Origin: Gammaproteobacteria bacterium
GTDB taxonomy: Bacteria; Pseudomonadota; Gammaproteobacteria; Natronospirales; REEB76
Reading direction: 5' to 3'
DNA: 64,000 nt
Assembly (NCBI GenBank): GCA_035279405.1
Contig: DATEHU010000034.1
Span: forward strand, 1 to 64,000
The position numbers were made by a program, and so were the translations under genes. Below, in pieces: positions 1 to 64,000 of this stretch (positions are counted from its first letter, which is position 1; each line of letters starts with the position of its first letter). Below the pieces are notes generated by a model. That model searched no databases and had not been told where the DNA came from. It saw nothing but the letters and a program-made list of their open reading frames with translations.

Positions 1-2
1 CC

Positions 3-29
3 TTCCAGTTCTGCCTCAAGCACCCGTAA
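3..29 (+). CDS. Possible 3' end of an upstream gene (partial)
   Basis: Frame 3 reads eight codons that all end in G or C and then TAA at 27-29 (residues FQFCLKHP). The codon composition fits the coding style of this genome and the stop is followed by a strong terminator, so this is probably the tail of a gene starting left of the window. Too little is visible to name it. The other two plus frames stop at 38-40 and 46-48 and cannot be excluded. Confidence 0.3.
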   Translation, partial: FQFCLKHP

Positions 30-65
30 CCGGGTGGTAACCACCTAGGATCTGTCTCGATCCAA

Positions 66-102
66 GGCCCGCGGTGACGACACCGCGGGCCTTTTCTTTT
101 TT
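66..102 (+). terminator. Intrinsic terminator
   Basis: A perfect 11-bp stem (GGCCCGCGGTG at 66-76 with CACCGCGGGCC at 81-91) closes a 4-nt ACGA loop and is followed directly by a T-rich run at 92-102. It ends the transcript entering from the left edge and insulates the ABC exporter genes that follow. Confidence 0.9.
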
Positions 103-144
103 GGTGCTATCATCTTCGCCCCCGTAGATACGCACCCTCCAGGC

Positions 145-1059
<915 letters not shown>

Positions 1060-1085
1060 TCAATCTGGCTTCCACACTTTATCCT

Positions 1086-1105
1086 CTCTCCCCTAAAGGG
1101 GAGAG
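1086..1105. repeat. Small palindrome in the yadG-yadH spacer
   Basis: CTCTCCCC (1086-1093) and GGGGAGAG (1098-1105) form an 8-bp perfect stem around TAAA. No T-run follows, so it is more likely a dispersed intergenic palindrome or an mRNA stability hairpin inside the operon than a terminator. A related C/T-rich palindrome occurs near 54986-55006. Confidence 0.5.
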
Positions 1106-1141
1106 ACAAGAGTGAGGGGTGTATCTGGTCCAGAGGAATTT

Positions 1142-1924
1142 ATGTACGCATCCAGACTGCGCGCCAACTACATCGGCTTCCAGACCATCGTCATCAAAGA
1201 AGTGGTGCGCGTGCTGCGCATCTGGATCCAGACGCTGGTGCCGCCGGCCATCAGCATGACGCTGTATTTCATAATTTTCGGTGGCCTCATCGGCAGCCGC
1301 GTGGGCGAGATGGGCGGCTACAGCTACATGGCCTACATCGCCCCCGGTCTCATCATGATGTCGGTCATCAACAATTCCTACGTGAACGTGGTGTCGTCGT
1401 TCTTCGGCTCCAAGTTCGGTCACTACATCGAAGAACTGCAGGTCTCGCCGCTGCCGAATTACATGATCATCCTGGGTTACATGATGGGCGGCGTGGTACG
1501 CGGCATCCTCGTGGCCATTCTCATCACCATCATCGCGCTGTTCTTCACGCGCCTGCACCTCGTGCACCCGCTGATCACCGTGTCGGTCGTGATCCTCACC
1601 GCCGTGCTGTTTTCCCTCGGCGGGCTCATCAATGCGATCTACGCAAAAAAATTCGACGATGTGACCATCATCCCCACCTTCATCCTTACGCCGCTCACCT
1701 ATCTGGGCGGGGTGTTCTACTCCATCCATTTGCTGCCGGTGTTCTGGCAGAACGTCTCCAGGCTCGATCCCATCCTCTACATGGTGAATGCTTTCCGTTA
1801 CGGCATCCTGGGCGTCTCGGACATCGGCATCGGCACCGCCTACGCCATCATCCTGCTGTTCATCCTCGGCCTGTTCTGCTTCAGCCTGTGGCTGCTCAAC
1901 AAAGGCGTGGGACTGCGCAGCTGA
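1142..1924 (+). CDS. yadH: ABC-2 type exporter, permease subunit (YadH family)
   Basis: The 260-residue integral membrane protein has about six hydrophobic segments of the ABC2_membrane fold and pairs with the ATPase just upstream. The start at 1142 is chosen because AGAGGAA lies a few bases upstream and because MYASRLRANYIGF aligns with the expected N-terminus; an upstream in-frame start at 1112 would add ten non-conserved residues. The motif GGVFYSIHLLPVFWQ in the second half is typical of the family. Together with yadG it forms a two-gene exporter operon of unknown substrate. Confidence 0.88.
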   Translation: MYASRLRANYIGFQTIVIKEVVRVLRIWIQTLVPPAISMTLYFIIFGGLIGSRVGEMGGYSYMAYIAPGLIMMSVINNSYVNVVSSFFGSKFGHYIEELQVSPLPNYMIILGYMMGGVVRGILVAILITIIALFFTRLHLVHPLITVSVVILTAVLFSLGGLINAIYAKKFDDVTIIPTFILTPLTYLGGVFYSIHLLPVFWQNVSRLDPILYMVNAFRYGILGVSDIGIGTAYAIILLFILGLFCFSLWLLNKGVGLRS

Positions 1925-1951
1925 GTGGCGCGGAGCCGAAGTCGATGTTTT

Positions 1952-1980
1952 TTGCAATCACTTGACTCCGCCCGCATAAT
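1952..1980 (+). promoter_or_regulatory. Candidate sigma-70 promoter for the trehalose operon
   Basis: TTGCAA (1952-1957) is separated by 17 bp from CATAAT (1975-1980), giving 4/6 and 5/6 matches to the -35 and -10 consensus. Transcription would begin near 1987, which supports an otsB start downstream of that point. Confidence 0.5.
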
Positions 1981-2038
1981 ACCTGTGTCTGCCGCACCGT
2001 GCGGGCGGCGGACCGCTCCCCAAATAAACTCTCCGCCG

Positions 2039-2812
2039 GTGTGCGTATTGCCAACCTTTCCGCAAACCCTGCCCGACGATCCCACGCATCTGGCGCTGTT
2101 TCTCGATGTGGACGGCACCCTGCTGCCCCTGGCCGAAACACCTGCCGATGTGCACCCCGACGCAAATGTCGGTGCGTTGCTGGAGCGCCTGCGCGGAGTG
2201 CTTGGCGGAGCCCTGGCGCTCGTGAGTGGACGCCCGCTCGGTGAAATTGATCGCCTGTTTGCACCGCAGCACTTTGCCGCCGCCGGACAGCATGGTGCGG
2301 AATGGCGTGATGCCGCGGGTACTACCGGCAAATACAACGCGCATCTCGAGGAACTCGACGACGTGCGCCCGCAGGTGCTGGAGCTCGCCGCCGGCGACGC
2401 ACGCCTGCTGCTTGAAGACAAGGGTCTGACGCTCGCCGTGCATTTCCGGCGCGCGCCCGAGCGTGCACGCGACCTTTCGGCAGCGCTGGCGGCGGCACTC
2501 GCGGTGCACCCAGCGCTTACGCTGCAACACGGCAAGTGCGTGCTCGAAGTACGTCCGGCCGGGTGCGGCAAAGACACCGCGATTCGCCGCATGCTGGACG
2601 CGCCGCCGTTTGCGGGACGCCTGCCGCTGTTCGCGGGCGATGACGCTACCGACGAGGATGGTTTCCGATTCATCAATGCACTGGGCGGCTGCAGCATCAA
2701 GGTGGGAGCCGGCGCGAGCAACGCGTGCTACCGGCTGGCCGACCCGCATGCAATGCGCGCCTGGCTGGCCGCGCTGGCGCACACCCCAGTGTCGGAGGCC
2801 ATCACCGAATGA
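2039..2812 (+). CDS. otsB: Trehalose-6-phosphate phosphatase
   Basis: OtsB removes phosphate from trehalose-6-phosphate, the last step of trehalose synthesis. HAD motif I is DVDGTLL near residue 23, motif II is in ALVSGRPL, and the acidic motif GDDATDEDGF sits near the C-terminus. The frame is open from GTG 1925, but the first 38 residues are unlike the family and precede the predicted promoter start. GTG 2039 gives 257 residues with DVDGT about 22 residues from the N-terminus, close to E. coli OtsB; TTG 2048 is an alternative. Its stop overlaps the next start as ATGA. Confidence 0.88.
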   Translation: MCVLPTFPQTLPDDPTHLALFLDVDGTLLPLAETPADVHPDANVGALLERLRGVLGGALALVSGRPLGEIDRLFAPQHFAAAGQHGAEWRDAAGTTGKYNAHLEELDDVRPQVLELAAGDARLLLEDKGLTLAVHFRRAPERARDLSAALAAALAVHPALTLQHGKCVLEVRPAGCGKDTAIRRMLDAPPFAGRLPLFAGDDATDEDGFRFINALGGCSIKVGAGASNACYRLADPHAMRAWLAALAHTPVSEAITE

Positions 2813-4596
2813 ACAGTCTGGAACTAGGCCTCATCGGCAACTGCGGATTTTGCGCGCTGCTGGATGAGCACGCCGAGGTAGTGTGGTGCTGCCTGCCGCG
2901 CTTCGACGCCGATCCGGTGTTCTGTTCGCTGCTGGACCCGAAAGATCACCCGGGCCGCGGCCGGTTCGCCATCGAGCTGCATGCGGGTTTGGCGTCGTCG
3001 GCACAGCACTACCAACGCAACACCGCGATCCTTACGACGCGCCTGCGCGACCGCAACGGTGCCGAAATCGAGATCACGGACTTCGCGCCGCGATTCAAAC
3101 AGTACAGCCGGATTTACCGGCCGACCATGCTGATACGCCGGCTGCGGCCCGTCAGCGGCCGGCCGAGCGTCACCGTCCGGCTTCGGCCGCTCGGAGACTA
3201 TGGCAAACAAGTACCGGATACCACGGCCGGTAGCAATCACATTCGTTACCTCTTGCCGGGGCAGGTTATACGCCTGACGACGGATGCGTCGCTGAGTGCA
3301 ATTTCCGAGGAAACGCCGTTCCTGCTGGACCGCGAAATCGTGCTGCTGCTCGGTCCGGACGAGAGCCTGAGCGAGAACGTCGCTCAATTCACGCGGCGTT
3401 GTGAGCAAGATACCGCCGCCTACTGGCGTGAATGGGTGCGCTACCTGGGGCTGCCCTTCGAATGGCAGGAAGCGGTGATCCGCGCCGCCATCACGCTCAA
3501 GCTGAGTGAATACGAAGATACCGGCGCGATCCTCGCGGCGGTCACGTCTTCCATTCCGGAGATGACCGGCGCCGCACGCAACTGGGACTATCGCTATTGC
3601 TGGTTGCGCGACAGCTACTTCGCGGTGAACGCGCTGAACCGCTTGGGCGCCACCGCCACCATGGAACAGTTCATCCGTTACGTCGAGAATATCGCTACGC
3701 ACTCCGATCACCACCGCCTGCAGCCGCTGTACAGCCTGAGCGGTGCAGCCCGACTCGAGGAACGCAGCCTCACGTCCTTCAACGGTTTTCGCGGCAGCGT
3801 ACCGGTGCGTGTCGGCAACGATGCCTGGAAGCAGCACCAGCACGACGTGTATGGCGCGGTGGTGCTGGCGGCGGCACAGCGATTTTTCGATTCGCGCATC
3901 GAACAGGCCGGCGACGAGGTGCTGTTCCGCCGGCTGGAAACCCACGGCGACATCGCCCTGCGCCTGTACGACCAACCGGATGCCGGCCTGTGGGAACGCC
4001 GCGAAGCACAAAGCGTGAGCACGTATTCAAGCGTGATGTGCTGGGCGGCCTGCGACCGGCTGGCGCGTATTGCCAGGCGCCTCGCGCTCGCCGAACGCGC
4101 GCATAAATGGCGCGCGGACGCCGACCGCTTGCACAAGGTGATCCTGACCCGCGCCTGGAATGACAAGACCCGGAGTTTTTCCTCGGTACTCGATGGCGAT
4201 GCACTCGACGCCAGCCTCTTGCTGCTCGCCGATCTCGGGCTGGTGCCGGCGAGCGATCCACGATTTGTCGCCACAGTGGAACGCATCGGCCGCGAACTGC
4301 GCCACGACGAGTACGTGTTCCGCTATTCCCACGCCGATGATTTCGGCAAGCCCCACAACGCCTTCACGCTCTGCAGCTTCTGGTATTGCAATGCGCTCGC
4401 TGCGCTCGGCCGACGCGATGAAGCGCGCGCCATCTTCGAAAAGATGCTCGGGCACCGCACGCGCCTCGGACTCTTGTCCGAGCATATTGACCCGTCGAAC
4501 GGCGAGCTCTGGGGCAATTTCCCGCAGACCTACAGCATGGTCGGCATCATCCAGTCAGCGCTGCGCCTGAGCACCTCTTGGGAGGAGGCGTTTTGA
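2809..4596 (+). CDS. Glycoside hydrolase family 15 protein (trehalase/glucoamylase-like)
   Basis: The 595-residue protein has the GH15 (alpha/alpha)6 barrel signatures RNWDYRYCWLRDSYFAVNAL in the middle and LSEHIDPSNGELWGNFPQTY near the C-terminus; the latter holds the expected catalytic glutamate. Family members hydrolyse alpha-linked glucosides, including trehalose in some bacteria. ATG 2809 overlaps the otsB stop and has GGAGG at 2794-2798. Its position between otsB and otsA suggests trehalose turnover, but the substrate is inferred from context only. Confidence 0.85.
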   Translation: MNSLELGLIGNCGFCALLDEHAEVVWCCLPRFDADPVFCSLLDPKDHPGRGRFAIELHAGLASSAQHYQRNTAILTTRLRDRNGAEIEITDFAPRFKQYSRIYRPTMLIRRLRPVSGRPSVTVRLRPLGDYGKQVPDTTAGSNHIRYLLPGQVIRLTTDASLSAISEETPFLLDREIVLLLGPDESLSENVAQFTRRCEQDTAAYWREWVRYLGLPFEWQEAVIRAAITLKLSEYEDTGAILAAVTSSIPEMTGAARNWDYRYCWLRDSYFAVNALNRLGATATMEQFIRYVENIATHSDHHRLQPLYSLSGAARLEERSLTSFNGFRGSVPVRVGNDAWKQHQHDVYGAVVLAAAQRFFDSRIEQAGDEVLFRRLETHGDIALRLYDQPDAGLWERREAQSVSTYSSVMCWAACDRLARIARRLALAERAHKWRADADRLHKVILTRAWNDKTRSFSSVLDGDALDASLLLLADLGLVPASDPRFVATVERIGRELRHDEYVFRYSHADDFGKPHNAFTLCSFWYCNALAALGRRDEARAIFEKMLGHRTRLGLLSEHIDPSNGELWGNFPQTYSMVGIIQSALRLSTSWEEAF

Positions 4597-5972
4597 GCCG
4601 CCTGGTAGTGGTTTCCAACCGTGTCGCCCTACCCGGGAAGCATGCCGGCAACCAAGGCGGATTGGCCACCGGATTGACCGCGGCGTTGCGTGAGCGCGGC
4701 GGCCTGTGGTTTGGCTGGGATGGGCGGCTCAGCGAGCAGCCAGAACTCGTCAGTGTTGCCGCACGCGCCGGAGGAATCCGTTACGTAACCACGGCGTTGA
4801 CGCGACTCGAATTTGACCAGTACTACGCCGGCTTCGCGAATCGCGCGCTCTGGCCGCTGTGCCATCACCGATTAAATCTGCTGCACTACAACCGCGCCCA
4901 GCATCGCGGTTACCTGGAAGTTAACGTGCGCTTAGCGCGGCAACTGCTGCCACTGCTGGAGCCGGACGACCGTGTTTGGATTCACGATTACCATCTGATG
5001 CCGCTGGCTGCGCAACTGCGCGCAGCCGGCGCACAACAGCTCATCGGCTTTTTCCTGCACGTGCCGTTTCCGCCGCCGGAGCTGTTGCGCGCGCTCCCGG
5101 GGCAAACCGAGTTGCTGCGTGACCTACTGGCTTGTGACTTGATCGGCTTCCAGACCGACGCCGACGTGGGCGCTTTCCGGCGCTCGCTGGAATTGTTCTG
5201 CCCGGAGGTCGAGCTTGGCGATACAGGTGCGTGCCACGCCGGCCATGAAACACGCATCGGTGCGTTCCCCATTGGTATTGATGTGCAGCAAGTCGCGCGC
5301 CTCGCCGCCGCCGGGCGCGTAAGTGCCCACGGTCGGCGTTTGCGGGAAAGCCTCTCGGGCCGGCGGCTCATCATCGGGGTGGACCGGCTGGACTACAGCA
5401 AAGGCCTGCCGGAGCGTTTTCGCGCCTACGGCCGGCTGCTGAAAACAGCACCCGAATTGCACCGCAAGGTCGTGCTGCTGCAAATCGCGCCGCTGTCGCG
5501 TGCCGAGGTTCCCGAGTATCGCCAGATCCGCGGCGATCTCAACGCCATTGCCGGTGACATCTTCGGACGCTTTGCCCAATACGACTGGTTACCGCTGCGC
5601 TACATGACGCGCGGTTTTGCGCGCAGCACAGTTTTGGGATTTTTGTCGCTCGCCCATGTCGGGCTGGTGACGCCGCTGCGCGATGGCATGAATCTGGTGG
5701 CCAAGGAATACGTCGCCGCCCAGCCGGAGGAGGATCCCGGCGTGCTGGTGCTTTCCTCGCTGGCCGGTGCCGCGCGCGAGCTGCCCGAGGCACTGATCGT
5801 GAATCCTTATGACGTCGAGGGCATGGCAGAGGCGCTGCGCGCCGCGCTTGGCATGCCGTTGGCGGAACGTCAAGCGCGCTGGCGTGCCTGCATGCAGGCC
5901 CTGAGCAACAACACCATTCATCATTGGACCGACCGTTTCCTGCAAGCCCTGGAGAGCGGGACACGGGGCTGA
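4593..5972 (+). CDS. otsA: Alpha,alpha-trehalose-phosphate synthase (UDP-forming)
   Basis: OtsA joins UDP-glucose and glucose-6-phosphate to make trehalose-6-phosphate, the OtsB substrate. GT20 motifs are VVVSNRVA and GGLATGL at the N-terminus, IHDYHLMPLA, VDRLDYSKGLPER and PLRDGMNLVAKEYVA. The start is TTG 4593: it lies just after GGAGGAGG (4581-4588), overlaps the GH15 stop as TTGA, and gives MSRLVVVSNRVALPG, matching other OtsA N-termini. Length 459 is close to E. coli OtsA (474). Translation is probably coupled to the upstream gene. Confidence 0.95.
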   Translation: MSRLVVVSNRVALPGKHAGNQGGLATGLTAALRERGGLWFGWDGRLSEQPELVSVAARAGGIRYVTTALTRLEFDQYYAGFANRALWPLCHHRLNLLHYNRAQHRGYLEVNVRLARQLLPLLEPDDRVWIHDYHLMPLAAQLRAAGAQQLIGFFLHVPFPPPELLRALPGQTELLRDLLACDLIGFQTDADVGAFRRSLELFCPEVELGDTGACHAGHETRIGAFPIGIDVQQVARLAAAGRVSAHGRRLRESLSGRRLIIGVDRLDYSKGLPERFRAYGRLLKTAPELHRKVVLLQIAPLSRAEVPEYRQIRGDLNAIAGDIFGRFAQYDWLPLRYMTRGFARSTVLGFLSLAHVGLVTPLRDGMNLVAKEYVAAQPEEDPGVLVLSSLAGAARELPEALIVNPYDVEGMAEALRAALGMPLAERQARWRACMQALSNNTIHHWTDRFLQALESGTRG

Positions 5973-6013
5973 GTGCGCCGGCAAAGGTAACATCGCATGC
6001 AGGACATCCATTC

Positions 6014-7102
6014 ATGAGCGTATTCGCGTTTTATCCCGCTCTGCCGGTGCTGGCCGCGGCACTTGGATTGCTCATCTGCTATGCCGGGTTTGGCCTGCTG
6101 CGCCGGGCGGCTACGCGCTTTCCCAACCGCACGCTGCCCGCGGCCCTGATGCGCCTGCGAGAACCGGCGCTGCTCGCCGCTCCGGTCATCGCCGCGGCGG
6201 TGGCGCTGCCATTTGCGCACCTGCCGGCACTCTTGGGCGGCTTATTGCACGCCGCCGAGATTCTGTTGATCGCGGCAGTCGCCTGGGCCTGTCTACGCGG
6301 CTTCGACATCTGGCGCGAATTTCTGACCCGGCGCTACCGTCTCAATGTGACTGACAACCTGCGCGCACGCCAGGTTCACACCCAGGCGCTGATGCTGCGC
6401 CGCATCTTCGCCGGACTAATCGTGGTTGTGGCCCTGGCCTTGATCCTCATGACGTTTCCGTCGGTGCGCGCGCTCGGCGCCACCTTGTTCGCCTCGGCGG
6501 GTGTCGCAGGTCTGGTGGTAGGCCTCGCGGCGCGTCCGGCCATCACCAACCTGTTCGCCGGCTTGCAGGTTGCGCTCACCGAGCCCATCCGCCTGGACGA
6601 TGTGGTGATCGTTCAGGGAGAGTGGGGCCGTATTGAAGAAATCCGTACCACTTATGTGGTGGTACGCATCTGGGATGAACGCCGGCTGATCGTGCCGCTC
6701 TCGTACTTCATCGAGCAACCGTTCCAGAACTGGACGCGGCATAGCGCGGATCTCCTGGGGACGGTGTATGTGTACGTGGATTACACCCTGCCGGTCGAGC
6801 CCGTGCGACGCGAGCTGCTGCGGATACTCGAAGCCAGCAAGCAGTGGGACCGCAAGGCATGGGGACTGCAGGTGACGAATGCCACGGCACAGACCATGGA
6901 ACTGCGGGCGCTCATGAGTGCCGCGAATAGCGGCGATGCCTGGGATCTGCGCTGCCTGGTGCGCGAACAACTCATCACCTTTCTGCAAGCGCGCTATCCG
7001 CAGAGCCTGCCGTTGAGCCGGGTCCGTTTGCAGGATCCGCCCGACCGTCCGGTGCCCGCAGAGCCGCCTAATGCCAGCGTATCTTCGAGTCCGCCCCTTT
7101 AA
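6014..7102 (+). CDS. Small-conductance mechanosensitive channel (MscS family)
   Basis: This 362-residue inner-membrane protein should release solutes on hypo-osmotic shock. Several hydrophobic helices precede the conserved pore and beta-domain region, with VAGLVVGLAARPAITNLFAG, then EPIRLDDVVIV and WDERRLIVPLSYFIEQPFQNWTR. ATG 6014 follows AGGA at 6001-6004. It starts about 40 bp after otsA and is probably the last gene of the osmotic-stress operon, so the operon would link making the osmolyte trehalose to a safety valve. Confidence 0.85.
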   Translation: MSVFAFYPALPVLAAALGLLICYAGFGLLRRAATRFPNRTLPAALMRLREPALLAAPVIAAAVALPFAHLPALLGGLLHAAEILLIAAVAWACLRGFDIWREFLTRRYRLNVTDNLRARQVHTQALMLRRIFAGLIVVVALALILMTFPSVRALGATLFASAGVAGLVVGLAARPAITNLFAGLQVALTEPIRLDDVVIVQGEWGRIEEIRTTYVVVRIWDERRLIVPLSYFIEQPFQNWTRHSADLLGTVYVYVDYTLPVEPVRRELLRILEASKQWDRKAWGLQVTNATAQTMELRALMSAANSGDAWDLRCLVREQLITFLQARYPQSLPLSRVRLQDPPDRPVPAEPPNASVSSSPPL

Positions 7103-7144
7103 GGTACCGCGCTTAATACTGTGGGACTCAAGGCACGCGGCTGA

Positions 7145-7822
7145 TTATCCCGGCGGCAAGTGGAGTTGGTGGGCGCGCTTTTCGGCCCAGGCTTTCAATT
7201 CATCCGCCATGCTCGGCCGGTATTCTCCGGGGCAAGGTACCCCAAACCCCACCGTGGCGTGCGCCGAAGGTGAAGGCCCCACTTGTATGGTCTGCAGTGC
7301 CAGACACCGACCACCGGACTTGGCCACCGTATATCCGTACACCGAGCGATAAGCCTCGCCATTCTGCGTGGGGAGCAACGGAGACGGCGTGTGGATCGCC
7401 TTCTCCAGATCCGAATACGGATTGAACGCGTGCGGAACAAAGGCCGATACGGACGGCGGAGCGAAAGTTATCCCCGGCAGTCTCAGGTCCAATCGTGCCG
7501 ATGGCGAGACCGGCTTTACCGGGCCGGATTCCGGAATCAGCACCGGCCGGGGCATCGGCGGACGGGCAACGGCGGAATGCCTCAGTGGACGCACTTGGTG
7601 GGGAACAGTCCGGGTGATGATGCGCCGGGCCGGCGCTTCCCGAGTCGAGACCAGATGCAGTTCCACCAATCTGGACGCAACGCTCTGCGGCGATGCATGG
7701 GTAAATGCCCACAGCAGAAAAGCGCACACCAATGTAGTGCCGACCACAGCGCCGGCCAGGCTGTAAAACGGATGGGGTTGCACGCCGGAGCCGGCGTGCA
7801 TGGAAACCGCAGCGGTGTTCAC
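7145..7822 (-). CDS. Single-pass membrane protein of unknown function with proline-rich periplasmic region
   Basis: The 225-residue product starts at GTG 7822 behind GGGAG. One hydrophobic segment (about residues 21-42, SLAGAVVGTTLVCAFLLWAF) is followed by a basic then proline-rich stretch and a C-terminal part with two cysteines (GGRCLALQTI and VPCPGEY). The layout resembles TonB-like anchors with a spacer, but no TonB C-terminal motif is evident. It lies downstream of the APC permease on the same strand, separated by 30 bp. I do not recognise the family. Confidence 0.65.
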   Translation of the reverse strand: MNTAAVSMHAGSGVQPHPFYSLAGAVVGTTLVCAFLLWAFTHASPQSVASRLVELHLVSTREAPARRIITRTVPHQVRPLRHSAVARPPMPRPVLIPESGPVKPVSPSARLDLRLPGITFAPPSVSAFVPHAFNPYSDLEKAIHTPSPLLPTQNGEAYRSVYGYTVAKSGGRCLALQTIQVGPSPSAHATVGFGVPCPGEYRPSMADELKAWAEKRAHQLHLPPG

Positions 7823-7852
7823 CGCAGACTCCCGGCCCGAACAGGGTGCGCG

Positions 7853-9427
7853 TCAGGTCTCGGATTTCAGCAAGCCGTCATAGTACTCCTGCGAACGCGC
7901 CCCCGGCACGCTGGTCTCGAGCGCGATGTACAGGATGATGAGGCTCAACACCGCGATCGCGAGCATGTCCCAGTAAATGTCGAGCAGCCCCGTGCCGCCC
8001 ATGGAGGCGGGGCCCACCCAGCTCAGGATTTCCATGCCGCCGAAATACGGAATCAGCCACAGCGCGTGACGCCAATCGCGCGCCCCTTCCGTGCCGTTGA
8101 AGATCAGATACAGCACCAGGCCGGCCGCCAGGATGGCAAACAGAAAACTCACGGTGAAAAAACCGGTCCAGAACAAAATGAAGTTGGAAGCGATGAACGC
8201 CAGCGGCGTGATGAGCCAGGCCCACCACAGCCGGAACGGCCGGTGCGTGTCGGGCATGACGCGGCGCATCTGCAGCAGCACCACGCAGCCCAGACCGTAG
8301 GACAGCACCGTTGCGGAGGACGCATAGTCGACGAGCTTTTGCCAGGACGGGAACGGAAAGAAGAACAGCAGGCCGATGAGAAAGCCCACAATCAGCGCCA
8401 CCCATGGCACGCCGTAGCGGTTGATTTTCTGGAGTCCACGTGCGGCAAACTTTTCATCGGACGATGCCAGCAGCATGCGCGCCGTGGCCGTGGTCCAGAT
8501 GTAGCCGCAGAAGGTCGGCGAAATAATCGCGTCGGCGTACAGCGCCAGCCCCCAGAAACCGGCGCCGAGCGTGATCGCGAGTCCCGCCATGGGACCGGCG
8601 TCGCCGGAGAAATTCAGTCCCGCCCAGCCGTCCTTGGCGAGCAGCGCCGGCGGCACCGCCGCCACGAATGCGTATTGCACCAGCACGAAGATGATGCCGC
8701 CGATGACGATGGTGCCGATCACCGAGATCGGGATGTTGCGCGCCGGATTATCGGTCTCGCCCGCGAGCTGGATCGCCTGGCTGAAGCCGAACAGCGAGAA
8801 GAACACTCCGGCGGTGGAAATCGCGGTCAGCATGTTGGCCACGTTGCCGCTGGCGTGCGCCGGCACGGAAAGATTTTCCGGATGATGCGAATAAATCAGC
8901 AGCACGATGATGGTGCCGATGGGCGCGCACACCTTGATCCAGGTGGCAATGCTGTTGAGCAGCAAAATCAGCCGCAGGACCAGAAAATTCAGGATCGTGA
9001 GCACGCCCAATATGCCTATGGACACGATCACACCCAACGGAGTCAGTAGACTCGTGGCGGGGTGCACCAGGCCGGGCAGGTAATTATTGGCGTAGGTGAC
9101 CACGGCCATGGCCTCCACCGGCGCAATCGAAACGTAGGCCATGAACAGGATCCAGCTCCAGATGCGCCCCACCAGCCGGCCGTGGGTAATCAGGCTCATG
9201 TACATGAGCCCGCCGCTCTTGGTGAACATCGGCCCGAGTTCCGCGTACACCAGCGCGATGAGTCCCACCGCAAGCGCGGCAATCGCCCAGGAGCCGATGC
9301 TCAAGGGGCCGGCGTCCTTGGCCGCGTGCATCGGTCCGAACAGCCAACCCGAACCAATCATGGTGCTCACGCCCACGAACAGCAGGCCGATGACGCCCGC
9401 GTCTTTGCGCAGTTTGCCCTGGGCCAC
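7853..9427 (-). CDS. APC superfamily amino-acid permease
   Basis: This 524-residue protein has about 12 hydrophobic segments. The N-terminal glycine-rich motif FVGVSTMIGSGWLFGP is typical of APC amino-acid:proton or antiport carriers, and GETDNPARNIPISVIGT is the conserved loop after helix 6. The start is GTG 9427, six bases after AGGAG, because upstream in-frame codons run into the REP-like palindrome. Substrate is not deducible; similar proteins are annotated as aspartate/proton or general amino-acid carriers. Confidence 0.85.
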   Translation of the reverse strand: MAQGKLRKDAGVIGLLFVGVSTMIGSGWLFGPMHAAKDAGPLSIGSWAIAALAVGLIALVYAELGPMFTKSGGLMYMSLITHGRLVGRIWSWILFMAYVSIAPVEAMAVVTYANNYLPGLVHPATSLLTPLGVIVSIGILGVLTILNFLVLRLILLLNSIATWIKVCAPIGTIIVLLIYSHHPENLSVPAHASGNVANMLTAISTAGVFFSLFGFSQAIQLAGETDNPARNIPISVIGTIVIGGIIFVLVQYAFVAAVPPALLAKDGWAGLNFSGDAGPMAGLAITLGAGFWGLALYADAIISPTFCGYIWTTATARMLLASSDEKFAARGLQKINRYGVPWVALIVGFLIGLLFFFPFPSWQKLVDYASSATVLSYGLGCVVLLQMRRVMPDTHRPFRLWWAWLITPLAFIASNFILFWTGFFTVSFLFAILAAGLVLYLIFNGTEGARDWRHALWLIPYFGGMEILSWVGPASMGGTGLLDIYWDMLAIAVLSLIILYIALETSVPGARSQEYYDGLLKSET

Positions 9428-9518
9428 GGGATGCTCCTGGTTGCGGAGACAAAGGATGCGTGAGGCTAACGAAGGGCTTGGCGACATGCAAGCGCAGGCT
9501 TTAACATCGGCGCCCTGG

Positions 9519-9583
9519 TTGTGGGAGCGACGGTCCCCGTCGCGATACTCTTGAATCGCGGTCGGGACGACCGCTCCCACAAA
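9519..9583. repeat. REP-like imperfect palindrome
   Basis: TTGTGGGAGCG near 9519-9529 is mirrored by CGCTCCCACAA near 9572-9582. The inner arms (CCC..CGCGAT and ATCGCG..GGG) also pair, leaving a short loop around 9547-9553. This is the layout of repetitive extragenic palindromes common in gammaproteobacteria. It sits between the divergent permease and methyltransferase genes. A half-copy is present at 54925-54952. Confidence 0.75.
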
Positions 9584-9607
9584 ATCATTCCTGACTCAAA
9601 CATTGCC

Positions 9608-10438
9608 ATGACCACCGACCGCAATCCGCAAAAACAGCACATGACCGATGAGTCCATGGTGCGCACGCTGGCGGCCCAGACCGAAGCCATCTGGCCGCAG
9701 GAGCGCACACTGATTTCCGCTTATGGGCTGCCGGCCGACGTCAAAATTCTGGACGTGGGCTGCGGCACCGGCGAATTTACCTGGCGTTGCGCGCAAATGT
9801 TCCCGCGCGCCCAGGTTCTGGGCGTTGACGTATTACCGCAGCAAATCGAGTACGCGCACCGGCATCACGCGGCGCTCGCGCCACGGCTTGAATTCCGCGA
9901 GGGCGATGCCTTCGCGCTGGATTTACCCGATGGCAGCTTCGGCTGCGTCGCCTGCCGCCACATGCTGCAAACCGTGCCGGAGCCCGAGCGCGCCATTGGC
10001 GAATTGATCCGCGTCACCCGCCCCGGCGGACGTCTGCATTTGCTGGTGGAAGACTACGGCATGATTCATGCCTTCCCGACGCGCGGCGATCTTGATGCAT
10101 TCTGGGATCGGGCCATGGCGGGATTTGCGAAAAACATGCACGTGGATCCGCAAATCGGCCGGCGCGCATGGCATGAATTGCGTATCCGCGGCATCCAGGC
10201 ACTCAGCGTGAACTACCTCACCATAGACACGCTGCGCGTGCCGCGGGATGTCCTGGTGCGGATTTTTGAATCCTGGGCCGACGGCTACGCCTCCACGGTC
10301 GCGGAGCTGGCCGGCATGAGCACAGCCGAGGCCCGTGCGGGCTTTGATGACATCATCGCCTGCATCCGCAGCCCCGATGGCTACGCGGTGTGGCACGTGC
10401 CGATCGTCAGCGGCGTGAAACCCGCAGGCTCAGCCTGA
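9608..10438 (+). CDS. Class I SAM-dependent methyltransferase
   Basis: The 276-residue protein carries SAM-binding motif I ILDVGCGTGEF (about residues 48-58), the acidic residue of motif II in VLGVDVLP, and the post-motif region GDAFALDLPDGSFGCVACRHML. It is a methyltransf_11/25-type enzyme acting on an unknown small molecule. ATG 9608 is preferred because upstream codons lie in the REP-like palindrome; no clear Shine-Dalgarno is present. Its stop overlaps the convergent MATE gene stop by 9 bp. Confidence 0.82.
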   Translation: MTTDRNPQKQHMTDESMVRTLAAQTEAIWPQERTLISAYGLPADVKILDVGCGTGEFTWRCAQMFPRAQVLGVDVLPQQIEYAHRHHAALAPRLEFREGDAFALDLPDGSFGCVACRHMLQTVPEPERAIGELIRVTRPGGRLHLLVEDYGMIHAFPTRGDLDAFWDRAMAGFAKNMHVDPQIGRRAWHELRIRGIQALSVNYLTIDTLRVPRDVLVRIFESWADGYASTVAELAGMSTAEARAGFDDIIACIRSPDGYAVWHVPIVSGVKPAGSA

Positions 10439-11824
10439 GGCCGGCGCCCGCAGTGGCGCGCGGCTGAGGCGCAGGTAGCGCGCCAGCAGCAGAATCGCCG
10501 CCACACTGAGTCCGGCGATAAAGCCCGCCCAGATCATCTGCGGGCCAAGATGCAGCGGGATGCCGAAAGCCCAGGCGAGCGGGAACCCCACCAGCCAGTA
10601 GGCCACGATGGTGATGAGCATGGGCACGCGCGTGTCCTTGTAGCCGCGCAGCGCTCCGGCGGCGCTGGTCTGCAGACCGTCGGATAACTGGAAAATGGCG
10701 CCGATATACAAAAGACTCGCGGCAATGCGCGCCACGTTGGCATCGCGCGTATAGATCTCCACGATGTAGTGCGGCAGGAGCAGCATGCTCAAGGCCGACA
10801 GCACCTCGAAGCACAGGCACAGGCCGATGCCGGCGAAACCCGCGAGGCGCGCGCCGTGCGCATCGCCACGGCCGAGCGCCTGGCCGACGCGCACGGAAAT
10901 CGCGAGCGCGATGCTCATCGGCACCATGAACACGAAGGAGGCGTAGTTGAGCGCGATCTGGTGCGCCGCCACGATATCGGTACCGAGCGTGCCCATCATC
11001 AGGCCGACGCCCGCGAACAAAGACGACTCCATGAAAATGCCGACGGCGATCGGCACGCCGAGCCACAGGAGTTCGCGCTGTGCCACCCATTGCGGCCACT
11101 CGAAGCGCGCGAAGATTTCCAGCGGCCGGTAGAGCGCGCGACGGCGCACATAAATTAGCAGGGCGAGAAACATCAGCCACTGGGTGACGGCGGTGGCATA
11201 GCCACAACCGGCGGCGCCCAACGCGGGCAGGCCCAGCTTGCCGTACATGAGTATGTAATCGAGCACGCCGTTCACCGCGAGCGCACCGAGCGCAATCGCG
11301 AGCATCGGCCGCGTGTGGCCAATGCCTTCGCTCGTAAAACGCAGCGCCTGATACAGGCACAGGCCCGGCAGTCCCCAGGCGAGCGCGTCGAGGTAGGCCG
11401 TGGCGTTGGGAATGATCGCCGGTTCGATGTGGATGGCGCGCATGAACGGCGCGAGGTGGCGCAGCAGGAAAAATCCGCCCCAGCCGAGCACTTGCGACAG
11501 CCACAGCATCTGGCGCGCATAGTGGCCGATGTCGCGCGCTTTGCCCGCACCGTACAGGTGCGCAGTGGTCGGCGATTGCGCCATGAGCACACCGAGCGCG
11601 AACAGAAAAACCGGCGCCCACACGTTGGCGCCCACCGCCACCGCGGCGAGCGTGGGTGCGCCCAGCAGCCCCGCCATGATGGTATCGGTAAGCGCCATGC
11701 CCACCAGCGCCAGATTGTGCACGATCAGCGGCCCGGCAAGCGTCAGTGTGGCCAGCGCTTCCGCGCGCAGCACCGGCCAGCGCGACGGGCGCGCAGCGAC
11801 TGAAGAAGCAAACGACTCGGTCAC
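10430..11824 (-). CDS. MATE family efflux transporter (NorM-like)
   Basis: This 464-residue protein has 12 hydrophobic segments in two similar halves. Motifs such as LAGPLIVHNLALVGMALTDTIMAG and PIAVGIFMESSLFAGVGLMMG, and the late LQTSAAGALRGYKDTRVPM, are typical of MATE antiporters that export cationic drugs using Na+ or H+. The start is GTG 11824 with no strong ribosome site, so the exact N-terminus is less sure. It converges on the methyltransferase gene. Confidence 0.9.
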   Translation of the reverse strand: MTESFASSVAARPSRWPVLRAEALATLTLAGPLIVHNLALVGMALTDTIMAGLLGAPTLAAVAVGANVWAPVFLFALGVLMAQSPTTAHLYGAGKARDIGHYARQMLWLSQVLGWGGFFLLRHLAPFMRAIHIEPAIIPNATAYLDALAWGLPGLCLYQALRFTSEGIGHTRPMLAIALGALAVNGVLDYILMYGKLGLPALGAAGCGYATAVTQWLMFLALLIYVRRRALYRPLEIFARFEWPQWVAQRELLWLGVPIAVGIFMESSLFAGVGLMMGTLGTDIVAAHQIALNYASFVFMVPMSIALAISVRVGQALGRGDAHGARLAGFAGIGLCLCFEVLSALSMLLLPHYIVEIYTRDANVARIAASLLYIGAIFQLSDGLQTSAAGALRGYKDTRVPMLITIVAYWLVGFPLAWAFGIPLHLGPQMIWAGFIAGLSVAAILLLARYLRLSRAPLRAPASG

Positions 11825-11962
11825 GGAGAAACAGGCGCGCGGGCGGCTGCGGGCAAAAAAGGACGCGCATCATAACAGGGGGCCGGCGTCGCACCCGCAG
11901 CGTTGACCCCCCGCGGTGGCGGCGCGACACTGCATCAATTCGCCCATTTCCGAGGCATCACC

Positions 11963-13201
11963 ATGCGCACCCTCACCCGGGTCATTCTCATGCTGGCCTG
12001 TTTTCTGTCCGGCCTCGCCATGTGCGGCGGTGCGTACGCGGCCGGCGCAGCGCGTCCCGCACTCTCGTACAACGGTCTTGCGCTCACGCCGCCCATGGGC
12101 TTCAACAACTGGGCGCACTATGAATGCAAACTCAACGAACAGCTGTTCGTGGACACCGCGAACGCGCTGTTGAGCACCGGTCTGGCGGAGCTCGGTTACC
12201 GCTACGTCAACATTGACGACTGCTGGATGGAAAAGCACCGCGACGCCGCCGGCAATCTGGTGGCCGACCCGAAACTCTTTCCCCACGGCATGCGGTGGCT
12301 GGGCGATTACATCCACTCGAAAGGACTCAAGTTCGGCATCTACGAGGACGCGGGCTACATGACTTGCCAGAAAGCGCCGGGCATGTACGGCCATATCGAG
12401 CAGGACGTGAAGACCTTTGCCTCCTGGGGCGTGGATTACCTGAAACTGGATTACTGCTATGCGCCGGACGACAAATATCCCGGCAAGAATTTCTCCGAGG
12501 TCGCACATCTCGTGTATGGCGAAGTGAGCGCGGCGCTGTTGAAATCCGGGCGCGACATCGTGTTCAGTTGTTCGCCGCCGGCCTATATGTTCGGCAAACC
12601 CCGGGAATTCGCCGAGGTCATGAGCTGGATCGGTTCGGTGTGCAATTTGTGGCGCACCGATGACGACATCTACAACGCCTGGAAAAGCGTGGTCGCGAAC
12701 TACGAGGGCAACGTGGGGCTCGCGCAGTACGCGTTCCCGGGCGGCTGGAACGATGCCGACATGCTGGAAGTCGGCAACCCCGGCATGAGCCTCACCGAGC
12801 AACAGTCCCAGTTCAGTCTGTGGGCCATGATGGCCTCGCCGCTTTTGATCAGCACCGCCGTCGCCAAACTTTCGCCCGCTGCCCTTGCCATCCTGTCGAA
12901 TCGGGACGTGATCGCCATTGATCAGGATCCACTCGGGCGCCAGGCATCGATTGTGAAGCAAATTGGCAAGGTGGACATCCTGTCGCGGCCGCTCGCCGAC
13001 GGCGACCACGCAGTGGCCTTGTTCAACAAGGGTGAACAGGCGAAAAAAGTCAGCGTGAATATCATGGCCATCGGCCTGCGACCGGGCCGCTACCGGCTCA
13101 AAGACTTGTGGAGCAAGCAGGTTTCCGAGACTCGCGTCATGATTTCCGCCGAGGTTCCTGCGCACGGCGTCGTGCTTTACCGCGTGAGCAGAGCACACTG
13201 A
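11963..13201 (+). CDS. Secreted alpha-galactosidase (GH27)
   Basis: The 412-residue GH27 enzyme should cleave terminal alpha-galactosides. A signal peptide of about 27 residues ends in GGAYAAG. The nucleophile aspartate is in VDYLKLDYCYAPD, the acid/base region is LWRTDDDIYNAWKS, and GGWNDADMLEVGN forms part of the substrate site; PPMGFNNWAHYEC is the conserved N-terminal strand. ATG 11963 is chosen over the upstream frame because GAGG lies seven bases before it and the signal peptide starts there. No sugar transporter is next to it, so export to the periplasm for scavenging is inferred. Confidence 0.9.
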   Translation: MRTLTRVILMLACFLSGLAMCGGAYAAGAARPALSYNGLALTPPMGFNNWAHYECKLNEQLFVDTANALLSTGLAELGYRYVNIDDCWMEKHRDAAGNLVADPKLFPHGMRWLGDYIHSKGLKFGIYEDAGYMTCQKAPGMYGHIEQDVKTFASWGVDYLKLDYCYAPDDKYPGKNFSEVAHLVYGEVSAALLKSGRDIVFSCSPPAYMFGKPREFAEVMSWIGSVCNLWRTDDDIYNAWKSVVANYEGNVGLAQYAFPGGWNDADMLEVGNPGMSLTEQQSQFSLWAMMASPLLISTAVAKLSPAALAILSNRDVIAIDQDPLGRQASIVKQIGKVDILSRPLADGDHAVALFNKGEQAKKVSVNIMAIGLRPGRYRLKDLWSKQVSETRVMISAEVPAHGVVLYRVSRAH

Positions 13202-13301
13202 ACTCGCGCCCGCGCGGCGCAGCTGTGGCATCATAGAACACAGCAAATTCAAAGCCGCGGCGCAACTCGCGTCGCGCGCCATTCCCGTTCAGGAGCCCGC
13301 C

Positions 13302-14594
13302 ATGATCAAACTTCCGCGTCCCATCGCCATTCTGGGCGGAATGCGCATCCCCTTCTGCCGCATCAACACCAATTACATGCGGCTTGGCAACCAGGAAATG
13401 CTGACCGCCGCGCTCAAGGCGCTGGTGGACAAGTACCACCTCAAGGGCGAGACCCTCGGCGACGTGGCCGCGGGCGCGGTCATGAAACACGCGCGCGACT
13501 GGAGCCTGACGCGCGAGGCGGTACTGTCGAGCGGCCTGCATCCGCACACACCGGGCCACAATCTGGACCGCGCCTGCGGCACCTCGCTTTCCACCGCGGT
13601 CGAACTCGGCACACGCATCGCGGTCGGTGAACTCGAATCCGCCATCGCCGCGGGCGTGGACTCCGCGAGCGACGTGCCCATCGTGTTCGGCCGCCATTAC
13701 CAGCAATTGCTGCTGGATCTCAATCGCGCCAGGACTCTGGGGCAACGACTGAAAATCATGGCGCGCTGGCGCTTGCGCGACCTCAAACCGCATTTTCCCG
13801 CGGTCACCGAGGCGCGCACCCACTTGAGCATGGGCCAGCATTGCGAGCTGATGGCGAAAGAATGGAAATTGACGCAAAAAGAACAGGACGAACTCGCGTA
13901 TTCCAGCCACATAAAAGCCGCGGCGGCCTGGAAGGAAGGTTTCTACAAGGATCTGGTTACGCCGTTCAATGGCATTGACCACGACAACAACGTGCGCCCC
14001 GACACCACGCTGGAAAAACTCGCCAAGTTGAAGCCTGCGTTCGACAAGACCGGCGGCGGCACGCTCACGGCCGGCAATTCCACGCCGCTCACCGATGGCG
14101 CCTCCGCGGTGCTGCTCGCCAGCGAAGATTGGGCCAAGGCACACGGCTTCCCGGTGCAGGCGTTTCTAACGCATTTCGCGGTCGCGGGCGTGGATTTCGC
14201 CGGCATGGCGAGCCCGTATCACGAGGGCTTGCTGATGGCGCCCACCTACGCCGTGCCCAAGATGCTGGACGGGGCCGGCCTGAAACTCCAGGACTTCGAT
14301 TTCTACGAAATCCATGAAGCCTTCGCTGCCCAGGTGATTTGTACTTTGAAGGCCTGGGAATCGGCGGAGTATTGCCGCACGCGTCTCGGCCGCAATCAAC
14401 CGCTCGGCTCCATTGATCGCAGCAAGTTGAACATCAAGGGCGGCAGCGTGGCGCTCGGCCATCCCTTCGGCGCCACCGGCGGACGCATCCTCGCGGGCCT
14501 CGCGAAACTGCTCGCGCAGAAAGGCAAAGGTCGTGGGCTGATCTCGATTTGCACCGGCGGCGGCATGGGCGTGACCGCGATTCTCGAGCGTTAG
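13302..14594 (+). CDS. Acetyl-CoA acyltransferase (FadI-like thiolase)
   Basis: This 430-residue thiolase cleaves 3-ketoacyl-CoA or condenses acetyl-CoA. The acyl-accepting cysteine is in DRACGTSLS, followed by NSTPLTDGAS, the HEAFAAQ motif, the histidine in GHPFGATGG, and the second cysteine in CTGGGMG. The segment ARTLGQRLKIMARWRLRDLKP matches the FadI type rather than FadA. ATG 13302 follows AGGAG by six bases. No fadJ-type partner is adjacent, so it may work in trans or in a synthetic role. Confidence 0.88.
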   Translation: MIKLPRPIAILGGMRIPFCRINTNYMRLGNQEMLTAALKALVDKYHLKGETLGDVAAGAVMKHARDWSLTREAVLSSGLHPHTPGHNLDRACGTSLSTAVELGTRIAVGELESAIAAGVDSASDVPIVFGRHYQQLLLDLNRARTLGQRLKIMARWRLRDLKPHFPAVTEARTHLSMGQHCELMAKEWKLTQKEQDELAYSSHIKAAAAWKEGFYKDLVTPFNGIDHDNNVRPDTTLEKLAKLKPAFDKTGGGTLTAGNSTPLTDGASAVLLASEDWAKAHGFPVQAFLTHFAVAGVDFAGMASPYHEGLLMAPTYAVPKMLDGAGLKLQDFDFYEIHEAFAAQVICTLKAWESAEYCRTRLGRNQPLGSIDRSKLNIKGGSVALGHPFGATGGRILAGLAKLLAQKGKGRGLISICTGGGMGVTAILER

Positions 14595-14659
14595 CTCCAA
14601 TCCTCCCGGAAGGTTCGACCCACGCGGTCAGCGCTCCGACGAGCGGCGCGGCAAGCCGA

Positions 14660-14688
14660 TTGACCACGCGATTTCGTCATGCTCTACT
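14660..14688 (+). promoter_or_regulatory. Candidate promoter for the fluoride riboswitch transcript
   Basis: TTGACC (14660-14665) and TCTACT (14683-14688) are separated by 17 bp. A start near 14695 would place the whole riboswitch fold at the 5' end of the RNA, as required. Confidence 0.5.
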
Positions 14689-14700
14689 AGTCCCGCAATC

Positions 14701-14751
14701 GCGGCGATGGAGTTCGCCCCCAACCGCCCTCAAAGGCTAATGACTCCTACT
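14701..14751 (+). ncRNA. Fluoride riboswitch (crcB motif)
   Basis: The stretch has the hallmarks of the fluoride-sensing aptamer: GGCGATGGAGTTCGCC forms the first stem (GGCG 14703-14706 with CGCC 14715-14718), then CCAACCGCC, and the conserved GGCTAATGACTCCTACT (14735-14751). It lies directly upstream of crcB, the fluoride exporter gene that this riboswitch class usually controls. The 3' end of the aptamer overlaps the 5' arm of a terminator, giving a ligand-dependent on switch. Confidence 0.93.
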
Positions 14752-14782
14752 GGACCCAGAACGAGTTCAGAGGAGTTTTTTT
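14743..14782 (+). terminator. Riboswitch-controlled intrinsic terminator
   Basis: ACTCCT (14743-14748) pairs with AGGAGT (14771-14776), and after one bulged base CTGGAC (14750-14755) pairs with GTTCAG (14765-14770); a T-run follows to 14782. The 5' arm is shared with the conserved 3' end of the aptamer, so fluoride binding should stop the hairpin from forming. The same AGGAG can act as the ribosome site for the small ORF at 14783. Confidence 0.85.
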
Positions 14783-14875
14783 ATGGCCTGCCGCAAGGTA
14801 TATCTTAATCCAGCAAGTAATGTTCGCGGCGATACAGCCGATCAATCCAACCGTGACCAGGACGGTCCGTCATGA
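14783..14875 (+). CDS. Possible 30-codon leader peptide upstream of crcB
   Basis: ATG 14783 sits about seven bases after AGGAG (14771-14775) and opens a 30-residue frame (MACRKVYLNPASNVRG...) that ends at TGA 14873-14875. The stop overlaps the crcB ATG as ATGA, the usual arrangement for translational coupling. The ribosome site lies in the 3' arm of the terminator hairpin. No homologue is recognised; the peptide may only serve coupling, or the frame may be chance. Confidence 0.4.
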   Translation: MACRKVYLNPASNVRGDTADQSNRDQDGPS

Positions 14876-15258
14876 ATTCCGTACTGTGGACTTACGTGGC
14901 CGTGGCGGTGGGCGGGGCAATCGGCTGCTGCGCGCGGCTGGGCGTGACCCAGGCCGTACAGACAGTTTACGGACGCGACTTCCCACTGGCCACGCTCGTG
15001 ATCAACGTGCTGGGCTGCTTGCTCGTTGGATTTCTGTTCTTCGCCACCCTCGAGCGCCTGAATGTCAGCCCGGCGATGCGCGCCGCGATCATCACCGGCG
15101 GTTTGGGCGGTTTCACGACATTCTCCACCTTCGCCATGGAGTCACTGTTGCTGATCGAGAACGGAGAAACCGCGCGCGCCGTACTGTACGTGGCATTGTC
15201 TGTGGTGCTCGGGTTGACCGCGGCGTTCATGGGAGCCTACATTGGCCGCAGTCTTTGA
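14872..15258 (+). CDS. crcB: Fluoride efflux channel CrcB/Fluc
   Basis: The 128-residue product has four hydrophobic helices as in Fluc channels, which work as antiparallel dimers in the inner membrane and expel fluoride. Family signatures are VAVGGAIGCCARLGV near the N-terminus, the asparagine in TLVINVLGCLLVGF, and GGLGGFTTFSTFAME, which holds the pore phenylalanines and the central sodium site. The gene lies behind a fluoride riboswitch and is followed 14 bp later by a DUF190 gene, a common partner. Confidence 0.95.
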   Translation: MNSVLWTYVAVAVGGAIGCCARLGVTQAVQTVYGRDFPLATLVINVLGCLLVGFLFFATLERLNVSPAMRAAIITGGLGGFTTFSTFAMESLLLIENGETARAVLYVALSVVLGLTAAFMGAYIGRSL

Positions 15259-15272
15259 CTCGGGGTGCGGTC

Positions 15273-15593
15273 ATGAACAAAGACATGCTGCTGGTGCGCA
15301 TTTACCTGAGCGAAGCCGATCACGTCGGCAAGCATAACCTGCTGGGCGAAATCATGAAGATACTCCACGATCAGCACCGCGTTCATGGAGTTACGGTATT
15401 CCGCGGCATTGCGGGATTCGGCTCCAAGGGTCAAGTGCACTCGGCGGATTTGCTGCGGCTCACGGTCAAACTGCCGCTGGTGGTCGAGTTTTTCGACGCG
15501 CCGGAAGTCGTGGAACAGGCACTGGCGGCGCTGGGCGATCTCATTCCCTCCGGGCATCTGATCTCCTGGCCGGTGCGCTGCCGCACCCCCTGA
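15273..15593 (+). CDS. DUF190 family protein (PII-like fold)
   Basis: The 106-residue soluble protein matches DUF190, with VRIYLSEADHVGK at the N-terminus, GVTVFRGIAGFG in the middle and LPLVVEFFD near the end. DUF190 proteins adopt a ferredoxin-like fold similar to PII signal proteins and are often encoded next to crcB. Their biochemical role is unproven; a regulatory role for the channel is inferred from linkage. ATG 15273 is 14 bp after crcB. Confidence 0.85.
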   Translation: MNKDMLLVRIYLSEADHVGKHNLLGEIMKILHDQHRVHGVTVFRGIAGFGSKGQVHSADLLRLTVKLPLVVEFFDAPEVVEQALAALGDLIPSGHLISWPVRCRTP

Positions 15594-15615
15594 TGGGCCG
15601 TGCGGCAAGCGGCGT

Positions 15616-16061
15616 ATGCAAGCGATACGCGAACTCAACGCCGGCCAGAAACGCTACCTGTTGAGCGTGCTTTCGGAAACCAATCATCATCTGGAAACCA
15701 TCGAGCAGCTGTTGCAGGAGAATACGCCGCTGTTTCAGCCGCTGCCCGCGGATCTTGCGGCCGGCGAGCGCACGGAACTGCAGGCTTTCATCGACACATT
15801 GCGCGCCGAAATACTCGCCATGAGTACCGGTCTCAATCTACACCAGCGCGCGCAGCCGCTGTCGGTACGCTGGAGCATCGGCACCCATCTGGAATTCGCC
15901 GCGGTGGAATTGCAGGAATTCACGCGCTCAAACTGGCGGGTTATGGCGCATTGGACGACAGCGCTTACCGGAACTTGCAGCAGCAACTCGACCGGCTGCG
16001 CCGGATGATTGCACGCCAGACCGGGAAACTCAGGTTTTCAACCCCTAGCGGCAAGGAATAG
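15616..16061 (+). pseudogene. Unknown gene apparently split by a one-base frameshift
   Basis: From ATG 15616 the first frame gives a helical protein (MQAIRELNAGQKRYLLSVLSE...) that looks coding up to about 15920 and then becomes unnatural until its stop at 16008. The neighbouring frame, open to TAG 16059-16061, continues naturally from about 15925 with KLAGYGALDDSAYR and a coiled-coil segment LQQQLDRLRRMIARQ. Adding one base near 15918-15928 joins them into a product of about 148 residues. It may be a true mutation or a sequencing error. The family is not recognised; the product would be cytosolic and helical. Confidence 0.6.
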
Positions 16062-16121
16062 CCCGGCGGACAGCCGCTGCTGTCGCCCAAACGTATGGCG
16101 GGCGTTCAACTGCGAATCAAG

Positions 16122-16580
16122 TCAAATGTTCGACGTGCAATTCGGGCAGCGTTTGGCCTTGATGTTGATAGTGGAGCAGCACTGCGGGCATTCCTTGGTG
16201 GTCGGCGCTGCAACCGCCGGTTTCACCAGCCGGCTCTGCGCACCCATCATCGCCTTGATGACGATGAACATGGCGATCGCAATGATGATGAATGTGATGA
16301 TGGTGTTGATGAACTGGCCGTAGTTGAGCGTGACCGCGCCGGCCGCATGCGCCTGCGCGATGGTGGCGTAGGGCGCTGCCGACTTGGCGCCGTCCTTGAG
16401 CACGACGAACAGGTTGGAGAAGTCCACGTTGCCGAGCGCCAGACCGATGGGGGGCATGATCACGTCGTCCACCAGCGACTTGACGATGGCGCCGAAAGCC
16501 GCGCCGATGACGATGCCGACGGCCATGTCCACGACATTGCCGCGCATCACAAAAGCCTGGAAATCCTTGAGCATGGACAT
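16122..16580 (-). CDS. mscL: Large-conductance mechanosensitive channel with C-terminal zinc ribbon
   Basis: MscL opens a wide pore under extreme membrane tension. The N-terminus MSMLKDFQAFVMRGNVVDMA leads into the first helix AVGIVIGAAFGAIVKSLVDD; the second helix is FINTIITFIIIAIAMFIVIK. The C-terminus ends with two CxxC pairs (ECPQCCSTIN and RCPNCTSNI), a short zinc-ribbon tail also found in some other MscL proteins. ATG 16580 is chosen for GGGAG upstream and agreement with the family; ATG 16574 is possible. Length 152 exceeds the usual 136 because of the tail. Confidence 0.93.
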   Translation of the reverse strand: MSMLKDFQAFVMRGNVVDMAVGIVIGAAFGAIVKSLVDDVIMPPIGLALGNVDFSNLFVVLKDGAKSAAPYATIAQAHAAGAVTLNYGQFINTIITFIIIAIAMFIVIKAMMGAQSRLVKPAVAAPTTKECPQCCSTINIKAKRCPNCTSNI

Positions 16581-16745
16581 GGATGTGCTCCCTGGTTTTG
16601 GTTGAGTGTGCGGACCCCAAACGCCCACGCCGGTTAACCTACGCCGTCGCTCGTGGTACGCGCAAGTTGCGGCCAGGTGGAACGCGCGTGAAACGTGCGC
16701 TGGTTTGCGCATTCCCAGCAGTAGGGCGGCCCCGTAAGATAGCGC

Positions 16746-17756
16746 ATGCCCAAGGTCATGCCAACGCGTTCACCGCCCCCGAACGGGGTCGCCACCGGCG
16801 TGCTGCTCGCCAATCTGGGAACGCCCGACGCCCCCACGCCGGCGGCTCTGCGGCGCTATCTCGGGGAATTTCTCTCGGATCCCTGCGTGGTGGACCTGCC
16901 ACGCCTGCTGTGGTGGCCGATCCTGCATGGCCTGGTACTGCGCACGCGGCCGAAGCATTCCGCCGAAGCCTACGCGCGCATCTGGACCGACGCGGGTTCG
17001 CCGCTCCTTGTCCACAGCCGGGCCATTGCCGCGGCGCTTAAGCGAGAGCTGGCCACGCGCACGGGAGCAGAGATGCCGCTCGCGCTCGGCATGCGCTATG
17101 GCCGGCCTTCGCTGGCCGATGCGCACGCCGAGCTCGGAACCGCTGGAGTTGCGCGCATCGTCGCACTGCCGCTCTACCCGCAATATTCACGCGCCACGCT
17201 CGGCTCCACCATGGCCGTGTTCACGCGCCTTGCCGGCAAGCCGCTGGATGTCATTCAGGATTATTACGCCCACCCCGGTTACCTCGCGGCGCTGGAGGGC
17301 AGCGTACGTGAATTTTGGGAGTCGCACGGTCGCGGCGAAAAACTCCTGATTTCCTTTCACGGTATCCCGGTGCACATGACGGGCCGCGGGGATCCCTACC
17401 GCGCGCAGTGCGAGCGGACCGCGCAATTTCTAGCCGGGCGTCTGCAGCTCGCCCCGGATCAATGGCAACTGGTGTTCCAGTCGCGGTTTGGCCGCGCGCA
17501 CTGGCTTGAACCGTATACCGAAGACACGCTCAAAAAGCTCGCCGCCCAGGGCGTCACGACCGTGGACGTGATTTGTCCGGGATTCGCAGCCGACTGCCTC
17601 GAGACGCTGGAGGAAATCGAGTTGCGCTACGCGCAATCCTTCCGCGCCGCGGGCGGGCGCGAGCTGCGTTACATTCCGGCGCTCAACGACCGGCCGGCGC
17701 ACATCCGCGCGCTTGCCGATATGGTGATGGCGAAGCTCGCGCTGCCGCGTACCTGA
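16746..17756 (+). CDS. hemH: Ferrochelatase
   Basis: HemH inserts ferrous iron into protoporphyrin IX, the last step of haem synthesis. The 336-residue sequence shows GVLLANLGTPDAPT at the N-terminus, ALPLYPQYS, the catalytic histidine region LLISFHGIP, the conserved QSRFGRAHWLEPYTE, and the late CPGFAADCLETLEEI. The first 16 residues are family-variable, so ATG 16746 is not certain. It is divergent from mscL. Confidence 0.95.
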   Translation: MPKVMPTRSPPPNGVATGVLLANLGTPDAPTPAALRRYLGEFLSDPCVVDLPRLLWWPILHGLVLRTRPKHSAEAYARIWTDAGSPLLVHSRAIAAALKRELATRTGAEMPLALGMRYGRPSLADAHAELGTAGVARIVALPLYPQYSRATLGSTMAVFTRLAGKPLDVIQDYYAHPGYLAALEGSVREFWESHGRGEKLLISFHGIPVHMTGRGDPYRAQCERTAQFLAGRLQLAPDQWQLVFQSRFGRAHWLEPYTEDTLKKLAAQGVTTVDVICPGFAADCLETLEEIELRYAQSFRAAGGRELRYIPALNDRPAHIRALADMVMAKLALPRT

Positions 17757-17802
17757 ACATCCGCGCGCATGCTAGAGTGCGCGCCGCACCAATAGGACCA
17801 CC

Positions 17803-18378
17803 ATGCACTTGGACGCTTCCAATATCGGTTTCACGCTGCTGATTGCGGCCGCAATATTGTTCATCCTGTATCGGCGCTTCCGGCGCAACCTTGGTCGCCA
17901 AAAGCTGCGTCCGAAACGCATGATTCTCCGCATCGTGGTGCTGGCCATCATATGCGTGGTGGTGCTGGCTTCTCCGTTCCGCAGCCTGCAGAGTGATGCC
18001 GCAGCGGCCGGCGGCGCGGTGATCGGCATCGCCCTGGGTTTGTGGGCGCTCGCGCATACCAAATTCGGAAGCACCGCTGACGGGCGCTTTTACACACCTA
18101 ACGGTTACATCGGCATGATCGTGGTGGCGCTGTTTCTTGGCCGCCTGATTTACCGCTTCATTGTGATCTATTCGCTGGCGCACCACGCCGTGCAGCAAGC
18201 CGTACAAAATCCGCAGCTGCAGTCAAATCCCTTTGCCGCCTACCAGCACAGCCCGATGACGGTGGGGCTGTATTTTCTGCTGGCCGGCTATTACATCTGC
18301 TACTACGTGCTGGTGATCATCAGGAGCCGGGAAGCGCAGATCGCACAGGACGATGACAAGCCGAAACTCCTCAGCTGA
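17803..18378 (+). CDS. Membrane protein of the CcdC/DUF1453 type
   Basis: This 191-residue protein has about five hydrophobic segments with a basic cytosolic loop RRFRRNLGRQKLRPKRMILR after the first. The pattern resembles the CcdC-like DUF1453 membrane family, whose function is unknown; the assignment rests on overall layout only. It starts 46 bp after hemH on the same strand and may be cotranscribed. No catalytic motif is visible. Confidence 0.6.
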   Translation: MHLDASNIGFTLLIAAAILFILYRRFRRNLGRQKLRPKRMILRIVVLAIICVVVLASPFRSLQSDAAAAGGAVIGIALGLWALAHTKFGSTADGRFYTPNGYIGMIVVALFLGRLIYRFIVIYSLAHHAVQQAVQNPQLQSNPFAAYQHSPMTVGLYFLLAGYYICYYVLVIIRSREAQIAQDDDKPKLLS

Positions 18379-18465
18379 CAAAGCCAGCGACAGCGGCATT
18401 CCCCCTCAAAGGTATGTCACCGTAAACCAGCAAACGCCAGGTGCCGCCCCGGCGAAAATGCAAGC

Positions 18466-19122
18466 TTAATCGTTGAACACTTTGCTGAGGTTGGCGGGGT
18501 CGTTCAGCACCTGCCAAATGCCTCCATAACGGGTTACGAGCTTCTGCCAGTGGGCCAGCCGGTCCACGTACTGCTGCGGATTAACGTTATCGGTCGGCAA
18601 CTTCGCGACCTCCAGCGCGATCACCTGCACGCCGGCAAGCGGCAAGCGCGTCTTGCGCACATAGCCGTGCGGCAGGTCCTCGGCGAGATCAGAAAAAATC
18701 ACGATGTAGCGCCGGCCGGCGTTACTCGCCTGGAGATCCTCTGCGGCCTGCAGCATCGCACCGCTGATGTCGGTATAGCCGCTCGCGTGCCGATCGCGGA
18801 AGAACTGATCCAACCGCTGGCGAAAGGCGCGCTTCTGCTCGTTCGCCACCGAGGGCCGGTCGTCGAAGGTCACTTTGCCAATGATGTCCTTCTCGGTGAA
18901 ACTGCCACTGTTGATGCGCGCCACTGTGAGTGTGTCACCGCTTACCAGCGTGGCCAGCAGGTAGTTGATCGCGGGGTTGGCGGCATCGAGTTTTGCGTTG
19001 TAGCTGCCGGACACGTCCAGCAGCACGTAAACATCGCGCGCATGTCTCCCACCTACCTCACTGCAGGCCGCGGCGGATACCAGCAACACCACCACGGACA
19101 TCAGGACCAGCAGACGGCGCAC
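18466..19122 (-). CDS. VWA-domain lipoprotein of unknown function
   Basis: The product has a lipoprotein-type signal ending VSAAAC at about residue 20 and then a von Willebrand A domain. The metal-binding MIDAS motif is DVSGSY, with the later threonine in SGYTDIS and the acidic SDLAEDL. I place the start at GTG 19122, seven bases after TGAGGG and just past the stop of the upstream gene; GTG 19158 would overlap it. It forms a pair with the membrane protein upstream. VWA domains bind partner proteins; the partner here is probably that membrane protein. Confidence 0.75.
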   Translation of the reverse strand: MRRLLVLMSVVVLLVSAAACSEVGGRHARDVYVLLDVSGSYNAKLDAANPAINYLLATLVSGDTLTVARINSGSFTEKDIIGKVTFDDRPSVANEQKRAFRQRLDQFFRDRHASGYTDISGAMLQAAEDLQASNAGRRYIVIFSDLAEDLPHGYVRKTRLPLAGVQVIALEVAKLPTDNVNPQQYVDRLAHWQKLVTRYGGIWQVLNDPANLSKVFND

Positions 19123-19132
19123 GGCGAAGCCC

Positions 19133-20560
19133 TCAGACGGCACGCTTGCCGGCCGCACGTCCGGCGCGCAGACCTCGGATCCAGCGCTCCGCGAGCAGCA
19201 GGGGCGATACCAAGGTGTCGTAAAACGTCACCAGAATCCGCCCCAACGCGTCCAGCAGGGTGCCGAGAAGACGCAGGCCGAAGGCCCCCAGCCGCAGCAG
19301 CGAAGCCAACGTCAGCCCTGCGACCGTGCGCCCCGAATGCACGAACATCTCCAGCGGGATCGCGGCCCAAGCGAGCAGGAACGGCAGGATAAAGCCGAGC
19401 ACCATCTGCGCCAACGACGGCATCCAGCGGTACTGGAATGCCGCGCTCACAGGCACCGCGCCGCCGGCGAGCTGCTGGATGAGCGCCTCGCGGTCGGCCG
19501 CGAGAATGTTGCGCATGAAGCCCAGGCTCGCTTCGATGACCGCGAGCACCAGCAGAAAGACCAGCATCAGCGCCACGATGCGCCGGCGGATCTTGTCATC
19601 CATGGTGCCGATCACCGGAAACAGGTGCGTGAACCGCAGGGCATCCATCAGGAACACGCCGGTGGAGAGCTCCATGGCCAGCAGCATCAGAGCGGCCACG
19701 TTCGAGGCCCTGAACGGCCCGATGTAGCTCGCGCCGCCGACCATCTCGGACATGGGCATGGCAATGAGATTGAAATTGATGATGCCGCCGATGACGGTAA
19801 CTGCAAGTAGCAGTGCGGCGATCACAAACTGGGTGAGCGCCGAGGATTTCAGCGTCTCCTCCACCTTGTCGGTACCCGCCAGGATCTGCTCCAGGCGGTC
19901 AATCTGATTGTCAATCTTCTGGGTACGTTCGCCGAATCCGGAAAAGATCTTTTCCAAGGCTTCCAGCTTCTGGTTCATGTAACGCCACAGCGGCAGCGTG
20001 TGCTGCAGCAGCTCGTGGCGCTTGCCGGTGGCCTTGCGGTAGGTACTGGTCACGTCCTTGCTGGTGCGGTCCAGAACTTCCTGGGTGCTTTTCAGTATCG
20101 CGCTCACCGCCGGATCGCTGCTCGCTGGAATCCGGGCGATGGTATTGATGGCATCCACCCACGGCTGCGGCGTGGGTGGCACCTCGCTGGAGCGCTGGAA
20201 GTCCTCCTCCACACGCGTCGCCAGCTCACTCAACTGGCGGTTGAGCGCGGGGTAAGCGCTCAGGTCGCGATTGACGTAAGTAGCGACGCGCACGAATTCG
20301 CGCTGCACTTTCTGCACTTGGTGTTCGCGCGCCTGCGCCAGCATGACTTCACGATTGCGCTCAGTCAGCCGCATCTCGGCGCGCATCATCCCCTGAGCCA
20401 TCAGCCGCAGGCTGCGATACAGCAGGCGACTCAAGGACTGCAGAAAGCGGTGCGCGGGCGTGCGCGCTACGTACAGAACAATCACCAGCAGCACCAGCCA
20501 TACAATGATGGACAGAGTTGGCGAGCTGGACCACAGGGTCAACAGGTGCACACCGGGCAT
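19133..20560 (-). CDS. Large coiled-coil membrane protein of unknown function
   Basis: The 475-residue protein has an N-terminal membrane segment (about 17-32), a long soluble helical region with coiled-coil character (about 60-240, including KIDNQIDRLEQILAGTDK), and then about four membrane segments. ATG 20560 has GGGAG upstream. Its stop is 10 bp before the VWA lipoprotein start, so the two are almost certainly one operon. I do not recognise a named family. A role in envelope mechanics or a large envelope complex is only a guess. Confidence 0.72.
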   Translation of the reverse strand: MPGVHLLTLWSSSPTLSIIVWLVLLVIVLYVARTPAHRFLQSLSRLLYRSLRLMAQGMMRAEMRLTERNREVMLAQAREHQVQKVQREFVRVATYVNRDLSAYPALNRQLSELATRVEEDFQRSSEVPPTPQPWVDAINTIARIPASSDPAVSAILKSTQEVLDRTSKDVTSTYRKATGKRHELLQHTLPLWRYMNQKLEALEKIFSGFGERTQKIDNQIDRLEQILAGTDKVEETLKSSALTQFVIAALLLAVTVIGGIINFNLIAMPMSEMVGGASYIGPFRASNVAALMLLAMELSTGVFLMDALRFTHLFPVIGTMDDKIRRRIVALMLVFLLVLAVIEASLGFMRNILAADREALIQQLAGGAVPVSAAFQYRWMPSLAQMVLGFILPFLLAWAAIPLEMFVHSGRTVAGLTLASLLRLGAFGLRLLGTLLDALGRILVTFYDTLVSPLLLAERWIRGLRAGRAAGKRAV

Positions 20561-20901
20561 GGTTGTCTCCCACTGTTATGTCGCGCCCTCCTTTGTAGCT
20601 GTCGAACAGCCGCAGGCGGCGCGAGCGAAAAAGTGCGCCTATGCTTGTACCGCAAACATAATCAGCATGTCACTCGGTTAAAATATGAGACGGCCCGCGC
20701 TCCCGTTGCCGTCCGTGCTGGAACCGCAGCGGTGGGGAGTTATGTAGCAAGACGATAAGTGAAAAGCGCGAGAATCCGCACGCCTGTATGGCCGGCTACT
20801 GCATCTGATACTGCGCCAGCGTGCTCATCAAAAGCCGCAGTCCCGCGCCGGTCGACAACAAACCGAATCTCGTCTCCTGAGATCGCGCGCCGCGCGCCGG
20901 G
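20561..20901. other. Intergenic region, no gene seen
   Basis: About 340 bp between the 3' end of the DUF1634 gene and the start of the coiled-coil membrane protein, both on the minus strand. The frames here are short and lack ribosome sites. An AT-rich spot near 20675-20690 could hold the promoter for the downstream pair, but I cannot define -35 and -10 boxes confidently. Confidence 0.5.
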
Positions 20902-21270
20902 TCAGGCCGTCGCCTGGCCGATCAACAACCCCGCCACGAGCAAGGCCAGCACGATCAGGCCGATCGCCACGTACAAACCATCGCGCGCGCGCGCGCTCAT
21001 GGCCACGCCACTCAACAGCCGCGCGATGGGCGTGAGCAGCAGCACCACAATGCCGGCAATCAGGAAAGCACCGGCATGCAGACCGGCACCGGTGTGCAGC
21101 GCGTGCCCGATGATTGCGGAAAATTTTCCGCTGGGATTGACCGGCAGGTGCATGCCGCCGCGCGCAAAGAAAATCGCGAGCCCGATGATGATCAGCAACA
21201 GGCACAGGCTGATGCTGGTGCGCAGAATCAACCGCGCCAGGAACTGGCGTTCGCGCGCGAGGTCGCTCAC
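20902..21270 (-). CDS. DUF1634 membrane protein
   Basis: The 122-residue product has three hydrophobic segments and a conserved glycine-rich LVNPSGKFSAI-like region (seen as LPVNPSGKFSAIIGHALH), as in DUF1634. The start is GTG 21270, overlapping the stop of the TauE gene as GTGA. DUF1634 proteins usually accompany TauE/SafE exporters and may be accessory subunits. Confidence 0.78.
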   Translation of the reverse strand: MSDLARERQFLARLILRTSISLCLLLIIIGLAIFFARGGMHLPVNPSGKFSAIIGHALHTGAGLHAGAFLIAGIVVLLLTPIARLLSGVAMSARARDGLYVAIGLIVLALLVAGLLIGQATA

Positions 21271-22106
21271 AGCGACACCCCCAAGCCCTTGAGCAGCATT
21301 TGCAAGGCCACCAGCAGCAGCACCACGGTGAACACGTGCCGCAGCGTCTTGACGCGCAAGGTGGCAAGCCAGTGCGCCCCGGCGTAGGAGCCGACCAACA
21401 CACCCAGTACTACCGTACCGCCAAGCAATGGCGATATATCGCCGTGGGTGAGATAGAACCCGGCACTGGTGGCGGCGGTCATGCCGATCATGAAATTGGA
21501 CGTGGCGGTAGACACGCGAAACGGCATTTTCATGAGCTTGTCCATGGCCAGCACCTTGAAGGCCCCGGAGCCGATGCCGAGCAGCGCCGAGAGGAACCCC
21601 GCGCCCACCATCACTCCGAAACCCGGGAGCACGCGGGTCACGTGATAATGCACCCATTCGCCCTGCTGCTCGTATTTGCTGTTGAGCCGCAGTTTCAGCG
21701 CCAGCGGCGAACTCGCCGGCGCGCCAGTCTCGTCACTATGCGAGGACTTGAAAGACATGACGCAGGCAAATAACAGCACCAGGCCAAACACGATGAACAA
21801 CACTGGAGTCGGCAACAGGTGCGCGGCATAGGCACCCAGCAGCGCACCGGACGACGCGGCCATTTGCAGGAACAGGCCGGCGCGCACGTTGTTCATGCCG
21901 GTGCCGACGAAGCGCGGTGCCGCCCCGGTCGAGGTAGCAATGACACCCAGCAGGCTAACCCCCACGGCTTGCGGAATGGGCAGGTGGAAGCCGAGTGTCA
22001 ACAAAGGCACGATCACCATGCCACCGCCGAGCCCGGTAATCGAGCCGAGTGCGCCGGCCGCGATGCCGCCCAGCAGAACGATGATCACCATCAGGGCCGC
22101 GGACAT
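21267..22106 (-). CDS. TauE/SafE family sulfite or anion exporter
   Basis: This 279-residue inner-membrane protein has about eight hydrophobic segments in two repeats. The glycine-rich repeat motifs GSITGLGGGMVIVPLL near the N-terminus and GFLSALLGIGSGAFKVLAMD in the second half are diagnostic of TauE/SafE (DUF81). Members move sulfite, sulfoacetate or other organosulfur anions; the substrate here is unknown. It is translationally coupled to the DUF1634 gene. Confidence 0.88.
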   Translation of the reverse strand: MSAALMVIIVLLGGIAAGALGSITGLGGGMVIVPLLTLGFHLPIPQAVGVSLLGVIATSTGAAPRFVGTGMNNVRAGLFLQMAASSGALLGAYAAHLLPTPVLFIVFGLVLLFACVMSFKSSHSDETGAPASSPLALKLRLNSKYEQQGEWVHYHVTRVLPGFGVMVGAGFLSALLGIGSGAFKVLAMDKLMKMPFRVSTATSNFMIGMTAATSAGFYLTHGDISPLLGGTVVLGVLVGSYAGAHWLATLRVKTLRHVFTVVLLLVALQMLLKGLGVSL

Positions 22107-22173
22107 GGCGCGTTCGAATCAGGCCGGCGTGAAGGAGGCGGCGATTATAGCGTGCGCCACGAGCGCGCTCCGC

Positions 22174-22752
22174 TCAGCGGCGCGCGCCGTGACGGAAGCA
22201 TCCGGTCAGGTGGTCGTCCACCAGGCCGGTCGCCTGCATGAACGCATAGCAGATGGTGCTGCCCACGAACTTGAAGCCGCGATCTTTCAGGTCCCGGCTC
22301 ATGGCATTGGAGATCCGCGTGCGCGCCGGCACCTGACCGCGGCGGCGGTTGCGCCGCGGCTTGCCGTTCACGAACCGCCAGATGTAACGATCGAAACTGC
22401 CGAATTCTTTTTGTACCGCGAGAAACGCGCGCGCATTGATGATCGCGGCGTTGATCTTCAGCCGGTTACGCACGATGCCGGCATCGTGCAGCAACCGCCG
22501 CACATCGCGCGCGCTGAAGCGTGCGACTTTTTTGGGATCGAACCTGGCGAAAGCCTTGCGGTAATTTGCGCGCTTGTGCAGAATCGTGGCCCAGCTCAGG
22601 CCCGCCTGCGCGCCTTCCAGTATCAGGAACTCGAACCAGCGGCGCTCATCGTGGACCGGCACGCCCCATTCCATGTCATGGTAGGCGCGATACAGCGGAT
22701 CGTTTTCCATCCCCGGCCAGGGGCAGCGGCGCCTCTTGAGGCGGGCGGGCAT
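22174..22752 (-). CDS. tag: DNA-3-methyladenine glycosylase I
   Basis: Tag removes 3-methyladenine from alkylated DNA. The 192-residue sequence shows RCPWPGMENDPLYRAYHDMEWGVP-like start residues in order, then FEFLILEGAQAGLSWATIL, the conserved glutamate and tryptophan of the base pocket, and FKFVGSTICYAFMQATGLVDDH at the end. ATG 22752 shares its A with the stop of the cupin gene (TGATG), so translation is probably coupled. Zinc ligands expected near both ends are plausible (N-terminal C, C-terminal H and C). Confidence 0.93.
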   Translation of the reverse strand: MPARLKRRRCPWPGMENDPLYRAYHDMEWGVPVHDERRWFEFLILEGAQAGLSWATILHKRANYRKAFARFDPKKVARFSARDVRRLLHDAGIVRNRLKINAAIINARAFLAVQKEFGSFDRYIWRFVNGKPRRNRRRGQVPARTRISNAMSRDLKDRGFKFVGSTICYAFMQATGLVDDHLTGCFRHGARR

Positions 22753-23237
22753 CAGGGGAAAGCCGCCGGCCGGTCGCCGGGTTGCGCGGTTTTGTACCAG
22801 CGCTCGAATTCTGCCGCACGCGCGTGGCCTTCGGGCGGCGCCCAGGCGGCAAAATCCTGCTCCGGTGTCGGGACATAGGGTCCGGCCTTGCACTCGAACA
22901 CCACGGTCGAGGGCGCGAGGGTCGCGACCGCGTGCCAGGTGCCGGCCGGGCTTTCCACGCCATAGGTTTGCCCGCCGGCCGAGAGCAGCGTGCGAGTCAA
23001 CACCTTACCCACCTCATCGAAGGTGAGCACCAGCATTTCCCCACAGACGATCAGCAGCAGTTCCCACTTGTCGGGATGGCGGTGCGGCCGGATGTAGGTG
23101 CCTGGCTCCATCGCCATGCACATGCGATGAATGGGTTCCGCGTGCGTGGCGTGCAGATTGTGATGCGTGCGCAAGCGCGATGAGGCGAGCGCTTGGTCAT
23201 GCAATTGCGCCACCAGCGCGCGGTCAATGAGTTTCAT
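22752..23237 (-). CDS. WbuC-like cupin fold metalloprotein
   Basis: The 161-residue protein has a single cupin barrel with metal-ligand motifs PGTYIRPHRHPDKWELLL and, later, SPAGTWHAVATL. It resembles WbuC-type proteins found in polysaccharide loci in other bacteria, whose function is unproven. ATG 23237 lies 25 bp after mnmG, and its stop touches the tag start, making mnmG-cupin-tag a likely operon. Confidence 0.75.
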   Translation of the reverse strand: MKLIDRALVAQLHDQALASSRLRTHHNLHATHAEPIHRMCMAMEPGTYIRPHRHPDKWELLLIVCGEMLVLTFDEVGKVLTRTLLSAGGQTYGVESPAGTWHAVATLAPSTVVFECKAGPYVPTPEQDFAAWAPPEGHARAAEFERWYKTAQPGDRPAAFP

Positions 23238-23262
23238 GTTGTGCGTGCGTTCCGACTGTGTA

Positions 23263-25155
<1,893 letters not shown>

Positions 25156-25310
25156 AGGCCAGCCTCATAAATGAGCGCGAATTCTAGCGTTTTCATGCGC
25201 ACCAACCAAACCCACACCGTCGGCCGATTACGGCATCCGCAGAACCGCCCCTGGAATTGTTGCTCCGATTTGCAGAAGATGCCGGCTGGAATCGCGGGGC
25301 CAGAACCACA

Positions 25311-26792
25311 ATGAACAAGCTGAAAGTGGTGTACGCACTGGTCCTGTTGCTCATGGTCATAACCACTCGGGCCTGGAGCAGCCCGGCGCTGGTCACAGCG
25401 CATCCGGGCTTCACACCCTGCCAGATCGGCATGCCGGATTCGGCGCTGCACATGCAGGCGCAGTGCACCACGCTCACGGTGCCTGAAGACCGGGCCAAGC
25501 CCGCCGGCAAACAAATCCACTTGCACATCGCCGTGCTCAAGGCACGCACCGGCGATCCGGCGCCGGACCCGTTGTTCTTCATAGCCGGCGGGCCGGGCGA
25601 AGCCTCGACTCAGGCCTACGTGCAGGAAGCCGCGGCCTTCGAGCGCATCCGCGCGAGCCGCGCCATCGTGCTCGTGGACCAGCGCGGCACCGGCCAGTCC
25701 AATGCGCTCGACTGCCCGTCCGGCCCGAATACCGTGGCGTCACCCTCGCCGGCTGAAATTCAGCGCCAGACCGAAACCTGCCTCAAACAGTTGCCAGGCG
25801 ATCCGCGTTACTACACGACCACCGTTGCGGTTAAGGATCTGGACGCCGTACGTGCCGCACTAGGCTACACGGAAATCAATCTATACGGCATTTCCTACGG
25901 TACGCGCGTGGCGCTGGAATATCTGCGGGAATATCCGCAACACGTGCGCAGCGTAATCCTGGACGGCGTGGTGCCGCCCGACTGGAACGTCGGGGAAACG
26001 GCTCCGCAGGCGGCGCAGCAGGCCCTGGATAAAATCTTTCAGCGGTGCGCGGCCGAGAGCGCCTGTCATCAGGCGTTTCCCGACCTGCCCGCGACATTCA
26101 TGCAACTCGAGCACGAGCTCAAGCAAAGCCCGGTGAGCGTGAGTTTGCGCGACCCGTTGACCGGCGCGCCGCTCACCCAGACGCTGAACTGGGAAACCGC
26201 GGCCGGCGCCGTACAGTTGCTGAGCTATCTGAGCGACACCGCGGCGCTCTTGCCGCTGCTGATTCACCAAGCCTCTGTGACCCACGATTACACGCCGCTG
26301 CTGGCCAACGCCCAATACCTGAGCGGACAGTTGAGCGGCGCCGTGGCCGTGGGCATGCACGCCGCGGTGCTGTGCACCGAAGACGTGCCGTTCTATCCCG
26401 CAGGCGATGCCGCACAGAAGGCGGCGGCCGATACCTATCTTGGCGCCGCGCCGCTCACGCTGCTCAGCGAAAGCTGTAAGCATTGGCCACGCGGGGTGAT
26501 GGAGCCGGACTTCAAAAAGCCTGTGGTATCGAATCAGCCGGTACTGTTGCTCTCCGGTGCCGACGATCCCATTACCCCGCCCGCGAATGCCGCGCACGCG
26601 GCCCAGACCCTGTCGAACAGCCTGTCGCTGGTGGTCCCGGGCCAGGGACATGGCAATGCCTGGCGCGGCTGCGTGCCGCAGCTCATGGCCGATTTCGTGC
26701 AACAGGCGTCGGTGAAAAACCTGGATAGCGCCTGCGTCGGGAAAATCAAACCGTTTCCGTTCTTTACCAGTTTCACCGGGCCCGGACCATGA
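25311..26792 (+). CDS. Secreted alpha/beta hydrolase (tripeptidyl/prolyl aminopeptidase-like)
   Basis: The 493-residue protein has a signal peptide (MNKLKVVYALVLLLMVITTR, cleavage near SS-P) and an alpha/beta-hydrolase fold. LFFIAGGPGEAS carries the oxyanion HGGPG-like motif, DQRGTGQS follows, the nucleophile serine is in YGISYGTR, the acid is likely in LLSGADDPITPP, and the histidine is in GQGHGN. This layout matches secreted proline iminopeptidase or tripeptidyl aminopeptidases. Its stop overlaps the start of an ABC ATPase gene as ATGA, so it is tied to that exporter. Confidence 0.83.
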   Translation: MNKLKVVYALVLLLMVITTRAWSSPALVTAHPGFTPCQIGMPDSALHMQAQCTTLTVPEDRAKPAGKQIHLHIAVLKARTGDPAPDPLFFIAGGPGEASTQAYVQEAAAFERIRASRAIVLVDQRGTGQSNALDCPSGPNTVASPSPAEIQRQTETCLKQLPGDPRYYTTTVAVKDLDAVRAALGYTEINLYGISYGTRVALEYLREYPQHVRSVILDGVVPPDWNVGETAPQAAQQALDKIFQRCAAESACHQAFPDLPATFMQLEHELKQSPVSVSLRDPLTGAPLTQTLNWETAAGAVQLLSYLSDTAALLPLLIHQASVTHDYTPLLANAQYLSGQLSGAVAVGMHAAVLCTEDVPFYPAGDAAQKAAADTYLGAAPLTLLSESCKHWPRGVMEPDFKKPVVSNQPVLLLSGADDPITPPANAAHAAQTLSNSLSLVVPGQGHGNAWRGCVPQLMADFVQQASVKNLDSACVGKIKPFPFFTSFTGPGP

Positions 26793-27520
26793 TCGAAGTC
26801 GAGGACATCCACAAGCGCTTCGGTGCGGTGCAGGCCGTGAACGGCGTGAGCTTCCGCGTGGCCGATAGCCGCATCACCGGACTGCTCGGCCCGAACGGCG
26901 CCGGCAAATCCACCACGCTGCGCATTCTGTCCACCGTGCTCAAGCCGGACGCGGGTACGGTGCGCGTGGACGGCAGCGACGTGCGCGACGCGCCTTTGGC
27001 CGCACGCCTCAAGCTCGGCGTGCTGCCGCATGCCAGCGGCCTGTATCCGCGGCTCACGGCACGCGAGAACATCCGCTACTACGGCGAACTCAACGGCCTC
27101 GCCGGCCGCATGCTGGACGCCCGCATTGACGAGCTGGTGGAGCTGCTCGAAATGCGGGAGTTTGCCGAGCGCCCGGCCAAAGGCTTTTCCCAGGGGCAGC
27201 GCATCAAGGTGGCGCTGGCGCGCGCCCTGGTGCACAAGCCCAGGAACCTGGCGCTGGATGAGCCCACCAACGGCCTGGACGTGATGGCCACGCGTGCGCT
27301 GCGCGCCACCATCCGGCGGCTGCGCGACCAGGGCCACTGCGTGCTGTTCTCCAGCCACGTGATGCAGGAAGTCGCGCAATTGTGCGACGCCATCGTGATC
27401 ATCGCGCACGGCCGCATCGTCGCCCAGGGCACGCCCGAGGACATCCGCCGCCAGACGGGCGAAACGGATCTCGAAGAAGCCTTCGTCAAAGCCGTGGGCG
27501 AAAGCGGAGCCTCCGCATGA
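26789..27520 (+). CDS. ABC transporter ATP-binding protein (NatA-like)
   Basis: The 243-residue ATPase has Walker A LLGPNGAGKSTTLR, a Q-loop region, signature FSQGQRIKV, Walker B LALDEPTNGLD and the H-loop SSHVMQEVAQLCD. It pairs with the ABC-2 permease whose start overlaps its stop. NatA-type ATPases drive export of sodium or toxic compounds; the substrate here is not known. Its start overlaps the stop of the secreted hydrolase gene. Confidence 0.88.
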   Translation: MIEVEDIHKRFGAVQAVNGVSFRVADSRITGLLGPNGAGKSTTLRILSTVLKPDAGTVRVDGSDVRDAPLAARLKLGVLPHASGLYPRLTARENIRYYGELNGLAGRMLDARIDELVELLEMREFAERPAKGFSQGQRIKVALARALVHKPRNLALDEPTNGLDVMATRALRATIRRLRDQGHCVLFSSHVMQEVAQLCDAIVIIAHGRIVAQGTPEDIRRQTGETDLEEAFVKAVGESGASA

Positions 27521-28689
27521 TGCGCAAACTCTGGACCGTGTTCCGCAAGGAAGTCGTGGACAATCTGCGCGACCGGCGCACGCTGCTGACGGTACTGGTA
27601 TTCGGGCCGCTGTTCGGGCCGATCTTCTACGTGGCCATCATGAATGTGGCCGTGAACCAGCAGATCGCCAACCTCAATCAACCGCTCAAACTGCCGGTGG
27701 CCGGTGCCGAGTACGCCCCCCATCTGATCGAGTATCTGCAGCAGCACAACACCGAGATCGAACCGGCCCCGGCGGATCCGCGCCAGGCGGTGAAGGACGG
27801 CAAAGCGGACGTGGTGCTGGTGATTCCCGAGGACTACAGTGCCGAGTTCACCGCCGGCCAACCAGCGACGCTGCAACTGGTGATGGATCAGGCGAAACAG
27901 TCGGCGCAGAAAAATGTCAGCCGCGCACGCGAATTGCTCCAGGGCTACGGCCGTGAAATCAGCGTCTTGCGCCTGTTGGCACGCGGCGTGGACCCGCGCG
28001 CCGCTACGCCGCTCGCGGTCGAGACCGTGGATGTGTCCACGCCGGAAGCGCGCGCCGGGATGCTGCTGGCCTTCATCCCCTACTTCTTTCTGTTTGCCGC
28101 CGTCATCGGCGCCTTCTATCTGGCGATAGACGCCACCGCCGGCGAGCGCGAACGTGGCTCGCTTGAGCCCTTGCTTACCACGGCAGTGCCGCGCGCCGCC
28201 TTGATCGCAGGCAAGCTCGCCGCGGTCACGCTGTTCTCGGCGGTGTCGCTCGGCCTGGACGTCGTGGCCCTGTCTTGGAGCCAGGGGCTGATTCCCGCGG
28301 CCAAACTCAACATCGTAGTGAACTTCGGCGGACACACGGCGTTGGCGATTTTCCTCGTCATGCTACCGTTCTGCCTGCTGATCGCGGCGCTGCTTACGGT
28401 GGTGGCGTCGTTCACCCGCAGTTACAAGGAAGCCCAGACCTGGTTGTCGTTCATTTTCATCCTGCCGATGATTCCGGTATTCGCACTGTTCCTGTTCCCC
28501 ACCGAACCGACAATCTGGATGATGTTCGTTCCGGCCCTGAGCCAGGATGTGCTGGCGACGGCGCTCATGAAAGGCGCCGCGCTCGACGCCGGTTTCACTG
28601 TGGTCTCGGTACTAAGCACGCTGATCCTTGGCGTGCTGCTCGCCTGGCTCGCGGTCTGGCTGTACCGACGCGAAAAGGTGCTGGGCTGA
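27517..28689 (+). CDS. ABC-2 type permease (NatB-like)
   Basis: This 390-residue permease has one N-terminal membrane segment (VFRKEVVDNLRDRRTLLTVLV precursor loop, then LFGPIFYVAIM), a large periplasmic domain of about 150 residues, and five to six C-terminal segments with ERERGSLEPLLTTAVPR before the third. This is the NatB/ABC2_membrane_3 layout. The start is ATG 27517, overlapping the ATPase stop, with a second ATG directly after it. The three-gene unit hydrolase-NatA-NatB has overlaps at both joints. Confidence 0.87.
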   Translation: MMRKLWTVFRKEVVDNLRDRRTLLTVLVFGPLFGPIFYVAIMNVAVNQQIANLNQPLKLPVAGAEYAPHLIEYLQQHNTEIEPAPADPRQAVKDGKADVVLVIPEDYSAEFTAGQPATLQLVMDQAKQSAQKNVSRARELLQGYGREISVLRLLARGVDPRAATPLAVETVDVSTPEARAGMLLAFIPYFFLFAAVIGAFYLAIDATAGERERGSLEPLLTTAVPRAALIAGKLAAVTLFSAVSLGLDVVALSWSQGLIPAAKLNIVVNFGGHTALAIFLVMLPFCLLIAALLTVVASFTRSYKEAQTWLSFIFILPMIPVFALFLFPTEPTIWMMFVPALSQDVLATALMKGAALDAGFTVVSVLSTLILGVLLAWLAVWLYRREKVLG

Positions 28690-28769
28690 AGCCGGATTAA
28701 CTGTTTTTCATGCAGCCCAGCGCCTGCGGCGCGGGTCTATACTGAATCCGAGGCCTGAGGGTCTGGGTC

Positions 28770-29279
28770 ATGGGCAAGTTGAGCGCCAGTGTGTGGATGG
28801 CCGCAGCGACGATGCTGTTTGCGGGTACCGCCGTGGCCGGAAATACGCACATCTACAAATGGGTGGACGGCCAGGGCGTGGCGCATTACAGCGACACAGC
28901 TCCGGCCGCAACGCAGCCCGGTGTGACCAGCATGACGCTCGCCAAGGCCCCGCCGCCGGATCCGCAGGCCGAAGCGGCCGATCAAGCGTGGATTGCCAGC
29001 ATCAACCAGTGGTACCAGAACGTTCTCGATCAACAGGCGCAACTGCAATACGAGCAGAATCTCGCTTGGGAGCAAAGCCAGCCGGCGCCCGCCCCGGTGT
29101 CAGCGCCGGACACACAAGAGCTCGCCTACGTAGTGCCGGTCTGCTGGCAATGCGAGCGCTCTCATTTCCGCCATTATCACCGGCGGCCGTTGCTCAGCGC
29201 TCCCACGCCGCAGTCAATCCAGAACTCCGTTTGGCATCCCCAGACCGGTCCGCTCCGCCTGCAACCATTCACGCCGTGA
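28770..29279 (+). CDS. Secreted DUF4124 protein
   Basis: The 169-residue product has a signal peptide (cleavage near TAVAG) and then the DUF4124 motif IYKWVDGQGVAHYSDTAP. The rest is low-complexity and proline/glutamine rich, with two cysteines in VVPVCWQCERSHF. DUF4124 proteins are periplasmic with unknown role. A second DUF4124 gene lies at 47165-47695. This one converges on mnmE with a 9-bp gap. Confidence 0.8.
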   Translation: MGKLSASVWMAAATMLFAGTAVAGNTHIYKWVDGQGVAHYSDTAPAATQPGVTSMTLAKAPPPDPQAEAADQAWIASINQWYQNVLDQQAQLQYEQNLAWEQSQPAPAPVSAPDTQELAYVVPVCWQCERSHFRHYHRRPLLSAPTPQSIQNSVWHPQTGPLRLQPFTP

Positions 29280-29288
29280 GCGACGGGC

Positions 29289-30650
29289 TTATTTGCCGAT
29301 ACAAAAACTCGAAAAGATCCGGCCGAGCAAATCCTCACTGGTGAACTCGCCGGTGATTTCGCCGAGCGCTTGCTGAGCCAGCCGCAGTTCTTCCGCCAGC
29401 AATTCGCCAGCGCGCTCCGACAGTCGCTGCCCGGCAAGCTGCATATGATGGTGCGCACGCTCGAGAGCATCCACATGCCGGCGGCGCGCGATAAACCCAT
29501 CTTCGCTGCCCGACGCAAAGCCCACGGCCTGCTTGAGATGCTCGCGCAACAAGTCCAGTCCTGCGCCGGTTTTGGCTGACAATGCAACCCGCGCCGGCCG
29601 ATCCTGGTCAACGCACTGCGGCGCCCGGCCGCTGAGATCAATCTTGTTGTGGATCACGGTCACCGGCAGTTTCCCCGGCAGGCGTTCCAGAATCCGCCGA
29701 TCCTCGGCGGTCAAGCCCAGCGTATCGTCCACCACCAGCAGCACGCGGTCGGCCGAGTCAATCGCCTCCCAGGCACGGCGCACGCCTTCCTGCTCGACCG
29801 CATCGCCGCTCTCACGCAGGCCGGCGGTGTCAATCACGTGCAGCGGCAAGCCGTCCAGATGAATATGCTCGCGCAGCAGGTCGCGGGTGGTGCCGGGAAT
29901 TTCCGTGACGATCGCGGCCGCGTGGCCGGCCAGACGATTCAACAGACTGGATTTGCCGGCATTCGGCCGGCCGGCAATGACTACCGTCAAGCCTTCACGC
30001 AGCAGGCTGCCTTGATTGGCGGCGCCCAGCACCGCATCCAGACGCGCGCGGATGTCGCGCAAATGTTCCGCGACTTTGCCGTCACCCAGGAAATCCAGTT
30101 CCTCGTCGGGGAAATCCAGCGCGGCTTCCACGTAACTGCGCAACTCGATCAGCGCCTCCACCAATGCGAGCACGCGTGCGGAAAATTCGCCGCGCAAGGA
30201 ACGCAACGCAGCGCGCGCCGCCTGTTCACTGCTGCTGTCGATGAGGTCGGCAATTGCCTCAGCCTGCACCAAATCCAGCTTGTCGTTCAGAAAGGCACGC
30301 TGGGAAAATTCACCGGGTCGCGCAAGGCGCGCGCCCAGCTCGCACACGCGTGTGAGCAGCAGTGCCAGCACTACCGGCCCGCCGTGCGCGTGCAGCTCCA
30401 GTACATCTTCGCCGGTGAAGGAATGTGGTGCGGGGAAGAACAGCGCCAGGCCGCTGTCCAGTTCCCCGCCGCGGCTGTCGGCAAAATGTTTGAATTCCGC
30501 ACGCCGGGGCGCGGGCAGGCTGCCAAAGAGCGTCGCGGCAATCGCACGCACTGCCGGACCGGATGCGCGCACGATGCCGACACCGCCGCGGCCCGGCGGC
30601 GTGGCGATGGCGACGATGGTGTCGGTCGCGGGCGGCACGCTATCTTTCAT
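29289..30650 (-). CDS. mnmE: tRNA modification GTPase MnmE
   Basis: MnmE is the GTPase partner of MnmG in U34 wobble modification. The N-terminal folate-binding domain starts with [21 protein letters not shown]; the central G domain has the P-loop [28 protein letters not shown] and NKID; the C-terminal CIGK motif, with the essential cysteine, is intact as FCIGK. Length 453 matches E. coli (454). It is separated from yidC by the hydrolase-OsmC gene. Confidence 0.97.
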
Positions 30651-30707
30651 GGGAGAATCAGTTTAAGTCCGCGCGCAATGGCGGCTGCGTCCCAGAAGGA
30701 GAAAATC

Positions 30708-31928
30708 ATGTCGGTTCAAGCCGTTGCCTTCCCCAACGTCGCCGGTCAGATGCTGGCCGGTCGCCTGGAACTGCCCGCGTACGGCGCGCCGCGTGCCTGG
30801 GCGCTCTACGCCCACTGTTTCACCTGCGGCAAGGATGTGCGCGCCGCGGTGGACATCTGCCGGGCGCTCTGCACCCGGGGCATCGCAGTGCTGCGCTTCG
30901 ACTTCACCGGCCTCGGCCAAAGTGCCGGCGACTTCGCCGACACCACGCTCAGCAGCAACGTCTCCGATCTGCTTCAGGCGGCGCAATTCCTGGAACAGAA
31001 TTACCAGGCGCCCAAGATCCTGGTCGGGCATTCGCTCGGCGGCATTGCGGTGCTGGAAGCCGCACACCGGATTCCCAGCTGCATCGCCGTGGCTACGGTG
31101 GCCGCGCCGGCCAATCCCGAGCACGTGGCCAATCTGTTGGGTGCGGCGCGCCAGGTCATCGAACAGCAGGGCGAGGCCGACGTGCTGCTCGCGGGCCGCA
31201 AGCTGCATTTCAAGAAGGCGTTTCTCGACGGCCTCAAGAATCAGCATTGGCAGGAGAACATCCGCAAGCTGCGCAAGCCGCTGCTGATTTTCCACTCGCC
31301 CACCGACGCGCTCGTGGACATCAGCAACGCCGGCCTGATATTCGCCGCAGCACTGCACCCCAAGAGCTTCGTGTCGCTGTCCGGCGCCGATCACCTGCTG
31401 TCGCGGCGCGAGGATTCGGAATATGTGGGCCTGCTGCTCGCGGCCTGGGCCAGCAAATACCTGGGCGAACTCGGTCTGCAGCCGGCCGTGAGCCCGGCCG
31501 CCGAAGGTGAAGTAGTGGCCAGCATCCAGCGCGACCGTTATCACACCGAACTTTACGCCGGTGCGCACATGTTGGTGGCTGACGAGCCACGGGATGTGGG
31601 CGGCACGGACAGCGGGCCTTCGCCCTATGGCTACCTCTGCGCCGCGCTCGGTGCCTGCACCGCCATCACCCTGCGCATGTACGCGGACCGCAAACAGTGG
31701 CCGCTGGAGGGCGTACGCGTACGTCTCACGCATTCCAAGATACACGCGCAGGACTGCGCCGACTGCGAAACCAAACAGGGCAAGATTGACCGCTTCACGC
31801 GCAGCATCGAATTGCAGGGCGCCTTGAGCGCAGAGCAGCGTCAGCGTCTGGTGGAAATCGCGGACAAATGCCCCGTGCACCGGACGCTGGAATCGGAAGT
31901 GCGCATTGAAACCAGCCTGCAAGCCTGA
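30708..31928 (+). CDS. Bifunctional alpha/beta hydrolase - OsmC fusion protein
   Basis: Residues about 1-260 form an alpha/beta hydrolase with YAHCFTCGKD, the nucleophile serine in LVGHSLGGIA and a histidine in SGADHLLSRR. Residues about 275-406 form an OsmC/Ohr domain with the two expected cysteines in AALGACTAITLRMYAD and ADKCPVHRTLE, which would reduce organic hydroperoxides. This natural fusion is known from other proteobacteria; its substrate is not. ATG 30708 has AGAAGGAG upstream. It diverges from mnmE and converges on yidC. Confidence 0.88.
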   Translation: MSVQAVAFPNVAGQMLAGRLELPAYGAPRAWALYAHCFTCGKDVRAAVDICRALCTRGIAVLRFDFTGLGQSAGDFADTTLSSNVSDLLQAAQFLEQNYQAPKILVGHSLGGIAVLEAAHRIPSCIAVATVAAPANPEHVANLLGAARQVIEQQGEADVLLAGRKLHFKKAFLDGLKNQHWQENIRKLRKPLLIFHSPTDALVDISNAGLIFAAALHPKSFVSLSGADHLLSRREDSEYVGLLLAAWASKYLGELGLQPAVSPAAEGEVVASIQRDRYHTELYAGAHMLVADEPRDVGGTDSGPSPYGYLCAALGACTAITLRMYADRKQWPLEGVRVRLTHSKIHAQDCADCETKQGKIDRFTRSIELQGALSAEQRQRLVEIADKCPVHRTLESEVRIETSLQA

Positions 31929-31937
31929 AAGCGCGGG

Positions 31938-33677
31938 CTATTTCTTGCCTTTGAGCGCCTTGTCCTTCTGGTGACGCTTGCCTTCGGCGTCATACGCGCG
32001 GTTGATCCACCATTGCTGCGCAATAGTGAGGATCGAATTCGGCAGGTAATACAGCACCAGACCCGAGGGGAAGACCGCGTAAAACGCCACGAAGATCAAG
32101 GGCATGAATTTGAACAGCCGCTGTTGCATCTTGTCGGCGGTGATCTGCGGCTGCACGTGCGCCTGCAGGAAATACGCCAGGCCGTAGATAATCGGCAGGA
32201 TGAAATACGGATCCGGTGCCGAGAGATCGTGGATCCACAGAACCCATGGCTGTTGGCGCAGCTCCACGCTGTACACCAGCACGTAGTACAAGGCAAAGAA
32301 AATCGGGAACTGGATGATCATCGGCAGACAGCCGCCCAGCGGGTTTATCTTTTCTTTCTTGTAGAACTCCATCTGCGCCTGCGCGAGCTTCTGCTTGTCG
32401 TCCTTGTAGCGCTCCTGCAGCGCCTTGAGGCGCGGTTGCACGGCGCGCATCTTGGCCATGGAGCGGAACGCCACGTGATTGAGCGGGAAAAACACCAGTT
32501 TGACCAGCACCGTGAGCAGAATGATGGCCCAGCCCCAGTTGCCCACCAGACCATGCAGGAAGTTCAGGAGCTTGAACAGCGGCTCGGCGATGATGGTGAA
32601 TTTGCCGTAATCCACCGTGAGTTGCAGACCCGGCGCTACTTTCGGCAGCAAGTTTTGCAGCTTGGGGCCAAGGTAAAACCGGTCGCTGAAGCTCGCGCTC
32701 GTGCCGGGCGCCACAGTTTTGAGGCTGCCGATGGTGCCCACCAGATAACGCTCGTCACCGAGTGACTGCGTGTAGTACAGATTGCTGGCGTTGTGTTCGC
32801 CGGGAATCACCGCACTCAAAAAATAATGCGTGACTACGGCGGTCCAGCCATCGGGGCTGGTGAGGTTCACAGGCTTGTCGGCCAGGTCCTTGAATTCGAA
32901 TTGCTGATAGCCGCCGCTGCCATCCAGCGCCATGCGCTGGTAATCGTAACGATGCATACTGAACATGCTGGCAAACAGGCCTTGCGGCAGATTGATGTTG
33001 TAGCGGCTCGCAAACTGCGCGTACGCCGCGCCGCTCCAAGGCTGTGCGGAGCCGTTGTGAACCGCGTAGCGCAGATCGATCTGGTAACTGCCGCGCGTGA
33101 ACGTGTAGGTCTTAGCGACCGTGAGCCCGGTGGGGCTTTCCCAGCTCAGCACCACCTCCAGGGTTTTCTGTCCGGGCGCGAGGGTGTAACTCGTGCGGCT
33201 GGCCGTGTACAGGGCCGCATCGCCGGGCGCGGCCGGACCGGAATGGGTCTGTAACCCGGACTGCGCCACGAGCAGATTGGCAGGATCGGGATCCAGCACC
33301 TTGACGCGTGCCGGCTGATGCAGCTCCTGCGGATAGGCGAGCAACTCCGCCTGCTGCAACTCGCCCCCGGCGGTATTGATGGTCACGGCAAGCAGATCGG
33401 TGCGCACTTCGATCGGCTCGCCGGCAGTCTGAGCGCGGACTCCCCGCGCCGGTGCGACAGCGCTCGTGACCGCATGGGTAGCGGCGGCTGGCGCTGAGCC
33501 AGGGGCGGCAGGGATCTGGGGAAGCGCTGCAGTCGCGGCCGACGGTGCAGTCGTAGCCGCAGCGGTGGGCGCTCCCGACGGCGGCGGTTTCGGTCCGTAG
33601 TCCTGCATCCAGGCCTGATAGAGCAGGAACGCCACCAGTATCAGAGCCGCAAACAGGAACAACCGGCGATTATCCAT
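31938..33677 (-). CDS. yidC: Membrane protein insertase YidC
   Basis: YidC inserts and folds inner-membrane proteins with or without SecYEG. The 579-residue protein has an N-terminal anchor ([23 protein letters not shown]), an Ala/Pro/Thr-rich linker, a large periplasmic domain, and the conserved five-helix core starting [20 protein letters not shown] with the arginine region in [11 protein letters not shown]. It starts 8 bp before the yidD stop and is in the usual rpmH-rnpA-yidD-yidC string. Confidence 0.97.
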
Positions 33678-33900
33678 GACGATGCTTTAATTCCGGCACC
33701 GGATCGTATCCACCGGGATGCAATGGGTGGCAGCGCAGCAACCGCCAGACCGCCAGCCCGCTGCCGCGCAGCGCGCCGAAACGCTGGATCGCCTCGAGAG
33801 CGTACGCGGAACAGGAAGGTTCAAAACGGCAGTGGCGGCCAAGCAGCGGGCTCACGAAATAGCGGTATCCGCGGATAACAAGGATCAGGACGTTGCGCAT
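33670..33900 (-). CDS. yidD: Membrane protein insertion efficiency factor YidD
   Basis: The 76-residue protein shows the family core [20 protein letters not shown] followed by SAYALEAI and [17 protein letters not shown]. It assists YidC-dependent insertion at the inner membrane. ATG 33900 is chosen from this alignment; the open frame runs upstream into rnpA. It overlaps rnpA by 16 bp and yidC by 8 bp. Confidence 0.95.
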
Positions 33901-34253
33901 CGTTTTGTCAATTCCTGCCAATGCCATTCCAAACTGGCGCGAATTTCCGGTTTGCTGACACCGGAAGCCCGCGCTTTGACCTGCACCACAATGTCGACCG
34001 CCGGGAGCATAACGCGTCGCGTACGAAAGCTGGCCCGGATCTGGCGCTTGATGCGGTTGCGGGTCACGGCACTCACTATCGCCGCGCGCGCTACGCTGAT
34101 TCCCAACCGGGCTATCAGTCGGTTGGGATGCACATAGACGCGGAAACACCCGTCGCTGGTAAACCACCCGTGCTTGAACACCCGGCTGAATTCCGCCGGG
34201 GTCCGCAGCCGCGCCGCGACCGGAAACCCGGCACTCGCTGGGTCTACGGGCAG
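33885..34253 (-). CDS. rnpA: Ribonuclease P protein component, probable non-standard start
   Basis: RnpA is the protein cofactor of RNase P, which trims tRNA 5' leaders. The core motif [17 protein letters not shown] (RNR signature) and [16 protein letters not shown] are clear. The only ATG/GTG/TTG in frame is GTG 34181, which would drop the conserved N-terminal part [17 protein letters not shown] seen upstream in the same frame. The frame is open into rpmH, and CTG 34253 gives a 122-residue product of normal length, overlapping the rpmH stop by 10 bp. The start is therefore inferred from homology, not from a codon rule. Confidence 0.75.
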
Positions 34254-34378
34254 AGACTGGCCCGGCCTTTGGCGCGACGGGCGCTCAGCACCTGACGGCC
34301 GCGTTTGGTGGCCATGCGTGCACGAAAACCATGAGTGCGTTTCCGGTGCAGGTTGCTGGGCTGATAGGTTCTTTTCAT
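34244..34378 (-). CDS. rpmH: 50S ribosomal protein L34
   Basis: The 44-residue basic protein begins [19 protein letters not shown] and continues [19 protein letters not shown], the L34 pattern. It lies at the classical position divergent from dnaA. ATG 34378 is unambiguous and the stop is TAG (34244-34246). A strong promoter lies about 55 bp upstream. Confidence 0.97.
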
Positions 34379-34432
34379 GGCGTGGTTCCGGCAGAAGGTG
34401 CCCTTAAGGCGGGATGCAGGCAAAGGCGCGAT

Positions 34433-34461
34433 ATTAAACGGATGCTCAGGCTTGCTGTCAA
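34433..34461 (-). promoter_or_regulatory. Strong sigma-70 promoter for rpmH-rnpA-yidD-yidC
   Basis: On the minus strand a perfect TTGACA (34461-34456) is followed after 17 bp by TTTAAT (34438-34433), a 5/6 match to the -10 box. The start near 34426 gives a 5' leader of about 48 nt before rpmH. Confidence 0.8.
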
Positions 34462-34493
34462 CATCACGGCTGTGCGTGCCCGCGGGTCGCGTC

Positions 34494-34502
34494 TGTGGAT
34501 AA
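34494..34502 (-). promoter_or_regulatory. DnaA box upstream of dnaA
   Basis: TGTGGATAA is the exact complement of the strict DnaA box TTATCCACA. It lies about 100 bp before the dnaA start. A weak -10 (TATAGA at 34517-34522) is placed so that this box would cover the -35 region, which suggests DnaA represses its own gene. Confidence 0.8.
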
Positions 34503-34598
34503 CCATTGGCAACCGGTATAGACTCCCCCGCCTCTGACAGCAGTACTCGCGCGCTGCTGAATTAAAACGCGTCACTTTCAACTACCGGGGGTTTGGGC

Positions 34599-35921
34599 AT
34601 GGCATCGCTATGGACGCGGTGTATGGATCATTTGGAGCACGAGCTTTCTGAACAAGAGCTCAACACCTGGATCCGGCCGTTACATGTTCAAGAAGATGCC
34701 GAGACGCTGCGCCTGCTGGCGCCTAACCGATTTGTCATGGACTGGGTGCGGGATCGGTTCCTGCCACGCATCTCCAGGCTTGCCAAGGAACTGGCCGAAG
34801 ACCGCAGCCGCCAAGTACTGCTCGAAGTGGGTGCGGCACGAGAAACCCAGCCCATGGAGACCGCGGTGGCCACGGGCGGCGCGAGCCTGATTGCCACCCC
34901 CGGCAGTGGTCTGAATCCCGCATACACGTTTGAAAGCTTTGTCGAGGGCAAATCCAACCAATTTGCGCTGGCGGCCGCACGGCAGGTTGCCGAAAATCCC
35001 GGCCGCGCCTATAACCCCCTGTTTATCTACGGCGGCGTAGGTCTGGGTAAAACCCACCTCATGCAGAGCGTGGGCCAGTTAATCCAAAGGCGCCGGCCGC
35101 AGGCGCGCATTGCCTATGTGCACTCCGAGCGATTCGTAAATGACATGGTGCGTGCACTCCAACACAACACCATCAACGAATTCAAACGCCAATACCGCAC
35201 GCTGGACGCCCTGCTCATAGACGATATCCAGTTTTTCGTCGGCAAAGAGCGTTCCCAGGAAGAATTCTTCCATACTTTCAATGCCTTACTCGAGGGGCAA
35301 CAGCAGGTGATTCTGACCTGTGATCGATATCCCAAGGAAGTCGAGGGCCTAGAGGAACGTCTCAAATCCCGCTTTGGCTGGGGTCTGACCGTGCCCATAG
35401 AGCCACCCGAGCTCGAAACCAGGGTAGCCATCCTGATGCAGAAGGCTGTGCATGAAAACGTTGTGGTGCCCAGTGAAGTGGCATTCTTCATTGCGCAGCG
35501 CGTCAGTTCCAACATTCGTGAGCTGGAAGGAGCATTACGCAGGGTTGCGGCCAACGCGCAGTTCACCGGCCAGGCAATTACCCTGGAGAGTGCTCAGGAA
35601 TGGCTCAAAGACATTCTGGCCCGCCAGGAAAGGCTGGTAACCCTGGATAACATCCAGAAAACCGTAGCTGATTATTTCCACGTAAGGGTGGGAGACATGC
35701 TCTCCAAACGGCGCAACCGTTCGATTGCTAGACCACGCCAAGTCGCCATGTGCTTGGCGAAAGAACTTACCACCCACAGCCTGCCGGAGATTGGCGATGC
35801 CTTTGGAGGACGTGATCACACCACCGTCCTGCACGCCTGTCGGAAAGTGCAGGAGCTCCGACAGTCCGATGCCCGCATTAATGAAGACTACCAGACCTTG
35901 ATTAGAACCCTGACGGCTTGA
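34599..35921 (+). CDS. dnaA: Chromosomal replication initiator DnaA
   Basis: DnaA binds DnaA boxes and melts oriC. The 440-residue protein shows the N-terminal DnaB-interacting domain ([21 protein letters not shown]), the AAA+ core with Walker [14 protein letters not shown] and Walker [10 protein letters not shown], and the C-terminal box-binding helix-turn-helix with [22 protein letters not shown] 34599 follows a G-rich stretch; TTG 34593 is two codons upstream. It heads dnaA-dnaN-recF-gyrB. Confidence 0.98.
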
Positions 35922-36143
35922 TGGGGTGTGGATAACCTGTTGAGTATTTTGCTTTCGAAATCTACTCTCATCCCGTAAACACATTACCCAGAGCAATTCG
36001 ATCCCACAGGTAACAGATCTACAACTATATAAGCCATTGAAACTAAATAGAAATATTTAATATTCACAGTTTTGCGCAAGCTAAATTAAATTAACTAATA
36101 TTCTAAGCATTACATGATTCTTTATAACTTGATTGGTGAATAA
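35922..36143. other. Probable chromosomal origin oriC (dnaA-dnaN spacer)
   Basis: The 222-bp gap has a perfect DnaA box (TGTGGATAA, 35927-35935) right after the dnaA stop and an 8/9 match (ATATTCACA, 36060-36068). From about 36020 to 36140 the DNA is strikingly AT-rich compared with the rest of the window, as expected for an unwinding element. A second strict box lies upstream of dnaA. The number of clear boxes is small, so part of the origin may lie on the rpmH side. Confidence 0.65.
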
Positions 36144-37244
36144 ATGAAGTTCGAAACCCTTCGGGAAACGCTTCTATCTCCGGTGCAAGCGGTTGCAGGG
36201 GTTGTGGAAAGGCGTCAAACGATGCCGATTTTAGCCAACCTTTTACTGTCAGCGGGCGATTCGGGTCTGGCTGTCACGGCAAGCGATACGGAGGTTGAAC
36301 TCATTGCTTCCACGGATGTTGATATCAAGGAAAAGGGTGAAGTTACTGTGCCTGCCCGCAAGTTGCTGGATATTTGCAGGGCACTGCCGGAAGGCGTGAA
36401 GGTCTCGATTGCACTGGATAAAGGGAAGTTAACATTACGCTCGGGTCACAGCCGTTTTAGTCTGGCCACATTACCGGCTGCGGATTTTCCTCTCGTGGAG
36501 GACATCAAGCCCCAGCGCAGCTTTCGTGTTGCGCAAGCAAAGTTGCGGGATCTGCTGATGCGGACAGCGTTTTCAATGGCTCAGCAAGACGTGCGCTATT
36601 ACCTGAATGGCCTGCTCCTGGAGGTTGGGGAGCAGCAGTTACGGGCAGTCGCAACTGATGGGCACAGGCTTGCTCTGTGTGACCTGAACGAGCCCTTTGG
36701 TGGTAGCGGCAAGCAGCAGGTCATCATTCCGCGGAAAAGCGTACTTGAGCTCCAGAGGCTGATGAGTGAACGTGATGAGGAGATCTCGGTAGATCTCGGT
36801 TCTAATCACATTAGAGTCGCATTAAGTGGAATTCGCCTCACTTCGAAGCTGATCGACGGTCGTTTCCCGGAGTATGAACGTGTAGTACCGAAAGGTGGCG
36901 ACAAGATCCTGACCGCAAGTCGCGCTGAGCTCTATGAGGCGTTGCACCGCGCCTCGATCCTCTCGAACGAGAAATACCGGGGTGTCCGTCTTCAGCTGGC
37001 GGCCAAGAACCTCAAAATTCTGGCGCATAACCCGGAGCAGGAAGAGGCTGAAGACGAGATTGAAATCCAGTATCAAGGCGCCGATCTGGAGATTGGGTTC
37101 AATGTAACCTATCTCCTGGAAGCTCTGTCCGCACTGGATCAGGAACGTGTGCAGATTACTCTCTCCGATGCCAATAACAGTTGTCTCATCAGTACGCCAG
37201 AAAATGAACTCTGTCGTTATGTAGTCATGCCAATGCGGTTATGA
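36144..37244 (+). CDS. dnaN: DNA polymerase III beta sliding clamp
   Basis: DnaN is the processivity ring for DNA polymerase III. The 366-residue length and the three-fold repeat are as in E. coli; MKFETLRETLLSPVQAVAGVVERRQTMPILAN is recognisable from its parts, and the C-terminus ends YVVMPMRL, the conserved PMRL pocket residues. Codon use is less GC-rich at third positions than in flanking operons, as often seen near origins. Confidence 0.97.
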   Translation: MKFETLRETLLSPVQAVAGVVERRQTMPILANLLLSAGDSGLAVTASDTEVELIASTDVDIKEKGEVTVPARKLLDICRALPEGVKVSIALDKGKLTLRSGHSRFSLATLPAADFPLVEDIKPQRSFRVAQAKLRDLLMRTAFSMAQQDVRYYLNGLLLEVGEQQLRAVATDGHRLALCDLNEPFGGSGKQQVIIPRKSVLELQRLMSERDEEISVDLGSNHIRVALSGIRLTSKLIDGRFPEYERVVPKGGDKILTASRAELYEALHRASILSNEKYRGVRLQLAAKNLKILAHNPEQEEAEDEIEIQYQGADLEIGFNVTYLLEALSALDQERVQITLSDANNSCLISTPENELCRYVVMPMRL

Positions 37245-37256
37245 CTCAAGGTCATT

Positions 37257-40771
<3,515 letters not shown>

Positions 40772-40777
40772 ATGCAA

Positions 40778-41533
40778 CTAAGCGCCTGAGCCCTTCTTTT
40801 TCAGCACCAAACCGCGGTAACCGGGGCTGATTTCCCGCATCTGCGCTTCAATCCAGTTTTGAATCTCCGTATTCACTTCGTCCGGCGGGCGATCGCGTGC
40901 GTACACGGGCTTGCCAATGCGCAGTTGCACAATGCCGGGATATTTGCGGAAGGCATTGCGTTTCCAGAAATCGCCGGCGTTGTGTGCGACCGGCACGATG
41001 GGCCGGCCGGTCTTGGCTGCGAGCAAGGCGCCCGACAGGCCATAGCGACGCGTGGTACCCGGCGGCATGCGGGTACCCTCGGGGAAAATTGCCACCCATA
41101 AACCGGTTTTGAGTCGCGCCTGACCCATATCCACCACCTGTTTCACCGCCGAATGACCTGCCTTCCGATTGATGGCGATTGGTTCGAGCGCGTAGATCGC
41201 CTGACCGATAATGGGCAGCCACAGCAATTCGCGTTTGAGCACCCAGCTCTGCGCTGGGAAAATCACCATCTGCGCCATGGTTTCCCAGGTGGACTGGTGT
41301 TTCCAGTAGGTGATGGCATTTTCCCTGGGGATGTTTTCCAGACCCTGCGCCTGGTAGGTGAGGCGACAGACATGCTTCAGGACGAAAAATTGCCACACCA
41401 CCCATTGACGCGCGATGCGATGGCCGAAGCGTTTGCCGAACGGCAAAGGGGCGGCGAGAGCTATGAGCGTGCTGAACAACACGGCCGTACTGACCATGAA
41501 CAGGTTGTAGATCAACGAGCGCAGCCAGATCAT
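40778..41533 (-). CDS. plsC: 1-acyl-sn-glycerol-3-phosphate acyltransferase
   Basis: PlsC makes phosphatidic acid from lysophosphatidic acid at the inner membrane. The 251-residue protein starts with a hydrophobic segment, then KHQSTWETM, which is the HX4D catalytic motif with Glu in place of Asp as in a known subgroup, and FPEGTRMPPGTTRRY, the acceptor-binding motif. Its start overlaps the gmhB stop by 4 bp; it converges on gyrB with a 6-bp gap. Confidence 0.88.
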   Translation of the reverse strand: MIWLRSLIYNLFMVSTAVLFSTLIALAAPLPFGKRFGHRIARQWVVWQFFVLKHVCRLTYQAQGLENIPRENAITYWKHQSTWETMAQMVIFPAQSWVLKRELLWLPIIGQAIYALEPIAINRKAGHSAVKQVVDMGQARLKTGLWVAIFPEGTRMPPGTTRRYGLSGALLAAKTGRPIVPVAHNAGDFWKRNAFRKYPGIVQLRIGKPVYARDRPPDEVNTEIQNWIEAQMREISPGYRGLVLKKKGSGA

Positions 41534-42075
41534 GTTTGGGCTTCACGCACGAGCTGATCTGCGGCGGCCGCGAGGTCGGCGAATATTTCCACATGCTGGG
41601 CAGCGTGCAGGTCGCGCAGGGTTTTTGCGCCGCTGCCGGTGAGTACCAGCATGGGACGCGCGCCTACACGTTGCGCCGCTTCAATGTCGCGCAGCGCGTC
41701 GCCGATTACCGGTACGCGGTGCAAATCGACGTGCAGCTGTTCGGAAATCTGCTTGAGCAGGCCCGGTTGCGGTTTGCGGCAGTTACAGCCCTCCTCGGGA
41801 CCGTGCGGGCAGTAGAAAATTCCGGTGAGTTTGCCGCCGGCTTGCGCGACGGCAGTCTGCATCCGGTGGTGAATGGCGTCCAGCGCGGCGGGATCAAACA
41901 GGCCGCGTGCCACGCCCGCCTGATTGGTGGCGACGGTCACGGTAAACCCGGCGCGGTGCAAGCGCGCAATGGCTTCCAGACTGCCGGGTATCGGTACCCA
42001 CTCCGCCGGCGATTTGATGTAGGCGTCCGAGTCGTAATTGATGACGCCGTCACGATCCAGGATGACCAGTTTCAT
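41530..42075 (-). CDS. gmhB: D-glycero-beta-D-manno-heptose-1,7-bisphosphate 7-phosphatase
   Basis: GmhB dephosphorylates heptose bisphosphate for LPS inner core. The 181-residue HAD protein has catalytic DRDGVIN at the N-terminus, TNQAGVARG, the zinc-ligand loop YCPHGPEEGCNCRKPQPG, and VIGDALRDIEAA. Family HldD/HldE genes are not near. It overlaps glyS by 4 bp and plsC by 4 bp, so glyQ-glyS-gmhB-plsC is one transcription unit. Confidence 0.94.
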   Translation of the reverse strand: MKLVILDRDGVINYDSDAYIKSPAEWVPIPGSLEAIARLHRAGFTVTVATNQAGVARGLFDPAALDAIHHRMQTAVAQAGGKLTGIFYCPHGPEEGCNCRKPQPGLLKQISEQLHVDLHRVPVIGDALRDIEAAQRVGARPMLVLTGSGAKTLRDLHAAQHVEIFADLAAAADQLVREAQT

Positions 42076-44168
42076 TCCACTTGCAACAGGCCGATGTCGG
42101 CGATGCGGAGAAACGCGTCACGAATGTGCTGCAACAGTGCGAGCCGGTTATTGCGCAGCGCCGCATCCGGATCCATGACCAGCACGCGGTCAAAAAAGCC
42201 GTCTACCGGCTCGCGCAGAGCCGCGAGCTTTTTCAGGGCACCGCCATAATCCCCCTGTTGCGCAAGGACGCGCGCATCCTCGCCCAGCTTTGTCAGTCTT
42301 GCGTGCAGCGTGAGTTCCGCAGGCTCGCGCAGCAGTCCATCCTGCACGGTTCGGGACTCCGCAGGGCCCGCCTGCCGCAGAATATTGCCGATGCGTTTGT
42401 TGGCGGCCGCCAAGCTCGCCGCTTGAGGCAGGGTTAGGAATGCGTTCAATGCTGTTATGCGCTGCTGAAATTCGAGCGGCTTTCCCGGGTTGCAGGCGCG
42501 CACCGCATCGTAAACGTCGGTGCGGATGCCGGTTTCCAGGAAACAGGCGCGCAGTCGATCCATAAGGAAATCGTATATCTCCCTGATCATGGCCTGTGAG
42601 TCTCGAAGCTGCAGGGGTTGCAGCTTAACCGCGGCGCGTAGGTATTCCGCCAAATCCAGATCAAGTTCGCGCTCCACGATGATGCGCATCAAACCCAATC
42701 CCGCGCGCCGCAGGCCGTAGGGGTCTTTGTCGCCCGTGGGTCTTTGGCCAGTGGCGAATATGCCGGCAAGGGTGTCGAGTTTGTCGGCAATGGCCAGTGC
42801 CTGGCCGGTTTGGGTTACGGGCAATGCGTCGCCGGCATAGCGCGGCCGATAGTGTTCGGCGATGGCTTGTGCCACCTCCTCCGGCTCGCCGTCATGGCGC
42901 GCGTAGTAAGCGCCCATGACGCCCTGCAATTCTGGGAATTCGCCCACCATACCGGTGACGAGATCGCATTTGCTGAGCCGCGCGCACCGATCCGCATGCT
43001 GCGGATCGCCACCGATTTGTCTGGCGATCTGCGCGGCAAGCTGCGCCACGCGCCGCGACTTGTCGCCGTAGGATCCCAATTCCTTCTGAAATACCACGCG
43101 CTCCAATTCCGCGATGCGCGATTCCAGCTTTGTCCTGCGGTCACTGTCCCAGAAGAACATGGCGTCCGTAAGCCGGGGTGCGATCACGCGCTCATTACCG
43201 CGCCGGACTTCCGCTGGTTGCCGGCTCTGAATGTTGCTGATGGCGACGAATCGGGGCAGCAACTGGTCGTTGGTGTTGCGTAACGGGAAATAACGTTGCT
43301 GGGTTTTAAGCACCGCGACAATCACCTCGTCGGGCAGCGCCAAGAACCTGACGTCAAATCGCCCGGTAATCGGGACCGGCCACTCGACGAGCGCCGCGAC
43401 TTCCTGCAACAGTGCTGCATCCAATTGTGCGCGACCGCCCGCGTGTTTCGCCGCGCGCGTGACCAGCACACCGATTTTTTTCGCCAGCGTGCCGGCGCGG
43501 TCCTCCACCAGCACCTTGCCGGTAGTGGCCAGAACTTTGCGGTATTCCTGCGGATTTTTGAGTGCGATTGCGGAAGGATGGTGGTAGCGATGGCCGTAAG
43601 TCTTGTTGCCGGTCTGGACCGCAAGTATTTCCGCCTTGAGCGTGCGCGCGCCGAGCAGCATGACCACCCAATGCACGGGCCGCACGAACTCGGCTTCGCC
43701 TGCACCCCAGCGCATGCGTTTGGGGATGGGCAGTTTCGCCAACGCCCCGGACACGATTTGCGGCAGCAACGCAGCCGCGGTTTGACTCTCGAGCTTAAGC
43801 CTGTAGGCCAGGCGCTCACCTTTAACGGTCTGTCTGTGCTCCAACTGACCGACAGTCACCCCACAGGATCTGGCGAAGCCTTCGGCCGCTTTGGTAGGCC
43901 GGCCGTCGCCATCAAAGGCCGCGGTCAGTACCGGTCCCAGGCGCTCCTCGGTACGGTCACTTTGTTTGATAAGGATCCTGGGCAGGTAAATCGCAAGCCG
44001 CCGGGGTGAAAAATAGGTTTCTCCCGCGCTGCAGTTTTCTGGGCACAGCCGATTGATTTTGAGCTGTTCGAGAACGCTGTTGTGGAAAGCAGCTGCCAAG
44101 CCCGGCAGATTTTTGGGCGGCAGCTCTTCGGTACCGAGCTCCACAAGAAATGCCAGGGATTCAGCCAT
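42072..44168 (-). CDS. glyS: Glycine-tRNA ligase beta subunit
   Basis: GlyS carries the tRNA-binding part of the alpha2-beta2 glycyl-tRNA synthetase. The 698-residue protein starts [17 protein letters not shown] and includes [17 protein letters not shown]-type residues, then [15 protein letters not shown] and the HD-like [20 protein letters not shown], and [20 protein letters not shown] 44168 is fixed by alignment and overlaps glyQ by 8 bp. Confidence 0.97.
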
Positions 44169-45090
44169 GAGTGCGCTGTTTTTGTTTGGCGACGCGTTTG
44201 AGCAGGGGGAAGCCGAGCGCTTCGCGGCTGTGGTGATAATTTTCAGCCACGCTGCGTGCCAGCGCGCGTACCCGCAGGATGTAGCGCTGGCGTTCGGTGA
44301 CGGAAATCGCGCGACGCGCATCCAGGACATTGAAGGTATGCGAGGCCTGCAGTACCTGTTCATACGCCGGCAGTGGCAGATTTTTTTCCAGCAGTCGCTG
44401 GCACTCACGCTCGCAGGTATCGAACCAGCCGAATAGCGCTTGAGTATCCGCTTGCTCGAAGTTGTACTTGGATTGTTCAACCTCGTTCTGATGGAACACA
44501 TTGCCATAAGTGACGCGCCCGAGAGGGTCATCGGTCCAGAGCAGATCGAAGACGCTTTCCGTTTTCTGCAGATACATGGCGATACGTTCCAGACCGTAGG
44601 TAATCTCGCCAGTGACCGGCCGGCATTCGAGGCCGCCCACCTGCTGGAAGTAGGTAAATTGTGAGATCTCCATGCCGTTCAACCATACTTCCCAGCCAAG
44701 GCCCCAGGCGCCGAGCGTCGGAGATTCCCAGTCGTCCTCGACGAAGCGGATGTCGTGCACCAGTGGATCAAGACCGAGCGCGCGTAGCGAGCTCAGGTAA
44801 AGATCCTGAAAGTCTTGCGGTGAAGGTTTGATTACGACCTGAAACTGGTAGTAGTGCTGCAGACGGTTGGGATTTTCGCCGTAGCGACCGTCGGTGGGCC
44901 GGCGACAAGGTTGCACATACGCGGCTGACCAAGGCTCGGGACCGATAGCCCGCAGGAATGTGGCTGGATGGAAGGTCCCCGCCCCCACCGGCATGTCCAG
45001 GGGCTGAAGCAGTACACAACCCTGCCCGGCCCAGTATCGCTGCAGCGCGAGAATCAAGTCTTGGAAGCTCAGGAGGCTCTTGGCGGCCAT
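44161..45090 (-). CDS. glyQ: Glycine-tRNA ligase alpha subunit
   Basis: GlyQ holds the class II catalytic core that activates glycine. The 309-residue protein has [63 protein letters not shown] and [21 protein letters not shown] 45090 agrees with the family start; TTG 45141 would add 17 residues not seen in relatives. It is divergent from glnA. Confidence 0.97.
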
Positions 45091-45177
45091 CGGATGGTTC
45101 AGGGCGGCGGTCCGCAAAGGCGGCAAGTATAGCGGCTTCAAGCAGTTACGTCAGTTTCAAACACGTAGCATGGGTAA

Positions 45178-45214
45178 TGCACCTATCTAGTGCGAGCTGC
45201 ACATCCATGGTGCA
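45178..45214 (+). promoter_or_regulatory. Two NtrC binding sites upstream of glnA
   Basis: TGCACCTATCTAGTGCG (45178-45194) and TGCACATCCATGGTGCA (45198-45214) both fit the NtrC palindrome TGCAC-N5-GGTGCA with few mismatches. Their centres are 20 bp apart and lie about 86 and 106 bp before the predicted sigma-54 start, the usual enhancer position. Confidence 0.82.
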
Positions 45215-45264
45215 ACTAAAGTCAGTCGTTTAGTCTGCAGGCGTGTAGAAACCGGCTCTTCTGG

Positions 45265-45281
45265 TTGGCACGCAGCTTGCT
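45265..45281 (+). promoter_or_regulatory. Sigma-54 promoter of glnA
   Basis: TTGGCACGCAGCTTGCT matches the -24/-12 consensus TTGGCACG-N4-TTGCT at every conserved position. It is 44 bp before the glnA ATG. With the NtrC sites upstream it shows glnA is induced under nitrogen limitation. Confidence 0.93.
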
Positions 45282-45324
45282 GTCTCACTAGGGTAATTTA
45301 TCCAGCTTCACACCGGAGACTGCC

Positions 45325-46743
45325 ATGACTGCCAAGACCCCCAAAGACGTACTCGATCTGCTTGTGCAGGAAAACGTGAAGTTTGTGGATTTCCGCTTCA
45401 CCGATACGCGCGGCAAGGAACAGCATGTAAGCGTGCCAGCCCACACGTTAAGCGAAGAATTGTTTGAGGATGGCAAGATGTTCGACGGCTCTTCCATTGC
45501 CGGCTGGAAGGGCATTAACGAGTCGGACATGATTCTGATGCCGGAGGCGGAATCCGCAGTCATTGACCCGTTTTTCGAGGAGACCACTCTCAACCTGCGC
45601 TGCGACGTGATCGAGCCCACCACCATGCAGGGTTACGGCCGCGATCCGCGCTCGCTCGCCAAGCGCGCCGAGGCCTATCTGAAGTCCACCGGCATTGCCG
45701 ACACCGCCTACTTCGGTCCGGAAAACGAGTTCTTCATTTTCGACACTGTGCGCTGGGGCGCTGACATCAGCGGCGCGTTCTACAAGATTGATTCGCGGGA
45801 GGCTCACTGGAATTCAGCCACCGCCTACGAAGACGGCAACTTCGGTCACCGCCCGGGTATCAAAGGCGGCTATTTTCCGGTGCCGCCGGTGGATGCGTTG
45901 CAGGACATCCGCTCGGCCATGTGCCTCTCGCTGGAGGAAATGGGCTTGACGACGGAGGTGCACCACCACGAGGTGGCCACGGCCGGCCAGTGCGAGATCG
46001 GCGTGGGTTTCGGCCACTTGGTGCAGAAGGCCGACGCGGTGCAGATTCTCAAGTACGTGGTAATGAACGTGGCGCAGGCCTACGGCAAGAGCGCCACCTT
46101 CATGCCAAAGCCACTGGTCGGCGACAACGGCAGCGGCATGCACGTGCACCAGTCCCTGGCGAAGGATGGCAAAAACCTGTTCAGCGGCAACCTCTACGGG
46201 GGCTTGTCCGAGCTCGCGCTTTACTACATCGGGGGGCTCATCAAACACGCGCGCGCGTTGAACGCACTTACCAACGCCAGCACCAACAGTTACAAGCGCC
46301 TGGTGCCGCACTTCGAGGCGCCGGTGATGCTGGCGTATTCCGCCCGCAACCGATCCGCCTCGATACGCATTCCCTACGTGTCGAGCCCCAAGGCGCGGCG
46401 CATCGAGGTACGCTTCCCCGATTCGTCCGCCAATCCCTACTTCGCGTTCAGCGCCATGATGCTGGCCGGACTCGACGGCATTCAGAACAAGATCCATCCG
46501 GGCGAAGCTATGGACAAGGACCTGTACAACCTGCCGCCCGAAGAGGAAAAGAACATCCCGCAGGTGTGTTTCTCGCTGGAGATGGCGCTCGAACACCTGG
46601 ACAGAGATCGTGAGTTCCTGAAACGCGGCGGCGTGTTTACCGACGACGTGATCGACGCTTACCTTGCGCTCAAGGTGCAGGACGTGACGCGTTTGCGCAT
46701 GACAACCCATCCGGTCGAGTTCGACATGTATTACAGCCTTTAG
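45325..46743 (+). CDS. glnA: Glutamine synthetase type I
   Basis: GlnA makes glutamine from glutamate, ammonia and ATP. The 472-residue protein has the type I signatures [17 protein letters not shown], the ATP site [17 protein letters not shown], and the metal ligands in [16 protein letters not shown]. The tyrosine in [18 protein letters not shown] is at the GlnE adenylylation position, so post-translational control is expected. ATG 45325 follows GGAG. Transcription is sigma-54/NtrC controlled. Confidence 0.98.
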
Positions 46744-46884
46744 TCCCGAAGGGGGACTTGCAGGACCAACGCTGCCGGCATAAAAAAAGCCGGCGTACCG
46801 GGAATGGGAATCGGTACGCCGGCAAGCTACCGGGCGCTTGGGGAGACGCCCGGGCCGGCCCCGAAAGGGAGGGACGGGGCCGGT
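46742..46884 (+). other. Cluster of stable hairpins in the glnA 3' region
   Basis: Just after glnA come four hairpins: AGTCCC 46742-46747 with GGGACT 46753-46758; a perfect 12-bp stem 46789-46800 with 46812-46823; CGGGCG 46831-46836 with CGCCCG 46847-46852; and about 9 bp between 46854-46863 and 46875-46884. They could protect the glnA mRNA 3' end, be processed to a small RNA, or belong to a transcript on the other strand. Confidence 0.7.
46782..46823 (-). terminator. Strong intrinsic terminator for the minus strand
   Basis: Read on the minus strand, the perfect 12-bp stem of 46812-46823 with 46789-46800 (GCCGGCGTACCG and its complement) is followed by seven T residues (complement of 46782-46788). 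No minus-strand gene precedes it before the left-ward end of glnA, so its source transcript is unexplained. Confidence 0.8.
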
Positions 46885-46886
46885 CA

Positions 46887-46909
46887 GCGCACTGGGGTAG
46901 TGCGCTTTT
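46887..46909 (+). terminator. Intrinsic terminator downstream of glnA
   Basis: GCGCACT (46887-46893) pairs with AGTGCGC (46899-46905) around GGGGT and is followed by TTTT. It is the only hairpin in the cluster with a plus-strand T-run and should end glnA transcription, separating it from the ntrBC genes. Confidence 0.75.
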
Positions 46910-47164
46910 GGGATCAGGCATAACCCGATTTAGAACTCGACACATTGCGCCGCCACGTCTTTATTGGGGCGGCATTTGACGATTCCAAGCGTTTAGACTA
47001 GACCGTCCAGTCCAATAATGCAACTTGACGAGTGGAAGAGACGCTGAATAAGCCTGATGACTAGAGGTCAGAATCAGGCTTTAGTCAACCCTTGGAGGTG
47101 AAGCAGCGCTTTCTTTAAGCAAGCGCACTTGCGCCCTGTGAGCCATCTGAAATAGGCTGCCATC
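46910..47164. other. glnA-ntrBC spacer, structured
   Basis: This 255-bp stretch has no gene. It holds two further inverted repeats: GCCGCC 46949-46954 with GGCGGC 46968-46973, and AAGCCTGAT 47050-47058 with ATCAGGCTT 47073-47081. A poor TTGACG at 46976-46981 and another at about 47024 are possible -35 boxes for the DUF4124-ntrBC transcript, but I cannot assign a convincing -10. Confidence 0.5.
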
Positions 47165-47695
47165 ATGTGGAAATTGGTACTTGCGATCGTCGTCGCGCTT
47201 GCCATGGGGGCTGCGGTCGGGCAGTCCGACACCGTGTATCGCTGGGTGGATACGCAGGGAAATGTGCATTACAGCGATCATCCGTACCCCGGCGCCATCA
47301 AGGTGACGCTACCGCAAACCCAGACCTTTGCGCCTCCGATGACGGCGAAAGCCCGGGCTCCCGAGCCGCCACCCGCCGCAGTGCCCACGGCCGACTACAG
47401 CCAGTTCGCTCTGGCGTCGCCGGCAAACCAAGCCACGTTGTGGTACGTGCACGAGGTAACGGTAGCCGTAAACTTGGTGCCGCAGTTGCGCCCTGGGGAC
47501 ACCCTCACGTATTACATGGACGGCAAGACGATTGGACCAACCGACGCGACCTCCGTGACATTTAAGGACGTGGATCGCGGCGAGCATACGGCTTTCGCCG
47601 AGCTGCATGCTGTCAACGGTGCGAGCATGAAAACCGGGTCAATCACGTTTTACGTGCGTCAAAAGTCAATTCTCGCTCCAAAGCCGCCCAGGTAG
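47165..47695 (+). CDS. Secreted DUF4124 protein upstream of ntrB
   Basis: The 176-residue protein has a signal peptide (cleavage near AAVGQS) and the motif TVYRWVDTQGNVHYSDHPYPG of DUF4124. The C-terminal half is an Ig-like beta region (TLWYVHEVTVAVNLVPQL, then TGSITFYVRQK). It lies 17 bp before ntrB and is probably cotranscribed. Function is unknown; its linkage to nitrogen control genes is seen in this window only and may be shared by relatives. Confidence 0.8.
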   Translation: MWKLVLAIVVALAMGAAVGQSDTVYRWVDTQGNVHYSDHPYPGAIKVTLPQTQTFAPPMTAKARAPEPPPAAVPTADYSQFALASPANQATLWYVHEVTVAVNLVPQLRPGDTLTYYMDGKTIGPTDATSVTFKDVDRGEHTAFAELHAVNGASMKTGSITFYVRQKSILAPKPPR

Positions 47696-47703
47696 GGTGC
47701 GCC

Positions 47704-47720
47704 TGCACTACAATGGTGCA
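47704..47720 (+). promoter_or_regulatory. NtrC binding site over the ntrB start codon
   Basis: TGCACTACAATGGTGCA is a full 17-bp NtrC palindrome. The ntrB ATG (47713-47715) is inside it. In E. coli NtrC represses the glnL promoter from a similar site, so negative autoregulation is the likely role. Confidence 0.8.
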
Positions 47721-48804
47721 GATGGGAAGTCCATCCGCAGCGTTGTCCGTATTACTGGAGACCATGACCACCGGCCTTATGTGGTTGGATCCATCCTTAC
47801 GTCCTCTTTACGTGAATCCGGCGGCGGAATCTCTCCTGGACCTGGATGGCCGGGCAGGCAAGTCTCGGGGGCTTACTGAAACTTTACCTGGCAATGTCGA
47901 ATTCCTGGCAACTCTGCAACGGGCGCGGCAAACCCGCGAAACCATCACCCGGCGCGAACTGGTTTTGACCGTGGGTGCGGCGAACGCACGTCATACCCTG
48001 ACCGTGGATTGCACGGTCTCCGCGCTGGCAGAGCGCGATGCAACCCAGGATCTGCTCGTGGAACTGGTGCCACTGGACCGGCACCTGCGCATCAGCCACG
48101 AAGCGGGCCTGAGCCAGCAAAGCGGCGTGAATCGCGCGCTGGCGCGCAGTCTGGCGCACGAAGTGAAGAACCCGCTCGGCGGGATCCGCGCCGCCGCGCA
48201 ACTCCTTGAACGCAAATTCACGCAATCGAATCTGGTCGAGTACACGCAAATCATCATCAGCGAAGTGGATCGTTTGGCCGCGCTGGTGGACAGCCTGCTG
48301 GGTCCCGCCCGGCCTGCGAGGCCCAGGGAAATTAACCTGCACGAACTCATGGAGCACGTGGCTCGCCTCACGGCGGCAGCCGCTGGCCCGAAAATCCTGC
48401 GCGACTACGATCCCAGCCTGCCGGAGCTGTGGCTGGACCGCGACCAGATGGTGCAGGCCTTGCTCAATCTTGCCAAAAACGCCAGCGAGGCGGCCGGGGT
48501 TCGTGGTCGCGTAATTTTCCGCACCCGGGCAATGCGGCAGTTCACGCTCAACGGCGTGCGCCAGCGGCTGGTGGTCTGCGCCGACATCGAAGATGACGGT
48601 CCCGGCATTCCGGCAGACATGCGGCCGAAACTCTTCACGCCGCTGACCAGCAGCAAGCCGTCGGGTTCGGGTCTGGGGCTGAGCATTGCCCAAGAACTGG
48701 TGAGCCGCCAGGGCGGGCTCATCGAATTTCACAGCCAGCCTGGCTGCACGGTGTTCTCAGTGCTGTTGCCGCTGCAAACCGGACATGAGCGCACATCTGC
48801 CTGA
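47713..48804 (+). CDS. glnL: Nitrogen regulation sensor histidine kinase NtrB (GlnL)
   Basis: NtrB phosphorylates NtrC under nitrogen limitation and dephosphorylates it when PII is bound. The 363-residue protein has a PAS domain (about 8-120), the phosphoacceptor histidine near 149 in ARSLAHEVKNPLGGIRAAAQLL, and a GHKL ATPase domain with LLNLAKNASEAA (N box), IEDDGPGIP (G1) and TSSKPSGSGLGLSIA (G2). No membrane segment is seen. ATG 47713 or 47722 may be used. It overlaps ntrC by 20 bp. Confidence 0.95.
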   Translation: MVQMGSPSAALSVLLETMTTGLMWLDPSLRPLYVNPAAESLLDLDGRAGKSRGLTETLPGNVEFLATLQRARQTRETITRRELVLTVGAANARHTLTVDCTVSALAERDATQDLLVELVPLDRHLRISHEAGLSQQSGVNRALARSLAHEVKNPLGGIRAAAQLLERKFTQSNLVEYTQIIISEVDRLAALVDSLLGPARPARPREINLHELMEHVARLTAAAAGPKILRDYDPSLPELWLDRDQMVQALLNLAKNASEAAGVRGRVIFRTRAMRQFTLNGVRQRLVVCADIEDDGPGIPADMRPKLFTPLTSSKPSGSGLGLSIAQELVSRQGGLIEFHSQPGCTVFSVLLPLQTGHERTSA

Positions 48805-50176
48805 AATCTGGTTGCTGGATGATGATCCCGCGTTACGCCGGCTTACGGGGGAGGCCTTGCGCGATGCCGGTCACGCCACGCGTGAGTTCGCCGACGTCAC
48901 CGAACTGCACAAGGCGCTGGCACGCCAGCTGCCAGCGTTGCTGATTACCGATATCCGCCTGCCCGGAAGTGACGGTTTGGATCTGCTCGCGCAACTGCAC
49001 CAAGCGCACCCGCAGTTGCCGGTGGTGATAGTGACTGCACACAGCGATCTGCAAAGTGCGGTCGCGGCCTATCAGGGCGGCGCCTTTGAGTATCTGCCCA
49101 AACCTTTCGACTTGGACGAATTGCTGAGCGTCGTAGCTCGCGCCCTGCAGCAGTCTGGCCCGCAAAACGCACCGGCCACCGCGGAGCCTGACGGTGATCA
49201 TGTCCTGATCGGCGACTCGCCGGCCATGCAGATTGTGTATCGCAGCATCGCACGGCTCGCCGGCACCCATTTTACGGTACTCATCAGCGGCGAATCCGGC
49301 ACCGGCAAGGAACTCGCCGCGCGCGCGTTGCACCGCCACAGCCCGCGCGCGCGCCAGCCGTTCGTGGCGCTGAACACTGCGGCGATTCCCGCGGAGCTTC
49401 TGGAATCGGAATTGTTCGGCCACGAGCGTGGTGCGTTCACCGGCGCCAGCGCGCGCCATGCGGGACGCTTCGAGCAGGCGCATGGCGGCACGCTGTTTCT
49501 GGACGAAATCGGCGACATGCCCAGCGCACTGCAAACCCGCTTGCTGCGCGTGCTGGCCGAGGGCGAGTTTTATCGTGTCGGTGGCCACGAGGCTCTGCGC
49601 GCCGACGTGCGGGTGCTGGCCGCCACCCACCAGGATCTGGATGCACTGATACGCCAGGGGCGGTTTCGCGAAGACCTGTTTCACCGTTTGAATGTGATGC
49701 GCATCCACATGCCCGCGTTGCGCGAACGCTTCGAAGACATTCCGTTGCTGCTTCAGCATTTTGTGAACAGCGCATCCCGCGAACTGGGCACCGCACCCAA
49801 GCGCTTCACCGCCGAAGCCATGCGTGCGCTGCAACAGCGCGCTTGGCCGGGCAATGTACGCGAGCTTGCGAATGCCTGTCGGCGTCTGATGTTGATGACC
49901 GCGGGGCGCATCATTCACCAGAGTGATCTAGACGCGCTTGCCGTCGCACGCCTTGACGACGCGCCGGCCGCGGATCAATGGCCGCAGCAGTTGCATGCCT
50001 GGGTGCAGCGCGAATTGCTGTCCGGGACCACCGCCATCGCGGAACGTGCGCGCGCCGAACTCAGCCGTATCCTGATCGAAACGGCACTCGAACACACCGG
50101 CGGACGGCGCCAGCAGGCGGCGCGCCGCCTGGGAATGGGCCGCAACACGCTGGCGCGCAAACTCAAGCGCAGTTAA
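48785..50176 (+). CDS. glnG: Nitrogen regulation response regulator NtrC (GlnG)
   Basis: NtrC is the sigma-54 activator for nitrogen-regulated genes. The 463-residue protein has a receiver with Asp12/Asp13, phosphoacceptor Asp about 56 in LLITDIRLPGSDG and Lys about 106; an AAA+ domain with ISGESGTGKELAARALH and the sigma-54 contact loop ERGAFTGAS; and a C-terminal Fis-type helix-turn-helix, EHTGGRRQQAARRLGMGRNT. Its likely targets in this window are glnA and its own operon. Confidence 0.96.
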   Translation: MSAHLPEIWLLDDDPALRRLTGEALRDAGHATREFADVTELHKALARQLPALLITDIRLPGSDGLDLLAQLHQAHPQLPVVIVTAHSDLQSAVAAYQGGAFEYLPKPFDLDELLSVVARALQQSGPQNAPATAEPDGDHVLIGDSPAMQIVYRSIARLAGTHFTVLISGESGTGKELAARALHRHSPRARQPFVALNTAAIPAELLESELFGHERGAFTGASARHAGRFEQAHGGTLFLDEIGDMPSALQTRLLRVLAEGEFYRVGGHEALRADVRVLAATHQDLDALIRQGRFREDLFHRLNVMRIHMPALRERFEDIPLLLQHFVNSASRELGTAPKRFTAEAMRALQQRAWPGNVRELANACRRLMLMTAGRIIHQSDLDALAVARLDDAPAADQWPQQLHAWVQRELLSGTTAIAERARAELSRILIETALEHTGGRRQQAARRLGMGRNTLARKLKRS

Positions 50177-50372
50177 GCAATCAATGCGGAAGCACGTCGT
50201 GCAGCGTATGCTGCTGCCGCAACAATTCCCGGAACCGCGGCAAAATTCTCAGCCAATCGTGATGCGCGCGGCGTAGCGCAGCTGCGCCCGGTCAGAACTG
50301 GAAGCTGTGGAGGCACACCGTTCGACCGGGTGCTGATCGGGCGGCGTGCGCGGTGTGTGCGCTGGGTTTGGA

Positions 50373-53300
50373 TCAGGTTTGGTCGGTGCGCGGGCGGGGT
50401 GCATCAGCGTTCCCATCCGCGGTGCCGACATCGGGGGGCTTCACAAGTTCGCTGGCCAACGGCAGACTGACTTCGAGCTTGGTGCCCTGGCCCGGAACGG
50501 AGTGCAGCTCGAATTTTCCACCGGCGAAGCGCACGCGTTCCTGCATGCCCAGCAGCCCGAAGCTCCGGCCCGCAGCTGCGCGCCGGCGCGCAGCGTCCAC
50601 GTCAAAGCCGCAGCCGTCGTCCTGCACACTGAAGTGCAGCGCGCCATCCTGAACGCGCACATGCATCTCCACATGCCGGGCTTGGGCGTGCTTGGCCACA
50701 TTGGTAAGCGCGGACTGCAGCACACGAAAACAGGTGATCTCAGTGATCGCCGGCAAACGCGGCAGACCCGGATCCATCTCCAAGCTCACCTTGAGTCCGG
50801 ATGCGGCCACGCGTTCGCGCACAAACCAGCGCAGTGTGGCTGCGAGGCCCAGGTCGTCGAGCATCGCGGGCCGCAGATCCAGCGACAGGCTGCGCACCTG
50901 CTCGGAAAGCTCGGTGGTCAGCGCGCTGATTTTCCGGATCGCGGGCTGCTGCGCGTGCGGTGCCCGGGTCTCCAGTTCCTTGAGTTGCAACAGCACGGTC
51001 AGCAGATTCTGGCCCATTTCGTCGTGCAACTCGCCCGCCAGCCGCCGCCGTTCTTCCTCCTGGGCCTGCAGGATGCGAGGCGACAGCCGCTGCAGCTCCA
51101 GCAAATAGGCTTGCACGCGCTGTTCGGCTTCACGCCGCGCGGTGATGTCCAGGGCCACACCCGCGAGGCAGGTACGGCCGTTCAGGGTTAGGCGCCGTCC
51201 GGTGAAGTAATGCGGAATCCGCTGCCCGTCACGGCACAGCAAATCCGCCTCGATGTCGGCGTGGCCGCGCGCGAACACTTGAGCAACGCTGTCGGCCATG
51301 AGCTGGCGCTGTTCTGGAACGATCAGGTCGAGCGGATTTAGCTTGCCAAGCTGCTCAGCGCTGTAGCCCGTAACCTGCTCGAGGCGCTGGTTCCACATCA
51401 GGAATTTGCCCTGGTCGGTGCATAGCGTGAACAGACCGGGCAGGCTGTTGATGGCGTGGGTGAGCAACAACTGCTCTTGGTGCAACTTTTCTTCGGCTTG
51501 CTTTTGCGCGCTGATGTCCACGCCCATGCCGACCACGCAGGGTTGCCCGCGCCACAGGAAGTGCTGTGCCGCGTAATAATAGGGAATGCGACGCCCATCC
51601 TTGGTATAAAGTTCAGTCTCACCGCTCAAGCTGGTGCCGTGCAGGATTTCCTGCATCAATTCCGTATGCCGCGCACGCCGGTCCGGGGGCACGATGTCGG
51701 CCGTGGTAATTTCGCGCATTTCCTGCATGCTGTAGCCGGTGATTTCTTCGGTTTGCCGGTTCCAGCGCAGGAATTTGCCCTTGGCGTCGAACACGTAAAA
51801 CACCCCGGGCAGCACGTCCAGCGCGTGCAGCACGAATTCACGTTCTGCCAGCAGACGGCTTTCCGCCTCGAGGCGTGCGCTGATGTCGTTGATGAATATC
51901 TGGATGTTGCCATCCTCAAGGCGCGTGGCGCTCAATTCCGTGTGGATGGTGTGGCCGTCCTGGTGGCGCAGGCGCGATTGCAGATGCACGGTATCATCAC
52001 CGGCCACCTGACTTACGCGCTGCATCGCTTGCACTTCATCCAGCGACACCAACTGGCTGATGGGCATGCCGAGCAGTTGGTCACGGCGATAGCCGGTCAT
52101 CTGGCACAGCGCACGGTTGGCAAACAGGATTTCACCCGTAGGCCGGCGCACCAGGATCCCGATCATGGCCTGCTCCACCAGTTCGCGGTGTTGACGCTCA
52201 CTTTCCTCGAGCTGGTGCTGTACCGCCAGGCGCTCGCCGATGTCGCGCTGCACGGATTGAATATCGCCGTTGGGCAGGCGCAGCGTGCTCACCTCCACGT
52301 AAACTTTGTGGCCGTCTTTGTGGAACATCCAGGACTCAAAATACGCGGATTCACCGGATTTGAGCCGGTCACCGCGCTGTTCGGACGGTTCGATCACGTC
52401 GGTGATGCGCATGTGCAGCAGTTCCTCGCGGCTGTAACCCAGCATCGTGCAGAACGCCGCGTTCACCAAGGTGAATTCACCCGATGCGCGCCGCAGGCAG
52501 ATGGCTTCCACCGCCTGTTCGATGAGTTGCGCATAACGCTGCTCGCCGGCGGCGCGTGCTTGCTCGATGTTGCGGCGCGCCTGCGCCTGGGCCTCGAGGC
52601 TGGCCGCCATGCGGTTCAAGCCCGCGGCCAGCAATCCGAATTCGCCGTCGGTGTCCGTCAACTGGGCGCGCGCTTCCCATTGGCCACGGCCAATGCGTTG
52701 CAGGGTTTGCAACAGGTGCCGCAACCGGTGCGTGACTAACGTGGACGCGGCCCACCATGTCGTCAGCATGATGCACAATGCCACCGCTACCACGATGGCC
52801 AGGTCCCAGGCCAAGGGTACAAAAGTTGTGGTCCGCAATACGCTCACGTCTATTCCGCTCGCTACGAGCAGGGCGTGTTCGGGTATGTCAGTCGGGATGC
52901 GCCGCAGCGAAAAGACGCGCGGCTTGCCGTCGATTCCCGGCAGGGAGCGCTGCACCGTACCCGATACGGCACGCAGTGCCTGGAACAATGCGCTCCGGGA
53001 CTGGTCGCTGCCAGTCAGAGTGCGGTCCTCGGGATAGTGCATCAACAGAGTGCCATCCTGGCTGAGCACAGCGAGCGCGCCGTAATGCGCCAGCAGGATC
53101 TCCTTGTCCGGCGGGGCCAGCACCTCGGGCGAAACCGCCGCGCTCAAGGTACCGATCAACTTGCCGGCTGCATCAAAAAACGGAGCGGAAAACACCAGCA
53201 GGCTGTGCCGGGTGATGAACCCTCGGGGAATCTCATCGCTGGTAAAGCGACGCGTGCGCTGCACTTCCTGGAACCAGGCCCGGTTGCTGACGTTGAGGGC

Positions 53301-53660
53301 GTGCGCGAAGGGCACCGCGCTGCAGCGGAATTCGCCGTTCAAGGACATCACGGCCAGATTGGTGTACAAGGGCATGCGGGCGCGTAACGCCGCCAGCGCG
53401 TGGCTGCACGCCTTCGGCGGTGCGTTTACGGCGGGCAGTTGTGCCATGAGCGTGAGTACGTCCTGACTGCGCGCGGCCAGATTCCGGTAACGGTCAACAA
53501 CATTATTCGTGGCCAGTTGACTGATGCCGTAGGCGTAACTGCGCGCGGTGTAATAACGCTCAAACGCGGTGTAAATCAGCACGGCTATGGCGGGCAGAGT
53601 GCTGATTGCAACCAGCAACACCAGGCGTACGCGCAAACTCTGGGGCAGGGGGATTTTCAT
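50373..53660 (-). CDS. Multi-PAS sensor histidine kinase (NarL-type partner)
   Basis: The 1095-residue membrane kinase has a first membrane helix at about 9-30, a periplasmic Cache-type sensor of about 250 residues, a second helix near 285-305, a HAMP linker, four PAS domains (for example LGYSREELLHMRITDVIEPSE and NALCQMTGY-type repeats), and a HisKA_3/HATPase output with the histidine in RRLAGELHDEMGQNLL and DDGCGFD. HisKA_3 kinases pair with LuxR/NarL regulators; one is encoded about 570 bp upstream. ATG 53660 is chosen because the upstream frame is not conserved-looking. Confidence 0.88.
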   Translation of the reverse strand: MKIPLPQSLRVRLVLLVAISTLPAIAVLIYTAFERYYTARSYAYGISQLATNNVVDRYRNLAARSQDVLTLMAQLPAVNAPPKACSHALAALRARMPLYTNLAVMSLNGEFRCSAVPFAHALNVSNRAWFQEVQRTRRFTSDEIPRGFITRHSLLVFSAPFFDAAGKLIGTLSAAVSPEVLAPPDKEILLAHYGALAVLSQDGTLLMHYPEDRTLTGSDQSRSALFQALRAVSGTVQRSLPGIDGKPRVFSLRRIPTDIPEHALLVASGIDVSVLRTTTFVPLAWDLAIVVAVALCIMLTTWWAASTLVTHRLRHLLQTLQRIGRGQWEARAQLTDTDGEFGLLAAGLNRMAASLEAQAQARRNIEQARAAGEQRYAQLIEQAVEAICLRRASGEFTLVNAAFCTMLGYSREELLHMRITDVIEPSEQRGDRLKSGESAYFESWMFHKDGHKVYVEVSTLRLPNGDIQSVQRDIGERLAVQHQLEESERQHRELVEQAMIGILVRRPTGEILFANRALCQMTGYRRDQLLGMPISQLVSLDEVQAMQRVSQVAGDDTVHLQSRLRHQDGHTIHTELSATRLEDGNIQIFINDISARLEAESRLLAEREFVLHALDVLPGVFYVFDAKGKFLRWNRQTEEITGYSMQEMREITTADIVPPDRRARHTELMQEILHGTSLSGETELYTKDGRRIPYYYAAQHFLWRGQPCVVGMGVDISAQKQAEEKLHQEQLLLTHAINSLPGLFTLCTDQGKFLMWNQRLEQVTGYSAEQLGKLNPLDLIVPEQRQLMADSVAQVFARGHADIEADLLCRDGQRIPHYFTGRRLTLNGRTCLAGVALDITARREAEQRVQAYLLELQRLSPRILQAQEEERRRLAGELHDEMGQNLLTVLLQLKELETRAPHAQQPAIRKISALTTELSEQVRSLSLDLRPAMLDDLGLAATLRWFVRERVAASGLKVSLEMDPGLPRLPAITEITCFRVLQSALTNVAKHAQARHVEMHVRVQDGALHFSVQDDGCGFDVDAARRRAAAGRSFGLLGMQERVRFAGGKFELHSVPGQGTKLEVSLPLASELVKPPDVGTADGNADAPRPRTDQT

Positions 53661-53801
53661 GTTGGTTCCGCCACGGGCGATTGGGACGATTGTCGGAAGG
53701 GTCGGCGTCCGTCCCTGGAGTGGTTGCCTGCCGTCCACCCGCTAGGGATTTTCCTTATTGCTACCCCGGAGCTTTCCCAACACCTTTCGGGGACTGTCTG
53801 A

Positions 53802-53830
53802 TTTAAACCGGAACCATGCGCCCGTATAAA
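53802..53830 (+). promoter_or_regulatory. Candidate promoter for the small secreted protein, possibly leaderless
   Basis: TTTAAA (53802-53807) and TATAAA (53825-53830) are separated by 17 bp. The expected start is near 53837, at or next to ATG 53838, and no ribosome site precedes that ATG, so the mRNA may lack a leader. Confidence 0.45.
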
Positions 53831-53837
53831 CATAATT

Positions 53838-54209
53838 ATGTCAATCAGTATACGTTTCCTGGCGTGCTTGGCTCTGGGAGCGAGCCTGGCCGTGATTTCC
53901 CTGTCCAGCTTGGCCGCAACCCGCAGTCAGCAGTTTGTGGTCATGGTGCGGGTATTGCCGCATTGTCAATGGTCCCTTCCCTCTGAGTATGCTGGCGGCG
54001 GGCGGTTTACCATGGAATGCACCCGGGACACTGGTTATGTCGTAAGCGTGAGCCGCGGCGGTGAGTCACGCTCCGAGGCACACCCAGCCATAATCAGCGG
54101 GGTCGGCCGCGGTACCCAACAAGTATTTGCAATACGTGTGCCACCGGCTGCTTTCTCAAACGTCGGACCGCCAAGCGACGGGCCGCTGTTCCTGACCATC
54201 AATTACTGA
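53838..54209 (+). CDS. Small secreted protein, distant spore-coat-U-like
   Basis: The 123-residue product has a signal peptide (cleavage near SLAAT) and a short beta-rich domain with cysteines in VLPHCQWSLPS and FTMECTRDTGYVVSVSRGG, ending LFLTINY. The cysteine spacing, central CT...Y.VS and C-terminal beta strand recall spore-coat-U pilin domains, but the match is weak. It lies between the kinase and response regulator genes on the opposite strand. Confidence 0.6.
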   Translation: MSISIRFLACLALGASLAVISLSSLAATRSQQFVVMVRVLPHCQWSLPSEYAGGGRFTMECTRDTGYVVSVSRGGESRSEAHPAIISGVGRGTQQVFAIRVPPAAFSNVGPPSDGPLFLTINY

Positions 54210-54229
54210 AACGTCGGCCACGCCCGCGC

Positions 54230-54853
54230 TCATTTGCTGGAAAGCGGTGCGAGCCGCGCCGCGTAGCGGATCAGGGCGGCGGCATTCGGAATCCGCAGGC
54301 GTTGCATGATTTCAGCGCGATGACTCTCCACCGTTTTGACGCTCAGTTGCAGTTCCACTGCGATGCCCTTGACGTTTTTGCCCTCGGCAATCAGACGCAG
54401 GATCTGTTTCTGGCGCGGCGTGAGATGTGCGGCCTGGCCGGCATGCCCCTCGATGGCCTGCTGGGATACCGCGGCGCTGAGATAGGTGCCGCCGCGTGCC
54501 ACCGCTGCGATCGCCAGTTTGAGCTCATCGGGGGTGGCGCGCTTCAGCACATAAGCGGAGGCTCCGGCCGCCAGCGCTTCGTGCACGTACTCCTCGTTGG
54601 CGTGCATGGAAAGGATGATGACGTGGATGTCGGGGGACTGTGCGTGAATCTGGGTGGTGGCCTGCAAACCGTTCAGGTCGTCCATTTGCAGATCCATGAT
54701 CACGATATCCGGATGCAATGTGCCCGCGAGTTGCACGGCCTCACGACCGCTGGTGGCCTCGGCCACCACCTCGACATCCGCCAGACCCTGCAGCAGTTTC
54801 ACCACGCCGGCACGGAACAGCGTATGGTCGTCGGCAATCAGAATTCGGGTCAT
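54230..54853 (-). CDS. LuxR/NarL family response regulator
   Basis: The 207-residue protein has a receiver domain (Asp8/Asp9, phosphoacceptor Asp54 in DIVIMDLQMDDLNG, Lys near 104) and a LuxR helix-turn-helix (LTPRQKQILRLIAEGKNVKG, then LSVKTVESHRAEIM). It is the probable partner of the PAS kinase. It lies between that kinase and the chaperone-usher operon, suggesting it controls fimbriae. ATG 54853 begins MTRILIADDH, the usual form. Confidence 0.9.
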   Translation of the reverse strand: MTRILIADDHTLFRAGVVKLLQGLADVEVVAEATSGREAVQLAGTLHPDIVIMDLQMDDLNGLQATTQIHAQSPDIHVIILSMHANEEYVHEALAAGASAYVLKRATPDELKLAIAAVARGGTYLSAAVSQQAIEGHAGQAAHLTPRQKQILRLIAEGKNVKGIAVELQLSVKTVESHRAEIMQRLRIPNAAALIRYAARLAPLSSK

Positions 54854-54924
54854 GCGTTCAATCCTTGCTGGGCTGTCGTTCAAAAGTATAGTCGGTGTGG
54901 CTATCAGGCGCGATCTATGTTGGC

Positions 54925-54952
54925 ATCGCGGCGGGGTCCGCGGCTCCCACAA
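54925..54952. repeat. Half-copy of the REP-like palindrome
   Basis: ATCGCGGCGGGGTCCGCGGC followed by TCCCACAA matches the right arm of the element at 9519-9583, including ATCGCGG and CTCCCACAA. Only one arm is present. Confidence 0.6.
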
Positions 54953-54978
54953 TTTATCGTCGCTGCCAACCGCGAATC

Positions 54979-55006
54979 AAAAGCTCCCTCCTTTGAGAAA
55001 GGAGGG
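54979..55006 (-). terminator. Probable terminator of the chaperone-usher operon
   Basis: On the minus strand CCCTCCTTT (55006-54998) pairs with AAAGGAGGG (54994-54986) around CTC and is followed by AGCTTTT. It lies 64 bp after the last fimbrial gene. The stem also resembles dispersed C/T-rich intergenic palindromes. Confidence 0.6.
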
Positions 55007-55069
55007 CCGGGAGGATTTTATGAATCCGACAAATCCACACTTTCCGACAGGGGAGACCACGGTTCAGTT

Positions 55070-55531
55070 TCAGAAGCTGATGGTGGCGGTGATGTTGTCT
55101 ATGTAATTGCCGGGGGCGATGTCCTGCTGGGCGGGAACCCGCGCGTACACGTTCAGGCGCACGCGGTTGTTGTTGAACGGCTGGCTGGACGTCAGGGTGC
55201 CGCCGGTCCCGTCGCCCCAGATAATGTTGCGTGCGGCATTGGTGTAAAGGTTGTAATCGAGTTGATCACCGGTCGCGCCGCTCAGCATGTAACGCGGGTT
55301 ATACGAGCCGCTCTGGCCGGTGCTGAGTGCTACGGTGACGGTTCCCGCGCCGCTGCATCGGACGGTGATGCGGCCGGTACGGTTCAACGGTGCGGCGTTC
55401 AGCGGATTATAGTTGCCGAAATTCACCCGAGTGGCCCTGACCGTGCAGGATGCGGCCCGGGATGTCGCGGGTACGCTGAGCACGACTGCGCAAGCCAGCA
55501 GGGAAACTGCGAGGACGATGCAGGCGCGCAT
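55070..55531 (-). CDS. Spore coat U domain pilin-like protein (operon last gene)
   Basis: The 153-residue secreted protein has a signal peptide ending near TSRAA and a spore-coat-U domain: CTVRATRVNFGNYNPLNAAP, a second cysteine in ITVRCSGAG, LDYNLYTNAARNIIWGDGTGG, and the C-terminal strand ITATISF. It is assembled as a subunit of an archaic chaperone-usher pilus. As the last gene it may encode the tip adhesin-like or minor subunit, though it is short for an adhesin. The start is 2 bp after the upstream stop. Confidence 0.85.
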   Translation of the reverse strand: MRACIVLAVSLLACAVVLSVPATSRAASCTVRATRVNFGNYNPLNAAPLNRTGRITVRCSGAGTVTVALSTGQSGSYNPRYMLSGATGDQLDYNLYTNAARNIIWGDGTGGTLTSSQPFNNNRVRLNVYARVPAQQDIAPGNYIDNITATISF

Positions 55532-55533
55532 AG

Positions 55534-56067
55534 TCAGAACGTCACCGTGGCAGTGATGGTGTCGGTGTAACTGCCCGGGATCATGTCTTGTTGTGCGGGA
55601 ATATTACCGTAAACAGTGTTCGTCACGCCTGCCCTCGCCCGCGGCCGCGAGACGGTTGTCGAGACCGCGGTAGATCCTGAACTCCCGTCTCCCCATACCG
55701 TAGTGAGTGTGGAATCGGTATACAGATTGTAATTCAGCACATTCCCCCCGCTGGTCAAAGTGCGCTGCACATACGTACCACTGCCGCTGCTGAGCGAGAT
55801 GGTATAAGTAATGCCGCTTCCGGGGACTCCGCTCTGGCACTGGAAGGTAAGCGTGCCGGTGCCGGTGACCGAAGTTGCGCTCAAGGGGTCGTAATTGCCG
55901 AAATTCACCGCGGTGGAGCTGATGGTGCAGCGCGGTGCGGCGTGCACAGCAGCGGCCATCAGCAAGCCAGCGAGGCCCGCGGCAATTGGCAGCCACAGGT
56001 GATTGGTGCGTGCCGGTCTTGCGCAGACGGGCCGACGTACCTGCATCCAAAGGCGTTTGCTTTTCAT
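55534..56067 (-). CDS. Spore coat U domain pilin-like protein
   Basis: The 177-residue protein has a long N-terminal signal region (membrane segment LWLPIAAGLAGLLMAAAVHAA) and a spore-coat-U domain with CTISSTAVNFGNYDPLSATS, FQCQSGVPGSG, LNYNLYTDSTLTTVWGDGSS and the end ITATVTF. The end strand is the donor strand expected for chaperone-usher subunits. ATG 56067 overlaps the usher stop as ATGA. Confidence 0.87.
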   Translation of the reverse strand: MKSKRLWMQVRRPVCARPARTNHLWLPIAAGLAGLLMAAAVHAAPRCTISSTAVNFGNYDPLSATSVTGTGTLTFQCQSGVPGSGITYTISLSSGSGTYVQRTLTSGGNVLNYNLYTDSTLTTVWGDGSSGSTAVSTTVSRPRARAGVTNTVYGNIPAQQDMIPGSYTDTITATVTF

Positions 56068-58670
56068 GGTGATGTCAACTTGCAAATGAAAGTTCCCAAA
56101 TCTGGCAACGGATCGCTGGTCTGCGGCATGGTGACCTGCAATCGGCAGCTTTGATGGTCCCAGTTTGCCTCGATTTCATTATGGACTTGCAGGCCGGTGA
56201 GATACACCTCGCCGTCCAGGCCTACGGGGAATGACTGGGTCTGGCCTTCGATTTGAACGGTCGCTCCGGCCGGCAGCGGTTTGCCGTCGGCGAGCTTGAT
56301 GGTGAGCGTGGCGCCGCGCGTCGAAGTGATGGGGAATTTCACCACCACGCCACTGTTGAAGCGCGGCACTGCGTTTTGTTGCAGCGTGTTGATTTGGACG
56401 CTCAAGGGAATACTCTGGGCGTCGAGACTCACGGGGTTGTTCTGGTAGGGGCGCAGATTGGGGATCAGAGCGTCGCCGTTCTTATCGGTGACGCCCACCG
56501 GCTGGTTGTCGGCGTACACGGTGACGCCGGGAATGCCGGGCGCTTCCACCAGGCCAAACGCACCGTTGATCTGGCGTGCAGGGAACACGCCGTCGCCGAT
56601 GAAGGCCAGTCCGCCTCTGGTCTCGGCCTGATAACTGGTTTGGCCGGCGGCGTTGAGCGCGCCCACGCGGTAGGTGCCGACGTTGTTCTGATAATCGAAT
56701 TCCGCCTGGTTGAACGCGTCCGGTCCAAGCTGTGCGCTGACGCGGTAGCCGCTGCCGGTGCCGGCGGGCAGGCTCTCCTGCACCTGGGCGAAACCCTGGT
56801 CCACGTTGTTCTGGCGCTGCACGCCGAAGCTCACGTTGCTGCGCTCGCCGAAGGGCAGCGTGAACATCAGGATCAGGCCGTTACTGCTGGTGGTGAGTGT
56901 GTGATAGGCACTGGCGCTGAAGAAGCCGCGGTTGCCGACGTTGACGCCGTAACTTGCGGTCAGGAGTCGCGTGTGGCCGAACAAGGGTGAACTTTGATCG
57001 AGGTAGGCAAGTGACGCGGAACCCGCCCGGCCCATGAACGCCCCGATGCTGGCAGTGATCTGCTTGCGCGGCGCCGGCAGACCATTGTAGCCCAGCTCGG
57101 TAAAGCCCGGACTCGCCAGTTGTGAGCTGAGGCCGGCGTTGAAGGTTTCGCCCTGCCACTGATAGCCGATGAGTCCCAGCACACCCTGACCGAGCGCGCT
57201 GTGGCTTGCGGCCAAAGCGGCATTGAATATGCCCGCTTTTGGCGCCGCCCAGCTGGCGCCGGCGCTTGTGTCCTGGAGACCGGCGGAACTTTCAGCGCGC
57301 AGCTCGCCGGTGAAGTTATCCGTGAAGCCGTGGCGGAAGAGGCCAGTGGCGGCAAACGGTCCGTAGCCGTTGCTCGCGAGGCCGTAGTTCTCGCGCAGCT
57401 TGCCGGCGGAAAACGCATAATCGTCGAGCCCGGATTTCAGCAGATTCGAGCTGGCATAGAAGGATTCCGAAATCACCTGTTCGCGGCCGAGCAGGTCGCG
57501 CACCACCAGCGTGGCGGTGCCGGGACCGGTGACCACGGGTACCGCCGGCACCGAGAACGGACCTGGCGGCACCTGCTGGGATTCCTTGAGCACGCCGTTG
57601 ACGTACAACTGCACGGCTGAGGGCAGTGCCGCTTGGCCGCCGATCACCGGCAGCGGGAAAGTGATGAAATACGGGCGGGTGGAGAAATTGGTGCCGTACT
57701 GCACCCCGCCCAGGCGCACTGCGAGGCCGGTCATGCCGCCGTCGGTGATGCTGTCGCCGAGTTGCAGCGTGGTCATATTGTCGGGATTGTCATGCGTCCA
57801 GACCGTGTCGAGCCGCGTCCAGTGGCTGTGGGCGTGATTGATGTTCTGGCCGATGAAGCTCGAGGTGCCCACGCCCCAGTCGTTGAATACGCCGGCTTGC
57901 AACAGACTGTTGATTGAAGTCAGGCCGGAGCTGCGCGTGCCGAAGAAATCGTAGTTGAGAAAACCGCCAAAAGGTGTGGGCTGCGGCTCAGGATTATTCG
58001 TGAACAGACCGTCCACGACCGAGCCAGTGAAGGCGCCGGGTGGTGCCGTAATCCACAGGCTCTCGGTGAGCGCGTCCAGATGATAGGTCAGGCCGGGAAT
58101 CGCATCCAATGGATAATACTTCTCGTTCTGATACTCATACGGTTGGACAGCGGGCTGGCGTAGCCGCCAGCGCTTCAGGTCGGCGCCCTTGGCGTACAGA
58201 TTTTTGTCCGGGGCAGTGCCGAAGCCGAGAAACAGATCGGTCTCGTGCCAGAGCTGCTGGTTGAGATGCACTTCCAGCAGCACTTCGATGGGCGCGGTGG
58301 TTGCCGCTGCCTGTGTGGCAGGGGCCGTCGCAGAGGGCGCGGCGGGACGGGGCGAGGCTGCGCTGGCCGTTTGAGCCGCGATGGATGCAACGGAGGCGGT
58401 TGCGGCGCGGTGACTTGTGTCAGCGCGGGTCCGCCGCGGCGCACGCACGAGCGGGGCCGGTGGCGGAATGGCCGGCCGCACTTGGGGCTTGGACGGGACC
58501 CCGACGGTTGCGGCTGTCGAACGGGGGCTTGGCTGAGCGGAAGTCACGGGCGTTGACGACTGCTGCGAGCAGCGCCGCAGTGACAACGCGACAGCGGCAA
58601 TCGCCACTGCGACGGCGAGCGCCAAGCCGAATCGCAGCGCATTGCCGCGGCTGAACGCGCCCCCGGACAT
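56064..58670 (-). CDS. Outer membrane usher of an archaic chaperone-usher pilus
   Basis: Ushers form the outer-membrane pore and order pilus subunits. Residues from about 128 (IEVLLEVHLNQQLWHETDLFLG) to the end form a full usher: N-terminal domain, 24-strand barrel, plug and two C-terminal domains with a cysteine pair in QSCRLQV and GTFICK. Unusually, the first 127 residues are a short basic start, a hydrophobic segment (about 13-32) and a long Ala/Pro/Thr-rich linker. This is unlike a normal cleaved signal peptide. It lies 91 bp after the chaperone gene. Confidence 0.9.
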   Translation of the reverse strand: MSGGAFSRGNALRFGLALAVAVAIAAVALSLRRCSQQSSTPVTSAQPSPRSTAATVGVPSKPQVRPAIPPPAPLVRAPRRTRADTSHRAATASVASIAAQTASAASPRPAAPSATAPATQAAATTAPIEVLLEVHLNQQLWHETDLFLGFGTAPDKNLYAKGADLKRWRLRQPAVQPYEYQNEKYYPLDAIPGLTYHLDALTESLWITAPPGAFTGSVVDGLFTNNPEPQPTPFGGFLNYDFFGTRSSGLTSINSLLQAGVFNDWGVGTSSFIGQNINHAHSHWTRLDTVWTHDNPDNMTTLQLGDSITDGGMTGLAVRLGGVQYGTNFSTRPYFITFPLPVIGGQAALPSAVQLYVNGVLKESQQVPPGPFSVPAVPVVTGPGTATLVVRDLLGREQVISESFYASSNLLKSGLDDYAFSAGKLRENYGLASNGYGPFAATGLFRHGFTDNFTGELRAESSAGLQDTSAGASWAAPKAGIFNAALAASHSALGQGVLGLIGYQWQGETFNAGLSSQLASPGFTELGYNGLPAPRKQITASIGAFMGRAGSASLAYLDQSSPLFGHTRLLTASYGVNVGNRGFFSASAYHTLTTSSNGLILMFTLPFGERSNVSFGVQRQNNVDQGFAQVQESLPAGTGSGYRVSAQLGPDAFNQAEFDYQNNVGTYRVGALNAAGQTSYQAETRGGLAFIGDGVFPARQINGAFGLVEAPGIPGVTVYADNQPVGVTDKNGDALIPNLRPYQNNPVSLDAQSIPLSVQINTLQQNAVPRFNSGVVVKFPITSTRGATLTIKLADGKPLPAGATVQIEGQTQSFPVGLDGEVYLTGLQVHNEIEANWDHQSCRLQVTMPQTSDPLPDLGTFICKLTSP

Positions 58671-58761
58671 GGGTCAGGCCGTGACGGCCGGTAAAGGGCC
58701 GTCGAGGGAAGTGTGGGGGGAATCGGGCCTGAAAACACAACGCGCCGTGCGGACGTCGGCC

Positions 58762-59472
58762 TCAAGCTCCGGGGGCGAGTTGCGCATGGAGGCTGCCCCC
58801 GTCGGTGTCCGCGGTGATCTGTAGCAGAGTATTCGCTGCCAGCGGCGCCGCCAGTTTGATGTTCCAGGTGCGTTGCGAGCCGGGCAAAAGGTAACCGCCG
58901 AATTCCTGCAGGAGCGGAACGCTGTGGCCTTTTTGAGTCACGCTCAACTTGAGGAGTTCGGTGTGTGCCGTGCCTGTATTGACGGCACTGATGGCGAGTT
59001 CCCGGTCGGACAGTCGTTTGGCCGACCATTGCAGTGTCGGAGCCGTCGCGACCGCCGGTTCCACAAATACCGGAATACCGACACGCAGGGCGATCTGCAC
59101 TCCGTGGAAGCCCGATTGAGGCGTCGGCGGCACTTCCGTTAAAAACAACCGGTAGGAAGTTTCCTGTTTGGTATCCGGGGCGGTTCGCATGCCGATGCGC
59201 ACCACCTGCTGGCTGCCGGGGGTGACCGTAAAAATCGGGGGTGTGGCCAGAAGCTCGCGGCTCGGCGTGTAGACGTCTGTACCGTTCTTTTGAGACCATG
59301 CCACGATTTGCAACTGCACCACGGTGGGACTGTCGCTGCTGTTGATCACACGCAGCACGCCCGTGGTCTGGGCGGCGGACAGTGTCACGCGGATGGGATT
59401 TACCTGGAAGGAAGCGGCTCGCGCCCCGAAGGGCGCGAACAGCATGATTACCAGGAAAAGCACCTTGCGCAT
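58762..59472 (-). CDS. Periplasmic fimbrial chaperone
   Basis: The 236-residue PapD-like chaperone has a signal peptide ending GARAAS, the first Ig domain with SFQVNPIRVTLSAAQ and VVQLQIVAWSQ, the chaperone signature TSYRLFLTEVPP, and GVQIALRVGIPVFVEP. It donates a strand to pilus subunits in the periplasm before they reach the usher. ATG 59472 lies 31 bp after the major subunit gene. Confidence 0.93.
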   Translation of the reverse strand: MRKVLFLVIMLFAPFGARAASFQVNPIRVTLSAAQTTGVLRVINSSDSPTVVQLQIVAWSQKNGTDVYTPSRELLATPPIFTVTPGSQQVVRIGMRTAPDTKQETSYRLFLTEVPPTPQSGFHGVQIALRVGIPVFVEPAVATAPTLQWSAKRLSDRELAISAVNTGTAHTELLKLSVTQKGHSVPLLQEFGGYLLPGSQRTWNIKLAAPLAANTLLQITADTDGGSLHAQLAPGA

Positions 59473-59503
59473 GATTCTTTTCCGCTCAAGGACCGGACGG
59501 GAC

Positions 59504-60028
59504 TTAGAACGTAACCGTGACAGTAATCGTGTCCTGGTAGGAATTCGCCACGCTCGACGGCGTCACGTTCTGGCCACTGGGGATGGTGCCATACACTGTG
59601 AAAGGCTGCACGGTTGCAGCGCTGGCGCTGGTATAGCCCTGGGTTGAAGTGCTGCCGGTGCCATCACCCCACACGGCCGTGTTACCCGCGGTGGTGTAGA
59701 GCTGGTAGTTGAGCAGATCGGTGGAGCTACCGGTGTCCTTCATCTTGCGCTGAGCCAGACTGCCGTTCACACCGCCGTCCAGCGCAATGGTGGCTACCGT
59801 GGTCTTGGTGCACTGCACGCTCACCATCGAGGTACCGGTGGTGTTGGTCGCAGCCAGCGGATCGTAAGTGCCGAAGGCCAGCGCCGTCGCCGAAATATTG
59901 CACGATTTGATGACGTTGGCGGACACCAGAAAGGTCGTGGTCTGCGGCGACGGACCTGCAAAGGCGCTGCCCATGGCCAGCAAGCCGGCCGTGCCGGTCA
60001 GCATAAGAGTACGCAAGTGCTTAAACAT
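59504..60028 (-). CDS. Spore coat U domain protein, probable major pilin
   Basis: The 174-residue secreted subunit has a signal peptide ending MGSAFAG and the spore-coat-U domain: NVIKSCNISATALAFGTYDP, VQCTKTTVA, LLNYQLYTTAGNTAVWGDGTG and end strand ITVTVTF. As first gene after the sigma-54 promoter it is probably the main shaft subunit (like CsuA/B). ATG 60028 follows GGAGAA. The order pilin-chaperone-usher-pilin-pilin resembles Csu operons. Confidence 0.9.
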   Translation of the reverse strand: MFKHLRTLMLTGTAGLLAMGSAFAGPSPQTTTFLVSANVIKSCNISATALAFGTYDPLAATNTTGTSMVSVQCTKTTVATIALDGGVNGSLAQRKMKDTGSSTDLLNYQLYTTAGNTAVWGDGTGSTSTQGYTSASAATVQPFTVYGTIPSGQNVTPSSVANSYQDTITVTVTF

Positions 60029-60118
60029 GACAGTTCTCCAAGTTAATAGATTGTCAAAATCCACTTGCAGCCGTCCGCCTTAGCTCAATCCAGGAAGCGG
60101 GCCGCTGCACCGCAGGTA

Positions 60119-60160
60119 TTCCTGAGACGCTCTCGGGTGAAACCCCGGAGGGTCTCGGAA
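60119..60160 (-). other. Structured leader of the chaperone-usher operon
   Basis: On the minus strand TTCCGAGAC (60160-60152) pairs with GTCTC-A-GGAA (60128-60119), and inside it CTCCGGG pairs with CCCG-A-GAG around GTTTCA. A smaller hairpin CTGC-GGT-GCAG follows at about 60115-60104. The fold lies in the predicted 140-nt leader. It does not match a riboswitch class I know. Confidence 0.55.
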
Positions 60161-60179
60161 TTCCTCCTAACCTAGTTAA

Positions 60180-60196
60180 TGCAACCCTTGTGCCAA
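60180..60196 (-). promoter_or_regulatory. Sigma-54 promoter of the chaperone-usher operon
   Basis: On the minus strand TTGGCACAAGGGTTGCA carries both invariant parts, TGGCAC at -24 and TTGC at -12, with exact spacing. Transcription should start near 60168, about 140 bp before the major pilin ATG. It implies that an enhancer-binding activator controls these fimbriae. Confidence 0.85.
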
Positions 60197-60257
60197 AACC
60201 CGTGGTACGCGGTATTCAAGGCTTAGCCAGCCAGACTGGATGGAGTTCCTTGACCCC

Positions 60258-60280
60258 AAAGTGACGCTGGGTGTCACTTT
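60258..60280. promoter_or_regulatory. 23-bp palindrome: activator site or terminator
   Basis: AAAGTGAC (60258-60265) and GTCACTTT (60273-60280) are perfect inverted repeats around a 7-bp centre. Seen from the sigma-54 promoter it sits about 90-110 bp upstream of the start, the normal position of an enhancer. It could equally be a terminator for pyrD, as T-runs flank it on both strands. Confidence 0.6.
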
Positions 60281-60299
60281 TGTTCATTCCGACGGCTGC

Positions 60300-60326
60300 A
60301 AAAGGCGTTGCGTCAGGACGCCTTTT
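60300..60326. terminator. Bidirectional intrinsic terminator after pyrD
   Basis: AAAAGGCGT (60300-60308) pairs with ACGCCTTTT (60318-60326) around a 9-nt loop. The A and T tracts at the ends make it work on either strand. It separates pyrD from the fimbrial operon. Confidence 0.75.
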
Positions 60327-60401
60327 ACCGGGAACAAAGTTATATATCAAGGAAGATTTTGTATACTAACTATCGATAATTCATTGAGTTGCATTATTTA
60401 T

Positions 60402-61382
60402 CTAACCTGCTGCACAAGATTTTATGCCCACCCCTCCCGTGTCCAGGCTTCCCACAAGCCCGGATACATGGCTTAGCCCGTGCAGCCTGAGATATTCGGC
60501 AATGCCCACATTGAGTGTCTTGCATACCAGAGGATCGTAGAACAGCGCCGTGCCGACACCCACCACCGACGCCCCGGCAATTAGGAACTCCAGCGCATCG
60601 CGCACCGTGGTGACGCCGCCCTGACCGATGATCGGCACCCCGTGGGGCTTGGTGATCTGATAGACCTGCTGCACCTTCAGAAGCGCCAAGGGCTTGATGG
60701 CCGGGCCGGACAGGCCGCCCTGGAAGTTTCCAAGTGTGGGTTTGTGCGTCTCCGGGTCTACCGCCATGCCCGCGAAGGTGTTGATGGCGGCGAAAGCGTT
60801 GGTGCCGGCTTCGAGACAGCGGCGTGCGTTTTCCGCGATGTCGGTCTGGTTGGGCGAAAGCTTGGTGATCAGCGGCTTTTTCGTGACTCTGCGGCAGGCA
60901 GCCACCACGCGTGCGGACATCTCCGGATCGTTGCCGAACTGCACGCCGCCTTCCTTCACGTTCGGGCAGGAGATGTTGATCTCGATGGCGTCAATCGGCG
61001 AGTCGTCGAAACGGCGCGTGACCTCGGCGTATTCCTCCAGAGTCGAGCCTGCGACGTTGGCGATGAACCGTGTCTCGCCGAAGTCCAGTGCCGGCAGGAT
61101 CTTGTTGACCACGTGCTCCACGCCGGGATTCTGCAGACCGATGGCGTTCAACAGCCCGGACGGGGTTTCGCACAGGCGGTGCGGCGGGTTGCCGAGTCGC
61201 GGCTTGAGTGTGGTGCCCTTCAGGCACACTGCACCGGCATCGCGGTTGGAGAAGCCCGCAACGCGCGTATATTCTTCACCGAAGCCCACGCAGCCGGACA
61301 GCAACACCAATGGCGAGTTGAATTTCAGACCGCAGAATTCGATTTTGAGTGAGTCTGGCAGAGTTTTTTGGCTATCGGGCAT
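60402..61382 (-). CDS. pyrD: Dihydroorotate dehydrogenase, class 1B-like catalytic subunit
   Basis: The enzyme oxidises dihydroorotate to orotate in pyrimidine synthesis. The 326-residue FMN barrel has NISCPNVKEGGVQFGNDP, which includes the class 1 catalytic cysteine, KLSPNQTDIAENAR, the NTFAGMAVDPETHKP loop, and IIGQGGVTTVRDALEFLIAGA. This is the 1B layout, which uses a PyrK electron-transfer partner; no pyrK is nearby. Many gammaproteobacteria use the membrane class 2 enzyme instead. PreA-like relatives are an alternative but would carry extra Fe-S domains. Confidence 0.85.
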   Translation of the reverse strand: MPDSQKTLPDSLKIEFCGLKFNSPLVLLSGCVGFGEEYTRVAGFSNRDAGAVCLKGTTLKPRLGNPPHRLCETPSGLLNAIGLQNPGVEHVVNKILPALDFGETRFIANVAGSTLEEYAEVTRRFDDSPIDAIEINISCPNVKEGGVQFGNDPEMSARVVAACRRVTKKPLITKLSPNQTDIAENARRCLEAGTNAFAAINTFAGMAVDPETHKPTLGNFQGGLSGPAIKPLALLKVQQVYQITKPHGVPIIGQGGVTTVRDALEFLIAGASVVGVGTALFYDPLVCKTLNVGIAEYLRLHGLSHVSGLVGSLDTGGVGIKSCAAG

Positions 61383-61429
61383 GTCGGCTCCAGTTGTGAA
61401 GGCGCCACCCGTTGTCAGAGGTCCCGCTC

Positions 61430-61894
61430 ATGCTGCATGTGGTGTTGTATCAACCCGAAATCCCGCCGAACACCGGCAATATCATACGCCTGTGCGCCAA
61501 CGCGGGCGTCAGCTTGCACCTGATTCATCCGCTGGGATTCGAGATCACCGAGGCCCGGGTCAAGCGCGCGGGCCTGGATTACCGCGAGATGGCGAACGTG
61601 CATGAGCACGCGGACTTGGAGAGCTTCACGAAGGATGTGGCGCCAGCGCGCGTGTTTGCCGTTTCCACCCGCGGCCGGCAGCCTTACGCCGACATGCACT
61701 ACAAGGACGGCGACGCCCTGCTCTTTGGGCCGGAGACCCGCGGGCTGCCGCAGAATCTTCTGGATGCGCTGCCACTGGAACAGGTACTGCGCATTCCCAT
61801 GCGGCCCGACAACCGCAGCCTGAATCTTTCCAACGCCGTGGCGATTGTGGTTTACGAGGCCTGGCGGCAGATGGATTTTGAGGGCGGGCGCTAG
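61430..61894 (+). CDS. trmL: tRNA (cytidine(34)-2'-O)-methyltransferase
   Basis: TrmL methylates the wobble ribose of tRNA-Leu. The 154-residue SPOUT protein has LYQPEIPPNTGNIIRLCANAG at the start, ALLFGPETRGLP in the middle, and the trefoil-knot end RIPMRPDNRSLNLSNAVAI. ATG 61430 follows GAGG by eight bases; TTG 61412 is unlikely. It diverges from pyrD. Confidence 0.95.
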   Translation: MLHVVLYQPEIPPNTGNIIRLCANAGVSLHLIHPLGFEITEARVKRAGLDYREMANVHEHADLESFTKDVAPARVFAVSTRGRQPYADMHYKDGDALLFGPETRGLPQNLLDALPLEQVLRIPMRPDNRSLNLSNAVAIVVYEAWRQMDFEGGR

Positions 61895-61988
61895 CTGTGG
61901 TAACGGGATTCCGGGACGACTGCGGATTTTTCACGAAAGCCTAAGATTCCTGCGGCAGCGTTGCTTGTGCGCCGAGCCTGCACCGGTG

Positions 61989-62996
61989 TCAACTTTCGGA
62001 TTTCAGCTCGCGCGCCATCAGGGCTTCAACCGCCACGCGCGGCGGCAGATGTTCGTGCAGCACGCGATACACCTGTTCGGTGATGGGCATGTCCACGCTC
62101 AGATGTTTGGCGAGCTTGTGCGTGGCCGCGGCCGCGACCACGCCTTCGACCACCTGGCCGATGTCAGCTTCCGCGGATTGCCGGTCCAGCCCGCCGGCAA
62201 GTCTCAGGCCCAAGCGGCGGTTGCGCGACTGATCGTCGGTACAGGTCAACACCAGATCCCCCAGGCCGCTGAGCCCCTGAAAGGTCTCGGCGCGCGCGCC
62301 GAGTTTCGCGCCGAGCCGCGCAATCTCCGCCAGACCGCGGGTGATCAGGGCAGCGCGCGCGTTGGCGCCGAATTTGAGCCCGTCACTGATGCCGCAGGCA
62401 ATGGCGACGACGTTCTTGACCGCGCCGCCGACCTCCACGCCGGCAATATCGCCAGCGGTGTACACGCGAAAACTCCGGCTGTGCAGGGCTTGCGCCAAGT
62501 CCTGCGCAAAGCGCGCATCGTGCGACGCGACGGTGACCGCGGTCGGCAGTCCCGCGGCCACTTCGCGCGCAAAGCTCGGACCGGAAAGTGCTGCGAGCGG
62601 CGCGTCTTTGCCGAACAGCTCGGCCGCCACCTGGTGCAGCAACTGACCGCTGTCGGGTTCAAAGCCCTTGGTGGCCCACGCAAGCCGCAGGTTTTTGGGT
62701 TTGTGCGCGGCGAGGTGCTTGAGCGTGGCGCGAAAACCCGTGCTCGGGACCGCCACCAGCACATCATGCACGCCTGCGGCCAGGGCGCCGAGATCGGGTT
62801 CGACGCGCAACGCGTCCGGGAAAGCGAAGCCGGGCAGGAAACGCCGGTTTGCCCGGTCCGCGATCAGTGGCTTGAGTTCTTCCGGGAACGGCGACCAGAG
62901 ACGCACGGCGCGTCCGTTGCGCGCGAGCACAATCGCTAGTGCGGTGCCCCAGGAGCCGGCGCCAAGAATCCCGATGGGCGTGGCATCGCTCACCAT
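61989..62996 (-). CDS. gpsA: Glycerol-3-phosphate dehydrogenase (NAD(P)+)
   Basis: GpsA makes glycerol-3-phosphate for phospholipids. The 335-residue protein has the Rossmann motif IGILGAGSWGTALAIVLARNG, then WATKGFE, LSGPSFAREVAAGLPTAV, the catalytic lysine region VGGAVKNVVAIACGISDGL and GLSGLGDLVLTCTDD-type residues. ATG 62996 is chosen by alignment, seven bp after secB. The order rhodanese-grxC-secB-gpsA is as in E. coli. Confidence 0.97.
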   Translation of the reverse strand: MVSDATPIGILGAGSWGTALAIVLARNGRAVRLWSPFPEELKPLIADRANRRFLPGFAFPDALRVEPDLGALAAGVHDVLVAVPSTGFRATLKHLAAHKPKNLRLAWATKGFEPDSGQLLHQVAAELFGKDAPLAALSGPSFAREVAAGLPTAVTVASHDARFAQDLAQALHSRSFRVYTAGDIAGVEVGGAVKNVVAIACGISDGLKFGANARAALITRGLAEIARLGAKLGARAETFQGLSGLGDLVLTCTDDQSRNRRLGLRLAGGLDRQSAEADIGQVVEGVVAAAATHKLAKHLSVDMPITEQVYRVLHEHLPPRVAVEALMARELKSES

Positions 62997-63003
62997 GCCG
63001 CTC

Positions 63004-63519
63004 TCAGCCGGGACTGTCCGCACCGGGTGCGGGCGTAGCGACCGCCGCAGCGCCGGCCTGGCCAAGACTCTGCATGTACACCAGGTCGAAATTCACCGGC
63101 TGCAGCAACAGCGCGGGCATGCTGCCTTTTTGCACCAGGTCGGAGACCGCCTCGCGTGCGTACGGGAACAGGATATTGGGACAGTAGCTGCCGAGGATGG
63201 CGCCCAACTCCTGTTCGTTGAAGCCGTGGATGCTGAACAGCCCGGCCTGGTGCACTTCCACCAAGAATACGCTGCGGCTTTCGGCCTGCGCCTCGATGGT
63301 GATGGTGAGCACCACCTCGAAACTGTCGTCGCCGAGTTTGTTGGTGTCGGCACGCATGTTGACCTTGACCTCGGGATTGAGCGGGGCGCTGAATACCGCC
63401 GGAGCCCGAGGTGATTCAAAGGAGCAATCCTTCATGTAGATGCGTTGCAGCACCACGTGCTGGGCAGCGTCCTGGCCGTTGCCGGGGGCGACGGGTTGGG
63501 CTTCGGTATTTTCGGACAT
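63004..63519 (-). CDS. secB: Protein-export chaperone SecB
   Basis: SecB holds preproteins unfolded and hands them to SecA. The 171-residue protein has the conserved LQRIYMKDCSFESPRAPAVF start, EVVLTITIEAQ, the SecA-contact region VEVHQAGLFSIHGF and CPNILFPYAREAVSDLV. The C-terminus is alanine/proline-rich. It lies between grxC and gpsA, with 32 bp and 7 bp spacers. Confidence 0.97.
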   Translation of the reverse strand: MSENTEAQPVAPGNGQDAAQHVVLQRIYMKDCSFESPRAPAVFSAPLNPEVKVNMRADTNKLGDDSFEVVLTITIEAQAESRSVFLVEVHQAGLFSIHGFNEQELGAILGSYCPNILFPYAREAVSDLVQKGSMPALLLQPVNFDLVYMQSLGQAGAAAVATPAPGADSPG

Positions 63520-63551
63520 GTGGATTCCTTTTATAAAGGGATTGCGAGGTT

Positions 63552-63809
63552 TCAGCCGGCCAGCAGGCGATCCAGCTCGCCACGACGGTCAAGTGCATAC
63601 AGATCGTCGTAGCCGCCGATATGCCGGTCGCCGATGAAAATCTGCGGCACGCTGCGCCGCCCGCCGCTTTTCTGCTGCATTTCAACGCGGCGTGCCGGTT
63701 CCTGGTCCACCAGATATTCGGTATACGCGATGTGCCTGGATTGCAGCAGCGCCTTGGCGCGCATGCAGTACACGCAAGCGCGCGTGCTGTATATGGTCAC
63801 CGCTGGCAT
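63552..63809 (-). CDS. grxC: Glutaredoxin 3
   Basis: The 85-residue thioredoxin-fold protein reduces disulfides with glutathione. The active site is CVYC in RACVYCMRAKALL where most glutaredoxins have CPYC; the cis-proline SVPQIFIG and GGYDDLYAL glutathione-binding motifs are normal. ATG 63809 is four bp after the rhodanese stop. Confidence 0.94.
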   Translation of the reverse strand: MPAVTIYSTRACVYCMRAKALLQSRHIAYTEYLVDQEPARRVEMQQKSGGRRSVPQIFIGDRHIGGYDDLYALDRRGELDRLLAG

Positions 63810-63813
63810 GCGC

Positions 63814-64000
63814 TCAACTCCGCTCGCCGCGTTCCAGCGGCAGGTGTTCGCTCTGCCAGGCCTTGATGCCGCCCTTCAGGGTGTGCACCGCCTTGAAACC
63901 GCGTTTGATGAGTGTGGCGGCGGCTTTCTGGCTGGTTTGGCCGCTGTCGCAGCAGACGATCAGGGCTTGCTCCTTGAATTTGTCCAGTTCCCCGATGCGC
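63814..64000 (-). CDS. Rhodanese-like protein, 5' part beyond the window
   Basis: The last 61 codons of a minus-strand gene are visible, ending RGERS and TGA at 63816-63814. The rhodanese active-site loop is VCCDSGQTSQKAAATL, followed by GFKAVHTLKGGIKAWQ. Rhodaneses move sulfane sulfur or act as single-domain disulfide-linked proteins. It corresponds to yibN, which precedes grxC-secB-gpsA in E. coli. The gene is cut by the window edge, not truncated in nature. Confidence 0.88.
   Translation of the reverse strand, partial: RIGELDKFKEQALIVCCDSGQTSQKAAATLIKRGFKAVHTLKGGIKAWQSEHLPLERGERS

Follow-up and report, generated by a model that had tools for sequence, protein, structure and literature searches.

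A sigma-54 promoter and a pilA-type palindrome upstream of an archaic chaperone-usher operon point to PilR as the probable activator

The window considered here (the whole stretch of DNA that was analysed, 64,000 nt of contig DATEHU010000034.1) carries an archaic chaperone-usher operon preceded by a predicted sigma-54 promoter and a palindrome, which raises the question of which regulator switches the operon on. The window belongs to a genome (G000) of 2.46 Mb in 59 contigs with an estimated completeness of 97.6%. The features of the locus are as follows, beginning upstream of the operon.

60300-60326, strand not assigned: inverted repeat AAAAGGCGT-N9-ACGCCTTTT
60258-60280, minus strand: palindrome AAAGTGAC-N7-GTCACTTT, the proposed PilR enhancer box, with the core TGAC-N7-GTCA at 60262-60276
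60180-60196, minus strand: sigma-54 (-24/-12) promoter TTGGCACAAGGGTTGCA, predicted by pattern match and conservation
60060-60170, minus strand: conserved structured segment within the operon's 5' mRNA leader, without an Rfam match at threshold
59504-60028, minus strand: SCPU pilin, the first gene of the operon, start codon ATG at 60028
58762-59472, minus strand: PapD-like chaperone
56064-58670, minus strand: outer membrane usher
55534-56085, minus strand: SCPU subunit
55070-55531, minus strand: SCPU subunit
54230-54952, minus strand: NarL-type response regulator without an AAA+ domain
50373-53738, minus strand: PAS histidine kinase, in the same lineage-specific block as the NarL-type regulator
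48785-50176, plus strand: NtrC (TIGR01818, above cut-off)
45265-45281, plus strand: glnA sigma-54 promoter with NtrC-type boxes upstream, used for comparison

SCPU pilins, a PapD-like chaperone and an usher were found in one gene run, as is typical of the archaic (spore-coat-U) class of chaperone-usher systems. Downstream of the promoter, the pilin is followed by the chaperone, the usher, two SCPU subunits, the NarL-type regulator and the PAS kinase, after which ntrC lies on the opposite strand. The most likely start codon of the pilin is ATG 60028, preceded by GGAGA, rather than GTG 60064, which gives a 5' UTR of about 140 nt. The inverted repeat at 60300-60326 probably serves the upstream dehydrogenase gene as its terminator. 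The NarL-type gene, a small protein that looks secreted (53838-54209, without a match in Pfam) and the kinase form one block (window positions 50373-54952), which was found in G000 and G002; the NarL-type gene was also seen at a contig end in G004.

The first-pass annotation had proposed a near-perfect sigma-54 promoter at 60180-60196 on the minus strand, and this was borne out by a perfect -24/-12 site. It fits TGGCAC-N5-TTGCW, with the GG and GC at the fixed spacing of the sigma-54 class. The extended pattern TTGGCAY-N5-TTGCW matched six times in this genome and 52 times across the 11 sampled members of the genus, whereas the reversed-pattern control gave zero and two matches, respectively; the pattern matches include the classical targets glnA (window, 45265) and pilA (contig C49). 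The rpoN gene is present (PF04552, E 1.1e-62). A second perfect TGGCAC-N5-TTGCA at 54128-54143 on the minus strand was treated as a chance occurrence, because it lies inside a plus-strand ORF, does not have the TTGGCA form and is missing from the matching region of G002.

The perfect inverted repeat reported upstream of the promoter was likewise recovered. On the minus strand, positions 60280-60258 read AAAGTGACACCCAGCGTCACTTT; the 8-bp arms match perfectly, the 7-bp middle is asymmetric, and the genome has no second copy of the 23-mer. Its centre lies about 73 bp upstream of TTGG, at roughly -100 relative to the transcription start predicted near 60169. In shuffled sequences, which were computed for four of the seven operon promoters of the genus, an exact TGAC-N6/7-GTCA appeared anywhere within 160 bp upstream with P ~0.004 and at -82 to -76 with P <=0.0005.

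Conservation was followed in a genus sample of 11 genomes including this one (about three independent clades; two congeners are MAGs). The usher is present in six of the ten other congeners at 67-88% identity, and, where the contigs permit checking, their operons sit downstream of the same dihydroorotate-dehydrogenase-type gene. The -24/-12 site TTGGCAYANGGNTTGCW has not been lost in any of the seven operon-bearing genomes. All seven carry the TGAC-N6/7-GTCA core 78-80 bp upstream of it, imperfectly in G007 (degenerate, TGAC-N7-GTTG) and G010 (one mismatch), with a core spacer of 6 or 7 bp and a box-to-promoter distance of 63-65 bp. The complete layout, 96 bp from core to -12, is retained in G002 and G004; in G005, G007, G009 and G010 the outer arms differ and the core remains. 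Between clades, the core is conserved at 6-8 of its 8 positions, and identity in the spacer and in the more distal upstream DNA is 0.40-0.58 against a random value of 0.49, with 40-55% for the spacer between distant clades. A core and spacing conserved amid flanks of random identity form the pattern of a binding site under selection, which supports the earlier proposal of an upstream enhancer site. Judged by this comparison, both the promoter and the palindrome are under selection. A chance match of either element is very improbable: the perfect TGGCAC-N5-TTGCW pattern alone does arise by chance (five matches against three in the control), but the TTGGCAY form has almost no control matches, and promoter and box are conserved together in seven genomes with diverged flanks.

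No -24/-12 site was found before the pilin in the archaic operons of four genomes of other genera (G013, G030, G101 and G124), so that among those sampled the wiring is seen only in this genus. Two further box and sigma-54 combinations were observed in G007. The first (L086, 4935-5220, contig C73) precedes a broken pilin copy whose first 23 residues are 65% identical and which stops later, the promoter having outlived the gene; the other (L087, near 5264 on the minus strand, contig C88) has the same spacing and no recognisable chaperone-usher or other target gene.

The NarL-type neighbour has neither an AAA+ domain nor a GAFTGA loop. This agrees with the previous statement that it cannot activate sigma-54 and with the inference drawn there that a separate enhancer-binding protein is needed. 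Listing such proteins, a check that the first-pass annotation had suggested, returned four full-length members of the NtrC family: NtrC, a PilR-like protein, a regulator beside ABC-exporter genes (L037) and an NtrX-like protein (L038). The first three have a GAFTGA-type loop and the NtrX-like protein is without it. The PilR-like regulator is encoded behind a PilS-like sensor (pilS-pilR, L036:3489-6515) and its loop is intact as GSFTGA; its assignment as PilR is based on its domains, on the neighbouring PilS-like sensor and on its proximity to pilA, and it passes no NCBIfam cut-off. The pilR gene is close to pilA in G005, G006 and G007. An orthologue was found in every operon-bearing genome except the 52%-complete G009, and pilR was not found in G001 and G008, both of which also have no operon. 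The RpoN DNA-binding domain was not detected in G007 or G008 (98% and 99% complete), both of which have several sigma-54 sites and enhancer-binding proteins; an assembly gap may account for this. Apart from the full pilR, stretches in G007 (C9:77023-77394) and G010 (C378:2269-2640) match only the C-terminal 130 residues of PilR at 74-76% identity; they include the DNA-binding end and are possible competitors for PilR sites.

The palindrome, left unassigned before, was found to match the box in front of pilA, which encodes the type IV pilin. A search for other box copies near -24/-12 sites gave only two composite matches in this genome, the operon and pilA, and none in the control. The box precedes pilA in all four testable genomes of the genus (G000, G005, G006 and G007) at -80 to -108; these promoters bear TGAC-N6/7-GTC(A), in tandem in G005 and G006; in G006 one copy reproduces the operon's -80/N7 layout exactly. 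An upstream box held in common with pilA, as expected of a PilR-activated gene, was thus found at the operon. In a class-wide scan of 369 genomes, the box combined with a sigma-54 site matched in 13 genomes against two control matches; outside the genus, five matches stand upstream of type IV pilins with GFTLIELMIV and one upstream of a gene for a pilB-like ATPase. A matrix built from the pilA boxes alone was scored on all seven operon promoters and gave 15-18 bits on six of them and 7.8 bits (P 0.083) on the degenerate box of G007, against <=5.5 bits on the glnA and exporter promoters and a partial match of 12.3 bits at one control promoter (a putative sRNA), in a test that is not blind to motif form because the pattern itself had served to gather the pilA boxes.

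PilR is therefore favoured as the activator, given the same box at pilA and the other boxes that NtrC and the exporter regulator have at their presumed targets; from these sequence comparisons we consider it likely to be the protein that acts on the operon. NtrC, previously offered as a possible link, would activate the operon through the palindrome under nitrogen limitation. Its gene is the nearest one for an enhancer-binding protein, 10 kb away and directly adjoining the operon in G005, G007 and G010, and AC-N7-GT is common to the boxes of glnA and of the operon. The glnA promoters of the genus, however, carry boxes of the type TGCAC-N7-GTGCA, the mark of NtrC targets, which are absent at the operon with its TGAC-N6/7-GTCA, and the pilA-trained matrix separates the operon promoters from glnA, leaving NtrC an improbable activator.

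It is similarly unlikely that another enhancer-binding protein uses the box, be it the exporter regulator of contig C21 or one missing from an assembly that is 97.6% complete. The exporter-type sigma-54 promoter (C21:72777-72793, before a membrane-fusion-protein gene and about 10 kb from the exporter regulator) has different repeats, TGTCC-N4-GGACA, and the box shared with pilA points to the activator of pilA.

The NarL-type regulator had also been considered as acting in addition. PprB, a regulator of Pseudomonas aeruginosa, is NarL-like. The archaic CupE pili of that species answer to PprA-PprB (PMC10104325); the available text of that source describes no sigma-54 control for CupE, whereas the promoter here is of the sigma-54 type, and the NarL-type gene here is not needed for the promoter layout. 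If the palindrome were a NarL site, serving beside sigma-54 or as a repressor site, its outer AAAG/CTTT arms would be of interest, as they are confined to the clade with the NarL-type gene (G000, G002 and, in imperfect form, G004). This association is confounded by its restriction to one clade, the same core stands at pilA, and core and position persist where the locus has no NarL-type gene or kinase. In G005, G007 and G010 the operon directly adjoins ntrC with neither gene between; the promoter is therefore independent of both, which speaks against NarL action as a general feature of the promoter; as an account of the palindrome, a NarL site is less likely still than NtrC or another enhancer-binding protein.

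Under PilR control, RpoN polymerase would transcribe the archaic chaperone-usher operon from the -24/-12 site at 60180-60196, and PilR, the response regulator that pairs with PilS to drive pilA, would use the palindrome at 60258-60280 as an enhancer site. Once phosphorylated, it would attach there, about 100 bp upstream, reach the promoter by looping and hydrolyse ATP to open it. A single signal, presumably read by PilS, would then govern archaic pili and type IV pili alike. As far as the shared box indicates, one regulator, PilR, probably switches on two unrelated kinds of pilus.

Control of pilA by PilS-PilR and RpoN is described for Pseudomonas, Xylella, Azoarcus and Geobacter (PMC6058289, PMC3224663, PMC3262810, PMC2725144). 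The present system resembles these in its -24/-12 site, upstream activator sites and a PilR-type enhancer-binding protein, often encoded near pilA, and differs in its target, an archaic chaperone-usher operon for an unrelated pilus; chaperone-usher operons are not among the PilR targets described in the available text of those four papers. In P. aeruginosa, PilR acts on pilA and fleSR through NifA-like TGT-N11-AGA sites with nearby GTCT elements (PMC6058289), to which the operon box bears only a loose resemblance. In Xylella, NtrC and PilR are the only enhancer-binding proteins present (PMC3224663). One sigma factor there affects both type I and type IV pili, much as is proposed here; only pilA1, however, appeared directly sigma-54-activated in complex medium, whereas the chaperone-usher operon here has its own -24/-12 site and box. 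In the open-licence literature, nothing was found on a sigma-54 promoter driving an archaic chaperone-usher operon or on PilR in connection with chaperone-usher systems. As far as could be searched, the components are all of known kinds and the wiring is new. If the proposed control is correct, a single sensor serves two structurally unrelated machines, the retractile type IV pilus and the adhesive archaic chaperone-usher pilus, and firm attachment is coupled in a simple manner to twitching or surface sensing. TGAC-N6/7-GTCA would then be the PilR box in this lineage, a consensus usable for predicting PilR targets in other genomes.

Between the promoter and the pilin lies the leader of about 140 nt, which includes a structured segment of about 110 nt. 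Its folding z-scores range from -1.5 to -5.4. In the leader alignment 93% of the cells are paired and 14 cells show two-sided changes, compared with 6.6 in shuffles and far lower values in slid controls; this covariation is suggestive only, as the alignment was fitted to the structure and holds seven sequences from about three clades. A covariance model found a single copy in each genome that has the operon and no others in the genus, which argues against a dispersed RNA family. Rfam gave nothing at threshold, the c-di-GMP-I riboswitch (RF01051) included, and a lax threshold gave weak matches, the best being P11 with 24 bits, well below the cut-off of 70. In G013, a relative of the same order, a c-di-GMP-I riboswitch (L035:10774-10860, minus strand, 80 bits) occupies the same position in the leader of an archaic chaperone-usher operon, whereas the leader here matches no Rfam family at threshold. 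A role in mRNA stability or translation control is a plain guess, and a new riboswitch an adventurous one. A two-layer switch, in which PilS-PilR and sigma-54 would switch on both kinds of pilus at once and the leader, as an undescribed and possibly ligand-sensing regulatory RNA, would decide the use of the transcript, is put forward as a doubtful but conceivable extension.

Two other loci may be mentioned. On the same contig, outside the window, a sigma-54 site (C34:261593-261609) is followed by a conserved GC-rich segment, GGGGAGACGCGGGACAGGCGCGCGCCGGCCG. The same arrangement, with the segment directly downstream and without an ORF of its own, was seen in four congeners (L080, near 5110 on the minus strand, and L090, L085 and L091). 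The arrangement probably represents a sigma-54-dependent small RNA; Rfam gave no match in the three loci scanned. Within the window, a fluoride riboswitch was detected at 14694-14756 on the plus strand (54 bits).
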